Shown here: positions 1 to 64,000 of the stretch, piece by piece | How the letters are laid out: each line of letters starts with the position of its first letter | How positions within the stretch are numbered: the stretch's first letter is position 1 | Source: Fasciola hepatica | Lineage: Eukaryota > Platyhelminthes > Trematoda > Plagiorchiida > Fasciolidae | Direction of reading: 5' to 3' | Assembly: GCA_948099385.1 (NCBI GenBank) | Contig: CANUEZ040000113.1 | Location: forward strand, 6,336,501 to 6,400,500 | DNA length: 64,000 nucleotides | Program-made: the position numbers and the translations under genes | The notes under the pieces: generated by a model | The model's input: the letters and a program-made list of their open reading frames with translations, nothing else | The model's database searches: none | Told to the model about the DNA's origin: nothing

Positions 1-750
1 ACCAGGCGGACAGATATCGGATGAAGGGACATCGCGCATACAGAAGGCGCGTTTGGCTTTCGCTAAATTCAGTCTTGAGTGGTGTGCGCAAGACATCCGA
101 TTGTCTGTCATAGGTTGACTGTACGATCCGGCGATTAGGTCCGTTTTTTCATACGGCTCAGAAACATGGCCGTTAAGAGTAGAAGATCGGCAAAGACTGT
201 CGTTTTCGAGCATCGATATCTCCGTAACGTTGCCCGAATATAACAGGAACGCTGTATCGGCAATTCCGCGGTTAGATGTAGGGTGTTCGTAACCACAGGT
301 CAGTCTTCGGATCAAGCACTATATCTGGCCAAGCCGATGTGGCTGGGACATGTGTTAATAATGCCCACCGATAGACTTCCTCGGCATATCCTGTTCCCCA
401 AGGCAAGCAGTGGTTGGGAGGTGCCTTGAGTTGGTCAGTCCATGAAAAGGCAAAATCTATGAAAACCTTGACCTGTGAGCTTGGTCGAATAGGACGTGTT
501 AGACTTCCAAGTTAGGGTTCACGGGATCCGCCTGCCAGATGGTTGGAGACATGATGTAATATGGCTAGGTATAGCGGCCAGTGGCGTACCTGCATTTAAA
601 TTCTCTCTTTGTCCACGTTATTTCCACTTCTTACTTTGTTTTCGGCGTATCACCTTGTGCTTCTATTCTTTTTCTCTTGATCTGACGATTATGAGAGGTA
701 GAAACAGAAACCAGAGCATAGGAATGCAAAATTGGTAGAGTAATGAACCG
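1..750 (+). mobile_element. LINE (RTE-like) 3' tail, truncated
   Basis: This is the C-terminal part of an APE-type non-LTR retrotransposon ORF, followed by its 3' UTR. In shifting frames it reads KARLAFAKFSLEW, then VFEHRYLRNVARI near 200-240, then the WLGHVLRM-type block (degraded) and KAKSMKTLTCELGRIGRVRL near 440-505. It aligns along its whole length with the better-preserved copy at 62,010-62,745, including the A/T-rich 3' UTR with the shared stretch around GAAACAGAAACCAGA. Several frameshifts and stops make it non-coding. The element continues beyond the window's left edge. The RTE clade is inferred from the RWLGHVLR-type tail. An open frame inside the 3' UTR (496-738) is not a gene. Confidence 0.75.
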
Positions 751-765
751 AACTTAACTGTTATT

Positions 766-1089
766 TCAGATTATTTTGATACTAATGTAGGTAATTAAAG
801 TGGTCTGTTGAGCCCAGCCTGAGGCTATTCCACGACAACCTTTAGGTGACATCTGAAGGTGTTTCTGCTCCTTACAAACCATGTCATCGTGTCTAAGCAC
901 ACACTGTCGTACATAAAATGCAAACCGTTTCAACAAAAACCGTGGCGAATTAACTCGAAAAAGCTCCCAATTGTTTATTTGTCTTGTAGTTTGTGAAAAA
1001 TGATCAACAAATGAAGTCATCTTTAATTCATTTTGATTGATTTCTCTATGTCCTTGATGAGAGTTTGATGGATATGAATGGGTGTTCAA
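766..1089 (-). other. unrecognised open frame, possible exon
   Basis: An uninterrupted frame of about 107 codons that begins with TTG rather than ATG, so it is not a complete gene. The composition is protein-like (ENELKMTSF, INNWELFRV, LLKRFAFYVRQC), but I recognise no family. A donor-like GTAAGG follows the codons for DDMV, so part of it could be an internal exon. No acceptor or partner exon was found. Chance remains the simplest explanation. Confidence 0.12.
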
Positions 1090-1224
1090 TAGTTTTTTTC
1101 AAAATCTGCATGCTTTTAAGGGTTTTCCGAATCTTTAAAAATCTATGGTCGCTCTGTCTCATTGGGTCATTTGTTTGCTTATTTTATTCTACGCTTGTGC
1201 TTGAGTTCCATCCCGGGGGAACAA

Positions 1225-1410
1225 GCCGCAAAAGTACGAAGACCCACTACACTATAACGGATAACCGACAACCTGACATCGAGACTTGGGGTGCATAGTC
1301 ACACTGTGTCATAACAGGCCAAGTTCAGTGACCAGTCGGGTGGCAGTGGATTGCCACCTGCCATCAGAAAGACCGGCAGTGGTGCAGTTCGAACCCCATA
1401 TATTCGAAGT
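1225..1410 (-). repeat. tRNA-derived SINE-like repeat, family X
   Basis: A diverged, shortened member of a family also seen at 3,640-3,875, 7,495-7,740 and 46,390-46,615. Shared landmarks on the plus strand are GAAGACCCACTACACTAT at the left and a reversed B-box-like GTTCGAACC at 1,387-1,395 at the right. The tRNA-like head is on the minus strand. No coding capacity. Confidence 0.5.
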
Positions 1411-2084
1411 GATAAGCATGTATACCATCCAACTGTTCTAGTCTCAGGTGAGATTCTTCTAACTTAGAAACGTCTCATTTTATTGGTACCAATGAAAGGT
1501 TCACTTATGATACATGGTGGTCATAACCAAAACCTTGCACAAAAATGTATCGGTCACTTTGTTGCTCATAAGCGGCTCTTCCAGTCCGTTAGTCTGGATG
1601 AAATCCACTTGGTTGATTTGGTTCCTGTCGGTTTCGACAACTATTGATCACTGACTGGACAGTCGCTTAGTTTCGCTGTCTCCAGTCTTGTTCTCGATTC
1701 CGGACGAGAGATGACGTGATGTCTTTCTGCCCAACCATTGACCTACATCTCTGGGTTCAACCTTGACCTCAATTCTTTACGGGCAAACAAGCGATATCTG
1801 CTAAATGAACCAAATCTTCCGTCGGTGTTGCCTGTCATTAGCTTCACTCCAACCGTCACTGGTCTGATAGAAACCAATCGCGGTGAATGATCATTGATTC
1901 CCGGCGAGTTAGTTTTAAGTAGTTCACTGCCGATGCTGACACAGTGACAGATGGCACTGATACGTTAAATTTGATGGAATCTCTTTCCACATTATATGAC
2001 TTATTATGTAGTTTACACTTTCAAACCACTGAAATCATTGAGGCACATTACAGCTATTTCATTCTTGCTAGGAATTATCAGCAG
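1411..2084. other. no recognised feature
   Basis: Moderately A/T-rich sequence with no long open frame, no recognised repeat and no RNA gene that I can see. Confidence 0.5.
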
Positions 2085-2360
2085 AAGTAATCCACCCAGC
2101 CCAAACGGTGACTCGAATCCAGCGTGAATGATTGTGAGTCAAACACGTTAGCCACAGGACTATCTGGACCGGCTAATAGCGTTTCTTTGAACTTATGCCC
2201 TACACGATATAACACTCTTTCGACACTGGCTTTGAATGTTAATAGAGCTTTTCCTACACAGTCAGTGATTCCTACTTTGGACGGCTTCTCTGCGTGGGCC
2301 TAACCACAACAAAGCTTTCCGTTTAACAACCTACAGAGACTGAGTACTGTTGGAGAATGG
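2085..2360 (-). repeat. tRNA-derived SINE-like repeat, family Y
   Basis: On the minus strand this reads as a decayed tRNA-like head with TTTGACTCACAATCATTCAC followed by a B-box-like GGATTCGAGTC. It matches 33,150-33,400, which has TTCGACTCACAATTGTTCAC and GGGTTCGAGTCCC, and the similarity continues through a non-tRNA body to CAACCTACAGAG on the plus strand. Two copies sharing both head and body indicate an interspersed SINE rather than a tRNA gene. Confidence 0.55.
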
Positions 2361-3639
2361 GCCCAGCACATTGCCGCACGTGATCGGCTGACCAGAAGCG
2401 CTGACAACAGTAGAGTCAGTCAAACGACCAGTCACCTATTAGCATTTGTCTGATCTGACCAGGGCCAGGGCAACCAATTCCAGGGCAGCCGTACATACCA
2501 GGCAAAGGGGCCGTTTAATCTGTCGGTTATGATCAGCACGTATCTTGTGTAAACGATATATTATGTGCGCATAAACGGAACTTATTCGAAGGCAGAAAAG
2601 TCTTCTCAAAACAGCCGTCATTTAAGTAAGAGTAGAAGGAGATCAGATATTTTGAAAGTTTACACGGCATGATGATGACGTAAGAATTTCCTTCCGTAGA
2701 AGGTATAAAATTTCGTATTTTTACGGTGGAATCACATTGTTTGAAAGTTGCGTTGCCAAGATAATTTCCAGCGGTAACTCCTTTTTCCTTCACCTTCGGT
2801 TATAATAGGTTAAACGGAAAATCACTGAGTATAGAATAGACTGTTAGTATTATGACAGTTTGTACGCATGGAAAACCAACAGCTTTACTTATTAGGAACT
2901 AGCAGTCACTGTGATTGACAAATCAATAATTTGATAATCTCAGTCTTCTATTCTGTCAGTGATATTTTCTGGTTTCTATGCCCACATGTTCATGCATATT
3001 CATTCAACTGGTTCTCTCCTCACACTTCTCATCCTCATTCGACCTCAAATTCTTTGTGTTCTTTTCCCTACTGGGTAGATGTTCCGTGTACAACAATTGA
3101 TTGACATATCCCCACTGGATACGGTTGACTGAATTCCCTGTCCTCGTGAGTTGTACCCCCTATCGCGTACGCCTTGTTCAAAATAAATGAAACGATTGAC
3201 GCGCAAACAAATGCAACCAAAATCCGGTGGAAAGATTAATTTCCTTGTTAATCAGTGATCATTCCTGTATTTTTATAGTGAAAAGTTATGAACATTTAAA
3301 ATGGAAAATCTTGAATAACTTTATGTTGGCTACTTCAGTCCTGTTGTATTAGGAATTGCAGAGCTTGGTTAACGTGCATAAGCTGACTGAAGTTTAGAAG
3401 TTCCAAACTGGTAAACTGCTGAATAAAAATTAGTTTCAGATCATCAGCGTGACTCTCATCACTGATTGAAAGTTTCTAACTGGGCCAAAATCAGTGGCTA
3501 TCAAATACAAATTGTTGCGGTGAAAGAAACCCATTCTATACTTCCTCTGTGAAACATTCTTCTCTGAGAGGGAACTCAGTCTACGAACACTACAGTATTT
3601 TTAGTCAAAACCTCGTATCTGAAGATAACACTTTCTTTA
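2361..3639. other. no recognised feature
   Basis: A/T-rich, with short open frames only (for example on the minus strand at 2,439-2,793) that match nothing I know and overlap one another. Nothing supportable. Confidence 0.5.
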
Positions 3640-3875
3640 ACCATTCGTATGCATGAGCGTAACTGAAAGAATATACCTCATAGCCTCAATGACCCAGTTT
3701 ACTGTCGAATACAGACGGCCTCCAAGCCACGAAACTTCGAATGGAGAATCATATAAGGTCCCAGTAACTCAGGTGTGGGAACGGGCTGGACGATGGCAGA
3801 TTACGGTCTACCACCAAAGCAACAAGCAGTGGCAAAATTCGGACCAGTAACCTCCGAGGTGGTGATTTTGTGCGT
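3640..3875 (-). repeat. tRNA-derived SINE-like repeat, family X
   Basis: Aligns with the copies at 7,495-7,740 and 46,390-46,615. The plus strand shares ATATAAGGTCCCAGTAACTC, then a CTACCACCAA block, and ends at CTCCGAGGTGGTGAT. The tRNA-like promoter end is at the right, reading on the minus strand. Overlapping short open frames here (3,653-3,850, 3,775-3,996) are repeat noise. Confidence 0.5.
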
Positions 3876-5159
3876 CTCTTCCGCGGTTGAACCGTATCAT
3901 TATCAAAATGCTGTATCGTATTCATTCAATGCATCGGTGGTTCGCATTCAGGATACAACTAATCCGCAATTCACAAAAACTAATTCATTCTCGTAATTCA
4001 GAACGGAATATTCAACAATACTACACACATTTCACCTCTGTTGGGAATCAAGTAGTACCTACAAGGTAAAGATAGAAATTAACAAGACTTCTAATGTGGA
4101 AGTTCAGTAATTTCTTATTTTCATACTTTCCTTAGTTAACTCGGCTTTGAACTTCATCGTTCACGCACAAGCCTCAGATCATCCGATCGGCACTGCCCTC
4201 GGAAGCCCCAGATTCAAGTTTCGCTTTTGTTAGAGCTCACCGTGGTGTAAATACTCCTCCCAACCCAGGGTTTGAACCCTGGGTGTGAACCGAACACTGC
4301 GTCACCGTGCTGTCGTCCGAGCTCACTCGAATCACCAAGTTAAGTCTGTTCAAACGTCATCCTTTATGAGAGCCGGTAATGCCCGATAGCTTCGAATGGA
4401 GACATAGTCATTGTCAATTCGTATATTTGTATATTTTAGTCCATCGATGCGTACTATTTGACAGCTCAAAAATCCACTAATTTGTTCAGTCTGAATTTTA
4501 TCGGTTTACATTCCATGTATTATCGGCTGATATACTGAGTCACAGTGGTCTTCGTTCATATTGAAGTAACACACCCTATCCATAATCTTTGTTTAAGTAA
4601 ACTGGAAAATTGGTAAATGAAACAATCAGGAACAAATGGGAACGGATTTTTTGTTCTGAATGAAGATGAAAGGCATCTTCAAACGTGAAGAAGAAAGTTC
4701 GATGACAAAACTGTCGGACATTTGCTGGCGCCTAAAATGTGGAATCCAAAGGACTGTCAGCCAAGCAAAATATCGTCAGTCCTACACACTATTCGCAAAT
4801 AATTACGAGATTATCTCATTGCTGGCCTGATTCTTTCGTTTTCGCCCGGGCTTTTTTCGTCAGAATAAACCGTGGACTGCCAGTGAATAGTAGATTGTGC
4901 AAATCTTTAGAGTTGGCATCATTTTTACGACCCTAGGCCAATCAGACAATGGTATATGATATGTATTTCAAGGAGGGATTCATTCTCCAAGCAGTTTCAC
5001 CAACCCATAGAAAAAACTAACTGGTTCACAGAAAGCTTCATTTGCAAGAGGACCCTGGGTTATTGGAAAATTCACTCGTGTATTTTGCTTTCAGTAATTT
5101 AGACCAAAACAGTTTTTGTGTACCACTGGAATAATGGTCTGGATATCTGTATGCAGTAT
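3876..5159. other. no gene; short tRNA-like repeat near 4.26 kb
   Basis: Mostly featureless. At 4,264-4,283 there is an almost perfect inverted repeat (CCCAGGGTT / AACCCTGGG, 9 bp arms around TG), set in a family-Y-like context whose minus strand reads GGGTTCAAACCCTGG, a B-box resemblance. The rest shows no recognisable coding or RNA feature. Confidence 0.4.
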
Positions 5160-5310
5160 TCACACCCAGTTGGCCGTACTGCAATAGCTCAGGTGAAAGA
5201 CCAACTGCCTCGGTAGGGGGACACCATCGGTTCGAATCAGGCTTACGGAGTTGGACCCTCGAATGTGAAAAATGCCCAAATGCATTTTCTGTTATCAAAA
5301 TTCACTCATG
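5160..5310 (+). repeat. tRNA-derived SINE-like repeat, family Z
   Basis: The plus strand has an A-box-like AATAGCTCAGGTGAAAG and a B-box GGTTCGAATCA, followed by a conserved body GAATGTGAAAAATGCCC. The same head and body occur at 7,745-7,880 (plus) and 36,840-36,995 (minus). The anticodon arm does not fold properly and a body follows the tRNA part, so this is a SINE rather than a tRNA gene. Confidence 0.6.
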
Positions 5311-7494
5311 TTTCGAAAGGAATTCCACATTTCTTTACAATATCGTTAGATTTTCGTCACATGTGCTGCTTATTATAATTGTACCATTATTTCTGATCAC
5401 AGATACCAACTGTCACTTGTGAATTGTACACCATCACTGAGCCTCTTTCATCTTGAGCAATGACAGTCAGGAAACAGGTAGTGGAAGATAAGCATACAAT
5501 GTCTGGCTACGTTTTTGTCCGGAAAAACACACGGAACTTGATCCGGTTGCACTGAAACATTTCCCATTGCATTCCAGCTTCCGATTTCCCATTTGTAAAC
5601 CAAAAGGGAGAAACTTCTTTCCTTTGTGGCCAGACATTGTATCATCGACGAGGCGCATCAAACAATCTACTATTCAATACCATTTTCTTGTCGACCGCCG
5701 TGCTCATGACTTGCGTATCACTTTCGTCCTGCTGGTATTTGGAAACTCGAATCACTCTCGAGTGAATCGTTTATATTGTTATTTCATCATAATGTCCGAA
5801 TCTCCTAGTCTGATTTCAATCCACTCTATGAACGGTGATTAACTTGATTCTTTTTGTCAAATTTGCTTCATCTGTCTCAAATTCAGAAAATCAAATTCAG
5901 TATTCATTAATTTTTGCTATCAGTGGGATCATCCGGAAACGAAGCGAGTATTTCTCACGGTTCCTTTTGATCTCATCTTTCACTCCAATGGAGTGAATAA
6001 CTGATCATTTGGTGCTAGTTTAGCGTAATCTCTAATACTAGTGTTCTACTACAGAGTGATTCCCATCCCCTGACAAATACTGGTCAAAAACCATAATCAC
6101 ATTTAAAATTTCCGTAATTACTGCAAGATTTTTCCTCTACCGGAGGATCTTGTCAAAACAGATATCGTGATGTCTTTTATTAAAGGAGCAACATCATTTT
6201 TAAGGATGCGCTGAAAATGGAACATAAAAATTTAAGATAAGAGTCACGCATTGGTAACACCCGATCACTGTTTATGTGACAGCTGTACAGAGAACAGCGT
6301 CAACGCATAGCACACCGTTTTATGATCGCACTGAATACGCTCTGGCTGTTGTTACTTCTTGTAATTGGCATACAAATAAGATCGTAGTGCCCAATGTCCA
6401 TAAAAGCGGGACGGTTTTTGCAGCTGATTTGCTCATCTCTTACCTGTTAACATGTATTACAACCGGTATAGGATTGCTTCCGTGTTTCCCTACCTTGTGG
6501 AGGGAAACACTCTTGAAAAAACCGACTACCTTTCAAATCTATGCGTATTAACTTAATGAAAACTGCATGAGTCGTCTAAATTGCCGGGCACCTATTATTC
6601 ATATTCAGGGATCAATTTTCTACAGCTTTGATTCATCCATCCTCTACCCTCTCTGATGATTGAGATTGCAAATATGTCCCTCGTAAACAATAAAAAAATA
6701 CGTGATTCTGGCAGTTAGAACAATGGGCTGTACATGGATAATTTTTCTTAACGACAGCACGACGCGGTGAATTATCTTCTGATATAGTTAGTTACCCTTA
6801 GGTGGGGGCAAAGGATGAGTTTTATATCGTGCAATGTTGATTTGTTTCACGTAGAATCCACCGGAGTTGTGTTTTTGGGGGGCATGCTTGTTTAACTGCG
6901 AACGCTTCTCGTCGTAGTTATGTCACCCATGAAGTGTTCGCTTGGTTAGTGAACCTCTCGGCTTACACTCGCATGCCTACCCGTTTCAAGTCAAGATGAG
7001 ACTGCTCTACCTTAAATGGAAGTAAACCGTTTCCATGGGTCATCAAATGCTGAACACGTGGTTCATACCTCAGGTGGCAAAAAATACCTAACTGACTGCT
7101 TGAATCTGTATTGTAACCGGGACATAAAAGGAAGTAAGAAACTATAAACAGTGAAGGGTTTTCTTCAGGTTAGTTTTGATGAGAAATACGAATCGGTTTA
7201 GTCTCTGTGTAAAACAAGTGACCTCATTCACTACTTATTTTCTGACGAAAATGTAAGATATTATGATCAATGGTGCTAAATTGCGCCTCTGTCGGAGAAG
7301 AATTTTTTTTGGATGATTTGTTAGGTTACAATCCAACGGAGAGTCACCAAGGGTGGGGCTATGACAAATATCGTTGAGGCCAAAAGATGAGAGTGGATAA
7401 GTAAATGCACGCCTACGGTCTCCTGCAATGATTAGGAGATTTTCATCCATCAGCGATAAAACGAATGTAGGTTTTTTATAACACTGTTGGGCAT
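5311..7494. other. no recognised feature
   Basis: Contains several 60-90 codon frames on both strands (for example 5,567-5,842 plus, 6,276-6,551 plus, 7,235-7,450 minus). They overlap or contradict each other and match no family I know. No splice-consistent exon was identified. Confidence 0.45.
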
Positions 7495-7740
7495 GGGTGC
7501 CTTGCTAGAGGTACATACGCCAGAGCCAGGAAGGCCCATTGCACCATTAAGGATAACCACCAATCAGACCCTGAGACTTACGAGAGAGAACCACTTAAGG
7601 TCTCCATAGATCAAGTGTGGTAAATATTTGGACGACAGTAGATTGCTGTCAACCAACAAGGTAACCGGTGATAGCGGTAATTCGAACCCTGGAGCTCCGA
7701 AGCGGTAATCAAAACTTTAAACCACTCGACCACCACCGGT
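7495..7740 (-). repeat. tRNA-derived SINE-like repeat, family X
   Basis: The clearest member of family X. The minus strand begins with an A-box-like GGTCGAGTGGTTTAAAG, resembling Leu/Ser tRNAs, and a B-box GGGTTCGAATTAC, then continues into a non-tRNA body that ends near GGCCTTCCTGGC. It abuts a family Z copy in the opposite orientation (7,745-7,880), giving a head-to-head composite. Confidence 0.6.
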
Positions 7741-7744
7741 CACA

Positions 7745-7880
7745 CCCGACCGGCCGTATCACGGTAGCTTAGCTGGTAGAGCATCTGCCCGGCGAGCGGA
7801 ACGTAACCCGCTCAATTCAGGCTTAAGGCGCTGGACTTTTGAATGTGAAAAATCCAATGGATTTTCCTTTATATAAGAAT
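7745..7880 (+). repeat. tRNA-derived SINE-like repeat, family Z
   Basis: A-box TAGCTTAGCTGGTAGAGC at 7,765-7,782 is almost canonical. The B-box position is degraded to CTCAATTCAGG. The body has GAATGTGAAAAATCCAATGG. A true tRNA is unlikely because the T arm is broken and the same body follows other copies (5,160-5,310 and 36,840-36,995). Confidence 0.6.
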
Positions 7881-8079
7881 CATGCTCCTCTTACCAGTAG
7901 CACATTGTAGAGATTTTATCAGCAGTCTGGACGACTTCATCTTAATTTCGCGTAGTGTTAATACAAATTTTCAAATTGTACCTAATGACCAGTTACCATG
8001 TTTTACTTTGAAAGACTGGTGATTTTCCGAGCTAGCTGGGTGACATGACTAAAATATATCTAGGAATTGTAGGCCATTT

Positions 8080-8800
8080 ATAGGTTCTGCTTCCAGTCAG
8101 AGAAACATTTTATCAAATGCCATAAAACAGAGTAATTACCAGGTGCTTCACGGACACCATTACCGTTCAAATGAAGAGAGTGAGGACAATTTTCCTTCAA
8201 AAGAGATATCACCAGTTTTTTAGCAACGACGGCATGAAGAATGACGGTGTAAAACCTAGCCAACAAACAATCAGAAAGGAGACCGTCTATCTTTTCAACC
8301 CATGGAGAAGAGACAAAATAGCAGATAAGATAAACAGGCGATCTCGAACAGCAGTACATCGACGTATTTTGCTGCTGATTCGATGACCTTTCCCCCGGTT
8401 CTTCTTCTATAGAGGAACTACAGTTTACCGGTGAATTCCACCTCGTTGTGTGTACCAATTCGCTTACACCTTTGAGGCGAGTTATGTAGATCAAACCCCA
8501 AGAAGACCGCCTGAACACAAGGGAGTGTCATCCGAGTTGGTTAAACAAAGGACCAGTGAAAGACGGACAAAAGGTTCTATACCATCCATTAGATTGGATA
8601 GAATCCTTTGATTGTACTAATCAGACTTTTTATCTCATCGAGAGTACCGAAGGGGAGACGGACGAGCGATTTCAAGCCTCGAATCTTAGCGATCGCTGAG
8701 GTGATCGCCATCCGCCTGTGTAAGTCCTCGGGCCAAGTGCCCAAAAACAACACGAGATCTCTGAATCTTCTCTAACAATCGACGCAAGATAAGGTGACCT
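8080..8800 (+). mobile_element. Penelope-like element 3' end (RT C-terminus and GIY-YIG), degraded
   Basis: Translated in all three forward frames, this carries PLE landmarks in order. FNPWRRDKIADKINRR (near 8,300) stands for the 'PFKGD..' RT thumb block. CVYQFAYTFEASYVDQT (near 8,440-8,490) is a GIY-YIG endonuclease remnant in which the expected YIG reads YVD. ILAIAEVIAIRLCKSS with NNTRSLNLL follows at the C-terminal end (8,690-8,775). PLEs insert by target-primed reverse transcription with RT plus GIY-YIG. Multiple stops and frame changes make this copy dead. The antisense frame at 8,078-8,518 is a shadow. Confidence 0.65.
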
Positions 8801-9924
8801 AATGACTTACCCCCAAGCAAATGACATTTATCAAAACCCAATATTTCTTGTGACACTGACAACTGGGTGGGCACGAAATTGTCACCATAAGTAACCTTTT
8901 TCACGACTGGTTTCACAAGCGAATGGAATTAGAACGACAACCTAGAGCAATAAACAACAGGCGGACAACATAAATAGAGAGACAAACACACAAGCATAAC
9001 GCGACCAAAGCCCACTTGCTCTGGGCTTTCAATTCAGTTCCATTCGCTTGTAAATCCAGCCTTGAACAACGTTACCCATGGTGACCAAAACGACAACAGC
9101 CGACCAAAGATTTCAACTACTCTGTGTTATTAAACAGTAAGATGGTACTGGAATAAATTACCATTTGTAAAATACTTTTAATTTTTTCGTTTTCGCTAGA
9201 AAAAAGGAATGAGTTTCTTACCTAAATCTCGCTTCAGGCTTTCACATCTATGTTCTAATAAGCGTACTCGTGCTTAATCAGTAAATTGGGTATTTTGCGT
9301 CAAATCCATTGACTTGACTGCAAACAAACGGGATAAAATCAGCAAAAGAAGAAAATCAAATAAACAAATACGAACAACATTTGGTAAAATGTTGACACAA
9401 AGTCGACCTCATGACCACATTTAGGAATCTGACAGCAAAAGTCAGGCTTCACAGCAAGCGAGTGTTCAGAATACCTTGTATCACATCTGAAGCCATAGGG
9501 ATGACAATTATGAAACCCGAATGGCAGAAAGTAGAACGACCTGGTGCAACCGATAATCCTAGCAAGGCCGTATGAGTTGAATGCTTTCACTTCAATCAAA
9601 TGTTTACCCCCAATCTTACGGGCAAATTTAAGCTTGTAACAATTTCTTCACGAAAGTGATAGTTAACACAGTGTATTCGCATGTATTTGGCAACTACTTA
9701 GGAATAGTGCGTGGAATAGATGATACTCTGCATTCGTTGAGTCAGCTCTTCGTTGCTTCATCGGATATAATAAAGTCACGGTTTTCGAATCACAAGATTA
9801 TTTTGTCGGTTAACACGGTCAATCTTGAGAACGAGGACACATAGTCCCAAGTTTAGATTTCCGCCATAAGTAGTAGGATGTCTTACGATTCAAATGATAT
9901 TATGGTGAAAAACCAACTGTAGTG
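8801..9924. other. no recognised feature
   Basis: Follows the PLE coding remnant and may contain its 3' non-coding part, but I see no landmarks. Short frames on both strands are unsupported. Confidence 0.4.
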
Positions 9925-10050
9925 TGCTTAAGTATGGGGATGATTAAGCAGAAGAGTACGGGGTACGCAGAACTGATGAGCGGCAGCAACTGCGAAACCG
10001 GTCTTGGGCTTCCCAGAAAACTTTTCTTGTCTTCCAGATGCAACACTATA
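9925..10050 (+). ncRNA. hammerhead ribozyme-like motif A in interspersed repeat
   Basis: The core CTGATGA lies at 9,973-9,979. Stem II is GCGG/CTGC around loop CAGCAA, and GAAAC lies at 9,994-9,998. A 2-bp stem III with a CG loop then leads to GTC, with predicted cleavage after C10,003. Stem I would pair the bases before CTGATGA with TTGGGC after the site, and an outer helix GGG/CCC is possible. The inner stem I has two mismatches, so activity is uncertain. The repeat aligns with those at 37,079-37,200, 59,640-59,800 and (minus) 32,110-32,260. Hammerheads are known in Penelope-like elements and schistosome repeats, and PLE fragments flank this copy on both sides. Confidence 0.7.
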
Positions 10051-10141
10051 CTAAACAAAGCGAAAATGATAAAGTCATGAATACAAGCTATCGGGTTGTA
10101 GTTGGAGAGAGTCCTTGGTCTGTCTGAGTTGAATTAGCAAA

Positions 10142-10705
10142 TTGTTGTCTATCCGAAAGAGCACCAGTAGCATACAAGACCAAACTAATTACATTTATGA
10201 GATCAACTGCAAGGATTGTCCTGCCACAAACATTGGGCAAACAAACAGGCAGTTAAAAGTGGGGCTTTTGGGACATAAAAGAAAAGAGGAATCCAGGACG
10301 ACTGACCGAATCGCTATGATGAAATCGCAGCGCGACTCAGATATCGCACTCCACGCTATAACCAAAAACCACACTATCGATTACGATAAGGCTAGAATCC
10401 TCCAACGGGGTTTCTGTACATACACTGAGCGCTTATACGTCGAGACTTCGGCAATTACCGCCCAATCTATATGCCTCAACCGAAACGATAGGGCACAGAT
10501 TCTAAGCACATGGACGGCACTAATATCGCTGATGAGTGAATCCCCCAAAGTTCACAACACCTCGTTGACCGTAGATGATCGCGCCGCCACCGAGGGAATT
10601 GGGACCCGTTCCCCGCACCCACAGGACAAGTATACACACAGGCCCTTACTACCGCACGAAAGGCATGACACCCAATGGCTGAGAATATATCCCAAGATCA
10701 TTTGA
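10142..10705 (+). pseudogene. Penelope-like GIY-YIG endonuclease fragment
   Basis: A frame of about 187 codons that starts at a TTG, so it is a fragment rather than a gene start. Residues 19-40 read IYEINCKDCPATNIGQTNRQ, which is the GIY-YIG core spaced around a Cys pair. The first Tyr-containing motif is kept, but YIG has become NIG. ALHAITKNHTIDYDKARIL and YTERLYVETSA follow the usual PLE endonuclease layout (the H...D helix and the E-containing helix). After about residue 125 the sequence no longer resembles the family. No RT is visible upstream. It differs in sequence from the PLE pieces at 8.1 and 27 kb, suggesting a separate lineage. Confidence 0.65.
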
Positions 10706-13700
10706 TTGTTAATTGATCTTGAGGAAGGTTAGCCGCGGTAACCGAAAAGTTGACTGAGCACTATCTTTTCCGATAAAGCTGTTACCGAACATTCACAACA
10801 TAACTGAGACATATCACATGACGCATCATTTTTTCGATACACTGGGAAATGATCTGAGATCTAATACATTTATTTATTTTCTGTTTGTTATAAAAGGATT
10901 TTATAATTCTCGACCATTTCACAGGATATGATGTGTCCAGTCAAATCAGCAAAAAAATATTTTGTCGATAAGCACATAATTCCTCCAAACCACCAATTTG
11001 ATTTTGTTTGAGGTCACCAGACCAGGCTAATATCTGGTGATTCTGTTGCTCTGAATTCTCTTCTCATACTCCGGACAAGATAGTCCTTTTTCAGTCCTTA
11101 CGGTCTTTTTGTCTTGCACATCTAAACAACAACACTAATTTACTGTGTCATCCAAACAGATTGAGCCTTCATTCTACTTCGTAATACTCGGACGCAAAAT
11201 TTCCGGTGTTCTATGGAAGCCAAAATTGAAAAGCAGAATGTTGTTTCGAGTAAAACAAATACACGAATAATCACTAATACGACAAACGCAAAACGGAAAC
11301 TTTACTTCCGAATGAAATATGCATAGAATGGAGCAATCTTTTACGAGTAAAGTGTATTTACGTAGAACAGATGCATGGTTAGGTCAACATTATGTGTTAG
11401 TAAACAATTTATAACCAATGACAGATTTCGACCCGATAATTATGATAGCTTTGATAATGAGGTAAATTATTCCCCTCAAGCCATTATTGTTTGATTACAG
11501 CTAACAGGAAATGTACGACGTTCAAGGGCAACTCGGCTGATTTAAAGTAATCAGGGCTACTTCTGAGTGAGAGCGACCTAACAGATGTAAGCCATAGTGC
11601 CCACTCTGTGCTCCTGATCAGATTTAGTGGATCAACCTTAACTAACACAAGCTAGAATATCCCGCTGCTTCCTCTTTAAATCTGGAGGTTTTCATTGTTT
11701 TTTTGCTATAATAACTGACTTATTACAACCCTAATTCACGCTTGACTCCAGTCCTCAGAGCCAACGTTGGCAATGGACCACGGAAAATTATGCTACCTTC
11801 ACTAGAAATGAACAACGTACGGAATGCCAAGCCTTTTGGACGAAGCTCCTTTTTCTTTTAATTATGGATAGTCGTGGACCATCCGTGGCATAGATGTATT
11901 TGGTCAGAAGAACGACAACGGGATGATACAAACTTATCTCAGTTTTGCTCTTTGTACTACACTACTTCTCTTCTTCTCAGTGGCACAAAATGAATACACA
12001 AATATATTCGAAAATGTTCGTCCCCCACATTTCATAAACCATCAAAAAATACCTTTTCATTAGTGTTAGAGAAACGAACCACATATATTTGAATTTCCAG
12101 CAAGGACTTTGGGTTGTCTGTTTTGATCAAGCCTTTGATTCGTGTTCTCTGAAAACCTTTGCGGATAAATTTTAACGTCGATCCATGGGGGTTCACTTAT
12201 CAGTCCATGTTTACGGTCTACTCAACATTTGACTTGCGGAAAACAACATCATAAACCTCCTCACTTTTCCCTACTTATGACGAAGTTGGTTCCAATGGCT
12301 CTCCCTTGATGATTACCACGGTAAGGTACTTTGATTTTGATTTCTAATGACCTTTAGCCTATTGATTTAATGAGTCCCTATCCCCTTATTTTCGCTAGTT
12401 TTCGACGGATCCGTGAACACGGCGACATACATCATCGACAGGTTTTCCAGGATTATGAGAAAAACTTGTGGGCAGCCGTAAAGTTTATCATCCTCTAAAC
12501 TCATCCATTTAGTGATGCGAAATGAGTTCAAACAAGTCTATGCTTTCCCCCAGTCAAAATTCAAGTTCGAAACAGTGTATTGGCCTGCATTATGTTTCGT
12601 ATACCCACGGTTTCTAGTCCGTTATTGGAATAATAATATTCCTTTCAACTATGACTGTTGAATTGTTTACCCCAAAACGGAGTGTTTGCATGTATATTTG
12701 AATTTATGGGCTAAGAACGACCACCTAAATGAACAGTCTGTTCACTGCATGACTATTATTTTCGATGGCGGCTTCAAAGTTCACCATGATTTTGCTTACT
12801 TTAGGGATAGTCTTTCAGATTTCGCCCTATCTTCTATATTTCAAAACCAGCAAGTTACTTATTTACAGCCTTTCCTTGCAAAGGCTGGGCTCAGTATGGT
12901 TCACTTTTCCTCCATTACAACTTTTCCGTCTAGAATACAAGTTCAAACTAATGTGGAAACTTTATCCATGAGATGAAGAGAAAAATCTCAAGAATTAGAC
13001 GAATGCTCTCTCCAATCAATAATTTGAACAAATAACATTGACCTGCAGGTGTACGAGAATTTAGAGTTAACATTTCACGTGACCGATCGAACCTTGTTCA
13101 AAATGGCTTATAAGCGCACCAATAAAGGAGGTCACATGATAAGTTTATTTATCGGTGAATGTTTCCGTGGGCAGTTCCAGCGGAATCTTTACAAATGTAA
13201 CAGAGATAACCATGATAGTCGTCGATCTGTCGACAGAACTTACCAGAAAATCGGAAGGAAACGGGGAGGTGACTGAAACATTATCTACGACAATTGGTAT
13301 ACATTTGCCGTGAAAAATACGGCCGAAATAAAGTTTTTTAGTGCTTGTTCGTGCCACCTGTACGATGGTTACCATATAATCTCTAAGTTTGTTTTTGTAT
13401 GCACAATATATTGGCTAATCTGATTAGTAGAAAAGTTTTCCCGTCTATAGTCGCAGTTTCGCTATAATTGAAGCAACCGAGTGAACTCACTCCCATAATA
13501 TTATTGCGGGTTCAGACATATCGTATTAGAGTATGCTACTTTGCAAAAGACAGCTTTGAGACCATCATTATGCGGACGACACTGTATGGTTACACGACAG
13601 AGCTGATGCTCTTTGAAAAGTTCTTAGTATCTATCCCAACTTGTTTACAAAAGTGCATAAACAAACAAAATCGGAACCTTTCATGGAGGACTGTGGATTT

Positions 13701-13839
13701 CTAAATAACTTCTATTTTACTAGCCTCCGTACTGTTCAGATGTTTATCCGCTGAACTTCGTCCGTTTCGTCATGTTTTAGAGATCCATGTTCTTTGATTA
13801 GGACTTTGTGATTAGTTATTTGCATTTGTCTGTGGCGTT
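10706..13839. other. no recognised feature
   Basis: A long A/T-rich stretch. Frames at 12,686-12,976 and 13,049-13,276 (plus) and 13,145-13,375 (minus) are open but unrecognised. A weak RT-like CFDQAFDSC around 12,130 is too short to call. I found no exon pair, tRNA or repeat copy here. Confidence 0.45.
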
Positions 13840-13925
13840 TAGATTGTTTGGTCTTGTGGTTTCAAGATTTGCCTAACCCTGGGAGGTCATAGAGTCGAAT
13901 CTCGCCCCGACACCAGCCACTTTGG
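13840..13925 (+). repeat. tRNA-like remnant
   Basis: GGTCTTGTGGTTTCAAG resembles an A box and AGAGTCGAATCTC resembles a B box, spaced as in a tRNA. The stems do not pair well. Probably the head of another tRNA-derived SINE. No second copy was identified with certainty. Confidence 0.3.
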
Positions 13926-14159
13926 TGGTAGAAAGGAATCCACTGTCACCCGGGTCGTTACTACATCTGACCTATTGGGACCTTATGCGGTTTTTCATCA
14001 CTCCAAGTCTCAGAGTCAGATGGCTGGTTAACCCGAATATTACGTTGTATCTCCGATCTTATGGGGTACATATCCCCTCCACTGCCTTCGAGTGAAAGCA
14101 TGTGTTTGTGAGTAGTTCTTTAAAACTGTAAATCAAGTCATTATATAACAATAAAAATC

Positions 14160-14735
14160 CACTGATATAATGTCTGAGTATAGTCGGGGTGGTTGCCTCA
14201 GGCTCCGAAATGGCTACTTATTCAGGATGCCTCTTGAAATCCTCCCAAATGACCGTACATCTCAAACAGCCTCGCATGAAGAATTTCTACTTACTGCCTT
14301 CTCATGGCGGAGGTGCTCCCACTAAAATGAGAGGACGAAAACGAATGCTCGACCCTTTCCACCTGGTTGAATGACTGGTAGTCAGTCCAAGGGAAATGAT
14401 TAGACCTTGATTTCAAACCAACCACGGGTAGCGTATGAGGCCTACAACACTATGCTCACCAGCATATACGGGGGAAGGACGTACCGGGTACCCAGGATAT
14501 CTGGCCCTATCCTAGGGGTACGTAAACTGATCAGTTTGTCGCCTGCTCCCAGAGGGTTACGAGACACTCACATCGTCCTACTGCCTTTTAGGTTAGACGT
14601 TCTGATCAAAGGCTGGGGCAAAGCCTCCTAAATCAACTCTCTCTCTATCGATCTGGGCAATTAAGTAGTATTCATCTCACAAACCTACGTGGAATAGAAA
14701 TGAAAAAGTGGAGGCCAAGCCATAACTCAGCACCG
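14160..14735 (+). mobile_element. LINE 5' leader repeat, copy 1
   Basis: Aligns with 54,955-55,400 and 63,150-63,965. Shared blocks include ATGGCTACTTATTCAGGATG, CTACTTACTGCCTTCTCATG, GAGAGGACGAAAACGAATGC, AACCAACCACGGGTAGCG, ATGCTCACCAGCATATACGG and, at the far end, GAAAAAGTGGAGG followed by CCATAAC. Because the 55-kb copy is followed by a LINE endonuclease in the same orientation, this is best read as the leader of that LINE family, or a repeat co-mobilised with it. The frames at 14,189-14,374 and 14,407-14,631 are not separate genes. Confidence 0.55.
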
Positions 14736-15699
14736 TGTCTCTAAAAGTGTTAGCTCAAAGTCGTGCTCTGCAGTAGTTATGTTGTGATAAATTATGTTCT
14801 AACTTTAGGGGGATTTCCCCTGTGAATTTTTCCATTTATTTTTCCGTTCCATGTTTTCCTGACTGAGCTTGAAAGAGAATAGGAAGGGCCTTGCTATTTC
14901 TGAATTTATCGCGGAAAATTTTGGACAAGTCAGGCGAAAAGATTCGTTGTTATGTTGTCAAAACGAAGGTTAACCATCCACTTAAGAAATAGAGCGGACT
15001 TCCACCCGAGCTTATATTTAGTTCAGGAGGAGAGGAAGATCACTTTATAAAGCATTTCAGTAGGGTAGGAACTGGTAAACAGTAACATCAGCACTCCAAA
15101 TGACCCTTTGAAATCAGTCTAAACTGATCCACCATCTGCACGTAACATATTTTGAAATTTTACTCTCGTTACACTTTTGAAAGCATTAATACAGTCACAG
15201 TTGCAAACATATCATATAACGTGGGAAATAAAATAGTGTATGACACATGCTGGCACTCAACGGGGCACCTAAGTGATGATGGTGAAGCTAACTGTGCCAG
15301 TTGTTCGATGAAATAGAAGTCTTTGAACACACAAGTCAGTAGTATGAGATTGCACTATATATCTTCCAGGAAGTGAAAATGCACTCAAGCCACTGATGCC
15401 ACTCTAGCTTTATTCGGGGTGTTTCATAGGGACAAAAGCCGATGGTATAAACATGTTGGCACTGAGAGGGAATTGAGAGCAAATTCAGTTTACATCCTTG
15501 GTGACAATTCATCTGGACCACTGACCTCAGCAAACTTCATATCCTTAGTACCGCATATATTTGGAACGAATATGCCACCTATTAGCCGTACGTGTAGGGT
15601 CAGTGTGGGGCCTATAGCGTCTATTCTACATTAAATATCATCAAGTCTGCCAGCTTGCTTCTCTGTCATCCAGTTTTCGAGTACACTTTTCTAAATGAC
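14736..15699. other. no clear feature; possibly upstream part of a gypsy pol
   Basis: Lies directly upstream of a Ty3/gypsy integrase remnant, where RT and RNase H would be expected. I could not find the RT YxDD block or RNase H motifs, so the 5' part of the element is either deleted or too decayed to read. Confidence 0.35.
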
Positions 15700-16365
15700 T
15701 TCATTATTTAATGTGAGGTATACTCCTCGTTTTGCCTACTAACAAGGTCTCGAGTAGTAAGTTGAGAAATTCGACCTCCCCAAGGTGTCTCCACATTCAT
15801 TGGCCACACTGTACACTGGACAAATGAACAATGATGGGTCCAAATGGAATTTCTCGTGCTGTATGCGAGTCGGACTCTAGAAAGCCGTGAATTTCTCTCT
15901 GACAACAGTGAAATAATATTCACGCAAGATCGATTAGTAGGCCCCAGAAATTTCCCAGGTGAGCTGATAAAGAGACTTTATTTGTTACATCCCAGGGTGA
16001 ATAGTACAATTCGCCGAGTAACAGTCTTTTTACTGCCCAGAAATGACAAGTCAGAGAAGAGACTACATTTCCAAATTTGGACCACTCTGTACCTACGAGA
16101 ACATACAGAGGAAAAAATAGCTGTGGGAACTGCCTACTCGCCCGTGGTCGCAGATTGCTTGGAGCACGGGAACAAATACTATCTAGAACTGATCGATTGT
16201 TACGGTGATATCTTCAACGTTAGCTTCCTGCGTGCTACGATAACAACAAAGGAGGTTAACCGTTTGCACCTTCATTCTTCCCTGCACGGCCTTCTTGTGG
16301 CATTGTTTCTCGGTAATGCTTCCCAAAGCACAAATACGGAATTTCAGCAATGCTGTCGCAGATGA
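15700..16365 (+). pseudogene. Ty3/gypsy-like integrase fragment
   Basis: The open frame 15,844-16,365 (173 codons) carries an integrase. RLVGPRNFPGELIKRLYLLH and HPRVNSTIRRV match the H2C2 zinc-binding region, whose two Cys positions appear lost. YYLELIDCYGDIFNVSFL gives the first catalytic Asp (codon at 16,195). LFLGNASQ replaces the usual SDN/DNG, so the second Asp is Gly (16,312). Just upstream, VRYTPRFAY and SPHSLATLYTGQM (15,712-15,830) fit the RNase H-integrase linker with stops. The frame ends at a TGA (16,363) that interrupts an otherwise continuous domain. Integrase inserts retrotransposon cDNA, but this copy cannot be active. Confidence 0.7.
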
Positions 16366-17204
16366 AACTTCGAATACCTGACCAGTAGTCCGCACTACAG
16401 TCAGTCCGATGGCAAAGCCGAGTCTCCAGTAAACATAGCAATGGAAATAATAACTTTAGCTACAGAATCCGGAATTGATTCCAGTTTGGTGCTTCCGGAA
16501 CTAAGAGACATACCAAGTGCCATTGTGGAATACATTCCAGTTCAGAGACCATTCGAAAGAAGAACTTGGACACTGTCGTACTGCTGGTGATCTTCAGGAG
16601 CCCAAAGCCCAGCGTCCTAGTGAAGTACAATGCCACTCACAACATATAAGAGACATTCATGGGTGTTATTACTACCCTGGGGTACGGGACCTATGAGAAC
16701 TGAAAGAAGAGGAGGAAATATGGATTCAGGATATTCCAGAAAGGCCTCATCACTGGGGCGAAGGAATAGTCCTAAGTTACTTGGGAAACCGGTCTTATAA
16801 AGTCGAGAAGGACGAGGCAGTCAAACGAAGAAATAGAAGACATAGGCATTCAAAGACCAGGGTACCGAAAAATGAAGATTCCAAAAGAATTCGGGAGAAC
16901 GAGGATCGGCCGTCCTTATCAGATAAGGGAGGATGTGAGGGTATAGGATAACAAATCCATTGATGGCCTGGTTCCCTTGGCAGACAGTACGCTATTGCCT
17001 GTCTAAAGTTAATGGCAAATCTGGGGCCAGGAAAGATGATCGATGACGCAGTGATTTTGCGAAGAAACGGAAAAAAAATAATCAATCAGCCACAAACAGT
17101 CATTCTCACCGAACCGAACCGAACGGAAAGGAATCAACTAATCAGTCGCCAAGAGTTGTTTCAACCGACCGGGACGAAATTAGTCAATCTGGTAGTTACT
17201 TAAG
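16366..17204 (+). pseudogene. Ty3/gypsy-like integrase C-terminus and tail
   Basis: Directly in frame after the TGA at 16,363, NFEYLTSSPHYSQSDGKAES carries the third catalytic residue (Glu of GKAE), then VLPELRDIPSA and PFERRTWTL, as in gypsy integrases. After a frame change, WIQDIPERPHHWGEGIVL, SYKVEKDEAV and KRRNRRHRHS (16,721-16,850) form the post-core domain typical of Ty3/gypsy polyproteins. A basic, polar tail follows to about 17,200. No LTR could be recognised on either side, so I cannot bound the element. Confidence 0.65.
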
Positions 17205-17949
17205 AGAGTCAGACGGAAGACCCAAAAGTGGAAAATGTCCTGGACCAGTGCTGTTCGGAAAATGTTTGCATTGCGGTCACCTGGCATCCTATACAAATCG
17301 CTTATTTTTGCGTAATGAAACGAAATGATTTGGAGGCAGAGAAGCCTTCGTAAGCGAGCTAATGGGAAGGATCAGAAAATTGCTAATCATTACTCGTTTG
17401 GATTTTCAGCAGCCTGTCACATCTCTTTTTTAAAGCGGCAGTTTGCAATCTTGGTTGTGGCTTTGTTTGCAAAATGTATCTAAGAATGCATCCGCAGTCT
17501 GACCATATAGCTTGGATAACCATGACAAATGAAATGTTTCATAGGATGACCAGTCTCAAAAGATTATGCAGTACGCATTAGAACAGGCACATTATCCATC
17601 AACATGCTGGAGGTTTCCCAGATCAGAGCCATTTGGCGGCTTCTTATATTGCCAAAACGGTCATTCCCAAGAATCCTGCCTAGCTGTTTTAGCCAGGAAG
17701 TCGGAAGGGATGAAAATCAAAATTGGAAAGAACGAGATTTTTACAGGACTGCTTCATCAAACCATTTACCCAGCATTGCTTTGATCAAGTGGTACAATAT
17801 TAACGAAATAGTTATGTTGAATCTCCTACTTGGTTTCACTCGTTTTGAGTACTGGTATTGTTCCTAGCACAGGTTGTAGGCCGAGGTTCGTGACATCTGG
17901 GCATGGCATCCCAGTCCCAAATGTCTCGAAGCCAGCTAAGGTGACGTCA
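17205..17949. other. no recognised feature
   Basis: Between the gypsy tail and the 3' end of a minus-strand LINE. Open frames at 17,566-17,867 are short and unrecognised. An LTR could lie here, but I see no convincing terminal repeat. Confidence 0.4.
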
Positions 17950-20190
17950 TCGACGTACAAATGATAAGTCCTGTAATAAACGTTTTTTTGTTGAAATCCT
18001 TCCTGTGAGAATGTGGGATAACTCATTGTCGATAGGCAGCCAAGATTCTCTTTCGTTTCTGTTATGCGGGCAGTTCTTGCAAGAGGATAAGTCTGTTTCA
18101 TTAAGGTCCCTAATGCCACCATCTCATGAGCGGCCATCAGATGCGAGACCTGAGCACAGGGAAATCCAGTCCTGTTTCTAGTTGCTATTGCCGTGGGCAG
18201 ATTGGAGTCCTCATCGCTCAAAGTTCGATTTGACGGTACTGGTCAACATTTTCAGCTGTCCTCCAAGGCAACTGCGCCATTCTGAACATAGAATAAGAGA
18301 AAGGCACTATGTTAGATTCCCGTGTTTGGACGTCGTAAAACATGATCAAACCAGAGCAGTCGTCATCTTTTGAGGAACACTGACAGCTTTTGGATACTGA
18401 AGCACTGTTGTCTCATTGCGTCTTTTGAAAGCACATCGCGCAAAGCCTCTTTCGAGATCCTTCGCAGACACCAAAAGTCAAACACTTCCGGCTTACTCAT
18501 GTCCTCAACGCGTAGTGGCCACGTCTCACAACCGTAGGTCGGTAGTGGACGGATAGCGACCCGGAAGATACGGACTTCGATCTGGAGGCTGATTTCGTTG
18601 CGCGCTCAGAGTGCCTTACGGAGCTGGAGGAACACAATTTTGGTGTAGTCAATGCTCGTCGCTTGGGATAATACAAAAGCCCAAATAACTGAAAGCCGAG
18701 TAGAGCTTAACTGGTTCGCCGTTTACGAATATCGGAAGAATGGACTGTATAGAGCTTGTCGAAAGGATCTTGGTCTGCAAGGTATTGATGTCTAGCCCCA
18801 TAGATTTAGCAAAATATCTCACACTATTGAGAACAGGCTTTAAGACCATAAGGCTGTCTCCAAGGTTGTCGATGTCGTCTGCGAATTCTAGGTTAGCAAG
18901 AAAAGCATCGGTGCTCAGCCGTGAGTGAATGACGCATATTTCAATCGGCGGCTTACTTGAACAGTACTAGCTGCAAGAGCTAGCCCTGCTTAACACCGAA
19001 TTTGAGGGAGAAGTCATTGGACTCCTCTTCGTAGATGCGCATTCTCGCATGCGTATTTGCTCAGTGTGAATTCATGGGGCTGACAACCCTCAGGGGCATT
19101 CCGTCCACTTGTAGTCTAGTCCGTCCCGATTCTCTGTCAACTGAGTCAAAGGCTGCCCGAAAATCAATAAAACGAGCCGCATTCCGTTGCTGAAACATGT
19201 AGATGTTCTAATACCCTGCGGAGGATGAATATTTGGTCCACTCAAAATCTAGCATGGTGGAAGCCTCCCTGAATAGGGCATGTGCAAGCATCCCGCATCA
19301 CTGAGAAGCGGTTCAACAAAAGCAAGGAGAATATTTTGGCGACCAAGTCGACTAAACTGACGTCACAGTAGTTTGCGCACACAGTCTTGTAACCTTTCTT
19401 CGAAAGCTCCACAGTCCATTTGGAATTGTCCCTCTTTATAAATTGAACAAAACAAGGTGTGCAATGGTTCGAGACGATTTATTTATCTCCGGTCCAACAC
19501 CGTCTTCTCCGGGAGCTTTCCGGTTTTTCAGCTTGTGTATTACAGCCGTGATTTCATCTCTGCTGGACTGACGAAATTTGGTTCACAGAGATTGCCGTTG
19601 GACGGCTCAGTAACCAGTCGAAGTGCGCGGTGCATCGTTGTATCTTTTTAGCTTGCTCACGAATGAGTAGCCCAGCAGCCGACTGTCGCTTGCTGAATGC
19701 AGTGAAGATTAGATGGAAGGACTTTGAGAAGTCCCCCGCGGTTATCCGCCGTCTCCATGACTTCCTTGATTTCCACTCAGTATCTGCAGCGGTTGCTTCC
19801 GGTCGAAGGAATGTCCTTTCGTCAGGAGTTTGGATAACCATTGAGGCGGGCATCTCTAGCCTTTTTGGATGACTAGAGAGTCACTCCTGAGATCCAGTCC
19901 TTCTTTTGTCATCACGTAAACCCAAGCTCATCTGAAGTGGATGGTTGGACCGATGCCTATTGATTTCCTACCTGTACCTCTTCTCAATCTATGAACGTGG
20001 TGGTTAGATGGAAGTCAGTAACGTTTGAGACACATTGGTGCTTTCTCGGCGATCCTAACTGGACTGCTTTAATCTGCTTCGGCGCACAGTTTTGAGGCCA
20101 TTAGTATGGCGGATCGTGAAGCGAGCACGGACAAGAGTATGTTGGGCACCATTCTTTTTACCAGTTTCTTGTCCCAGTAATGCGAGCTGT
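17950..20190 (-). mobile_element. LINE (RTE-like), minus strand, degenerate
   Basis: Read 5' to 3' on the minus strand. The endonuclease C-terminus is HTLVRARFTIRHTNG (near 20,110). The linker and RT entry (19,853-19,554) include FSKSFHLIFTAFSKRQS and IREQAKKIQRCTAHFDWLL. RT motif A is FIDFRAAFDSVD (near 19,150), with the catalytic Asp present. A broken motif B is near 18,990. Motif C is EFADDIDNL, with FADD at 18,874-18,885. The tail is WFDHVLRRPNTGI (near 18,330), followed by the C-terminal block to about 17,950. Stops and frameshifts separate all blocks. The 5' half lies inside the tandem duplication, so 22,941-24,116 repeats it without the 3' half. Frames at 19,457-19,651, 19,630-19,872 and 20,296-20,736 on the plus strand are antisense. 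Confidence 0.7.
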
Positions 20191-20739
20191 CTTCACTTTA
20201 ATATGTCCAGCGTGATTGTATCAGAATTTATTCTATCTGGTACACTGTGTGATAGCCATTAGAGTACACGTGAGTAATGCTTCCTGGAATGTTGGATGCG
20301 GGTGTTGGTGACGGCTAAGCTGTTGAAGTCTGCAATGCTGACGAGACTTTCGCCACCTGCTGCACTTCTGCCAAGATTCTTTAACAGTCAACAAGTCAGT
20401 GCCCGTGCGGAACCCAGGTCAGCAATTAAACCAAGGGATACTCAAGTGACAAGGCAGAGGATCAATAAGACGAGGACCGATCCCCGTCAAGTGGTAGCTG
20501 GGCCCATCACCAATCAACCAATCAGATGCAAAGTCACCGGATGCAATTTCGAACAAATTAGTTTTGTGTTGCAACGGTTGGTGACAATTACAGTTCCTTC
20601 CTATATGAACAATGTCCTCTGTGCTGATAAACTGAGATGGATCAAAAGCGTCAAAGTCTCCTCACTAGAGTTAGTGGGACGGAAGAGAACATTTTCCTCA
20701 TATCCGACTTTGATTTTTCATGACTTTAAAATTTAGCTG

Positions 20740-22209
20740 TTATAAATCATGAAAACCAACACCTTTTAACCTATCGCACTCACTTCCAAATTAGAAACCC
20801 TGAACATTTTAACTTTCAAGCGCGCTTCCAAATAAGAACCTTCATACTAAAGTGTAGATTCCGATGTTTCTATTCTCAGAAGTTTGGCTCTGAGAAACCG
20901 TAGTGATCGAGGTTCATAGGCTTGTTCACGTGAATAATTGACGTTCTTGGACCGCTGTCAGTAGTGCTTAAATCCATTGAAATTTACCTCACTTCTTGGA
21001 TCATTTATTGTTCATGCGCTTTAGAAGACTGTATACCCCATCGAATTCAATGCGTTCCCTAACTGAATTTGCTGATGAATATTATGCTTAGAAGAGCTCT
21101 ATTGAGAGTCTCGTGCACATTTGATCCTGATTAAGAACTCCTTTGAAATTGTACGTCAGTACTGATCCTCATAAGGACGTAGTAAGGAGGCTGTTATATT
21201 GAAGCCGGTTTGTACCTGTGCCTTCATGTGATAACATTGCTTCCCGTTTGACTAAATTAGCATTCATTTGTTCTAATCTTCATATTTGACTTTGTTCGCG
21301 GCCTTTTTCTCCACGGCTCTGAGTAGCTTTCGTGATTTGCTACGAGTTTTTCTATGGTTTTTGCAGGCTTGTGAGTGTCTGTTATTCCCTGGGATTGCTG
21401 GACACTTCTAGTCACTTCACTATTTGATGTTCGAGCCTAATTTAGCTCTCCGGTTGTTCGTGCACTGATATCCGTTATTTTTGCTTCAGGTATCTCTGAA
21501 GCTCGTACAAATCGAACTGAATATTGTTCGTCCTCGAAGGTTAACAGCTGACCAATAAAGAGCAATGACTTATACCATCAATAAAACAAATCTCAGGTGT
21601 TTCACTTCCAGGTATATCTATCTGAGGGTCGTTGATCGATACACTTCTTTTATCCATGGTTGTTACCTTAGATGACCCCTTCATAAACCTAGTGGTCGAG
21701 TCTTCTCATCAGCAAACTCTGTGTGGCTGATGTTCTTTCAGCTTTTAACCATTAGTTTATCAAGTACGGAAATATATCCTGCCTAACGGTGCTTTTTTGC
21801 TTGAGTTGGAGTCACCTAAGCAACGGTACCAGATCAAGAACTTTCGTCACATAGAGGACGCCTCTTATTGAGACATGTTCTAAAGACTCTTCTTGCTCTT
21901 GTGTGTTTTTAAGGTAAAAAACTAAATCTCGTCCTTGTTTGTGACCGTCTTTTACTTGATTTTTTAGAGGAGCTAGACGTTCATCGGTTCGTAATATCCC
22001 GTGATAGTTTCTTGGTTTCCTTAATCAGAAACTAACCAGAAACTACCCTTCCTTAGCATGGAAATGGCACTTTGATCGTGAACTGCTTGGAAATAGCCTG
22101 TCACATCTTTCAGAAACGAAATAGCAAACACGATCATTTTGATCAATTCAAACTAATCAAATTCAAATGGAGAATAAAGAATGATAAGAGAAAACACTTG
22201 TCAATGATG
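20740..22209. other. no recognised feature
   Basis: T-rich plus strand with no long frame and no recognisable domain. The same content repeats at 24,666-26,135. Not explained by any transposon landmark I know. Confidence 0.45.
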
Positions 22210-22345
22210 TCTTTGGTCAAACGGTAATCTTGGTGGACGTTAGACCCCTCGTTTCGGGGTTCGAATTCCTCCGCCAACGGTCAGTTCCCCCGATTGACAG
22301 TCTCCAATTGACCGCGCACCCTACCTGAAATATTGTACCTTTATC
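22210..22345 (+). repeat. tRNA-derived SINE-like repeat, family W, copy 1
   Basis: GGTCAAACGGTAATC resembles an A box and GGGGTTCGAATTCC is a near-perfect B box. A body with GATTGACAGTCTCCAATTG follows. The same head and body occur at 46,680-46,815, and by the local duplication at 26,136-26,271. The antisense frame at 22,217-22,561 is not a gene. Confidence 0.55.
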
Positions 22346-22940
22346 ATATAATAAAAGAGATGTATATGTACACATACCATATTTGTATACGTGCCTGTGG
22401 GTATGCATCGAAGTCGTCATGTCGTATGTATGCCGTTGATGTTCTATACACTGTGCCTTGTGTCTGTCTTCGGGGTAAAACCAAAATAGAAAATGATTCA
22501 GGAGTATCGCAATCGACTTAGCCGTAACTGAGACGTCAATCGTAACCCATTTTTTAAACATTTATTCAAAACTTGAAGTTCGAGATTTGATCACATGACT
22601 CAATTCCATGAAATGTTGGTTTGTACGTCTCAAATGTAGTTTTTATGCTCTTCACCAATACTGTATCTTGCCAACTCTGGTGAACTTCGCTCATTAAAGT
22701 CGGCTTTTATATCGACTTATATGTGCCTCAACTTAGACTTATACCAATCCATAGGTATGAATAATATGACGTAGAAATGAAGTGTAGGCTGTCTTCCAAG
22801 GTGTACAAATTGAAAGCTGAATAAGACGTGATACCCAGCTTAAAATGTTACTCATCTGGAAACCCGTTCAGAGTCACATATTTGTGGTTACGTCAGGGTG
22901 TTTATCAACATCTTCTTCACGCTGAGCTTGGCCCTTAGGT

Positions 22941-24116
22941 CATTGGACTCCTCTTCGTAGATGCGCATTCTCGCATGCGTATTTGCTCAGTGTGAATTCA
23001 TGGGGCTGACAACCCTCAGGGGCATTCCGTCCACTTGTAGTCTAGTCCGTCCCGATTCTCTGTCAACTGAGTCAAAGGCTGCCCGAAAATCAATAAAACG
23101 AGCCGCATTCCGTTGCTGAAACATGTAGATGTTCTAATACCCTGCGGAGGATGAATATTTGGTCCACTCAAAATCTAGCATGGTGGAAGCCTCCCTGAAT
23201 AGGGCATGTGCAAGCATCCCGCATCACTGAGAAGCGGTTCAACAAAAGCAAGGAGAATATTTTGGCGACCAAGTCGACTAAACTGACGTCACAGTAGTTT
23301 GCGCACACAGTCTTGTAACCTTTCTTCGAAAGCTCCACAGTCCATTTGGAATTGTCCCTCTTTATAAATTGAACAAAACAAGGTGTGCAATGGTTCGAGA
23401 CGATTTATTTATCTCCGGTCCAACACCGTCTTCTCCGGGAGCTTTCCGGTTTTTCAGCTTGTGTATTACAGCCGTGATTTCATCTCTGCTGGACTGACGA
23501 AATTTGGTTCACAGAGATTGCCGTTGGACGGCTCAGTAACCAGTCGAAGTGCGCGGTGCATCGTTGTATCTTTTTAGCTTGCTCACGAATGAGTAGCCCA
23601 GCAGCCGACTGTCGCTTGCTGAATGCAGTGAAGATTAGATGGAAGGACTTTGAGAAGTCCCCCGCGGTTATCCGCCGTCTCCATGACTTCCTTGATTTCC
23701 ACTCAGTATCTGCAGCGGTTGCTTCCGGTCGAAGGAATGTCCTTTCGTCAGGAGTTTGGATAACCATTGAGGCGGGCATCTCTAGCCTTTTTGGATGACT
23801 AGAGAGTCACTCCTGAGATCCAGTCCTTCTTTTGTCATCACGTAAACCCAAGCTCATCTGAAGTGGATGGTTGGACCGATGCCTATTGATTTCCTACCTG
23901 TACCTCTTCTCAATCTATGAACGTGGTGGTTAGATGGAAGTCAGTAACGTTTGAGACACATTGGTGCTTTCTCGGCGATCCTAACTGGACTGCTTTAATC
24001 TGCTTCGGCGCACAGTTTTGAGGCCATTAGTATGGCGGATCGTGAAGCGAGCACGGACAAGAGTATGTTGGGCACCATTCTTTTTACCAGTTTCTTGTCC
24101 CAGTAATGCGAGCTGT
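22941..24116 (-). mobile_element. LINE 5' half, duplicate copy
   Basis: A duplicate of 19,015-20,190. It carries the endonuclease C-terminus, linker and RT motif A (FIDFRAAFDSVD) on the minus strand, but lacks motif B, FADD and the tail because the duplication breakpoint cuts the element. Never a separate insertion. Confidence 0.75.
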
Positions 24117-24665
24117 CTTCACTTTAATATGTCCAGCGTGATTGTATCAGAATTTATTCTATCTGGTACACTGTGTGATAGCCATTAGAGTACACGTGAG
24201 TAATGCTTCCTGGAATGTTGGATGCGGGTGTTGGTGACGGCTAAGCTGTTGAAGTCTGCAATGCTGACGAGACTTTCGCCACCTGCTGCACTTCTGCCAA
24301 GATTCTTTAACAGTCAACAAGTCAGTGCCCGTGCGGAACCCAGGTCAGCAATTAAACCAAGGGATACTCAAGTGACAAGGCAGAGGATCAATAAGACGAG
24401 GACCGATCCCCGTCAAGTGGTAGCTGGGCCCATCACCAATCAACCAATCAGATGCAAAGTCACCGGATGCAATTTCGAACAAATTAGTTTTGTGTTGCAA
24501 CGGTTGGTGACAATTACAGTTCCTTCCTATATGAACAATGTCCTCTGTGCTGATAAACTGAGATGGATCAAAAGCGTCAAAGTCTCCTCACTAGAGTTAG
24601 TGGGACGGAAGAGAACATTTTCCTCATATCCGACTTTGATTTTTCATGACTTTAAAATTTAGCTG

Positions 24666-26135
24666 TTACAAATCATGAAAACCAACACCTTTTAACCTAT
24701 CGCACTCACTTCCAAATTAGAAACCCTGAACATTTTAACTTTCAAGCGCGCTTCCAAATAAGAACCTTCATACTAAAGTGTAGATTCCGATGTTTCTATT
24801 CTCAGAAGTTTGGCTCTGAGAAACCGTAGTGATCGAGGTTCATAGGCTTGTTCACGTGAATAATTGACGTTCTTGGACCGCTGTCAGTAGTGCTTAAATC
24901 CATTGAAATTTACCTCACTTCTTGGATCATTTATTGTTCATGCGCTTTAGAAGACTGTATACCCCATCGAATTCAATGCGTTCCCTAACTGAATTTGCTG
25001 ATGAATATTATGCTTAGAAGAGCTCTATTGAGAGTCTCGTGCACATTTGATCCTGATTAAGAACTCCTTTGAAATTGTACGTCAGTACTGATCCTCATAA
25101 GGACGTAGTAAGGAGGCTGTTATATTGAAGCCGGTTTGTACCTGTGCCTTCATGTGATAACATTGCTTCCCGTTTGACTAAATTAGCATTCATTTGTTCT
25201 AATCTTCATATTTGACTTTGTTCGCGGCCTTTTTCTCCACGGCTCTGAGTAGCTTTCGTGATTTGCTACGAGTTTTTCTATGGTTTTTGCAGGCTTGTGA
25301 GTGTCTGTTATTCCCTGGGATTGCTGGACACTTCTAGTCACTTCACTATTTGATGTTCGAGCCTAATTTAGCTCTCCGTTTGTTCGTGCACTGATATCCG
25401 TTATTTTTGCTTCAGGTATCTCTGAAGCTCGTACAAATCGAACTGAATATTGTTCGTCCTCGAAGGTTAACAGCTGACCAATAAAGAGCAATGACTTATA
25501 CCATCAATAAAACAAATCTCAGGTGTTTCACTTCCAGGTATATCTATCTGAGGGTCGTTGATCGATACACTTCTTTTATCCATGGTTGTTACCTTAGATG
25601 ACCCCTTCATAAACCTAGTGGTCGAGTCTTCTCATCAGCAAACTCTGTGTGGCTGATGTTCTTTCAGCTTTTAACCATTAGTTTATCAAGTACGGAAATA
25701 TATCCTGCCTAACGGTGCTTTTTTGCTTGAGTTGGAGTCACCTAAGCAACGGTACCAGATCAAGAACTTTCGTCACATAGAGGACGCCTCTTATTGAGAC
25801 ATGTTCTAAAGACTCTTCTTGCTCTTGTGTGTTTTTAAGGTAAAAAACTAAATCTCGTCCTTGTTTGTGACCGTCTTTTACTTGATTTTTTAGAGGAGCT
25901 AGACGTTCATCGGTTCGTAATATCCCGTGATAGTTTCTTGGTTTCCTTAATCAGAAACTAACCAGAAACTACCCTTCCTTAGCATGGAAATGGCACTTTG
26001 ATCGTGAACTGCTTGGAAATAGCCTGTCACATCTTTCAGAAACGAAATAGCAAACACGATCATTTTGATCAATTCAAACTAATCAAATTCAAATGGAGAA
26101 TAAAGAATGATAAGAGAAAACACTTGTCAATGATG
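24666..26135. other. no recognised feature (duplicate)
   Basis: Second copy of 20,740-22,209. It differs from the first at 24,669 and 25,379. No gene seen. Confidence 0.45.
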
Positions 26136-26271
26136 TCTTTGGTCAAACGGTAATCTTGGTGGACGTTAGACCCCTCGTTTCGGGGTTCGAATTCCTCCGC
26201 CAACGGTCAGTTCCCCCGATTGACAGTCTCCAATTGACCGCGCACCCTACCTGAAATATTGTACCTTTATC
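26136..26271 (+). repeat. tRNA-derived SINE-like repeat, family W, copy 2
   Basis: Duplicate of the element at 22,210-22,345, with the same B box GGGGTTCGAATTCC, carried along by the tandem duplication. Confidence 0.55.
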
Positions 26272-26979
26272 ATATAATAAAAGAGATGTATATGTACACA
26301 TACCATATTTGTATACGTGCCTGTGGGTATGCATCGAAGTCGTCATGTCGTATGTATGCCGTTGATGTTCTATACACTGTGCCTTGTGTCTGTCTTCGGG
26401 GTAAAACCAAAATAGAAAATGATTCAGGAGTATCGCAATCGACTTAGCCGTAACTGAGACGTCAATCGTAACCCATTTTTTAAACATTTATTCAAAACTT
26501 GAAGTTCGAGATTTGATCACATGACTCAATTCCATGAAATGTTGGTTTGTACGTCTCAAATGTAGTTTTTATGCTCTTCACCAATACTGTATCTTGCCAA
26601 CTCTGGTGAACTTCGCTCATTAAAGTCGGCTTTTATATCGACTTATATGTGCCTCAACTTAGACTTATACCAATCCATAGGTATGAATAATATGACGTAG
26701 AAATGAAGTGTAGGCTGTCTTCCAAGGTGTACAAATTGAAAGCTGAATAAGACGTGATACCCAGCTTAAAATGTTACTCATCTGGAAACCCGTTCAGAGT
26801 CACATATTTGTGGTTACGTCAGGGTGTTTATCAACATCTTCTTCACGCTGAGCTTGGCCCTTAGGTAGCAAGCTTTTCATCACGAGTTCAGTTAGCATCC
26901 TTAGTGTACAGTTAAAAGTTCACAGCCTTTTGATATCCTTATCCCAATTCGGAAATATCTAACACCATTCTGTCCACAG

Positions 26980-28310
26980 GAGTGGTTGGAATTCGTTGAA
27001 ACACCAAATAAGGTATTAGTGAGTTCTGATCAACTGTGTTCAGCTGATGTAGAATCCTTTTTCACCGAAGCACCTCTGTGTAAAACAGTTGGTCATTTAT
27101 ATGATTTTACTTATTCGCTTAGCTCTAATGTACCTATCCTTATTGAATACATTCAGGATCTCATTCACTTATGCACAGAGAATATCCGTTTCAGTTTTGA
27201 ATAAAAAACCCATAAACAGATTACGTGGTCATAGGACTTCCTCTGGGTCCGACCTTGGCAGATATATTCTTGAAAATGGTTCAAAGACGACTCTCTGATA
27301 CTGCCTCTCAATTTCCTCTTTACAAACGATGTGCTGGTGATATTTTAATTTTCCTTCGAATGAGGAAAGTTTCATTTCTTTTATTACAACCCTGAACTAT
27401 ATTCATCTTAATCTCTGGGTTACTCACGAAGAAGGACGTGGTAAAACCGTACCTTCTTTAACTGCTCTAATAACCAGACTTCAAGATGGAAATTTACAAT
27501 TCACTATTCATCGAAAAGCAACTTGGGATGGTCGCTACTTACACCTATCCAACTTTACATCTCTGGCCTATAAGCGTGGCTTAGTTCGAACTCTCGCCAA
27601 CAGACTGCAGATGGTCTGCACCAAAGATCAAGTGTACAATGGAAAGAATTTCATAAAATGAATGTTCTTAGCCAATTGTTTTCCCGAAAAATTCGTTGAA
27701 CAGTGCGAAAAGCCAAGGGAAGCACGAGAAAAAAACAGTTGCTAATGAGAAGAAGCAAGTTTTTACTGTTTTTCCATTTAAAGGTAACCACCTGTTCAAT
27801 CAAATAAACAGAAATCCTAAGTCAGTCATAAGGCACTCATACACAGTGGCTCAATTGTTGAGCTTCTAATATCCCTCAGACAGCCCTTCTGATCCTAATG
27901 TCTCACTTGTTGTCCATCAGTCCACTTGCAGCAGCGGCCGAGTATACATTCGCTGGACAGATCGACACTTGGCTTAACAAGAATCACAGCACAAACCCAA
28001 ATGGTTGGCAAAATCAACAACGCAACCCAACGCGGCCGCAGAAAATGACGTTAAATCTTCGGCTTCTTCTATTGCGAAACATCTAATCGACTCAGGTCAC
28101 AAATTTGACCTGATCCAATCCTTCAGAATGATGTTCTGCAATCCCGGATCGAAGCCAATGGCATTCAGTGAAGTGATGTTTTATCATGATGCTTCATCCA
28201 GCGCTTTGTGCACGAAAACGGTTGAAAAAACATTTGTTTCCCTTGGCATCAACCGAAATGACCTCCCTCTCCCCAAAACAGAAAGCAATGTAATAGCTTC
28301 CAATTAATTT
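26980..28310 (+). mobile_element. Penelope-like element remnant with RT and GIY-YIG
   Basis: The most complete PLE here. In changing forward frames: CSADVESFFTEAPLCKTVGH and YIQDLIHLCTENIRFSF (27,037-27,200, RT fingers/palm); LPLGPTLADIFLKMV (27,237 on); PLYKRCAGDILIFL (27,312 on), where the catalytic YVDD has become CAGD at 27,330-27,341, removing one essential Asp; TWDGRYLHLSNFTSLAYKRG (27,515-27,580); KKQVFTVFPFKGN (27,750 on); CSSGRVYIRWTDRH (27,927 on), the GIY-YIG core with YIG changed to YIR; and SSIAKHLIDSGHKFD (28,063 on). PLEs retrotranspose using RT plus GIY-YIG. Stops, frameshifts and the lost Asp make this copy inactive. The 5' boundary is just inside the end of the tandem duplication. 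Confidence 0.8.
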
Positions 28311-29432
28311 TATTCCAGCGTGATGCATAAAGTGAATTAATTTTCACACGCAGTAGACAAGAGCAAATTAAAAGCTTGCGTTGCTCGATCCATGTCGTCC
28401 GGCTGTCAGGAGCTTAACTACTTGATAAATCTCAGTAGCACGAGTGCACTCTTGACAGTTCATTACCAAAAAGGAACGGCTTTATTGATTATGAGTTGGG
28501 CTAAGCCTTTCCTATTCATTTACTTTGTGTAAAAAGATGCGTCGCCTTGATTAAAAATTTTTGGGAACCTAAATTTTCTCCACCCTGTGTTATTCCCCCC
28601 CCCCCCCCCTGGTGCATTAGACTGTGTCGATAGTTTCGCAATATTTTTCTCGACTAAGGGTGCCGCCAGTCAGAAACCGTTAACAGATAAAATTGACCGA
28701 CGACTATCAGATGGAACCTCATGATTTATTCAACGGTACTGACGGCCTGACGACCGACGCCAGAACTTCAGACAGTATTCTGATCCGTCCAACTTGTTCT
28801 AGTAAGAAGATTATTCTGTCCTCGAGTCACCTCAGTTTATTAGCTCGGAACATGTTGTTTACATAGGAAGAAGATTCAGTATCACCAGTCTATTTGGTCT
28901 AAGCTGGAATTGGGTAACTCCTTTTCCGATCATTTGTTCAGACGCTCATCCAATGTTTTACGAGAATTCTTTCTCGTCTTAATCAATCCATTGTCCTATT
29001 ATTGATGATTCCGTTGACTTAAATCTAGACCTTAATTTTAAGCAGGCACTGATATACTGTCTGCTAGCAAGACTGGGCCGTTTACTGGCGATGTATCAAC
29101 CCTACGCTTACAGGCTGGAGATTCAAATGTGTACATGCTAACCTCACCTTGGGACCGGGCCTTTACCTGTCAGTACGGCATCAGAATATTATGTCATTCC
29201 GGCCATCCGGACGATAGCCATTTTGTTGAGGGGTTAAAGTAAATTCCATGAGAAAAGAGATGCCAAAACGTTATTAGTTTGGACTTGCTCTCATTTTCAG
29301 TCGCATAGTAAAACACAAGGGCACTATTTTGGTAACACAAGTAAGACGGGAGAAATCCCCAGAAACAGAGACAAGGTGTCCGTATGGACATCTTCCCTCA
29401 TTTGACTGAAAAGAAATGTCCCAAACAAACCA
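28311..29432. other. no gene; poly-C tract
   Basis: Follows the PLE remnant. Contains a run of 15 C at 28,595-28,609. Nothing else recognisable before the LINE fragment starts at 29,433. Confidence 0.5.
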
Positions 29433-31960
29433 GCAAAGTGAGCTGTCGCGGTTCTGATAGACGAAATCCGTTTCACATTTCGGCGTATGAACCCACCGAT
29501 TGCAAACCAGATGCAATCCAAGATAATTGTTACCAAAAGCTCCACGACCTTTTACCTGGGGCAAGTTGGGCTGATATCATGATTTTCGTAGGAGATATAA
29601 ATGCCACAGCTGGTGGGCTAACACCGGACGAGTCACATTTAGGAAGCTCTTTTGGGCTAGATTCCTGTCACTCGGAAGGTGGGGGATTGCTTTATGGATC
29701 TGTGCTCTGACCATCGCCTGTTCTTTGCTAGTACGAACTTCAGACGTTCTAGTCGCCGACAAGCCATTTATATTTCGCTCTTGTCGAATCGGTATCAGAC
29801 CCCATTCGACTACGTCACCATAAACCACAAATGGTGGGGTTGCATAAAAGACTGTTGTTCGCACTGGAACACCCCGCTGATTCCGACCAAGCACCAGTAT
29901 TCACGGAGCTTTCTAAGTCATTCAATGAGCTTACCAAAAGCACAGCATCACAACGGTTAGACTGAAATCGATTGTCCTAAAGTGCTCTTCTTGAAGTTTA
30001 TCAAAAGGAGCTAGCTAAAATGCTTGGATTTGCCCGCGGAATGACATAACTCAGCACTAGTCGCTGATGAAGAAAAAATTACAATCTACTGAACTGGTGA
30101 GTTGTAGCTTGTTACGTGACGTTGTGAAGCTCCGGATTTCGAATGAATCATCGAGCCATTTCGACGCCCGGCAGTCATTTCTGGCTGGAAGCTAGTACAG
30201 GGAAACACGGCTCGTAACGAAAAGTGCGAAGAACGCAGACCTAAGCACTTATCGCGAAATCTGATTGTAGCTACTTGCCTCAAAGGTGATACTCACAGCT
30301 GCCATGAAAATTACAGCAAGCTGTCCTATTTCTTTCCAGTCGCCTCATAGGAAGCCACTAGGTGTGAGTTAAACAATGTGGGAAGCCGATGGTACACTAT
30401 TTCAAAATCAGCTGCGGCATCTCAAAAGCCGAGCGAAGCATTTTCAGACGCAGTTCAGCTGGCCTTCGGTGTCAGTCTCTCGTACGGCTTTTTCTGCACA
30501 CTTTCAGTGGTCTGTTTCAAAGGATCCACTTGCGGAAGCTCAGGTCCTCAGGAAATTACAAACCTTGGCTTTGATGGCCTTCCACCAGCTCTTTTAAAAG
30601 ATGGAGGGCTGTTGCTCTTCCAAAAACGTCATGTGTTGTTTGTAAGGGCTTAGAATTTTGAGTAGGCCCTTTCGTTGTGAAGGGGACTGATTATTGTTCC
30701 CATTTTATAGAAGAGCTCGCGGAGTGATTGCTCCAAACCTAAGGGAAAAAGCCTTATTCCGGCAGCGTCCAAGCTGCTTGCATCTATCATACTTCGCAGG
30801 TTGTACCTAACACGTGAAGAGCACACTCAGGTCTTGGACGTATCGATCGGATCTTCATCCTCCTAGAACTGCTAGAGCTCCGTCATAATTTCAAAAGGGC
30901 AAAGAATAACTATCATTGACTCTGTTGACAGGACTGCACTGTGGGACTGTTTGTTGAGAATTAGAGTAATTGAGAGATATGTGGCAAACCTGTAGGAATA
31001 GTGCTTTCACACCTCAGGTCCGGCTAGGGCCTACAGCCAGCTTTAGTCACCCTTTCTTCGTCTTCAGTGGAGCACAACAAGGTTGTCATATATCTCTACT
31101 TCTTTCCAACTTTGCCATAAAGGATGTTATAAGAAAGGCTTCTTCTGGTCTTCCAAGCTGTAGTGTTGAAATCAGCCGATGATAGCTTCTTGTTGAGTGA
31201 TAAGGCACCGGCAGTTCAACACAACCTGAGCAGCTTGATGACTGAGGTCTCTAGATATGGCATGCATCTGGTTCAAGACTAAGAAAAGCCTGTTCCAGTG
31301 CTCATCATACGTGACCAACTGGAGTTTGTTGTCAAATTAAAGTAACTCGGGAGCTTGGTAACAGCTGGAGGTGGTGTTGAGGAGGAGATTAGATCAGGAA
31401 AACAGAAATCTCGAGCAGCTTTTGTAAACCTGCAACACATGTGGTGCCGCCGTGACCTCTGGATCTCTTAAGGGACGGATGTACTTCTTCGCCGTTCGCA
31501 GTGTTTTAATCTACAGTTGCGGGACCTGGCCACTTCCTGTTAAGGATGTTGGGCTTCTTTCCGTGTTCAAAAACCGTTGTCTTTGAAGCATAGATCTTGT
31601 CTGGTAGAAACTTCCAGTAATTTCTGATGAGTTGTACAGTCGTATGCACGGAAGGCTGCCCCCAAATGGCTCGGACAAGTAGTTCGAGTGCCAGCTCATC
31701 GTCTACTCTTCGGCGCTCTAATTGTTCTTGCTGGACAGGGCTGGAAGAAGCAATGCAGCGGTCAGGCCATGACTTGGGGTAGAGTTATGAAGAAGCTAGC
31801 GTCAGCACTGGCTTCCTTTGGTTCTTCGCGCCTCTTTTCTTAAGGTTCAAGGGATGAAGATGGTCACTGGTTAGAGAAGTTGAGGGACAGTACTTAGAGT
31901 GGCACTTAGTAGCTCAAAAGCTATTTGGTCTCTGTGTGGAAAGCTCGTGTTCCATATTCA
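29433..31960 (+). mobile_element. LINE (RTE-like), degenerate, 5'-truncated in endonuclease
   Basis: APE-type endonuclease: FHISAYEPTDCKPDAIQD and IMIFVGDINATAGGL (29,480-29,620, with the GDxN motif), then after a frameshift LCSDHRLFFASTNFRR and YVTINHKWWG (29,700-29,840). RT: FSGAQQGCHISLLLSNFAIK (31,050-31,115, motif B) and SADDSFLLSD (31,172-31,201, motif C with YADD changed to SADD but both Asp kept). Tail: KWLGQVVRVPAHRLLFGAL and QAMTWGRVMKKLASAL (31,660-31,810). Frameshifts and stops throughout. Its first 319 bp are about 98% identical to 55,984-56,302 and share the same frameshift. Confidence 0.75.
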
Positions 31961-32109
31961 CAAAATGTCGCTCAAACAGACGAAATGAAAAACTAATCAA
32001 AAAGTAGATCTTGGAAAACAAGAACATTCACAACTTCTTATCTTTTACTAATTACTCATTCTCGGTTGCAGTTCAGTCCCCTATTTTTCTATCTGCTATT
32101 GTTGCATTG

Positions 32110-32260
32110 TCCACCTGCTAGATTTCAAGCCCTTGTCTAGTAGTAGTATGCAAATAGGTGGATGAAATTTCCCCCGGAGCACGTGATCAGTTTCGCCGTT
32201 ATTACCACTCATCAGTTATGCGTGCCCGGTAACCCTCTGCCCAATCATCCTCGTACTTGC
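32110..32260 (-). ncRNA. hammerhead ribozyme-like motif D in interspersed repeat
   Basis: On the minus strand CTGATGA is at 32,215-32,209, GAAAC at 32,194-32,190, and the predicted cleavage follows C32,185. Stem II (GTGG ... CGGC around TAATAA) has one mismatch. Stem III has a C/A mismatch. Stem I pairs GCAT with GTGC after two unpaired positions, and the outer CCGG/CCGG helix is kept. Upstream GGATGATTGGGCAGAGGG and downstream TTTCATCCACC match the other three copies. The defects suggest reduced or lost activity. Confidence 0.65.
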
Positions 32261-32355
32261 ACTCTCTTATTTCACGTTTATCTCTAGGATTTATTCGGAA
32301 GCTTCAGAGGCTCCCGGGCAAAGTTCTTCCACTCATGTACATACTACAAATCATC

Positions 32356-32356
<1 letters not shown>

Positions 32357-32415
<59 letters not shown>
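32357..32415. repeat. (TA)n microsatellite
   Basis: 59 bases of uninterrupted alternating TA. The in-frame run of Ile/Tyr codons it creates is not a protein. Confidence 0.98.
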
Positions 32416-32418
<3 letters not shown>

Positions 32419-33149
32419 TTATCCCGGCCAGTAGTTAACTCATTCCGCTGTCACCTCACCCACACGAACTGTAAGATCGATCATAGGACTCATTAAAAAC
32501 ACCTGTTCGCTATCCAGCTTCCTAATAGTAAGAAACACTTACTTCAGTTATAAATTGTCGAGCTAACCTTGTTTTCTTGGTGTGCTTGTCTTCAGTCAGC
32601 GGATTACTAACGGTTCAGTATTTGTGCTTCAGGTTCTAACGAAGAGTTCATCTCGTGCCAGATTCAAACCGACCATTATTCTAACGGGACTCCATATTCT
32701 TGTTTTCCCCCTACAAGTTATTCACAGGTTGACGAGAAAAGAAATTTGGTGTTTGCCGATCCGGTCAGTTGCGGTGTTCCACCAACTAGAAGATACTAAT
32801 CAGCTAAATCAGAACTACGTGGAAGCACATTGTTCTGGACCATGTTATGAAGGAAATTTACAGAGCTGGTTCCCATTCACTTTCACTACATTTCATATTC
32901 CCACTTGTAAACCGCAATGAAACATTCGAGCTCCATTCTCATCAACCTTCGTTCAGTTATGCTGTATAAGCCTGGATTTTTACGCATACAAGTTAATTTG
33001 TATACCAATTTGGGATGTTATTTCCTTGGTTTGCATAAGTCCATTTGGGGTGGGGTTACGCGTTTTCAGAGGTTCACTGTGCCACGTTATACGATTTATC
33101 GTGCGGTGTAAACGTTCAAATCATGGGAGCCCTATGCAGCTGTCTCATC
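32416..33149. other. no recognised feature
   Basis: A 112-codon frame at 32,582-32,920 (plus, GTG start) is unrecognised and lacks gene context. Nothing else seen. Confidence 0.45.
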
Positions 33150-33400
33150 CTCGTTACAGTTCGTCAGCAGTGCACATCCAACTAGTCCCTAACTGGGACT
33201 CGAACCCGGGGTGAACAATTGTGAGTCGAACACCCTAACCAAAAGGCTACCCGGTCTGGCTCGCAGTGACTTATTTAACCTATACACTACAAGCTATGAG
33301 GTCCTTCCGAAACCGGCCTCGAATGTTAGCAGAACAACGAAGGCATTCCTTTAGTCAACCTACAGAGCTTGACTACTATATGTGTGTGAGCAGTAGGAGA
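33150..33400 (-). repeat. tRNA-derived SINE-like repeat, family Y
   Basis: On the minus strand, GGGTAGCCTTTTGGTTAGGG (A-box-like) is followed by TTCGACTCACAATTGTTCAC and the B box GGGTTCGAGTCCC (33,206-33,194), and a body shared with 2,085-2,360. More intact than that copy. Confidence 0.6.
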
Positions 33401-33439
33401 TTAGTTTTGTTATATTATCAGGGTTATCCGCTAATCAGA

Positions 33440-33520
33440 TGAAGTGCCAATAGGTCGAAGTGGTTAAAATCGGGCTGGCAAAGAGCCTTTCAAGGTTCGA
33501 AACTCCTATCGAGATGACAG
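33440..33520 (+). repeat. tRNA-like remnant
   Basis: GGTCGAAGTGGTTAAAATCG and AAGGTTCGAAACTCC sit at A-box and B-box spacing, resembling a Leu/Ser-type tRNA. The arms do not fold fully. A SINE head is more likely than a tRNA gene. Confidence 0.35.
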
Positions 33521-34249
33521 AGGCTTATACCCCCCGATCACCATCTTGACGCGCAACTGGCTACAGAACCCAATTTCGTGTAGACTGTAGAGTACCGAAG
33601 GGGATACACTGTTCGTCATGCCAGACATCTATGCACGTGAGGGGAAATACAAGGGTCATGTGACTTTACCACAGTAAAGACAAGTAAAAAAACAGCTCTT
33701 TCTGCTGACACAATACGGGTTTTCACCGACGTATAGCAATGTCTCCGGAAAACCTCAGTAGTCTGGTATTCTTCATCACATATTTGACCCGGAACGCAGT
33801 GTTTCGGTCAACTGGATGCTGCATCATACGAAGATGACGAGCGACCTTCGAAGACTGAACCTTACGGTTTTGAACGTCGATATCATGTGTTTGAATTGAC
33901 CCTGATTATGTCAATAAACAAAGGAAGCAATCTGGGATTTGTTCATTATCTCGGTTGCGCAACTGTCCGACTCACGTAGCTTGGTCCGCCACTAAATAGA
34001 AATCGGTAAATCAGATTAGATTTGGTCTATAGAGGTAGACGGTTTTTCACACAGGGTGTAGATATATGTGATGACAGAGATGCCCGAAATGGAATCAGAA
34101 GACACATCAACTGGCACCGAAATGTGTCGTTAAGTCATCATATGAAATAGGGCATTTATATAGGCGTGAAGTGCGTACCGAAACACTTACACACAGGTAT
34201 TGATCCATGAGCAATATAATTGGTGGGCCAAAACTAACCAAACTCTGTC
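33521..34249. other. no recognised feature
   Basis: No long frames or repeat copies that I can identify. Confidence 0.45.
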
Positions 34250-34720
34250 ACGTGAAGTGGAAGCAGACTATACGGGCGACATGCATACTGCGATAATCAA
34301 CATCCATGATTGCACTACGATGAGTCATACGAGCATGGTGCATTTGTTTTGTGTACGGAAATGCATGGATGTGGATTAAAGAGTTCCCTGAACAAAAGAC
34401 AGATTGGTCCATACGGTTTATCTTGAATCGCGTATGAATGGGACAGAATCACAATAGGGTCTTAATCGTTTGATGAAGAAGTCTTAGGTCACCTGCATAA
34501 TACATTCGAGCAACTACCGATCCAAGTAGTCTCTTTAACAAGCAATTAATACCATTACCTTTGAATGGAATACAAAGTGCTACTAGGAATTTCGTTGCCG
34601 ACGCAATCGTTTGTCTGACGGCTTTAGGTTTACTGTGCCTTTCAATAAGCACATCAGGATAAGGCTTTTCGGTCAAAGCCTCTTACAGCCATTGTAGGTA
34701 ATTGTAATTCATATTTTCCG
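34250..34720 (-). mobile_element. Penelope-like element fragment (RT C-terminus), minus strand
   Basis: The minus-strand frame 34,676-34,449 reads YPDVLIERHSKPKAVRQ, then CIPFKGNGINCLLKRLLGS and MYYAGDLRLLHQTIKTLL. These are the end of the PLE RT (EEFI..HSKP, PFKGD and the ADLR block). The part that should follow, the GIY-YIG nuclease, was not recognised. Sequence details differ from the 27-kb PLE, indicating another subfamily. A hammerhead repeat in the same orientation lies about 2 kb further downstream (32,110-32,260). Confidence 0.6.
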
Positions 34721-35870
34721 TGCTAGTCCGTCATGCTCTGTGAGTGTTCGGACATGGCCGCATTTACTTTCTAGAAGCAAATAATGCAAATAATGGCCTG
34801 TCTAAGTGTTCTAGTGATATACAGATCTGGCGATTGTTCCATCTTCCCTCCTAGTCATATTCATGTCGAGGATTTCAAGTTACCGTCTGCTTCTACACCC
34901 TTTATAAAGACCACATTTGGATGCACATACGCTGCGGATGGTTCAAAGTAACCAGATGAAGCGTCTTTTAGCCGCTTTCACGGATTTCAAATGGCAGCTG
35001 GGGTCATCATAGTATGGGAAACCTTTTAAATCTACAGCTACTAGTACTACTGATGCGGTGGAGTGTACATTCTTTTTACCGAAATCGTAAGTAGTTGATT
35101 GCTCAAGACACAATTATAGACAGTTGTAGGTTGACAACGAACGCGACCACGTTAGCTGACCGAATGCAATAAGATAAAGGAAAACATGCAAACTTCATGA
35201 TTGCATCCCCCTACTGGACAACGACTGTCTCCAGGTCGACAGGACAGATCGTGTGCATATAAGCATTGTTGCTATAATTGGTTAATTTTGGTAATATCTG
35301 AACGATTATAGCTCTATTGGTAGTACTGCTGAGGCGGAACTAAAAGTAACATCAGCTAACACTACTACCAATTCTGATATTACTATTTTCATTATTACTA
35401 TTAATACCACTACTACCACTACTGCTACGACTAATCCTACTACCACTACTACTGCTGGATACTTATTGCTGTTCCTAAAATCCTCCTCAAGGACCATGTA
35501 AAACCCGAAAGCGATAATTTGCCCATAGTCATCCAGAACCTAGTTTCCGCCTGAATAATAAAACGTGAGTGGTTTGCCCAAACGATGTGAGTAAGAAACA
35601 GGCTGACTTTTACTTATGACTAAGACTTGGAAAAAACATGTTTGGTGTTCAGCTCGAAAGCAATAGCTTCTAGTGAGTCAAAGGTGAACTGCCTAATGGG
35701 ATAGTTAGCCAAACTCTTTGACGGATTCGTCTTCTGTGTCGTACCTGGATGACCCATGTTCAGTTTCACCTAAGGAATGTGGCAGCGCATTGGTAGACAT
35801 TTGATAGAATAGCGTCTAACCAACAGAGTGACTGGCTGCATTCGAGCTGAACTACTTATAGTTACCATAA
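34721..35870. other. no gene; degenerate trinucleotide repeat at 35.3-35.46 kb
   Basis: 35,321-35,462 is a decayed ACT/ATT trinucleotide tract. Its antisense frame reads as a run of Val and is not a protein. The rest is featureless. Confidence 0.5.
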
Positions 35871-35871
35871 A

Positions 35872-35958
35872 ATGTCAGCTGAGAGTACAAATGAAACAGA
35901 TTCTATGGTGCTTGAACAGCTCACAAGATTCCTAAAAGTGAACATGTCAGGAGAAAAC
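35872..35958 (+). CDS. candidate first coding exon, unidentified
   Basis: ATG at 35,872 opens a frame of exactly 29 codons that ends at a consensus donor, AAC followed by GTAAGT (35,959 on). The peptide begins MSAESTNETDSMVLEQL and continues with FLKVNMSGEN, an acidic N-terminus. I do not recognise it and found no matching downstream exon, so this may be chance or the start of a transposon gag-like ORF. Confidence 0.2.
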
Positions 35959-35959
35959 G

Positions 35960-36488
35960 TAAGTAGTCATAATGCAATTTAGTTTTTTTCACTGCAAAAC
36001 CGTGGTTACTGATGATCTGAATTCATAATGTGAAAATATGGGTTTTAATCCTTGGTTATTCACTTTATGGGAGTTTGTAAAGTGGAGGAACCTTGCATGG
36101 ACAAAAGACAGTTTCGAATATTTGAAGTGAGCGTGAAAACAAAGCACACAACATTCGTAGGCAGGACGTGAGAAACTGGCATATCAACAACACGGAACAG
36201 TTTACTAAATGAATTTCATTACCCAACCAAGGTCACGTTTTGTCATATGCCATCCTCAGTACCTCTTGTTCATTTTTGAATTTGGTTATATACCATCTAG
36301 ATAAAGTACAGCACTTAGATAAAACGAGTTGCAGCTAAATCCACGGGGACGTATCATTTCTCGCGGATCACATGAGGGCAGTCATCAGGGGCAGTTACCC
36401 AATTACTTCGTGCAAAATCTGATTCATGCTGCTTGCACGCACGTCACCTCGGCAAAAATAGTAACTACTCGGTTGATGGTACATGAAA

Positions 36489-36491
<3 letters not shown>
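35960..36491. other. no recognised feature
   Basis: Would be intron if the preceding candidate exon is real. No other signal. Confidence 0.4.

Positions 36492-36534
<43 letters not shown>
36492..36534. repeat. (TA)n microsatellite
   Basis: 43 bases of uninterrupted alternating TA. Confidence 0.98.
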
Positions 36535-36537
<3 letters not shown>

Positions 36538-36839
36538 TATAAAGTTAGTGCTGGTAGTTGACGAGATTCTAAAGCGGTCACAAGCTCTCCTACTCATTTA
36601 AGTAGAAAGGTGCATCACAGAATAATCAATAACCAGTAAATATAAAACTAATTTTTCTTTAACTTATTTATCATCAGTTTCAAACTCGGCCTTTTTTTAT
36701 TTGTATCATTTACATATCACAGGTCCTGACTTGGACCCAAGTGAAAAGCCACAAAGCTTGTATTTACTGCAGCTATCCGTTTTATCAGAGTATGTCAGAC
36801 AAGTGATATCTATTCTTGAAGTTTATTATTAGTACAAGG

Positions 36840-36995
36840 TGCCTGATTCATATAAGTACCGGAAAATCCACGTGAATTTTTCACACTTTTAAGTTCGGTG
36901 CCGCTAGCCGGAATCGGACCGTCGACCTCCCACTTACCGGGCAAATGCTTTACTAGGTGAGTTACCACGTAGCGGCCAATTGGGTGCTGATAAAA
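36840..36995 (-). repeat. tRNA-derived SINE-like repeat, family Z
   Basis: On the minus strand, TGGTAACTCACCTAGTAAAG (A-box-like) and GGTCCGATTCC (B box) are followed by AAAAGTGTGAAAAATTCACG, matching the body of the copies at 5,160-5,310 and 7,745-7,880. Antisense frames at 36,810-37,122 are repeat noise. Confidence 0.6.
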
Positions 36996-37078
36996 CAAGC
37001 GAAGATTCAACGGATGACAAGACAAAATTACCCCGGAAGCACTCGACCGGATCAAGGTGATGTATCAAATGTGGAATG

Positions 37079-37200
37079 CTCAAGTATAAGGATGATTTGG
37101 CAGGAGAGTACCGGATACTCATAGCTGATGAGCGGCAGCAACAGTGAAGCCGGTCGTATGCATCTATGGGGATTTTGTTCTATTATCCAGATGCAAAAAC
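37079..37200 (+). ncRNA. hammerhead ribozyme-like motif B in interspersed repeat
   Basis: CTGATGA is at 37,125-37,131 and stem II/loop is CGG/CAGCAA/CAG. The GAAA position reads GAAG (37,146-37,149). The short stem III with CG loop leads to GTC, with the predicted site after C37,155. Stem I pairs CATA before the core with TATG after the site, a sequence different from the other copies but still paired. The GAAA to GAAG change and the lost closing pair of stem II suggest a weakened or dead ribozyme. The repeat extends to CCAGATGCAAAAAC. Confidence 0.65.
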
Positions 37201-38439
37201 TTATTGTTTACATCAGAAATCGAAACTTGGGACCATGAATCCTTGAGCTGAAGATTGACCTTGACTACAGACGAAATAACTTTCAAAGAATTACAATCGG
37301 AATGCGAATACTGATATCAGGTGAGAATTGATTCTTTATCAAATAGATGGAATGCAGCACGTCACTCGAGCTGACTGTCCTTGTTGATTTGATCAATTTG
37401 ACAGTTCCTCTTTTCACAGGAACCACCCATCCACCACTGTGACCCTGAAGTCCATTAAACAGGTCACTTCACGACCACATAATTCCAAAGGCAGGCATTC
37501 ACTTTGTTCTGTCGATCGTTCTTGAAGCTTAACTTTTACTGGCGTAATCTTGAATGACTTTCTCGTTCGGTATCGTTCACTATCCCTCCTATAGTTTGAC
37601 TTGTACCGATATAAGTATACTGAACTGGATAATAGTGACCATATGGAGGTAGATAAGACGCTTCTTTATGAGTGCACCCGGTCTCGTCACATTCACTCCC
37701 TCCCCTGGCAAATTTTCTGTGCAAACTACCAGCGCCTATGCACGGACGGGCTCGAAGGATCGCCCTACTTTCAATGACTTGACGGGCTGACGTGGATGAC
37801 GTGCAATAAAGCCATGATAATCTTGGGCAAAAGAAGTCGTAGGGTTAGGATCCCTGTTATTTCTGCGGGATCCACCTAATCTGCTAATCCGATCGTTGAT
37901 AACAAAACAGATATGCTAGAGCTATGAAATTCGTGATGCGGTTGCGTCACTCATCCCATTCATCCTATTTTCGCGCTCTGGGTGCGCTCTTCTGAGTGGT
38001 TAACTCGGTTATGAATCCAACCGACTAATTTGGTTCAGACGACGGATAACAATTAATTGGTCCTCCGGTCCGTTCTGTTTCGCTCTAATTCTGTCTTCAG
38101 TTCATGGAAAACGAAGACATTCTGGCTATTCGCCGAACCATTGTGCCGTCAACTAAACGAATTAGGCCGTTTATTGACAATGTGCCAGCCCATTCATTCA
38201 CAACATGTATTCTTAGTGACTCCTTAAAGTTCCAAACGTTGAGTAAGTGATTCAGCGGGCGCAACTCCTTTCTTTCACGGGTTTTCACAAAAGACTATCG
38301 CAGTCTTACGGTGTTTAACGATACTAAAGCTCTACTCAGACGCAAATATCCCTCAAGTCCATGACGTAGACTCTCTAAGATCCAGAGGTTTCGTTTGCAA
38401 CTTCGGAGTTGTCATTTGAAGCATTTAGGACTAGCGGCC
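37201..38439. other. no recognised feature
   Basis: Short frames on the minus strand (37,536-37,724, 38,097-38,288) are unsupported. Confidence 0.45.
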
Positions 38440-39180
38440 TACGGCAGAGACTAACATACATTTTAGGGAGCTTCCAAGTTAGGGACTCATTCCTACACTC
38501 TTTTCAGGAGCAGTCATAGATCTAGGGGGCACTCTTCAGACTGAAGTGAACGTCGTCCAGCCAGAAACTGAAGTATTTAAAAAGCTTCACAAGGATGTGG
38601 TTAGACCTCATTTGGAATAGTGTGAACGCTTGGAAACCCTTCTACACAACAGACACTGTTTGTTTAGAGAGAGTTCCGCAACTTACAGCGCAGATGGTAG
38701 AATGCCAGAGTCAAAAGAAATAAGACCAGAAATTCCGCGACCTCAGACTTTTCCACAAGAAAGAGGCTTCGATAAGATCTAGCTAGTACGTCCGACAAAG
38801 TAAGAGGGTCTTCCGGTCGTTACCCTGAGTACTTCTTTTAGGCCTCAGACTTTAGAACAATGCACCACGGAAGATAACTCTCGAGAAGTTCGTAGTTCGA
38901 TCTCAGCTACTGAGAAACGAGTCTGTAGATAATTTTCAAGGTTTTTCCGAGGTGCTGACCAAGCCGGAGACCGTTCATGCCTCAGATAATGTCCTGGATC
39001 GACGGTGGGACAAGCTGATCCCCGGTTCAGAGTTTTAAAAACACAAACCCGACGCGTAGATGGCACCAGCTGGTTTTATCTGAGATCATCTCCAATGGAA
39101 TGTACTTTGACTCGCATATGTTTCTCGTATGACCGATTTGTGAATGCTGGAGTATCAAAGATGCCCTTTTCGGCGAGCTG
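38440..39180 (+). mobile_element. CR1/L2-like LINE RT C-terminus, degraded
   Basis: Frames around 38,570-38,720 read KKLHKDVVRPHLE and NAWKPFYTTDTVCLERV followed by QLTAQMVECQSQKK. This is the 'LYTAYVRPHLEY...AW.P....D...LERVQR..T.M' block of CR1-type LINE ORF2 C-termini. VHASDNVLDRRWDKL (38,970-39,015) fits the 'V.APSVNAFK..LD..W' end. Stops interrupt every frame. Possibly the same family as the minus-strand piece at 40,267-41,145, but the orientations oppose. Confidence 0.5.
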
Positions 39181-40266
39181 TGAAAAAGCAACTTTCCGTT
39201 AAGCGGAACACTGACCGATTACGCCTGACTACGGTAGGTGCCTACTTTGTGTCCATATCACCGAAGTAAAACTGGACGTTCTATTATTCGGGGCCATAAC
39301 CATTCCTGTGCAAACTGAACTGAACTAAGCGTGCCTCTACTGGTTGCAGCAGAAGCACTGACCAGAGTCATATCCACCATTTGGAAGCTTTGTTGGGGGG
39401 GGGGGCACAATAGCTGTAGTCTTACAGGTAGGAGTTTCTTCATACACGTTGTTCAGAAAAAGTCCACTTTACCCAGATTTCCTCAACTGCATTCGCAGAG
39501 CCTCGTGACTCTGGTGATCGGGCAACTATACAATGCGCGACAAAAGTACAGGACCCCTCATTTTTCCGCTTCTGTATTATCTAACGAACCCGAATAGGAT
39601 CAGAAGGACCAAACCCACGGTAAGATAAAGAATGCCAAATTTCAGGATGAAACTATTTATTATGGGCTAATTAGAGCATGGAACGTGAAAGAGGAGACTG
39701 ATGGAAGTATGGGACCCTTTATTCCGGTTCGCCTTCACATGGAAAATCACTCAAAGCCAGACGAGCCATTAAGCCCGACAACGAACTGGTTGGTTCGGTT
39801 TTTGTAATTGGAGACTGACAAAGCCATGGGAACTAGAATCACATGACTTATGCGCACCGGAGCACGTGACGCACCCTAGGTTTCTAGCCGCTCCCGGGGA
39901 CCTCCATCCACGTTGGTTGCACGTATACAGAACTCACTAAATTTTGTTTGCGCGGTGCCCGCGGAAAGAAACCGGCAGATTTCAAGAAAGGCAAAGTATC
40001 TGCGTTCCATCTAGAGCGGCTCAATTTGCATGAAATCTCCATGTAACGCAAAAGATCGAGAAACGTTGTACGGCGGTATCTGGAGACTAATGAGCAATGT
40101 GTGCTCTAAAGGTGAATGGGTCGTCTCAAATATCTACCGAAACTGGACAAACGCAGATAAATTCGTCAAACTTCCTCTAACACATGCATCATGTTGACGT
40201 TGAAAGCTTTGGTTGGAGTTAGCGAACGTATTTCTCGGCGCTGTTTAAGTCCTTTGAATTGGAATT
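39181..40266. other. no clear gene; poly-G tract
   Basis: Run of 11 G at 39,395-39,405. Could include decayed CR1 sequence continuing from the minus-strand piece to its right, but no motif is readable. Confidence 0.4.
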
Positions 40267-41145
40267 TCAAACTGAAGCAACTGCATCCAGAGTGCATCTG
40301 TCGGGTTTGTACGCAAACTGATGGGGGTCACATTGGGACAAAAAAGACGAACGAAGTCGACTAAGGATGGTGCTGTTGGTCAACTTGAGCGCAGAAGTGA
40401 TGGCCACGGGACGAAAGCATTTTGACAAAATGTGGGAAATAGATTGTTTAGGAACAGGTACTATTGTCACAGGTTTCCAGGATGTAGGAATAGCACTAGC
40501 ATCAACATTTTTGTTGACGAGGGAGGTCATATATTCGGCTGCTTGACATGCTCCAAATTTGAGGACAGTGGACGATAAACCGTCTAGACTCACAGCTGAA
40601 GCCGAGTTTAGGTTCGGAGAAACTTGAAGACTGCTTCTGAGAAAAAATGGCTTCACATCTGAGGGAACAGAAAAAGAATAAGATGGTAGGGTATCCGATG
40701 AACGACGAATAAAGGCGGCTTTCAGGTTGTCGTCATCTATATCGTCGTTTTTTGACCACGCTCGTTGTCCACATAGGAGCCGGATTCCATGCCAGAGAAG
40801 CTCGTCATTTGTGGAACAGAAGAACTGGTAAGCAAACGTCGTATTCAGCCGTTGCATCTCTTATTTTTTCAAGATGGAGTGTCGTTTCACAGAAGTCTGG
40901 TTGTGTAGTTTATGGGCACTTTTTCGCCTTCTCAGTGATTTCAGCAATGGAGACGTTATTCTGCCGTTGTTGAAAAATATAGTCTCAATAGGACAACACA
41001 AACCAAATACCGCACTCGGTGTCTTTGTAAATAAGTCCGGCGAGCAAAGTGAACATTCAGAGGAAAAACACGAAGAAACAGTGGGAAGGGATCTTTGAAG
41101 AAAGCTAATGCCGGCGTGTGACAGATATCTACAGCTGACCTGCAT
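40267..41145 (-). mobile_element. CR1-like LINE fragment (linker and RT N-terminus), minus strand
   Basis: Minus-strand frames 41,145-40,861 and 40,857-40,267 carry the endonuclease-RT linker (LLKSLRRRKSAHKLHNQT, then LNTTFAYQFFCSTND) and the start of the RT. These include SLDGLSSTVLKFGA ('DGIP..VLK'), PTSWKPVTIVPVPKQS, CFRPVAITSALKLTN ('YRPVALTS...K') and DPHQFAYKPDRCTLDAV ('D.LQFAY...RST.DAV'). The catalytic motifs A-C should lie beyond 40,267 but are not recognisable. This is the CR1/Jockey-type layout, distinct from the RTE-like copies elsewhere in the window. Confidence 0.7.
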
Positions 41146-41259
41146 TTCTTTTGTCCTGACGAGTGAATATATTATTGGTCAGACAATAATCAGAGCCGAC
41201 GAAATTACTCGAAGATCTCAGGGATAACGAGTTCCTTTTTATTAATTGCATTTAACCAG

Positions 41260-41560
41260 GACCAGTTGGCTGGAGACACCGATGAATGTGGCAGCGAACT
41301 GTGAGCATTGGCGATCGTGTTGTCACTTTCTGTCGAATCACAATGATTGATCAATGTACGTTTATACAATTAGACTGTGCTTTCTGTGTGTTGGTTACTA
41401 AGGCTTTCTTTCGTTTTCCTACCCCAGTAGGTTCACCCTCTGTCCATCTTGTATATTCGTTTTTTCTGTTTCTACGTGGAAAATGGTGAGAACGGCAGTG
41501 ATCCGTGGGGCTTGTCCTGCTGTTTAACTTTGTACGGTGGTGAAATGTCTTGGATACAGG
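41260..41560 (+). mobile_element. LINE 3' end fragment (RTE-like 3' UTR)
   Basis: Matches, in the opposite orientation, the 3' end of the minus-strand LINE tail at 52,930-52,750. Shared stretches include GGCGATCGTGTTGTCACTTT, CTGTGTGTTGG and CTGTCCATCTTGTATATTC. Only the last codons and the 3' UTR remain, as expected of a severely 5'-truncated insertion. Confidence 0.7.
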
Positions 41561-44500
41561 TCACACAAGTGATCATGTTAACCCCAGAATCTAGAACATT
41601 GGTCAGGAAGGACATCTTTCCAAAAAGAGACCCAATGTTAGGACTGCCCGGTGCGAGGACTGTCATCTTTCTTACGGTTGGGCGACTAAAGGCAGTCTAC
41701 CAACCGGCATGCACGCGTTTTCTAGTCCAACTTGGTCTCAGCCAGGTTTCACAAAAGCGATTTGTCGGTAATGAGGCGAAACACTGTCTCTAATCCGAGC
41801 GGGTGATTACTCCGAGTAGCGGATTCTGGGTGACATGTTGATAATGGGAATAATTCCAGCGGCATCGATCAAGTTCACAGCAAAATGTAGCGGAGCCAAT
41901 GGTGGAGTGCGCCCGTAGGTCGCTCAGCAAATTTACTAGGCACTCTATGGTATCGAACACACTAGAAGATTCGTGACATTCAACCTTAGTCTGTCGTACC
42001 TTTACCCAATCTCTATGTCTAAAACGTACATCCAAACACGACTATTACAGGTATTGTCGAAACTGATGCACATGAGCGCCCGATTAGCCTTTTTGTGTTC
42101 GACCACAACAGCGTTACTGCAGAACCACATAATTTCTAAGTACCATAACCATCAAGCAGTGGGAACGTGTTGGGACAATCATGCTTGTAGTCTGCTTGTA
42201 CGAGGTGAATAATTATGCTCATAATTTATATGAAACCATATTTTTGCCATCACCAATGAGCCCCAACTATGATGGAATATGAGCCTCTGAGGGAAAATGG
42301 AACCAGTTTTTACAGCGAATTAAACCAAACATTATCAGGAGCACGTTATACGGGGCATTAAACATTTTGTCTGCCTCTACTCCTCACGATTTCCCAATCT
42401 CATCGGTATAGGGTTTACTTTGTTGGCGACGAAATACTCTTTTATCTTATGATCCCAATGGCCGGCGCGTGGGCAATCCTTTGACTAATCTTAGTAGAAC
42501 AGATAAATTTTTAGGATTACTTTTAAACCTACGGTATTGAAGAGTAACTGTATGAATTGGACCTTGATGTTGCGCACGTTTTCACATTTCTCACAGTAAA
42601 TAATGAACAGACAAATCGTTTTGCATGAATATACTTACAAACCTCGTGAAATGAAGCACGAAACCTTATCCTGGACAACTACTGCCCACTCAGATGACTT
42701 CTTTTCGTTGAATTCGGGGATCCTTTCAGTCTTAACGGTGAAGATTTCTCTAACACTTGAGGCGTCTCTAGCTGAAGTCCATTAACGAAGCCAAACATGT
42801 TTGATCCCAACCCAAATCAATAATTTTCGTTAGTGTGATGCATCGGCATCCAACGGGATAGATTTCTAGAAATTCCAAAGCCAATTGACTTTTTTTTCTG
42901 AGCCTTCCACGACTCACCATTTACCACTCGTGAGGGAAACGAACCCATCCCCAAAGTGACAGGCCTCCTGATTCGAACCCCCTGAAGAAATCAATACGTG
43001 CCCTCATTTGTTGGGTTTACACTGCAGCATTCAAATCACGCAATACTAGCCGCGCTGAAAACTCCCGCTGCCTTTGTCCAACAGGGAGTGAGGGGTCTTA
43101 GGAATATTCACGCACTGGATTAAGGACAAGGATTTCCGGTACCGTTTTTTTGGTCGTAATGAGCATAAAGTTGCCTTATGCATTCGACTTGCTAGGCTGT
43201 CTACCTCTGAAATATGAACTTGTGGTAGTTTTTCTGACTTAACCGATAATTTGTGCCCTTATTCGCAAGGTACGTAATATACGGCACAAAAGATCGAAAT
43301 TATGGGCCTCTATAATTTTACTTGGGTCCTCCTTATGGGAGTGCCGAGAAAAATTCAGTTTTAGTGGATTTTAGTACCGCTGTCGCGATAACAATATCAG
43401 CGATCAACGAAGTGACCTTGAAGTCGACGCTCATACTGATGCGAACTGGAATTTCCTCTTTTTCAGTAAGTTTGGCATTCAACGTTAAAAGACATTGTTA
43501 AACCGTATATAACGTGCGATCTCTAGACAATGAAAGAACCTTATCATATAGGTAAACCCATGAAAAATACGTTCGCAAAAACGGCTTCTACCAAAGTATT
43601 CAGACAGTAAACCCATCCCAACCTAACTTAGGATAATTTATGTTACTGTTGATCAGTTCATTATATTTTCTTGCCTTTTCCCATTTCAGCTCACTTTGCT
43701 CTGAGTTTTTTACTCTTGCAATCAAGGTGAGGAACATTCAATTACCCATAGTGCAGCAAAGAATCAACGTAAAAAAGAGGGAACTGAATAAATTATTATT
43801 ATTACACGAAGATCGAACCATATGCTAAGTAAATTTTCATATGCATCCATCTGACGCTACTTGTAAATGGGCACCAAGCTCGTTGCTCTGCATTTCCGAT
43901 TGCCTGTGAACCAGCGTCCAGTAAACGCCGTCCCTGTGATCTTGTAGGTGGTGGAACAATGGAGGGAAAAGTCACCCATAAACTATGCAATTATGTTCAG
44001 GATAGCCGAATAAACAATTAAGAATAACAACCCAGCCGATTCTTGCTCTGAGTGGACTGTACTACCTCCAATCTCCAAAGTGAAGCTGTGGAGAAGTCAG
44101 CTGCCTTCAGAAATGGTAATGGGCTGCACTCATAACGGACACGGAATATCGGGATAAAATTTGAACGCCTAACGTCTCTTTTGACAGAATTAGTTTGATC
44201 TAATGAAGACTGCAGTTCAGACCCGAACAAAGCTCTGAAAGTGGGACTTTTGAAATCGCCGACACAGAAATTTGGGAAAATTGACAGAATCACATAATGC
44301 GACGTCACAGTAGTGAAAATACGGACGCAACAAAAAGGCGGCTTTGACGGAGCTTGAGACGGTAAAGGCTTGGCTTTTGCTCTCCTGTCGGTTGTGCAGT
44401 AAACATAATAATACATAAACATAGTCTCGATATTTGAAAAGAGTACTTGGCAGAACATCCGACTATCTGTGCTTCCGTTTTACTTATCATATTTCATTCC

Positions 44501-45276
44501 TTTTACTGTATTACGACAGTACATTTTCACGCAGAAGTAACCGACCCACCATAGAATGACAAAGAGATTCTGATCGGCGACCGCGAGTTTCAAATCTCAG
44601 ACGGGACGATTCTCGGTCGGGAAGTAAACCAACCGACCACAAAAAGTCATACTTCCAGGAACCTTAATCATACGACTTTCGTCCGCCTGACACATTTGAA
44701 ACTGAAGAACGACGAGTCCGCAAATGACACTGACAGATCCGTAAAGGCACTGTTTCAGAATCACCATGAATGGAAATCTTCAGTACAACTGTTTGACAGA
44801 TTAAGTACGTTATTGATACAGCCTCTTTCGAACGTCCTGATTATCACTTTATTCCATCTTTCTGGTTCTTACTCGAAGCAAGCCCTGTCTATTTTAATAC
44901 CCAGTCAATGATAGTCACATAAAAACAAAACGACAGAAGTAGCTGACAAGAAAGATCACGTGATCGTATGGTACACCGTCGTAGTAGGACAGGAGAGAAA
45001 CAAGCACAGAAATAAAAGCAATACAATGAAAAGTCAACGTGTCGGGTAACTGTGCAGGTGTAATAGTGGCCTCGGGTCAAAAGACGCGAGTCTGAGAAAT
45101 GGCTTAGGGGATATTTACCGAAAATCATCTAGCGAGCGGCTGGCTCACTGAATCATTCACGGGAAGCGAAAGTAGAGTGGGGACATTTGAACACGACAAA
45201 AAGCGATGAATAGATAAAACGAGTGAGAGGAAGAAAAAAATCACAGTAAACATAGATGGGGATAATCGTGATAAGT
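41561..45276. other. no recognised gene
   Basis: Relatively transposon-poor, A/T-rich DNA. Frames such as 41,449-41,793 (runs out of the LINE 3' end), 44,018-44,458 minus and 44,696-44,911 plus are unrecognised. A B-box-like GGTTCGAATCA on the minus strand near 42,980 hints at a SINE relic. No convincing exon was seen. Confidence 0.45.
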
Positions 45277-45867
45277 CTAACTCATCGTGGTAGAAGTCGA
45301 TGCTGATGACGAAAGAGGCTGTCCAGATGCGTGCGTGGAACTAAGAGGAATCACTTTCAGTTCACTACGCATGCACAGCACCTCGCCCATCACCGTGCTC
45401 ACCACGACGGAGACCACATTCACGATCCACCATAGCGAGGATCGGGGCAACGTGTGTGCGTATAGCAGGCAGAAAATCAGATGCCAGAAATGGATTGTGC
45501 AAGCAAAATCTAAGCACTGTTTGGTCCGTTGTACCAAACGCCAGATTCCCAGTCCGGAACACAAGGCGGTCAGTAGAAATGAGACAAAAATGCACTTTCC
45601 AGAAGCTTGAGAAAATCGCAAATGTTGAGCGTCAAATAGCCAGGACAACTGCGGCCAGTCGCGTAAAAACGTCACGGAAGCGAGAGTGAGAAAGGCACTG
45701 GCGCAGAGATAGAAAACACACTGCATGCACACAATCTGACTGCATATCAAAATTGGATCTAAAACGCCGCTACGAAACTTGGGAGCCATGCGATCGGTGC
45801 CCGCGAAACGTGCTGTCCGAGGTACTCGGTGACTGAACCGCCTGTCGCCTTCGTCAATAGGTTCCAT
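45277..45867 (-). CDS. SYS1: Sys1 homologue, Golgi membrane trafficking protein
   Basis: An uninterrupted frame of 196 codons. From the second in-frame ATG (45,789) the 170-residue protein begins MAPKFRSGVLDPILICSQIV and matches animal SYS1 end to end. Landmarks are LFDAQHLRFS (the MFDAE..GFS block), RTKQCLDFACTIHFWHL, LWWIVNVVSVVV, GEVLCMRSELKVIPL and a Ser/Thr-rich C-tail. Four hydrophobic helices are visible at about residues 41-65, 92-114, 122-141 and 145-166. SYS1 is a trans-Golgi membrane protein that recruits the small GTPase ARFRP1 (yeast Arl3p) and so supports golgin and vesicle tethering. The upstream ATG (45,867) adds 26 residues not seen in relatives, so I prefer 45,789. Neither start has a purine at -3. 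Being intronless, it is either a native single-exon gene or an intact retrocopy. No clear poly(A) signal or promoter was found. Confidence 0.88.
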   Translation of the reverse strand: MEPIDEGDRRFSHRVPRTARFAGTDRMAPKFRSGVLDPILICSQIVCMQCVFYLCASAFLTLASVTFLRDWPQLSWLFDAQHLRFSQASGKCIFVSFLLTALCSGLGIWRLVQRTKQCLDFACTIHFWHLIFCLLYAHTLPRSSLWWIVNVVSVVVSTVMGEVLCMRSELKVIPLSSTHASGQPLSSSASTSTTMS

Positions 45868-46389
45868 ATGAAAACGAATGAGATTAGAAGAGCATGTAAA
45901 TAGGTCGCCGTAGGGAAGAACTGTCAGTATGGAACATTATCACTTGTACTTATTGCACAAAAGATTCACGTAAATTTGATGGATCGAAGTGACCCCAAAA
46001 ACAGTGGACAGTATATTTTCCTTATGCAAGTGTATCTGGCCAAGTGGGATTACATTTATCTATTACCCAGATATTGTTTGGCAGATATTTCCGCAAAGCT
46101 AGCCGTGATGATCAAAGCGATATCCTCGCGAACGGGCCGCGTTTTATTGTGGTTAGGCAAACAGTAAATGATCCCGATGAGGTGCACTCTCCTCCACTTA
46201 CTTAGCCGGACTGCAAAGAGTTATACAAGCTGCGCTAGTGGAAATTATTGCAGGCCCTTGAGTGGGCAGCCCCACTGTGCACCACATATTTCCTGCCAGG
46301 CAGGCACATCCAATGCAGTTCATAGTTGGTAGAAAGGAGAAATCTCTGTATTTTTTATTGCATGCCTGCGCATGAGTACAGTATACAAC
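45868..46389. other. no recognised feature; upstream of SYS1
   Basis: Would hold the SYS1 promoter and 5' UTR. I see no TATA or other clear element. The frame 45,976-46,167 (plus) is unrecognised. Confidence 0.4.
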
Positions 46390-46615
46390 AGAATCTCGAA
46401 GACCCACTGCACTATTAGGGATAGGCAGCAACCAAAACCTGAGATTTAATGTGCGGAATTATATAAGGCACAAATAGGTCAGGTGTCGTCACAAGCCTGA
46501 AGGTAGTGTGGACTTCTACCTACCACTAAAATGACTGGCGATGGCGAGGTTCAGACCTCTGACTTCCAAGGTGGTAATCAACCACTTGACTATTACCGGT
46601 TAGTGTGAATGAAGA
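46390..46615 (-). repeat. tRNA-derived SINE-like repeat, family X
   Basis: Plus-strand landmarks are GAAGACCCACTGCACTATTA, ATATAAGGCACAAATAGGTC, the reversed B box GGTTCAGACCTC and GGTGGTAATCAACCACTTGA. On the minus strand the right end reads TAGTCAAGTGGTTGATTACC, an A-box-like start. Matches 7,495-7,740 and 3,640-3,875. Confidence 0.6.
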
Positions 46616-46679
46616 AATTCGAAGTTCACCACTGGTAGCAATAATCGGGTGGTACGAAACGCAGGCAACAGACCGGAAT

Positions 46680-46815
46680 GCGATGGGTGGATCGGTAGTG
46701 GTCAAACGGTCATCGTGGCCCGGGCTCGAACCCTGCTTCTGCCACCAGTCATTTTCCTTGATAGGCAGCCTCTAATTCGCTGAGACTCCCTTCCTGAAAG
46801 GTTGTAACATTATAG
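46680..46815 (+). repeat. tRNA-derived SINE-like repeat, family W
   Basis: GTAGTGGTCAAACGG (A-box-like) and GGGCTCGAACCC (B box) are followed by a body with CCTGAAAGGTTGTAACATTA. Corresponds to the copies at 22,210-22,345 and 26,136-26,271. Confidence 0.5.
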
Positions 46816-47439
46816 CGCAATGAAAAGGGGCTTATCGAAACACGTGAGTGGTGGCGCTCCTTGCGATTTACCTGTGTGATACTTATATGTGCAGTGCTTC
46901 TTCGTAGCATCGTCTAAGCGACAGCAAAACGAAAAGATGTATGGTAAGCAAGTAGATATAAAAGAAAACTTTGTAGACGATGAAATATTTCAAAGGCAGC
47001 TAGGCAACTGACTGCGGTAAATAGCTGTGTCTCCTAACCAGAGTGACAAAAATATCAACGGCCTTCATATGAGATGATTTACAAAATATCAGTAATCGCA
47101 GCGCCTGGTGCTTTATTGTCAGTTAGACAACGGTAGTCTGGCACCAGCTGATTAATTGTCACCACGATCGATCTGCACCGCATCCTGAATAGCTCAGTCC
47201 AAGAAATTCGAAAACCAACCTATCTGAAAGTCTACTGAGATACATCAGCTTTCTACACCATACAATGAACGTTAGGACATGTGGTTTCTGAGTACGTGCA
47301 GACGGTATTCGAGTTTTGCGCAACGGCCGTCTAACAGATTCCAGCGAAATGAGCAACCGGAATCGGTTTGGATGCATTTCGAGTAATTCTACTTACCATT
47401 ATTCATATGCATCTAGATTGGCCAGAAAGTGTCATAATC
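46816..47439. other. no recognised feature
   Basis: No supported gene or repeat. The minus-strand frame at 47,159-47,377 is unrecognised. Confidence 0.4.
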
Positions 47440-47810
47440 ATTTGAACACATGGTAACAGAAGGCCTCGTTTGGTACATTCGGAGGTTAGGTGCAGTATCA
47501 CGCACATGAACAAAACCATTAAGTCAAAGAGTAAAGCTCATTAGGCTAAGGTGGTTGGGTCATGTGCTGCAATGTCCTTGGAAAGGATATTTCGTCGCGC
47601 AATGTTCGCTGAAGAGGTCAGTGGTTGAAAGATGAGTAAGGATAGTCAGCCCATGACATGGAGGAACGGTGTGAAAAGCCTAACCAGTGGACTTGCTATG
47701 TAGACGTATTGCACTTCCTTGATGGAATCCAAGAGATCCCCTACTCAGTGGTTAGATACACTGAAGGATATGCCTTGGTGTTACGATCAGTGACGCTCTT
47801 GTATTCGCAA
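47440..47810 (+). mobile_element. LINE (RTE-like) tail fragment
   Basis: Reads RLRWLGHVLQCPWKG (near 47,540), PMTWRNGVKSLTSGLAM (47,650 on), then QWLDTLKDMPWCYDQ (47,740 on) in two frames. This is the standard C-terminal order of RTE-type ORFs (RWLGHVLR, MTWRRG.K.LT, W..TL.DMA..R.QW). Frameshifted and truncated on the left. It is a different copy from the LINE that starts about 100 bases downstream. Confidence 0.6.
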
Positions 47811-47899
47811 ACTGTCTTTATCGGCTTGACTCCATCGTTCGTAGTCATCACCCGAATCTTTTCTTACTCTTGTATTTTATTATCTTCGATTGAGGTTCC

Positions 47900-48450
47900 C
47901 ACTGAGAGATAGCGGCCAAAGCCACCACATCCAGTGCATTGCTAACGGTTGTCTGAATCGAAGTGGGGTGTATGGGGTATCTGAGAGGAGTAGCACCTTT
48001 GAGTTGGTTGACTGTCGTGTCCCTTGGGGCATCCTCCATCTCCTCGGTCTCCACCATTCACCCAGATCTTACCTATGGCTCCACGAAGCTGAATCATGCA
48101 TCAGCGGCCACACCCCGGTAAACCGTTCGACAGGCGGACTAAACCAGGTTGAGGGTTACCAAGGTCTAAAAAACTTCGGCGAGACGATGTTCGGCATGTG
48201 AAGACAGATTCTCCTGAATGAGCGGACGAGATCTATTGATCCAACGGCCACAAAGTAGACCTGTTCAACTGCCTGATCCGGCATTCCAGAGGAAACGAAC
48301 GAACCGTACAACAGGTCACCGGCTCCTCTGGGAACACCCCGCGGCCTTGCAGTCTGCACTTGGGTGTGCAAGGGCTAGAAATGCAACCTCGAACAAAAAG
48401 GCCGAACGGTGCTAGGGACACCGTTTCGTACACTACTCCCGCGACTCTCT
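47900..48450 (+). mobile_element. LINE 5' leader
   Basis: Non-coding region leading into the endonuclease ORF in the same orientation. It has the layout expected of the element's 5' UTR (G/C-richer than its surroundings, no stable frame). No second copy in the window confirms the boundary. Confidence 0.4.
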
Positions 48451-49509
48451 ATGATTATTCACGAAACCTCAAGCGTTCATCATGACACGGCGTCCCCGGT
48501 AAGCGACGCGCCTCGTGTCCCAGCGGTCGAGGTGAAAAGACAACAGGCTGGGATTATTCGCTGCAGGAAAAGAACGCACACATCCTGTTGGAATGTAAGG
48601 ACTTTTCTAGACGTCAGCAGTCAGTGCATCACAATGCGGACTCTACGTGGCTATGACGTGGATTGTGCTTGCCTCTCGGAAGTCCGCCTGTCTAACTCAG
48701 GTAGCCGACAAATAAAGGTCCCGGGTGTGGATACATCCTATTGGCTCTATCACAGTGGCCCAAAAGACAAATCCGGTCTCTACGGTGTCGCGTTTACTCT
48801 TAACAAAGCAGCTAATGATGCAATGATCTCTTGGGAACCAGTCTCATCTAGACTCACCTTGGCACGCTTTAAAGGCTACCCGCACGGCTTGACAGTGATC
48901 ACGATCTCTGTTCCAACCAACTCGGCTGATGACGAAACCAAAGACGAATTCTACAATAACTTGCACGAGGTAATCAACCGGGTTTTAAGGCGAGACGTAC
49001 CTCTCATCGCAGGAGATTGGAACGCTCGCACAGGTACGGTCGACGAATCCAACCGCCATATTCTCGGGAGATTCGGTCTCAGTCAGCGCTGCGAGAACGG
49101 CGGCCGACTGATTGATTTAGCCGACGTCAACAGAATGGTTGTCTGCAGCACTCGATTCCAACACCCCAAGAAGCACTTACTCATACGGTACTCCAATGAC
49201 GGTCACACTCTACACCAACTCGACCACATCCTGGTGAGAACCCGTTGGATTTCGTCTGTGGAGGATTGCCGAGTGTACCGATGTGCAAAAATGGGCAATA
49301 CAAATGGCACCGACCATGTCCCCCTACGCGCGTGCTTCAAAATTCATTTGTCTACACGTGCTAGATTCTCTGCACTCTCCCGGATAAATGTTGCTTCCCT
49401 AGAAAATCCAGAGAAGCGAGAAGCGTTATCACGAGCAATCACAACTCGACTCATTACTGCAACCAACGCACAAGAAAACGAAATTTCCGTGAAAGGGCAG
49501 TGGACTTGA
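48451..49509 (+). CDS. LINE APE-type endonuclease ORF, apparently intact domain
   Basis: The frame from the ATG at 48,451 runs 352 codons to a TGA at 49,507, with APE endonuclease residues in order: WNVRTF (Asn), CLSEVRLSNSG (Glu), LIAGDWNARTGTV (GDxN), LDHILVRTRW, and NGTDHVPLRACF with the terminal Asp-His pair. These are the metal-binding and catalytic positions of LINE endonucleases, which nick the target for reverse transcription. The same frame continues past the TGA and one more stop into the linker, so the functional ORF has been cut by point stops. Of all the endonuclease copies here this is the only one with every key residue. A start further upstream at a GTG (48,409) is possible but less likely. 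Confidence 0.75.
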   Translation: MIIHETSSVHHDTASPVSDAPRVPAVEVKRQQAGIIRCRKRTHTSCWNVRTFLDVSSQCITMRTLRGYDVDCACLSEVRLSNSGSRQIKVPGVDTSYWLYHSGPKDKSGLYGVAFTLNKAANDAMISWEPVSSRLTLARFKGYPHGLTVITISVPTNSADDETKDEFYNNLHEVINRVLRRDVPLIAGDWNARTGTVDESNRHILGRFGLSQRCENGGRLIDLADVNRMVVCSTRFQHPKKHLLIRYSNDGHTLHQLDHILVRTRWISSVEDCRVYRCAKMGNTNGTDHVPLRACFKIHLSTRARFSALSRINVASLENPEKREALSRAITTRLITATNAQENEISVKGQWT

Positions 49510-51060
49510 ATAAAGATGACAATCAAGGAAGCTACCTGCACCGTACTCGGGAGAACAAAAAGGTTGGCAAAAAATCGGGTCTTCGAGAGCACGCTGCAGC
49601 TGTCAACCAAAGCACATGAAGCCTGACTATCAAGCAGTGATGAACGCCGCAGACCGCAACGAGAGGCCACACGCTCCGCCAACGCTGATCGCAAAAGATA
49701 CTGGATAGAAATAGCCGAAAAAATGGAGACCGCGTCCGGAATTGGTGACTTCGGTAAACTGTTCCGCCTTATTCGCAACGCCAGGAATAGCTTCAGCAAA
49801 CAATATTCGCTTCTTCGTGACACGGCAGGAAACTTAATACCCGAACAGAGTAAGAAAATGGACCGATGGGTCAAACAATTTGGTCAGCCGCTCAACCGGC
49901 CTACGGACCACCGGACGGACCAACCAATATCAGCCCCTCCAGTCCAGTACGAAAACAACTGTGACCCGCCCACAGAAATGATAAACAAACTGAAAGACAG
50001 AAAGGCTGCTGGGGAAGATGGCATCCCTCCGGAAGTGTATAAAGCATATTCATCGTCTCCGATTGACAGGCTCCATTTGGCGAGAGGAAGCATTTGCACC
50101 CGACTGGGGAATGTCCATACTACTGCCCATTCTGAAGAAAGGTGATAAATCAACATGTGAGAACTACCCAGGGATTAGCTTGATCGATGTGACCGCAAAT
50201 ATCTTTGGTGCGTTGTTAATAAACTGGTTCTCCGAGGCAACAGACCGGCGTACTCGCCCGAACCAAGGGGGTTTCCGCCATGGCAGAGGCTGTGTGGATC
50301 AAATCTTCACACTGCGCCGAATACTGGAGCACCACTATAAGTTCCAGCAGTTGACGGTAGCTTGTTCCATCGACTTCCGGGCAGTCTTCGATTCGGTTCA
50401 CTGCGAGTCTCTTTGGACGATAATACAATCCGACGGGATGCCCGATAAGCTTTTAAGGCTGTTAAGGGGATACTACTCGACAACCGGTGCTAGGGTTCGT
50501 ATGTACGGTGAAGAGTCCCGCGAGTTCACACTCACTACCGGAGTTAGGCAGGGCTGTCCCCTCTCACCGGTGCTGTTCAACTACGCCATTGATTGGTCAA
50601 TGGGTCACGCATTGCGCGACTACCCTGGCGTTCGGCTTAGCCAGGAAATATACATCACGGACCTGAAGTTCGCCGTCCTCCTCCAACGTCGACGACTTCA
50701 GTGGTTCGGCCGTACCCTTCGGTGACCCGAGTCAGAGATAACCAGACGAACGCTCTGTCCCACTCCCTGCCCTGATTGGCGTTATCGCCTTGGTGGGCTG
50801 ATCAAAACGTGGACCAATACAACAGAAAAAAAACGTTGAGCTTCTAGGCTTCCGGTCGGTCTACGGAGCCCTGCGACGGAAGAAGGACTGGATCATGATC
50901 AGTACCGAGCTCGCCTCCAACCACCGCGATGGTCCGTGATAGCCATAGAGCCCACTTATCCCCTCGCGGGAGATAGTCGCGCAAAAGTAAAAAAGTAAAA
51001 GTGAATTCCCGGTTACAGTCAAAGTGGAGGGATTGCATTTTACAGTTACAGTCAGCGGCT
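49510..51060 (+). pseudogene. LINE linker and RT with active site deleted
   Basis: The linker continues in the endonuclease frame: MNAADRNE-type region, GDFGKLFRLIRNAR, QSKKMDRWVKQFGQPLN, DRKAAGEDGIPPEVYKA (49,723-50,060). A frameshift near 50,075 moves the RT to the next frame: DWGMSILLPILKKGDKS, NYPGISLIDVTANIFGALL, CSIDFRAVFDSVHC (motif A, Asp present) and GVRQGCPLSPVLFNYAID (motif B, to 50,595). Then ITDLKFA is joined directly to RRRLQWFGRTLR (50,660-50,722), so the YADD motif C and everything to the tail are missing by deletion. The tail remnant with TWTNTTEKNVELLGF and LRRKKDWIMISTELAS runs to about 51,000. RT activity is impossible. Confidence 0.75.
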
Positions 51061-52779
51061 TGATCGCCTTACGGTATCTCAGCAAATTCTGACGTTCTTT
51101 AGAACATCCACCGAAAATACGATAGAAGTACGGTTAAAAATTACTATTTTCTACAATTTTACTCCCGCCCTCCTTCCTCTCCACATGTATTTTCTTCCTA
51201 TGTCACCGTCATAGCCCATCTGATTTTGGTGAAAATCTAAATACATCCTATGACAAATGCGCTTAGTGAAACGACTAAGCGCCGCGGTTAGTGGTATACC
51301 GACATTGAAACTCTCCCGCCCTCTGCCTCTATCGTCTCTGCCCGCACGTTCTGTGGCTTTAGTTCCCGATTCATATCACCTTCACTGAGTGGGTGAAACT
51401 GTGGCATAGGCAATCAAATCCGTAGTGATGAATAGCAAAGTGTACGACTAAGGGAACTAACGTAAACTGAGGAGAATTGTTGAAAGCACAAATGATGAAC
51501 GAGATTCCTAATCGCATTGCTTCCAAGGGGCACTAGCACCCGGTGGCTATTAGCCCATCGCGGAAAAATTGCTACAGAGATACATTTATGCAGACAAACA
51601 GATGCATCAGGAGCAAGACGGACAAGGATGTCTGGTAAATAAGAAAACATCTCGCGATTTAAATGCCATTTATTTTCTAGTCCTTATCATTTAAAAATAT
51701 ACAAGAACGAGTTAGCTCTTAAGGGTATACTAAAGTGGAGAAGAACGAAAGCGATCGCTCATTTTACATCATTAAGTTCCGAAATTGTCTGTGCGTAGTT
51801 GTGCGCAGAAAAAAAAAATGCTAGTCCGAATTAAACATGAAGGGGAAGTAAGCTAGGAAAAATAGTTCAAAACGAGGCGTTGCTGTTGTCCTTGAGTTCG
51901 AGTTGGTCTGGTCACGCCCAGGGAGCACGTCAAGGGGCAAGCGCCGTTGCGTGTTACGCGGACAGAGGTGGAAGTTCAAGATTATTCGGATTAACGTCGT
52001 CGAGGCAAACGAAGAATATTGCACGTCTGAAAACGGAAATAAAAATCAGCTGGTTTTATATTTATTTCTCCAGTAGTGCGCGAAATTCTGGGCAGAAACC
52101 AACGTAACATTATACTACAAACTTTAGAATAGGTTCACAACACGATTTTAACCAGTTGGACGGGAACGACGTAGAGTCTCGAACAAATTTCCTCCCGACA
52201 GAAAGTCAAGCTACGGGAAACGGCTGTTCACCACAGATCCCTGATATGCGGAAGTTCGTGAGAGCGGAGCGAAGCAATCAGATGAACAAGTTTAAGACAC
52301 GAATTTTCTCTACCGGATATATAAAAACAGGAGACACTAATTCACTAGGAGAAAGAAGTGCACTCAGGAATTGTACGTGGTGCATATGGTAAGGTAGTAG
52401 GTTTAAATCTATTTGGCCTGAATCCATGAGGTTTCTCAATTTACTGGTTTTAGCGTGATCCGTCGCAGTCAAATACCGCAGTCAGCAGCGGATTTTCACT
52501 AGGAGTTTTCTTCATCGTATACTTTATTTTCTACTTTATTATTTCTGCATTACTTTTTCTGTTTTCTCTACTTTTTTGTCACCTGCAACTGAACTAAACT
52601 GAACTGAACACCAAACCCAGGATACTTAAACGAGAGCTGGCTGGTAAACCAAGATGAATCTGCCGAATACGAACAGCGCTGTTGCACTGAAGAATTACGG
52701 AAATGAACGGTGATCGCTGGAACACATTTAATAACCTTCATCGTACAGCGTTAAACAACAGCCCGAGCCCCATTGATCA
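51061..52779. other. no recognised feature
   Basis: Downstream of the LINE. Several short frames (51,414-51,650 minus, 51,880-52,107 plus, 52,156-52,392 plus) are unrecognised. Confidence 0.45.
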
Positions 52780-53611
52780 CTACTTTCCTCACCATGTTCC
52801 ATGAAGAAATAGGAAGGATGAATATACAAGATGGACAGAGAGTGAACCTACAGCGGTTGGAAAAAGAAAGAACGTTTTAGTAGCCAACACACAGGATACA
52901 CAGTCTAACTGTACAAACGCACATCGATTAATCATTCTGATTCGACAGAAAGTGACAACACGATCGCCATTGCTCACGGTTCGCTGTCATATCCTTCAGT
53001 GTCTTCATCAAACTGGGTGGGAGGTCTTTTGAATCCCAACAATGAAGACCTGAAGCACCTACTTTTCCCAAGTTCCTTGTGCATTCTTTCATTCCCCGTC
53101 GCCACGTCATTTGTTGAACACCACGTAACTTCTTCCACTCACGAGAAGGAACATAAAACAGGGCACGGTACGATAGATGTGTTTGCCATACGTAACACGT
53201 ACCCCAACCAACGACGTACACTGAGCTGGATATGCTGTGAGACAACGTTCTCTGAACTAGTACCCAATACTCGATTTCTGACCTCAGCATTGTTGGCAAG
53301 GTTATTCCATCCAATCTTAGCGATACCACGCAAAAATCGATGGTCGAAAACTTCACAACGACGAACATCTTATGCACATCTTGCTGGAACACGGTGCACA
53401 TAGAAAGCAATGCTTTCTGCGTAGTACACCATCGGGACAAAAAGTGGGGAATAACTATCTCACCGAACCTTGGGATAGTGTCATCATGCTCTGATGTCCA
53501 AGCGGTCCGAAAGTTCTTTTCTGTCCACCACAGAAATGCACAGGAAGGTACTGACACCGCATTTGTGTTTGAATACGTTATTAAGTGAAAAGTGTTATCC
53601 GCATGATCCAT
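52780..53611 (-). mobile_element. LINE (RTE-like) tail and 3' UTR, minus strand
   Basis: Minus strand 5' to 3': GIAKIGWNNLANNAEVRNRV and TSSENVVSQHIQLS (53,330-53,220), RRWLGYVLRMANTS (53,220 on), QQMTWRRGMKECTRNLGK and then TLKDMTANREQWRSCCHFL (53,120-52,950), followed by the 3' UTR to about 52,750. The 3' UTR is shared with 41,260-41,560, and the coding part with the LINE at 56,805-59,010. The upstream RT is absent. Plus-strand frames 52,999-53,403 and 53,340-53,588 are antisense. Confidence 0.75.
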
Positions 53612-54656
53612 CTAGTAATTTATTCGAAAAACTAAGTTAAATACCCACGAATACTACCTAAGAAAACTTGAGATAAAACTGGCAACTGTACGACTACATA
53701 ATCTCGTACTTAACTTAGCAAAACTTTGAAGAAGTTATCTTTCTGATTAGGCTAGTAAAAATAAGTGGAATCGCAAACTGAAAGGCGAAACCCGCATTGT
53801 TCGCATCATTCCTCTAAGTATCGATTAAATAACAGTCATTCGATAAGCGTATGCAATAGTCTGAGCCCACATCTTAACCACCGTTCTAGTAGAACAAGAG
53901 CGATGAACGAGGCCAAATGGCATTGACCAGGCATCAAACACTCGCATGCGTCATCGAATAAGCGAGCATGCATCTCAAACAGCAGACACTGATCACGGAT
54001 AAGTCAATCGCCAGAACGGATCGATTGTAAAATCTGATCATCAGTCAAAATGCGTGCACACGATAAACATGTGACAAATACGACAGGATGAGTGTAGTTC
54101 AAGGATCACCAAACGAACGAAACTCCGCATGAGACGCAGCGAACCCGCGAATCGATAGAATGCAGATCGATTTGCCATTTGACTAAACCGTGACGAGAAA
54201 ATATCACGCTAAACTCAAAGTTGTGTGAACCAGATATTATTTGATACTATACGTATTTTTCTTTAAGGAAAATGAAAATATCTAAACTGGCAATTAGTCC
54301 GGATTAATAGGATGAAGTACTTAAAAATGCCAATTATTTCTCCACAAACAGTCGTGATTCAGGCTGCATTTTCTTCGAGTAAAGACGTAATTTAACCTAG
54401 TAAAACCCTTTTTCAGTTATCTTACTATTAAACCCGCATTTAAATATTTTCACTTTGTTTGGTATATTTTACCACAATCCAAGTGAAAATAACAAGAATA
54501 GAAGAGCAGATGTTAGAAAATTCGAGTGCAAAACCTGTTGGAAAGGACTACCGAAGCAAGTGTTTCACTGAACGTAACGTTTGGCTACGCCACTTGATTT
54601 CTGTAATCGTAGATGTAGATGTAGATGTAATGGTAGATTCTGCGAACCCCATCTAA
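53612..54656. other. no recognised feature
   Basis: A/T-rich, with a small GATGTA triplet-type repeat near 54,610. No gene seen. Confidence 0.45.
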
Positions 54657-54941
54657 GAGGTTGAACCGGTCTTGCCAACCTCGCTGCGTAAGACTAGTAG
54701 TCCTAACAATCGCCCGACTTACCGCCGCTGCCATCTACCTCGCCGAACAAAAACATGTGCCAACCACCGCACCTCGGGTCTCCAACTTTCGACGCAAAAC
54801 CTCAGCGTTAACGATCAAGTTTTCCCACCAACTTGGAGTGATGAATGCTTCGAACAAATCGATAAGGCTCATCAGTCGCATACAGGAACCGAATTACCTG
54901 TTGCATCAGACGTTTACTTGCAGACCCACAGGGAGGATTAA
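54657..54941 (+). other. candidate terminal exon, unidentified
   Basis: An open frame follows an AG at 54,656-54,657 and ends at TAA (54,939). It contains LPTSLRKTSSPNNRPTYRR, QLSTQNLSVNDQVFPPTWSD and ECFEQIDKAHQSHTGTELP. The composition looks protein-like and differs from the adjacent LINE leader, which begins about 15 bases later. There is no ATG start, no polypyrimidine tract worth the name and no recognised family, so this is weak. An overlapping longer frame (54,661-55,125) runs into the repeat. Confidence 0.2.
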
Positions 54942-54954
54942 TGCGGTTTTTCAT

Positions 54955-55400
54955 TTCAAGTTTCTGGGTCATGGTTTCAGTAGGCTTTCGAGGCCTCCAA
55001 GTGCCTCGGTATGGTCGGAGTGGGTATCTCTGGCTCTTAGATGGCTACTCTTCCTGGATGCCTCTAGAAATGCGTTTCAAAAAGCCTCCGCCAGGGAATT
55101 CCTACTCACAGCCTTCTCATGGTGAGGGTGTTCCCCAAAAATGATTGGATGGAAGCGAACCCCGGCGTTCTCCAGCGGGTTCACTGATCGACAAATTGTC
55201 CAGAGGACATGGTTAAAATCTGCTTCAAAACAAACCACGGATCGTGTACGAAGCATACAGCACTATGCTCACCGGCATCTGTAGCGAAAGAGTGTACTGG
55301 GCACCCAGAATGTCTAGCCTCATCCGAAGGGTGAATGAACTCAGCAATCAGTCACCGGCTCCCATAAGTTCTCAGAAAAGGCTTTGCAGGGAAGATGTCA
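54955..55400 (+). mobile_element. LINE 5' leader repeat, copy 2
   Basis: Shares with 14,160-14,735 and 63,150-63,965 the blocks GCCTCCAAGTGCCTCGGTAT, CTACTCACAGCCTTCTCATG, AACCACGGATCGTG, ACTATGCTCACCGGCATCTG and CACCCAGAATGTCTAGCCTC. It is followed at 55,670 by a LINE endonuclease in the same orientation, which ties the leader family to that LINE. Confidence 0.6.
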
Positions 55401-55669
55401 CTCACACAATGACTGACGGTCTTTTCATGTGCACACATCAACGCTTTCTCACACAGTACACAAAAACTTGCTTCCTCATTCCCGATTCCCTCCACCCTCA
55501 CTTTTTCCCTTAGCAGATGCCACGTGATCTTCAGTCGACCGTATCAGCTCTAGTGCCACTAATGGAAATTCTGGCTATGTTTTCTCTCGTTCTCCTTCAA
55601 CTAGCTTTAGAGTCTCACCGAACTCGCTACCTCCGACTGATGCCCGTTTTTGTCCTCGATACCCATTCA

Positions 55670-56804
55670 AACTAGCCACGATCAACGCACGAACTCTGAT
55701 ACCCATAGGACAACAGGCAGATTTAGTTTGTATACTTCAGTCTCTTGCCATCAATGGGTGTTGCATTAACAAGATCGTCATTGAAGACTCTAGCTTCATC
55801 ATTCGATTGATACCCAATCGAATCCTTTCGCGAAGTTTTACTCACGCCTCTCTCGTGATGCTGAGACTGCGGCTTTCGGACTTGATGGCGTTGGCATTGT
55901 TCCCACTGAAAGGACTGGAACAGCGCCGCTAGACTGCATCCCAGTCGACAGCCGTTTATGTGCAGTCAGACTAACAGATTCGTGCAAAGTGAGCTGTCGC
56001 GGTTCTGATGGACGAAATCCGTTTCACATTTCGGCGTATGAACCCACTGATTGCAAACCAGATGCAATCCAAGATAATTGTTACCAAAAGCTCCACGACC
56101 TCTTACCTGGGGCAAGTTGGGCTGATATCATGATTTTCGTAGGAGATATAAATGTCACAGTTGGTGGGCTAACAACGGACGAGTCACATTTAGGAAGCTC
56201 TTTTGGGCTAGATTCCTGTCACTCGGAAGGTGGGGGATTGCTTTATGGATCTGTGCTCTGACCATCGCCTGTTCTTTGCTAGTACGAACTTCAGACGTTC
56301 TAATCGCCAACATGTCACGCAGGATCCACCTTCTGTGAATCAGCAGTGGACTGCGGTCGACTACACCACGATAAACCACAAATGGTGGGGTTGCATACAA
56401 GGCTGTCGTCTATACTGGATTATCCCCTCGATCCCGACCACGCACTAGTTTGCACTAAGCTGTCCATCTGCTTTGGTGGGGGCTTCAAACGCACGCTGCA
56501 ACGATGGTTTGATTGTGACAGGCTTTCTTATCCATACCGCCTATCTAACTTTCAAAACGCGCTAACTGTAGCCTCACGTGATAACATAAACCAGCGATTG
56601 GTCGCTCATCAAGAATGCTTTGCATTCCGCTGGTCTAGTAGATTGCGGCCTGTCTCTTCGTACCGTAAGACCCTGGCTTTCTGCTGAGTCTTTGCGCCCT
56701 CTCGACACACGCCAGTCGACCCCGTCCGATGGCGGGCATAGGGAAACACGGCTCGCAACAAGACGTCCAATTGACACGAGCCTCCGCAGGGATCGCGAAA
56801 ACTA
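55670..56804 (+). mobile_element. LINE (RTE-like) endonuclease fragment, plus strand
   Basis: Reads ATINARTLIPIGQQADLVC (55,680 on, start of the APE domain, with Asn), GLDGVGIVPTERTG and CIPVDSRLCAVRL (55,880-55,970). FHISAYEPTDCKPDAIQD and IMIFVGDINVTVGGL (GDxN) follow, and after a frameshift LCSDHRLFFASTNFRR, YTTINHKWWGC and PLDPDHALVC (Asp-His pair, 56,425-56,450). The linker follows (LSICFGGGFKRTLQRWF), ending at RRPIDTSLRRDREN near 56,804. There the sequence switches to a minus-strand LINE tail, so this element has no RT. Confidence 0.7.
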
Positions 56805-59010
56805 GTGGTTCACTGCGCATTCCCTCATTCCCCGTCGCCACGTCATCTGTTGACCTCCACGTGGCTTCTTCCACTCACGAGGAACAATGGAAAACTAGAC
56901 ACGGTATGGCAGACGTGTGTATGCCACACGTAACACGTGTCTCAACCAACGAAGTTTACTGAGCTGGATACGCTGTGACAGAACATTTTCTGAACTAGTA
57001 CCCAATACCTGACATCTGACTTCAGCATTGCTCACTCGGTCATTTCATCCAGTCTTAGAGATACTACGCAAACATCGATCGTAGAAAACCTCAAGACGAC
57101 GAACATCTTTCGCACACAAACTCCATGTCTCTCAACTATACAACAGGAATGGGCGCACCGCAGCACAAAACACGATCTTTCAACTCCAACCAAATATCAG
57201 GGCGCAACCACAAGTGCTTCAGTCCAGCGTACGCCACTCGAGCCTTGGATATACGCGTGCTCATCTCTACTACCGTGCTCCCATGCGTCGTCACGCTGCT
57301 GCCGATGCAACCGAAGCGGTCGACAACTGTTAGCTTCTCCCCATCGAGTATCAAGCTCGGAACCGATGTCCAGTCTTGCAACACCATTTTACACTTTGGA
57401 GGTGCAAAGCGCATGCCGAATGCAGTTAAAGCTCTTGCGAGTCTATCTAGTGCACGTTTGGCATGTCCCATGAATTCGAACAAGCAAACAAGGTCGTCGG
57501 CATAATCTAGGTCACACAGGCTTTCACTATTTCCTAGTTTGATGCCCGCATCCTAAAGATTTCCTAAGGCATTCTCCATTACCTCGTCGATGACAAAGTT
57601 AAACAGAAATAGCGAAATGGGACATCATTTTCGAACACAGTTGGTCGTTTCGAACGGACTTGCTAGTTCATCATAAACCCTTAGGCGGCCAGGAGTATGA
57701 GAGTACAGTATTCTCAGTAGATTCATGAACTTCTGTGGTAAACCTTTTCGGTGAAGAGTACTGAATAGCACCGTTCGATCAACTGAATTGAAGGTGCATT
57801 TCAAGTGGAGGGAAACCATTATTGTCGGTCGACGGTGTGTGTGTATGACGCGCTACAAGTAACCGACGAGGAGTAAAAACCCGGCCGATGCATTCTCGAC
57901 CTGGGCGGAATCCAGCCTGTTGTTCGCGAACGTTCCTGTCGCGAGTCGGTGTCAGACTAATATCTTGGTGACTATCGGAATCAAGCTAATCCCACGATGA
58001 TTACTACAGTCATTGCATATTCCTCTGTTGAAGATGGGTATAATCAATGACACCCCATACTAACGGAATACGCTCCTCGTTCTAAATGTCACGGAGCAAA
58101 GTGATGTTATCGAAGCATTTCCCTCCGGTTCTTTTCAAACTGGAGAGAGTCCGTCGGGACCAGCCGATTCCCCACGCTCTAGTAATCGAATGCTTATGGG
58201 AGTTCAAGTGATACTACCCAACGTTGCTGGCGTCGAAGTACCTACATTAGCGCACCACCAGCTAAACTGCCTCCTGAAGTATTCGGCCCAACGACCGAGC
58301 CTTTGCTGTTTACCATGAATAGGCTCTCCATCTCCATCGCAAACGGTTTCGCAGACCGGGGTTCGCCGTCCACAAGTGTCGCGAATAAGTTTGAACAGTC
58401 TCTGACTTACCTAAAGCAGCTGCTACTCCGATTTCTTCGGCTACTTTAACCCATCAGATTTTGGTGATTCTTCTTAAGGATTTTTGTGAGTTGGCTTTGT
58501 AGATGTCTTCGTATCTTAATCATCTCCCTACAGCTCGAGAGCTGGTCTTTTTGCTCCGTTAGACTTAGCGATTTTTGAGAAATCGAACGTTTTTGATGGA
58601 CATCGGATCCAGGACCGCAGATGAAACCTAGTGCCATGTGCATAGCCCGTTCGATACGGGCCCATTGCTCGTCTACATTACTGTTCATTGTAGATCCTAG
58701 GTCATGTGATAACTTCTGCTCATTACTAGTGTGAACTTCTGGATCAGGCAAACGTTGTACGGCTAATCGGGTTTGCGGTTTGCGTCGATCATCATGGAGC
58801 TGGAGAGATGATCGTATTAAAACTAATATATAATCCGACTCTACCGGCATATACCACTAGGATCTACGATTCTGGACAGAACCGCGCCACCGGTAGCTTA
58901 CTACAATATGATCGATTTGGATCAGAGTACTTGTAGAGTTAGAGCGCCATGTCGCTGTGCGACGCCAGCTGTGTCAGAAATTCGTAACAGATAGGAACAA
59001 CCAACTGTCC
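56805..59010 (-). mobile_element. LINE (RTE-like), minus strand, near complete but inactive
   Basis: Minus strand 5' to 3': the endonuclease end QIDHIVVSYRWRGSVQNRRS (58,930-58,860) and PVESDY, where the usual SDH has become SDY (58,850); the linker (58,846-58,446); and RT motif A HLKCTFNSVDR (57,812 on), in which both motif Asp residues are replaced (His and Asn). Motif B is broken. LCDLDYADDLVCLFEFMGH follows, with an intact YADD at 57,493-57,504, then RALDRLARALTAFGMRFAP and KLTVVDRFGCIGSSVTTHG (57,450-57,280). The tail ends at MTWRRG-like residues near 56,810, where it is cut by the junction with the plus-strand fragment. Plus-strand frames here are antisense. Confidence 0.75.
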
Positions 59011-59639
59011 GATTGTCAGAGGTGGTTGGGGACAGAAGACAAAGGTTGAATAAAAGAGAATGACCTCTGAGCAGTAGCCCACTTATCACTACCCACCCCG
59101 CTCAATGCAATGGGCAGTGCGGTCCAGATTATCCTGCGCGACGACCGATGCAGTATGGAATTCTTTGTATTAGTGCAGTTCACGAGAGATGTTGGACGGG
59201 TTCTGCTAGGGTGTCCAGCCACAAAGCAGGAGAACGATTAGGGTTCTCAGCCACAGCCTTTGGTTCTAACAAGATCCTGTCCGCAAGGCGGCGGGGTGGT
59301 TAAGCGGAAGCCCATTTGCCTGAAATAATTATTCTTCTACTGGTTTCACCGACTAAGTTGCCAGCTCAAATCGACCCCCAAACTAGAGGACCAGAAGACT
59401 GCTTCATCATTCCTCTACCCATTGACCTTCCAGGTATGACTGAATCTTCGGTATGAGGTAAGCCATCCTGTATAGCTCGTCGGGTCGCTGAGGCGCGGGA
59501 GCCGTCACACCACGTCAAGGTGTAGTCATCCACAAATGAATCACAACTGCGATTTCTGCAGGCTCGTTGTTCGTTGAGTTGGCAGTGACCCAGACACGAT
59601 TAACTAACAGTATCCATTCACATTCCTGGTGCTTCAGAT
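59011..59639. other. no clear gene; tRNA-like head near 59.29 kb
   Basis: 59,016-59,222 may still be decayed endonuclease of the minus-strand LINE, but motifs are not readable. GGGGTGGTTAAGCGG at 59,292-59,306 is A-box-like, suggesting a SINE relic without a clear B box. Confidence 0.35.
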
Positions 59640-59800
59640 TAGACCGTAGTGAAGATATAAGAACGGAGTTTACAAGTATGAAGACGAGCGGGCAGAGGAG
59701 AATCGAGTACGTATGCCTGATGGGTGGCAACAACCGCGAAACTGGTCGTGTGCTTTCGGGGTAATTTTGTCCACCCACTTACATACTATATGATATCAAT
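59640..59800 (+). ncRNA. hammerhead ribozyme-like motif C in interspersed repeat
   Basis: CTGATGG is at 59,717-59,723 (last core base G instead of A). Stem II GTGG/CCGC around CAACAA is fully paired. GAAAC is at 59,738-59,742, the short stem III has a TG loop, and GTC gives a predicted cleavage after C59,747. Stem I is the best of the four: GTATGC before the core pairs through all six positions (with G-U pairs) with GTGTGC after the site, then CGA/TCG forms an outer helix. The A to G change in CTGATGA would probably impair cleavage. Confidence 0.7.
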
Positions 59801-62009
59801 ATGACATATACACCACCAGAAATAAATATAGTTCACTGTCACAAGTGTCTTTAGTGATAATAATCACAACAAAGATACCATAGTACACAGGCTTACCACA
59901 TTTCCGAACGCCATAACGCCGTCCCGCACCATACTAGTGACCGCTTTAAGCTGTGGAAAAGGGACAGAAAAATCAACTGATGAATAAAAACCGGGGTGCA
60001 TGTGAGCCAACACTGATCACGTGCGTATGGGCACAGGAACGTGCACGCGTAAGCCGAATAACCGGCTCGAAACGGTTGTAAATACCCGATCACTTGATGC
60101 ACGAATGTGAACAGAAAGGCCGTTATAGACCTACCTAACTTTCACCCGCGTCTCAGCTTCATTACCCTAACTATTCGCCGTTCGTTGCTGTTATATCAAT
60201 CGCAATTATAAGGATGTCATATGGTCCATGCAACAAACAGTCCGAAACCAATTTGACTTCTCCGTCTTCAGAACAGAAGTGTTTCCAGGGGAAGACCAGT
60301 ATATTATTACTGTATTTCACACTCGTCTGATTTCAGGGTGTGCGAAACAAAACAGTGCAACGGACACATGTGAAATTTCATGATTTGTTTTGTTTGTGGG
60401 CATAATCCTTTTAGATTGCCCAGCACAAGGCAGGTGGTTTTCTTAGGAGTCCACAACCGGAGCTTTTAGCTATCCAAAGCGTGATCCACAGGTTGCAGGG
60501 CGAAGCGTGGGGCCCGTAACCTACTGCAGGCCAATGACTGATTGTTCAGTTCATACGCCCTTCGAATGGGGCAAAACATCTTGGGCGCTCAGTAGATGGC
60601 TTGGAATCAACCACGATCTTTAGGACACTTGTTCGGTAGATCTCACACCTACACTGACCAGTAAATCACAAGTCACGTGAACCTTTATAGCTCTAAACAG
60701 ATTTAATGGCATCGTTTGGAAGTGCATGAGCGTTTTATCGAAGTACCATAAACATTCTCTCTCGCATTGTCTGGTAAAAAAAACCACGTTACCTCTGTTG
60801 TAGTGATGCTTCGTGGATAAATACTGCTTAGAAGTACAATCATTTCTAATACCCGTCGACTGACATGACAAAACAGAACGAAAATCGACTTGATGCGAAT
60901 GCTAAAAGGCGTCCACTTGGAAAGTTTCCAAAACACGAATGGATATCACAGTTGATTTAGCGCCTCATGCACTTTGCCAATTGAGCAATGAGGCCACATA
61001 AGGGAATGGGATATTTTAAGGGAGAAAAGTAATCAAACGGTGCTTCCAAATAAAAGATGAGAACCTTTCTTTGCTTTCAAAAATACGGCACGAACACTTT
61101 GTCAACTAACCTCAATGGGTAGCGAAAACATGTTACAAACAGAACAGAAGATAGAACAGAAATTTGGGCAGGCAGTGACTGAAGTTGATAGCATAGCTAC
61201 TGTCTAATGCAGTTTTTCATAATGGAGGTGTAAACCGAAGTTGAAAGACTGTCTTGATCGTTCTTATGGTAGAATGAATGGCTCGTTGTGCCATACTAAT
61301 TGCGCAATCAACAACCGAAAGTATGGCAAAGTTGATGCACTCCGATTAGAAAAGATCCAGTAGTCTACTAGGCTTTCAGACCAGAAACAATTAATATTAG
61401 ATGGTCGTTATTCACGATCGAACAGTTATACAATACTTATATTTTCTATAATGAATGGAATATCCATAGGATTCCAAAAAAATTCAGCACCTGAGAGATC
61501 AGTTAAAGATAGCATGATGAAGACGGAGAAACTTCATGAAAACGTTAAGACATTCGAAAACAGGTCATCTTTATTCTACGCTAATTCATGAATCCAGATT
61601 AAGGGGTATCGGAAAAATCACAGGGACCCATTGCCACATCAGCGGGAACCAGCAGCCATCACACGTCGGAGACCGATTGTGCAGGCTGATTAGGGAGAGT
61701 ACGCGCATGCCCACTTCCGGTTTAGAGCCAAAATAGAATCACGAGTGGGACCATTTGCTCGTTCGTTCATCGCTCTATGGACAGGAAAAACTTGCACACC
61801 GGTCTTGATAAATTTTATCCACGGTCAGCGAAACGTCGAACGACTATCATCATCAAACAGCGTCGAGCGCTTACAAGTGGCAACTTCACCCGAAAGTTAA
61901 CCTGATTCACGGGTGCGAGTAAAACAAAAAAACTTAAAACAATCATTAGGCGCATAACGCTAGTACTCGTTGCAGAACCATCTGACCGGTTGTCAGCAAC
62001 CATAAAACC
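59801..62009. other. no recognised feature; probably COQ9 intron
   Basis: Downstream of the COQ9 exon on the minus strand, so the last COQ9 exon might lie here, but I could not find it. A minus-strand TTGCTCAATTGGCAAAGTGC at about 60,978-60,997 is A-box-like without a B box. Frames at 60,620-60,936 are unrecognised. Confidence 0.4.
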
Positions 62010-62745
62010 CGTGAGTGGCTTTCGCCAACCTCAGCCGTTTGTGGCGTCGGCGTGACATCAAATTGTCTCTCAAAGGTCGAGTGTACAATCCGGCGATTAG
62101 GCCCGTTCTTTTTTACGGCTCAGAAACATGGCCGTTAAGTGTAGAAGGTCGGCAAAAGCTGTCGGTGTTCGAGCATCGATGTCTCTGTAGCATTGCCCGA
62201 ATATAGCAGAAACACTGTATCGGCAATGCCGTGGTTAGACGTAGGGTGTTGGATACCAGAGGTCAGTCTGCGGATCAAGTACTGAATCTGACCAGGTTGA
62301 TGTGGCTGGGATGTGTGTTACGCATAGCCACCGATAGACTTCCTCGGTGTGTGCTGTTCTCCAAGGCACGTAATAGTTGGAAGGTAGGTCGAGGTGGTCA
62401 GACCATGACATGGCAAAAAGGTATTAAAACCTTGACCAGACGACTTGGCCAAGTAGGATGTGTAAGACTTCCGGGTGGAGGTCCACGTGATCCACCTACG
62501 AAATAGTTGGAAACATTAAATGATATAGGTAGGTGTCGCGACCAGTGGTATAGTTGCATTGGAACTCTTTCTTTGTTTTCGCGATTTCCAGTTATTTCTT
62601 CGTTTCTGGATTTTCTCACTTTATGATCCTATTTATTCTGCCCCCAACTCAGCGATGCTCCGAGATAGAAACCAGAAAACGAGCACAGAGGTGCGAGATT
62701 GGTGGCTGAAACAACTGAGGATAGTTCATAGACTTAGATAAAATC
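62010..62745 (+). mobile_element. LINE (RTE-like) 3' tail, 5'-truncated
   Basis: Two frames give a well-preserved RT tail: SRLWRRRDIKLSLKGRVYNP, FYGSETWPLSVEGRQKLSVF and HRCLCSIARI (62,030-62,206). After a one-base shift follow VVRRRVLDTRGQSADQVLNL, RLMWLGCVLRIATDRLPRC, GGQTMTWQKGIKTLTRRLGQ and RLPGGGPRDPPTK (62,231-62,506). The 3' UTR to about 62,745 matches the window's left-end copy. It sits in the intron next to the COQ9 exon, in the opposite orientation to that gene. Confidence 0.8.
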
Positions 62746-62877
62746 ATAGCTTCTTTCATTTAACAGCCACGCAAGGGCTAGCGAGAATGACCAGATTCAA
62801 AATAAAATGCGGAGACTCGAGCAATCTGTATCAAGAAACAAAAATCATTAATTTCGAGAAAGTCGGCTAACACTCAC

Positions 62878-63027
62878 GTTCATCTGCTTCATCGACCGAA
62901 GATCAGCCAATCGCGAGTGTAAAAACATCCAGGAATCAGCGTGCTCCGGCGATTTATCTTGTAACATGTAGACTTCAGTTAAATTATAGACGTAAGCCAA
63001 TCCGAGGCGTTTTGCATACCACGTCAT
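62878..63027 (-). CDS. COQ9: COQ9 internal exon, ubiquinone biosynthesis
   Basis: On the minus strand a polypyrimidine tract and CAG acceptor (63,030-63,028) precede exactly 50 codons, ending at a donor GTGAGT (62,877 on). The peptide MTWYAKRLGLAYVYNLTEVY, MLQDKSPEHADSWMFLHSRL, ADLRSMKQMN matches the C-terminal part of animal COQ9 (NWYTRR...IYNTTEL.M.QD.SP...DTW.FL..R). COQ9 is a mitochondrial lipid-binding protein of TetR-like fold that assists COQ7 in the hydroxylation step of coenzyme Q synthesis. The signature TTEL reads LTEV here. Upstream exons must lie to the right of the window or be unseen, and the final exon to the left was not found. LINE pieces occupy both flanking introns. The splice sites and lack of stops favour a functional gene. 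Confidence 0.82.
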
Positions 63028-63149
63028 CTGTACAATGGGTGAATAACAGAGAGGAAGAAACACTGATTTGTATTCAGAAGACAATTGCTCGCCCAGAGAA
63101 ATTGTTGCCGATTTGGTCGAAAAAACAGCGATCTAATAAGTGGGACAGA

Positions 63150-63965
<816 letters not shown>

Positions 63966-64000
63966 GGGTTGGGCAAACTCCTATTGCTTTTCGACATTGA

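Follow-up and report, generated by a model that had tools for sequence, protein, structure and literature searches.

Four short motifs resembling hammerhead ribozymes lie dispersed over the window, the 64-kb stretch of Fasciola hepatica DNA analysed here, and they raise the question of what kind of repeat carries them and which machinery has moved it. The original prediction placed them at 9973 (+), 37125 (+), 59717 (+) and 32215 (-), took all of them as hammerhead-like copies of a single mobile repeat, and pointed to Penelope-like elements and schistosome repeats; each of these proposals is upheld. Indeed, alignment (128-129 columns) and profile scores show that 9914-10041 (+), 37066-37194 (+), 59658-59785 (+) and 32147-32274 (-), called here copies 1 to 4, derive from one 128-bp block, with matches of 113-116 bits (E 2.2e-34 or better) that express mutual likeness rather than an independent test, the profile having been built from the same four sequences. 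A pattern of the motif, written post hoc from the four copies, matches exactly four times in the window, with 0.145 matches expected by chance per 64 kb in first-order Markov simulations; a chance motif is ruled out by this expectation and the profile scores. Two subfamilies can be distinguished, copies 1 and 2 being 73% identical, copies 3 and 4 70%, and members of different pairs 59-61%, and across the four-copy alignment 10 of the 12 core columns are invariant versus 40 of the other 117 (Fisher p 0.0013).

As read from its letters, the motif falls among the type I hammerheads, with CUGANGA ... GAAA ... UH, three predicted helices and an open end at stem I. The putative ribozyme of copy 1 (9959-10015, +) comprises outer and inner stem I, CTGATGA, stem II, GAA and ACCGGT; its core is intact, its stem II has four pairs and a 6-nt loop, two inner and one outer mismatches fall in stem I, the cut is predicted after C10003, and ACCGGT could form either a 2-bp stem III or a 6-bp dimer helix. 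In copy 2 (hammerhead 37111-37167, +) A15.1 is replaced by G and one stem II pair by a G-A mismatch; copy 3, of the second subfamily (59703-59759, +), has stems I, II and III fully paired and a G at core position A9; copy 4, its subfamily partner on the reverse strand, combines an ATC triplet and an intact core with mismatches in stems I and II. The architecture initially described as common to all four thus stands in part: the 4-bp stem II is fully paired in copies 1 and 3 and keeps three of four pairs in copies 2 and 4, the shared core is intact in two of the four (copies 1 and 4), and the 2-bp stem III does not extend to copy 4, which has C-A there. The conserved flanking blocks are confirmed, GGATGATT upstream and TCC... 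downstream, and in a fold of the majority sequence they can partly pair together as a long outer stem I. The window copies are decayed, and would be old copies of a protein-less element with one type I hammerhead of minimal stem III per unit.

The carrier had been considered not identifiable from the window alone; copies elsewhere in the genome now give it as a non-coding unit of ~301 nt, of which the 128-bp block is part (coordinates u, with u1 at window position 9914 and the unit sequence taken from locus L019). With copy 1 as query, the species' own assembly (1.4998 Gb in 656 contigs) yielded 1533 first-look candidates, the best-scoring 40 of which were scored and are 80-86% identical, the window itself excepted. 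Of the 39 non-window copies collected, L035-L037 were dropped, L034-L037 being one duplicated locus, and the remaining 36 make 40 with the window copies. The four loci in question have identical arm structures within 160 kb of contig C125, two per orientation, a segmental duplication. The majority hammerhead is complete, CCGG-GTAC-GCATAC-CTGATGA-GCGG-CARTAA-CYGC-GAA-ACCGGT-C/GTGTGC-TT-CCGG. In this sample, biased as it is towards top scores for a query that holds the hammerhead core, the core is intact in 35 of 40 copies where ~19 would be expected at the background rate, and core sites vary in 1.9% of cases versus 9.8% elsewhere in u1-130 (p 1e-5). When the count was repeated at sites where the query equals the consensus, as a control for this bias, the variability was 1.9% versus 7.2% over the 40 copies, with 35 intact cores versus 19.2 expected, and 1.6% versus 5.3% in the 36 genome copies alone, with 33 intact versus 19.5 expected. 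Loss of the core from other genomic copies was one half of what would have counted against the original prediction, and here the outcome is the opposite: the core is kept in 33 of the 36 examined. No copy of the unit was found in 24 kb of arbitrarily chosen genome sequence, and scanning viral and prokaryote contigs for motifs led nowhere.

Covariance models, the check proposed at the outset, gave a weak answer. Rfam returns only Hammerhead_HH9 (RF02275), the best model for two of the four window copies and yet sub-threshold (25.5 and 19.7 bits versus a gathering score of 52), no hammerhead match at all for copies 2 and 4, and none at the gathering threshold in seven genome loci checked. A covariance model of the four window copies reaches E below 0.6 only with its own four sequences, and energy folding alone fails to set the motif apart (z -0.75, -1.64, +0.95 and -1.76). 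The structure named by hand pairs in 79.7% of the cells of the four-copy alignment, slid versions giving 28-47%, and in 90.7% of those of the 40-copy alignment (39-46% when slid), where inner stem I reaches 87.5%, stem II 94.4% and stem III 98.8%. Covariation is weak because the copies are too alike, its score being equalled by 33 of 500 shuffles with four copies and 11 of 500 with 40, and stem II, together with a competing fold, is all that RNAalifold finds when unconstrained. A further ribozyme-like match in the window, HDV-like and also sub-threshold (drz-agam-1, 30.5 bits, cut-off 37), lies at 63268-63328 (+) within a repeat that recurs at 14206-14456 and 55039-55269 (77% and 68%), the former showing no HDV-like match.

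The unit is continuous at both junctions, u301 leading into u1 and u155 into u156. By hand tally, 17 of the 40 loci cross the second junction with no inserted stretch (L013, L015, L017, L019, L022, L023, L026, L027, L038, L040, L041, L043-L046 and window copies 1 and 2), and the arms of L017, L038 and L019 exceed one unit (374, 373 and 348 nt). No coding frame was found in the 40 copies, the GC content of the L019 unit is 47%, and no long tandem arrays were seen among the sampled loci. A unit that continues into itself in this way reads as circle-like or tandem anatomy, resembling a retrozyme rather than a pseudo-LTR (pLTR) followed by its gene.

The original prediction lacks one feature: at three of the four window loci, inverted fragments immediately precede the copy. 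The direct arm of copy 1 (9886-10066, +) covers u274-301 and then u1-154 (blastn of the 301-nt unit, 78%, E 1e-39), and its inverted head-to-head arm (9799-9875, -) covers u137-213 (78%, E 1e-13; 8.7e-13 against copy 2). In copy 2 the direct arm (37066-37294, +) spans u1-229 (72%, E 1e-40) and the inverted head-to-head arm (37012-37050, -) u85-123 (87%, E 3e-7 with the unit, 4.2e-7 in the copy comparison). Copy 4 has an inverted head-to-head arm at 32310-32347 (+), matching 95-132 of its own direct arm (79%, E 3.7e-6), with an E of 0.14 under the four-copy profile and no match with the L019-derived unit as query; copy-to-copy comparison of the flanks gives no inverted arm for copy 3. Among 400 random segments, five reach E 1e-3 and none 1e-4.

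Of the 40 copies, 25 are two-armed, the inverted arm facing the direct arm head-to-head, in a tally that sought the second arm mainly upstream of the direct arm and with the L019 unit, a query for which the other 15 show none; the full segment lists contain no adjoining tail-to-tail arms, and L012 has one inverted piece ~1 kb downstream. By hand tally, 20 of the 25 two-armed copies have one arm end near u283-303 (u~300) and the other near u129-156 (u~150), and in none do both arms end at the same site. A strict two-site rule is weakened, since an end falls elsewhere in the remaining five (L018, L027, L038 and window copies 1 and 2), and both arms of window copy 4, one-armed in this tally, seem to end near u132. 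Target duplications of 7-13 bp (score at least 7, 2.05% at random) flank 14 of the 25 two-armed and 2 of the 15 one-armed copies; at a score of at least 8 (0.35% at random) the counts are 11 and 1, and examples include 13 bp in L020 and 12 bp in L022, L030 and L034. The four window copies have no target duplication (scores 4-5), so that the combination typical of Penelope insertions, a head-to-head inverted copy plus a target duplication, is found in genome copies and not in those of the window. L024, L030, L034 and L039 share the junction u215/u231-233 in different flanks, so a two-armed copy can itself be the source of further copies, and not every inversion is an independent event. Inner arm ends fall within 6 nt of the predicted cut (u91) in 4 of 65 cases (hand tally), ~3 being expected if uniform, and with no pile-up there cleavage leaves no visible mark on the insertions. 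Self-primed snap-back of a cDNA begun at u~150 was rejected as the origin of the inverted arm, which mostly starts upstream of the direct arm and not inside it.

A candidate for the mobilising family is encoded by the same genome. Just downstream of copy 1 and outside the unit lies a 190-aa open frame (10133-10702, +), a relative of the Penelope-like GIY-YIG endonuclease. The frame itself has no match in Pfam, NCBIfam or PHROGs, protein and PDB searches led nowhere, and single-sequence AlphaFold gives a pLDDT of 29; in its own genome it has 149 other scored matches at 41-67% identity (150 scored, itself included, of 3175 candidates), one of which, L055 (62% identical), scores 25.6 bits with Pfam GIY-YIG (cut-off 22.6). 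Seven of these 150 lie in frames of 828-829 aa, and neighbours less than 10 kb apart form 7 tandem pairs (spacings of 2751-2755 bp, n=7), 15 head-to-head and no tail-to-tail pairs, that is, all 15 opposite-strand pairs within 10 kb are head-to-head. Judging from frame length, tandem spacing and endonuclease, the 828-829-aa frames would be complete autonomous elements. When their repeat was compared with the 301-nt unit in one family (L060, L061), the best matches had an E of 0.03-0.19 over 15-22 nt, which is not convincing as homology: these elements and the hammerhead unit have insertion geometry, not sequence, in common. By eye, the stretch GACCGAAACGTCG of the L060/L061 repeat, located between tandem 828-aa frames, resembles a hammerhead 3' half, and this half, GACCGAAACGTC, is accompanied by an odd 5' half. 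That the 10133 frame belongs to the insertion of copy 1 was considered and rejected, as the direct arm stops at 10066 and tblastn finds no match to the frame in 218 kb around the other collected copies. It shows, nevertheless, the family of the probable mobiliser.

The window holds other features besides. Identical open frames recur at a distance of 3926 bp (~19552-22561 and ~23478-26487), pointing to ~3.9 kb duplicated in direct orientation. A SYS1 homologue is encoded in one open frame at 45280-45864 (-), 72% identical to that of Echinostoma caproni, the nearest named, and 57% to that of Paragonimus westermani, an unnamed protein being closer (88%). A 130-bp repeat at 36837-36966 (+) and 7763-7889 (-), 70% identical, looks tRNA-like by eye and might be a SINE, the sole family that Rfam names there being a plastid 5'UTR below threshold at 36898-36976. 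Long open frames at 48379-50725 (+) resemble, by eye, a LINE endonuclease and reverse transcriptase.

The repeat family, the conservation of the core in the sampled copies, the continuity of the unit, the two arms with their end sites, the duplications and the common geometry are in our view best explained, with a probability of about 0.6, by a hammerhead retroelement that is non-autonomous and owes its movement to Penelope-type machinery, where ribozyme activity, a circular RNA and the mobiliser are what we infer. A Penelope mobiliser is suggested because many of the insertions have the same back-to-back geometry as the genome's Penelope-like elements.

Hammerheads in the pLTRs of Penelope-like elements have reportedly been described by Cervera and de la Pena in 2014 and by Lunse in 2017. 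According to published accounts of these elements, their pLTRs can lie inverted head-to-head, target duplications measure 8-10 bp and tails reach up to 22 codons (PMC3846280), and a Penelope protein cleaves and extends both target strands, with a hammerhead overlapping the start codon (PMC11167929). The fluke copies resemble them in the minimal hammerhead with an ATG inside the core, and in the head-to-head inverted arms, short 3' tail and target duplications (PMC11167929, PMC3846280); in contrast to them, no coding frame was found in the 40 copies, the unit runs into itself and there are two different common arm-end sites. Metazoan non-LTR retrozymes, reported also for platyhelminths in general (Cervera and de la Pena, 2020, PMC7229834), share with the fluke repeat, as far as the cited text describes them, a type I hammerhead, a non-coding unit of ~300 nt, a GC content below 50%, copies beyond one unit and target duplications of more than 4 bp (PMC7229834). 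A head-to-tail non-coding unit of 150-450 bp, a type I hammerhead, GC below 50% and duplications longer than 4 bp, which are among the features by which retrozymes are recognised, are found here. In contrast to the retrozymes so described, the fluke unit occurs mostly as dispersed pieces of ~0.5-1.2 units and not in long tandem arrays, often with a head-to-head second arm, and its stem III is of the minimal Penelope type; two-armed retrozyme insertions receive no mention in the titles and abstract openings of the literature surveyed. The Sm-alpha/W-elements of Schistosoma mansoni, compared by description only, likewise place a hammerhead in a trematode repeat (335 bp in W36.2_W001), that of the W-elements having an extremely short stem III, and are presented in the text cited as satellite-like or SINE-like and with no two-armed insertions (PMC8490949).

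The main competing explanation, which we consider unlikely, holds that the unit is the solo pLTR of an unsampled autonomous Penelope-like element, the ATG in CTGATGA being a start codon. It would account for the minimal stem III, the inverted arms and the target duplications, and also for a 3' end ~23-31 codons past the ATG, comparable to the 22 codons reported for A. vaga Pen2a (PMC3846280); moreover, the frame from the ATG is open to the block end in three of the four window copies (read by hand), and an ORF starting inside the hammerhead is on record for the Anolis Penelope element PAc (PMC11167929). However, the 17 loci spanning u155/u156 continue there without a break into more of the unit, third codon positions after the ATG show no excess of change (9.8, 8.7, 9.1%), tblastn gave no match to the 10133 endonuclease frame in the 218 kb searched around the copies, and the single Penelope repeat compared, from one family, is unrelated to the unit.

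More doubtful still is the proposal that a LINE moves the repeat, which would be a SINE-like or satellite-like hammerhead element akin to Sm-alpha, its inverted arms being ordinary 5' inversions produced by twin priming. In such inversions the inverted part abuts the direct part, whereas here it overlaps it, which argues against this explanation in spite of the trematode host, the LINE-like frames read by eye within the window and a unit size near the 335 bp of the Sm-alpha representative W36.2_W001 (PMC8490949). Finally, the repeat might merely retain an old hammerhead sequence with no working ribozyme, as the damaged window copies, the sub-threshold Rfam scores, the weak covariation and arm ends bearing no mark of cleavage could suggest; this we regard as very improbable, given that the core varies three to five times less than other parts of the same copies and is common to two subfamilies only ~60% identical.

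For the non-autonomous retroelement moved by Penelope-type machinery, the following cycle can be proposed. Genomic copies would be transcribed, and the hammerhead would cut its own RNA, probably as a dimer held by an ACCGGU helix, given the motif and the published behaviour of dimers. The palindromic ACCGGU suggests such dimer cleavage, which is reported for newt and Penelope-type hammerheads (PMC6155905 and PMC7761336, where the 2017 work of Lunse is cited). The released RNA would be ligated into a circle or left multimeric, as copies longer than one unit suggest, and a Penelope-like reverse transcriptase/endonuclease would use it as template, priming cDNA from both cut target strands. The two cDNAs would start mostly about half a unit apart, at u~150 and u~300, and join head to head between short target duplications. 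The more specific proposition, that the element is a retrozyme with a Penelope insertion signature, whose 301-nt RNA, probably a circle, is reverse-transcribed from both target strands, with one cDNA begun at u~150 and the other at u~300 across the circle from it, is advanced tentatively, at less than even odds. In circular-RNA folding, the pairs setting u150 opposite u300 number 13 both in the majority sequence and in L015, 5 in L045, 4 in L044, 3 in L038 and L023 and none in L019, L022 and L017, so that the predicted circle does not consistently place u150 opposite u300. If the pairing of u~150 with u~300 is true, one RNA would be engaged at two sites by a two-subunit Penelope complex.

Penelope elements have been named a strong candidate for the mobiliser of retrozymes on the basis of common hammerheads, tandem copies and co-occurrence, as stated in PMC7229834. 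The head-to-head signature described here lies in the insertions themselves and is common to the copies of the Penelope-like endonuclease, which makes the question of the mobiliser testable both by sequence and in vitro, and the large genome of the fluke supplies a hammerhead retroelement whose record of insertions is unusual. Should the pairing of the two sites prove true, the long-sought mobiliser of animal retrozymes would have been identified.
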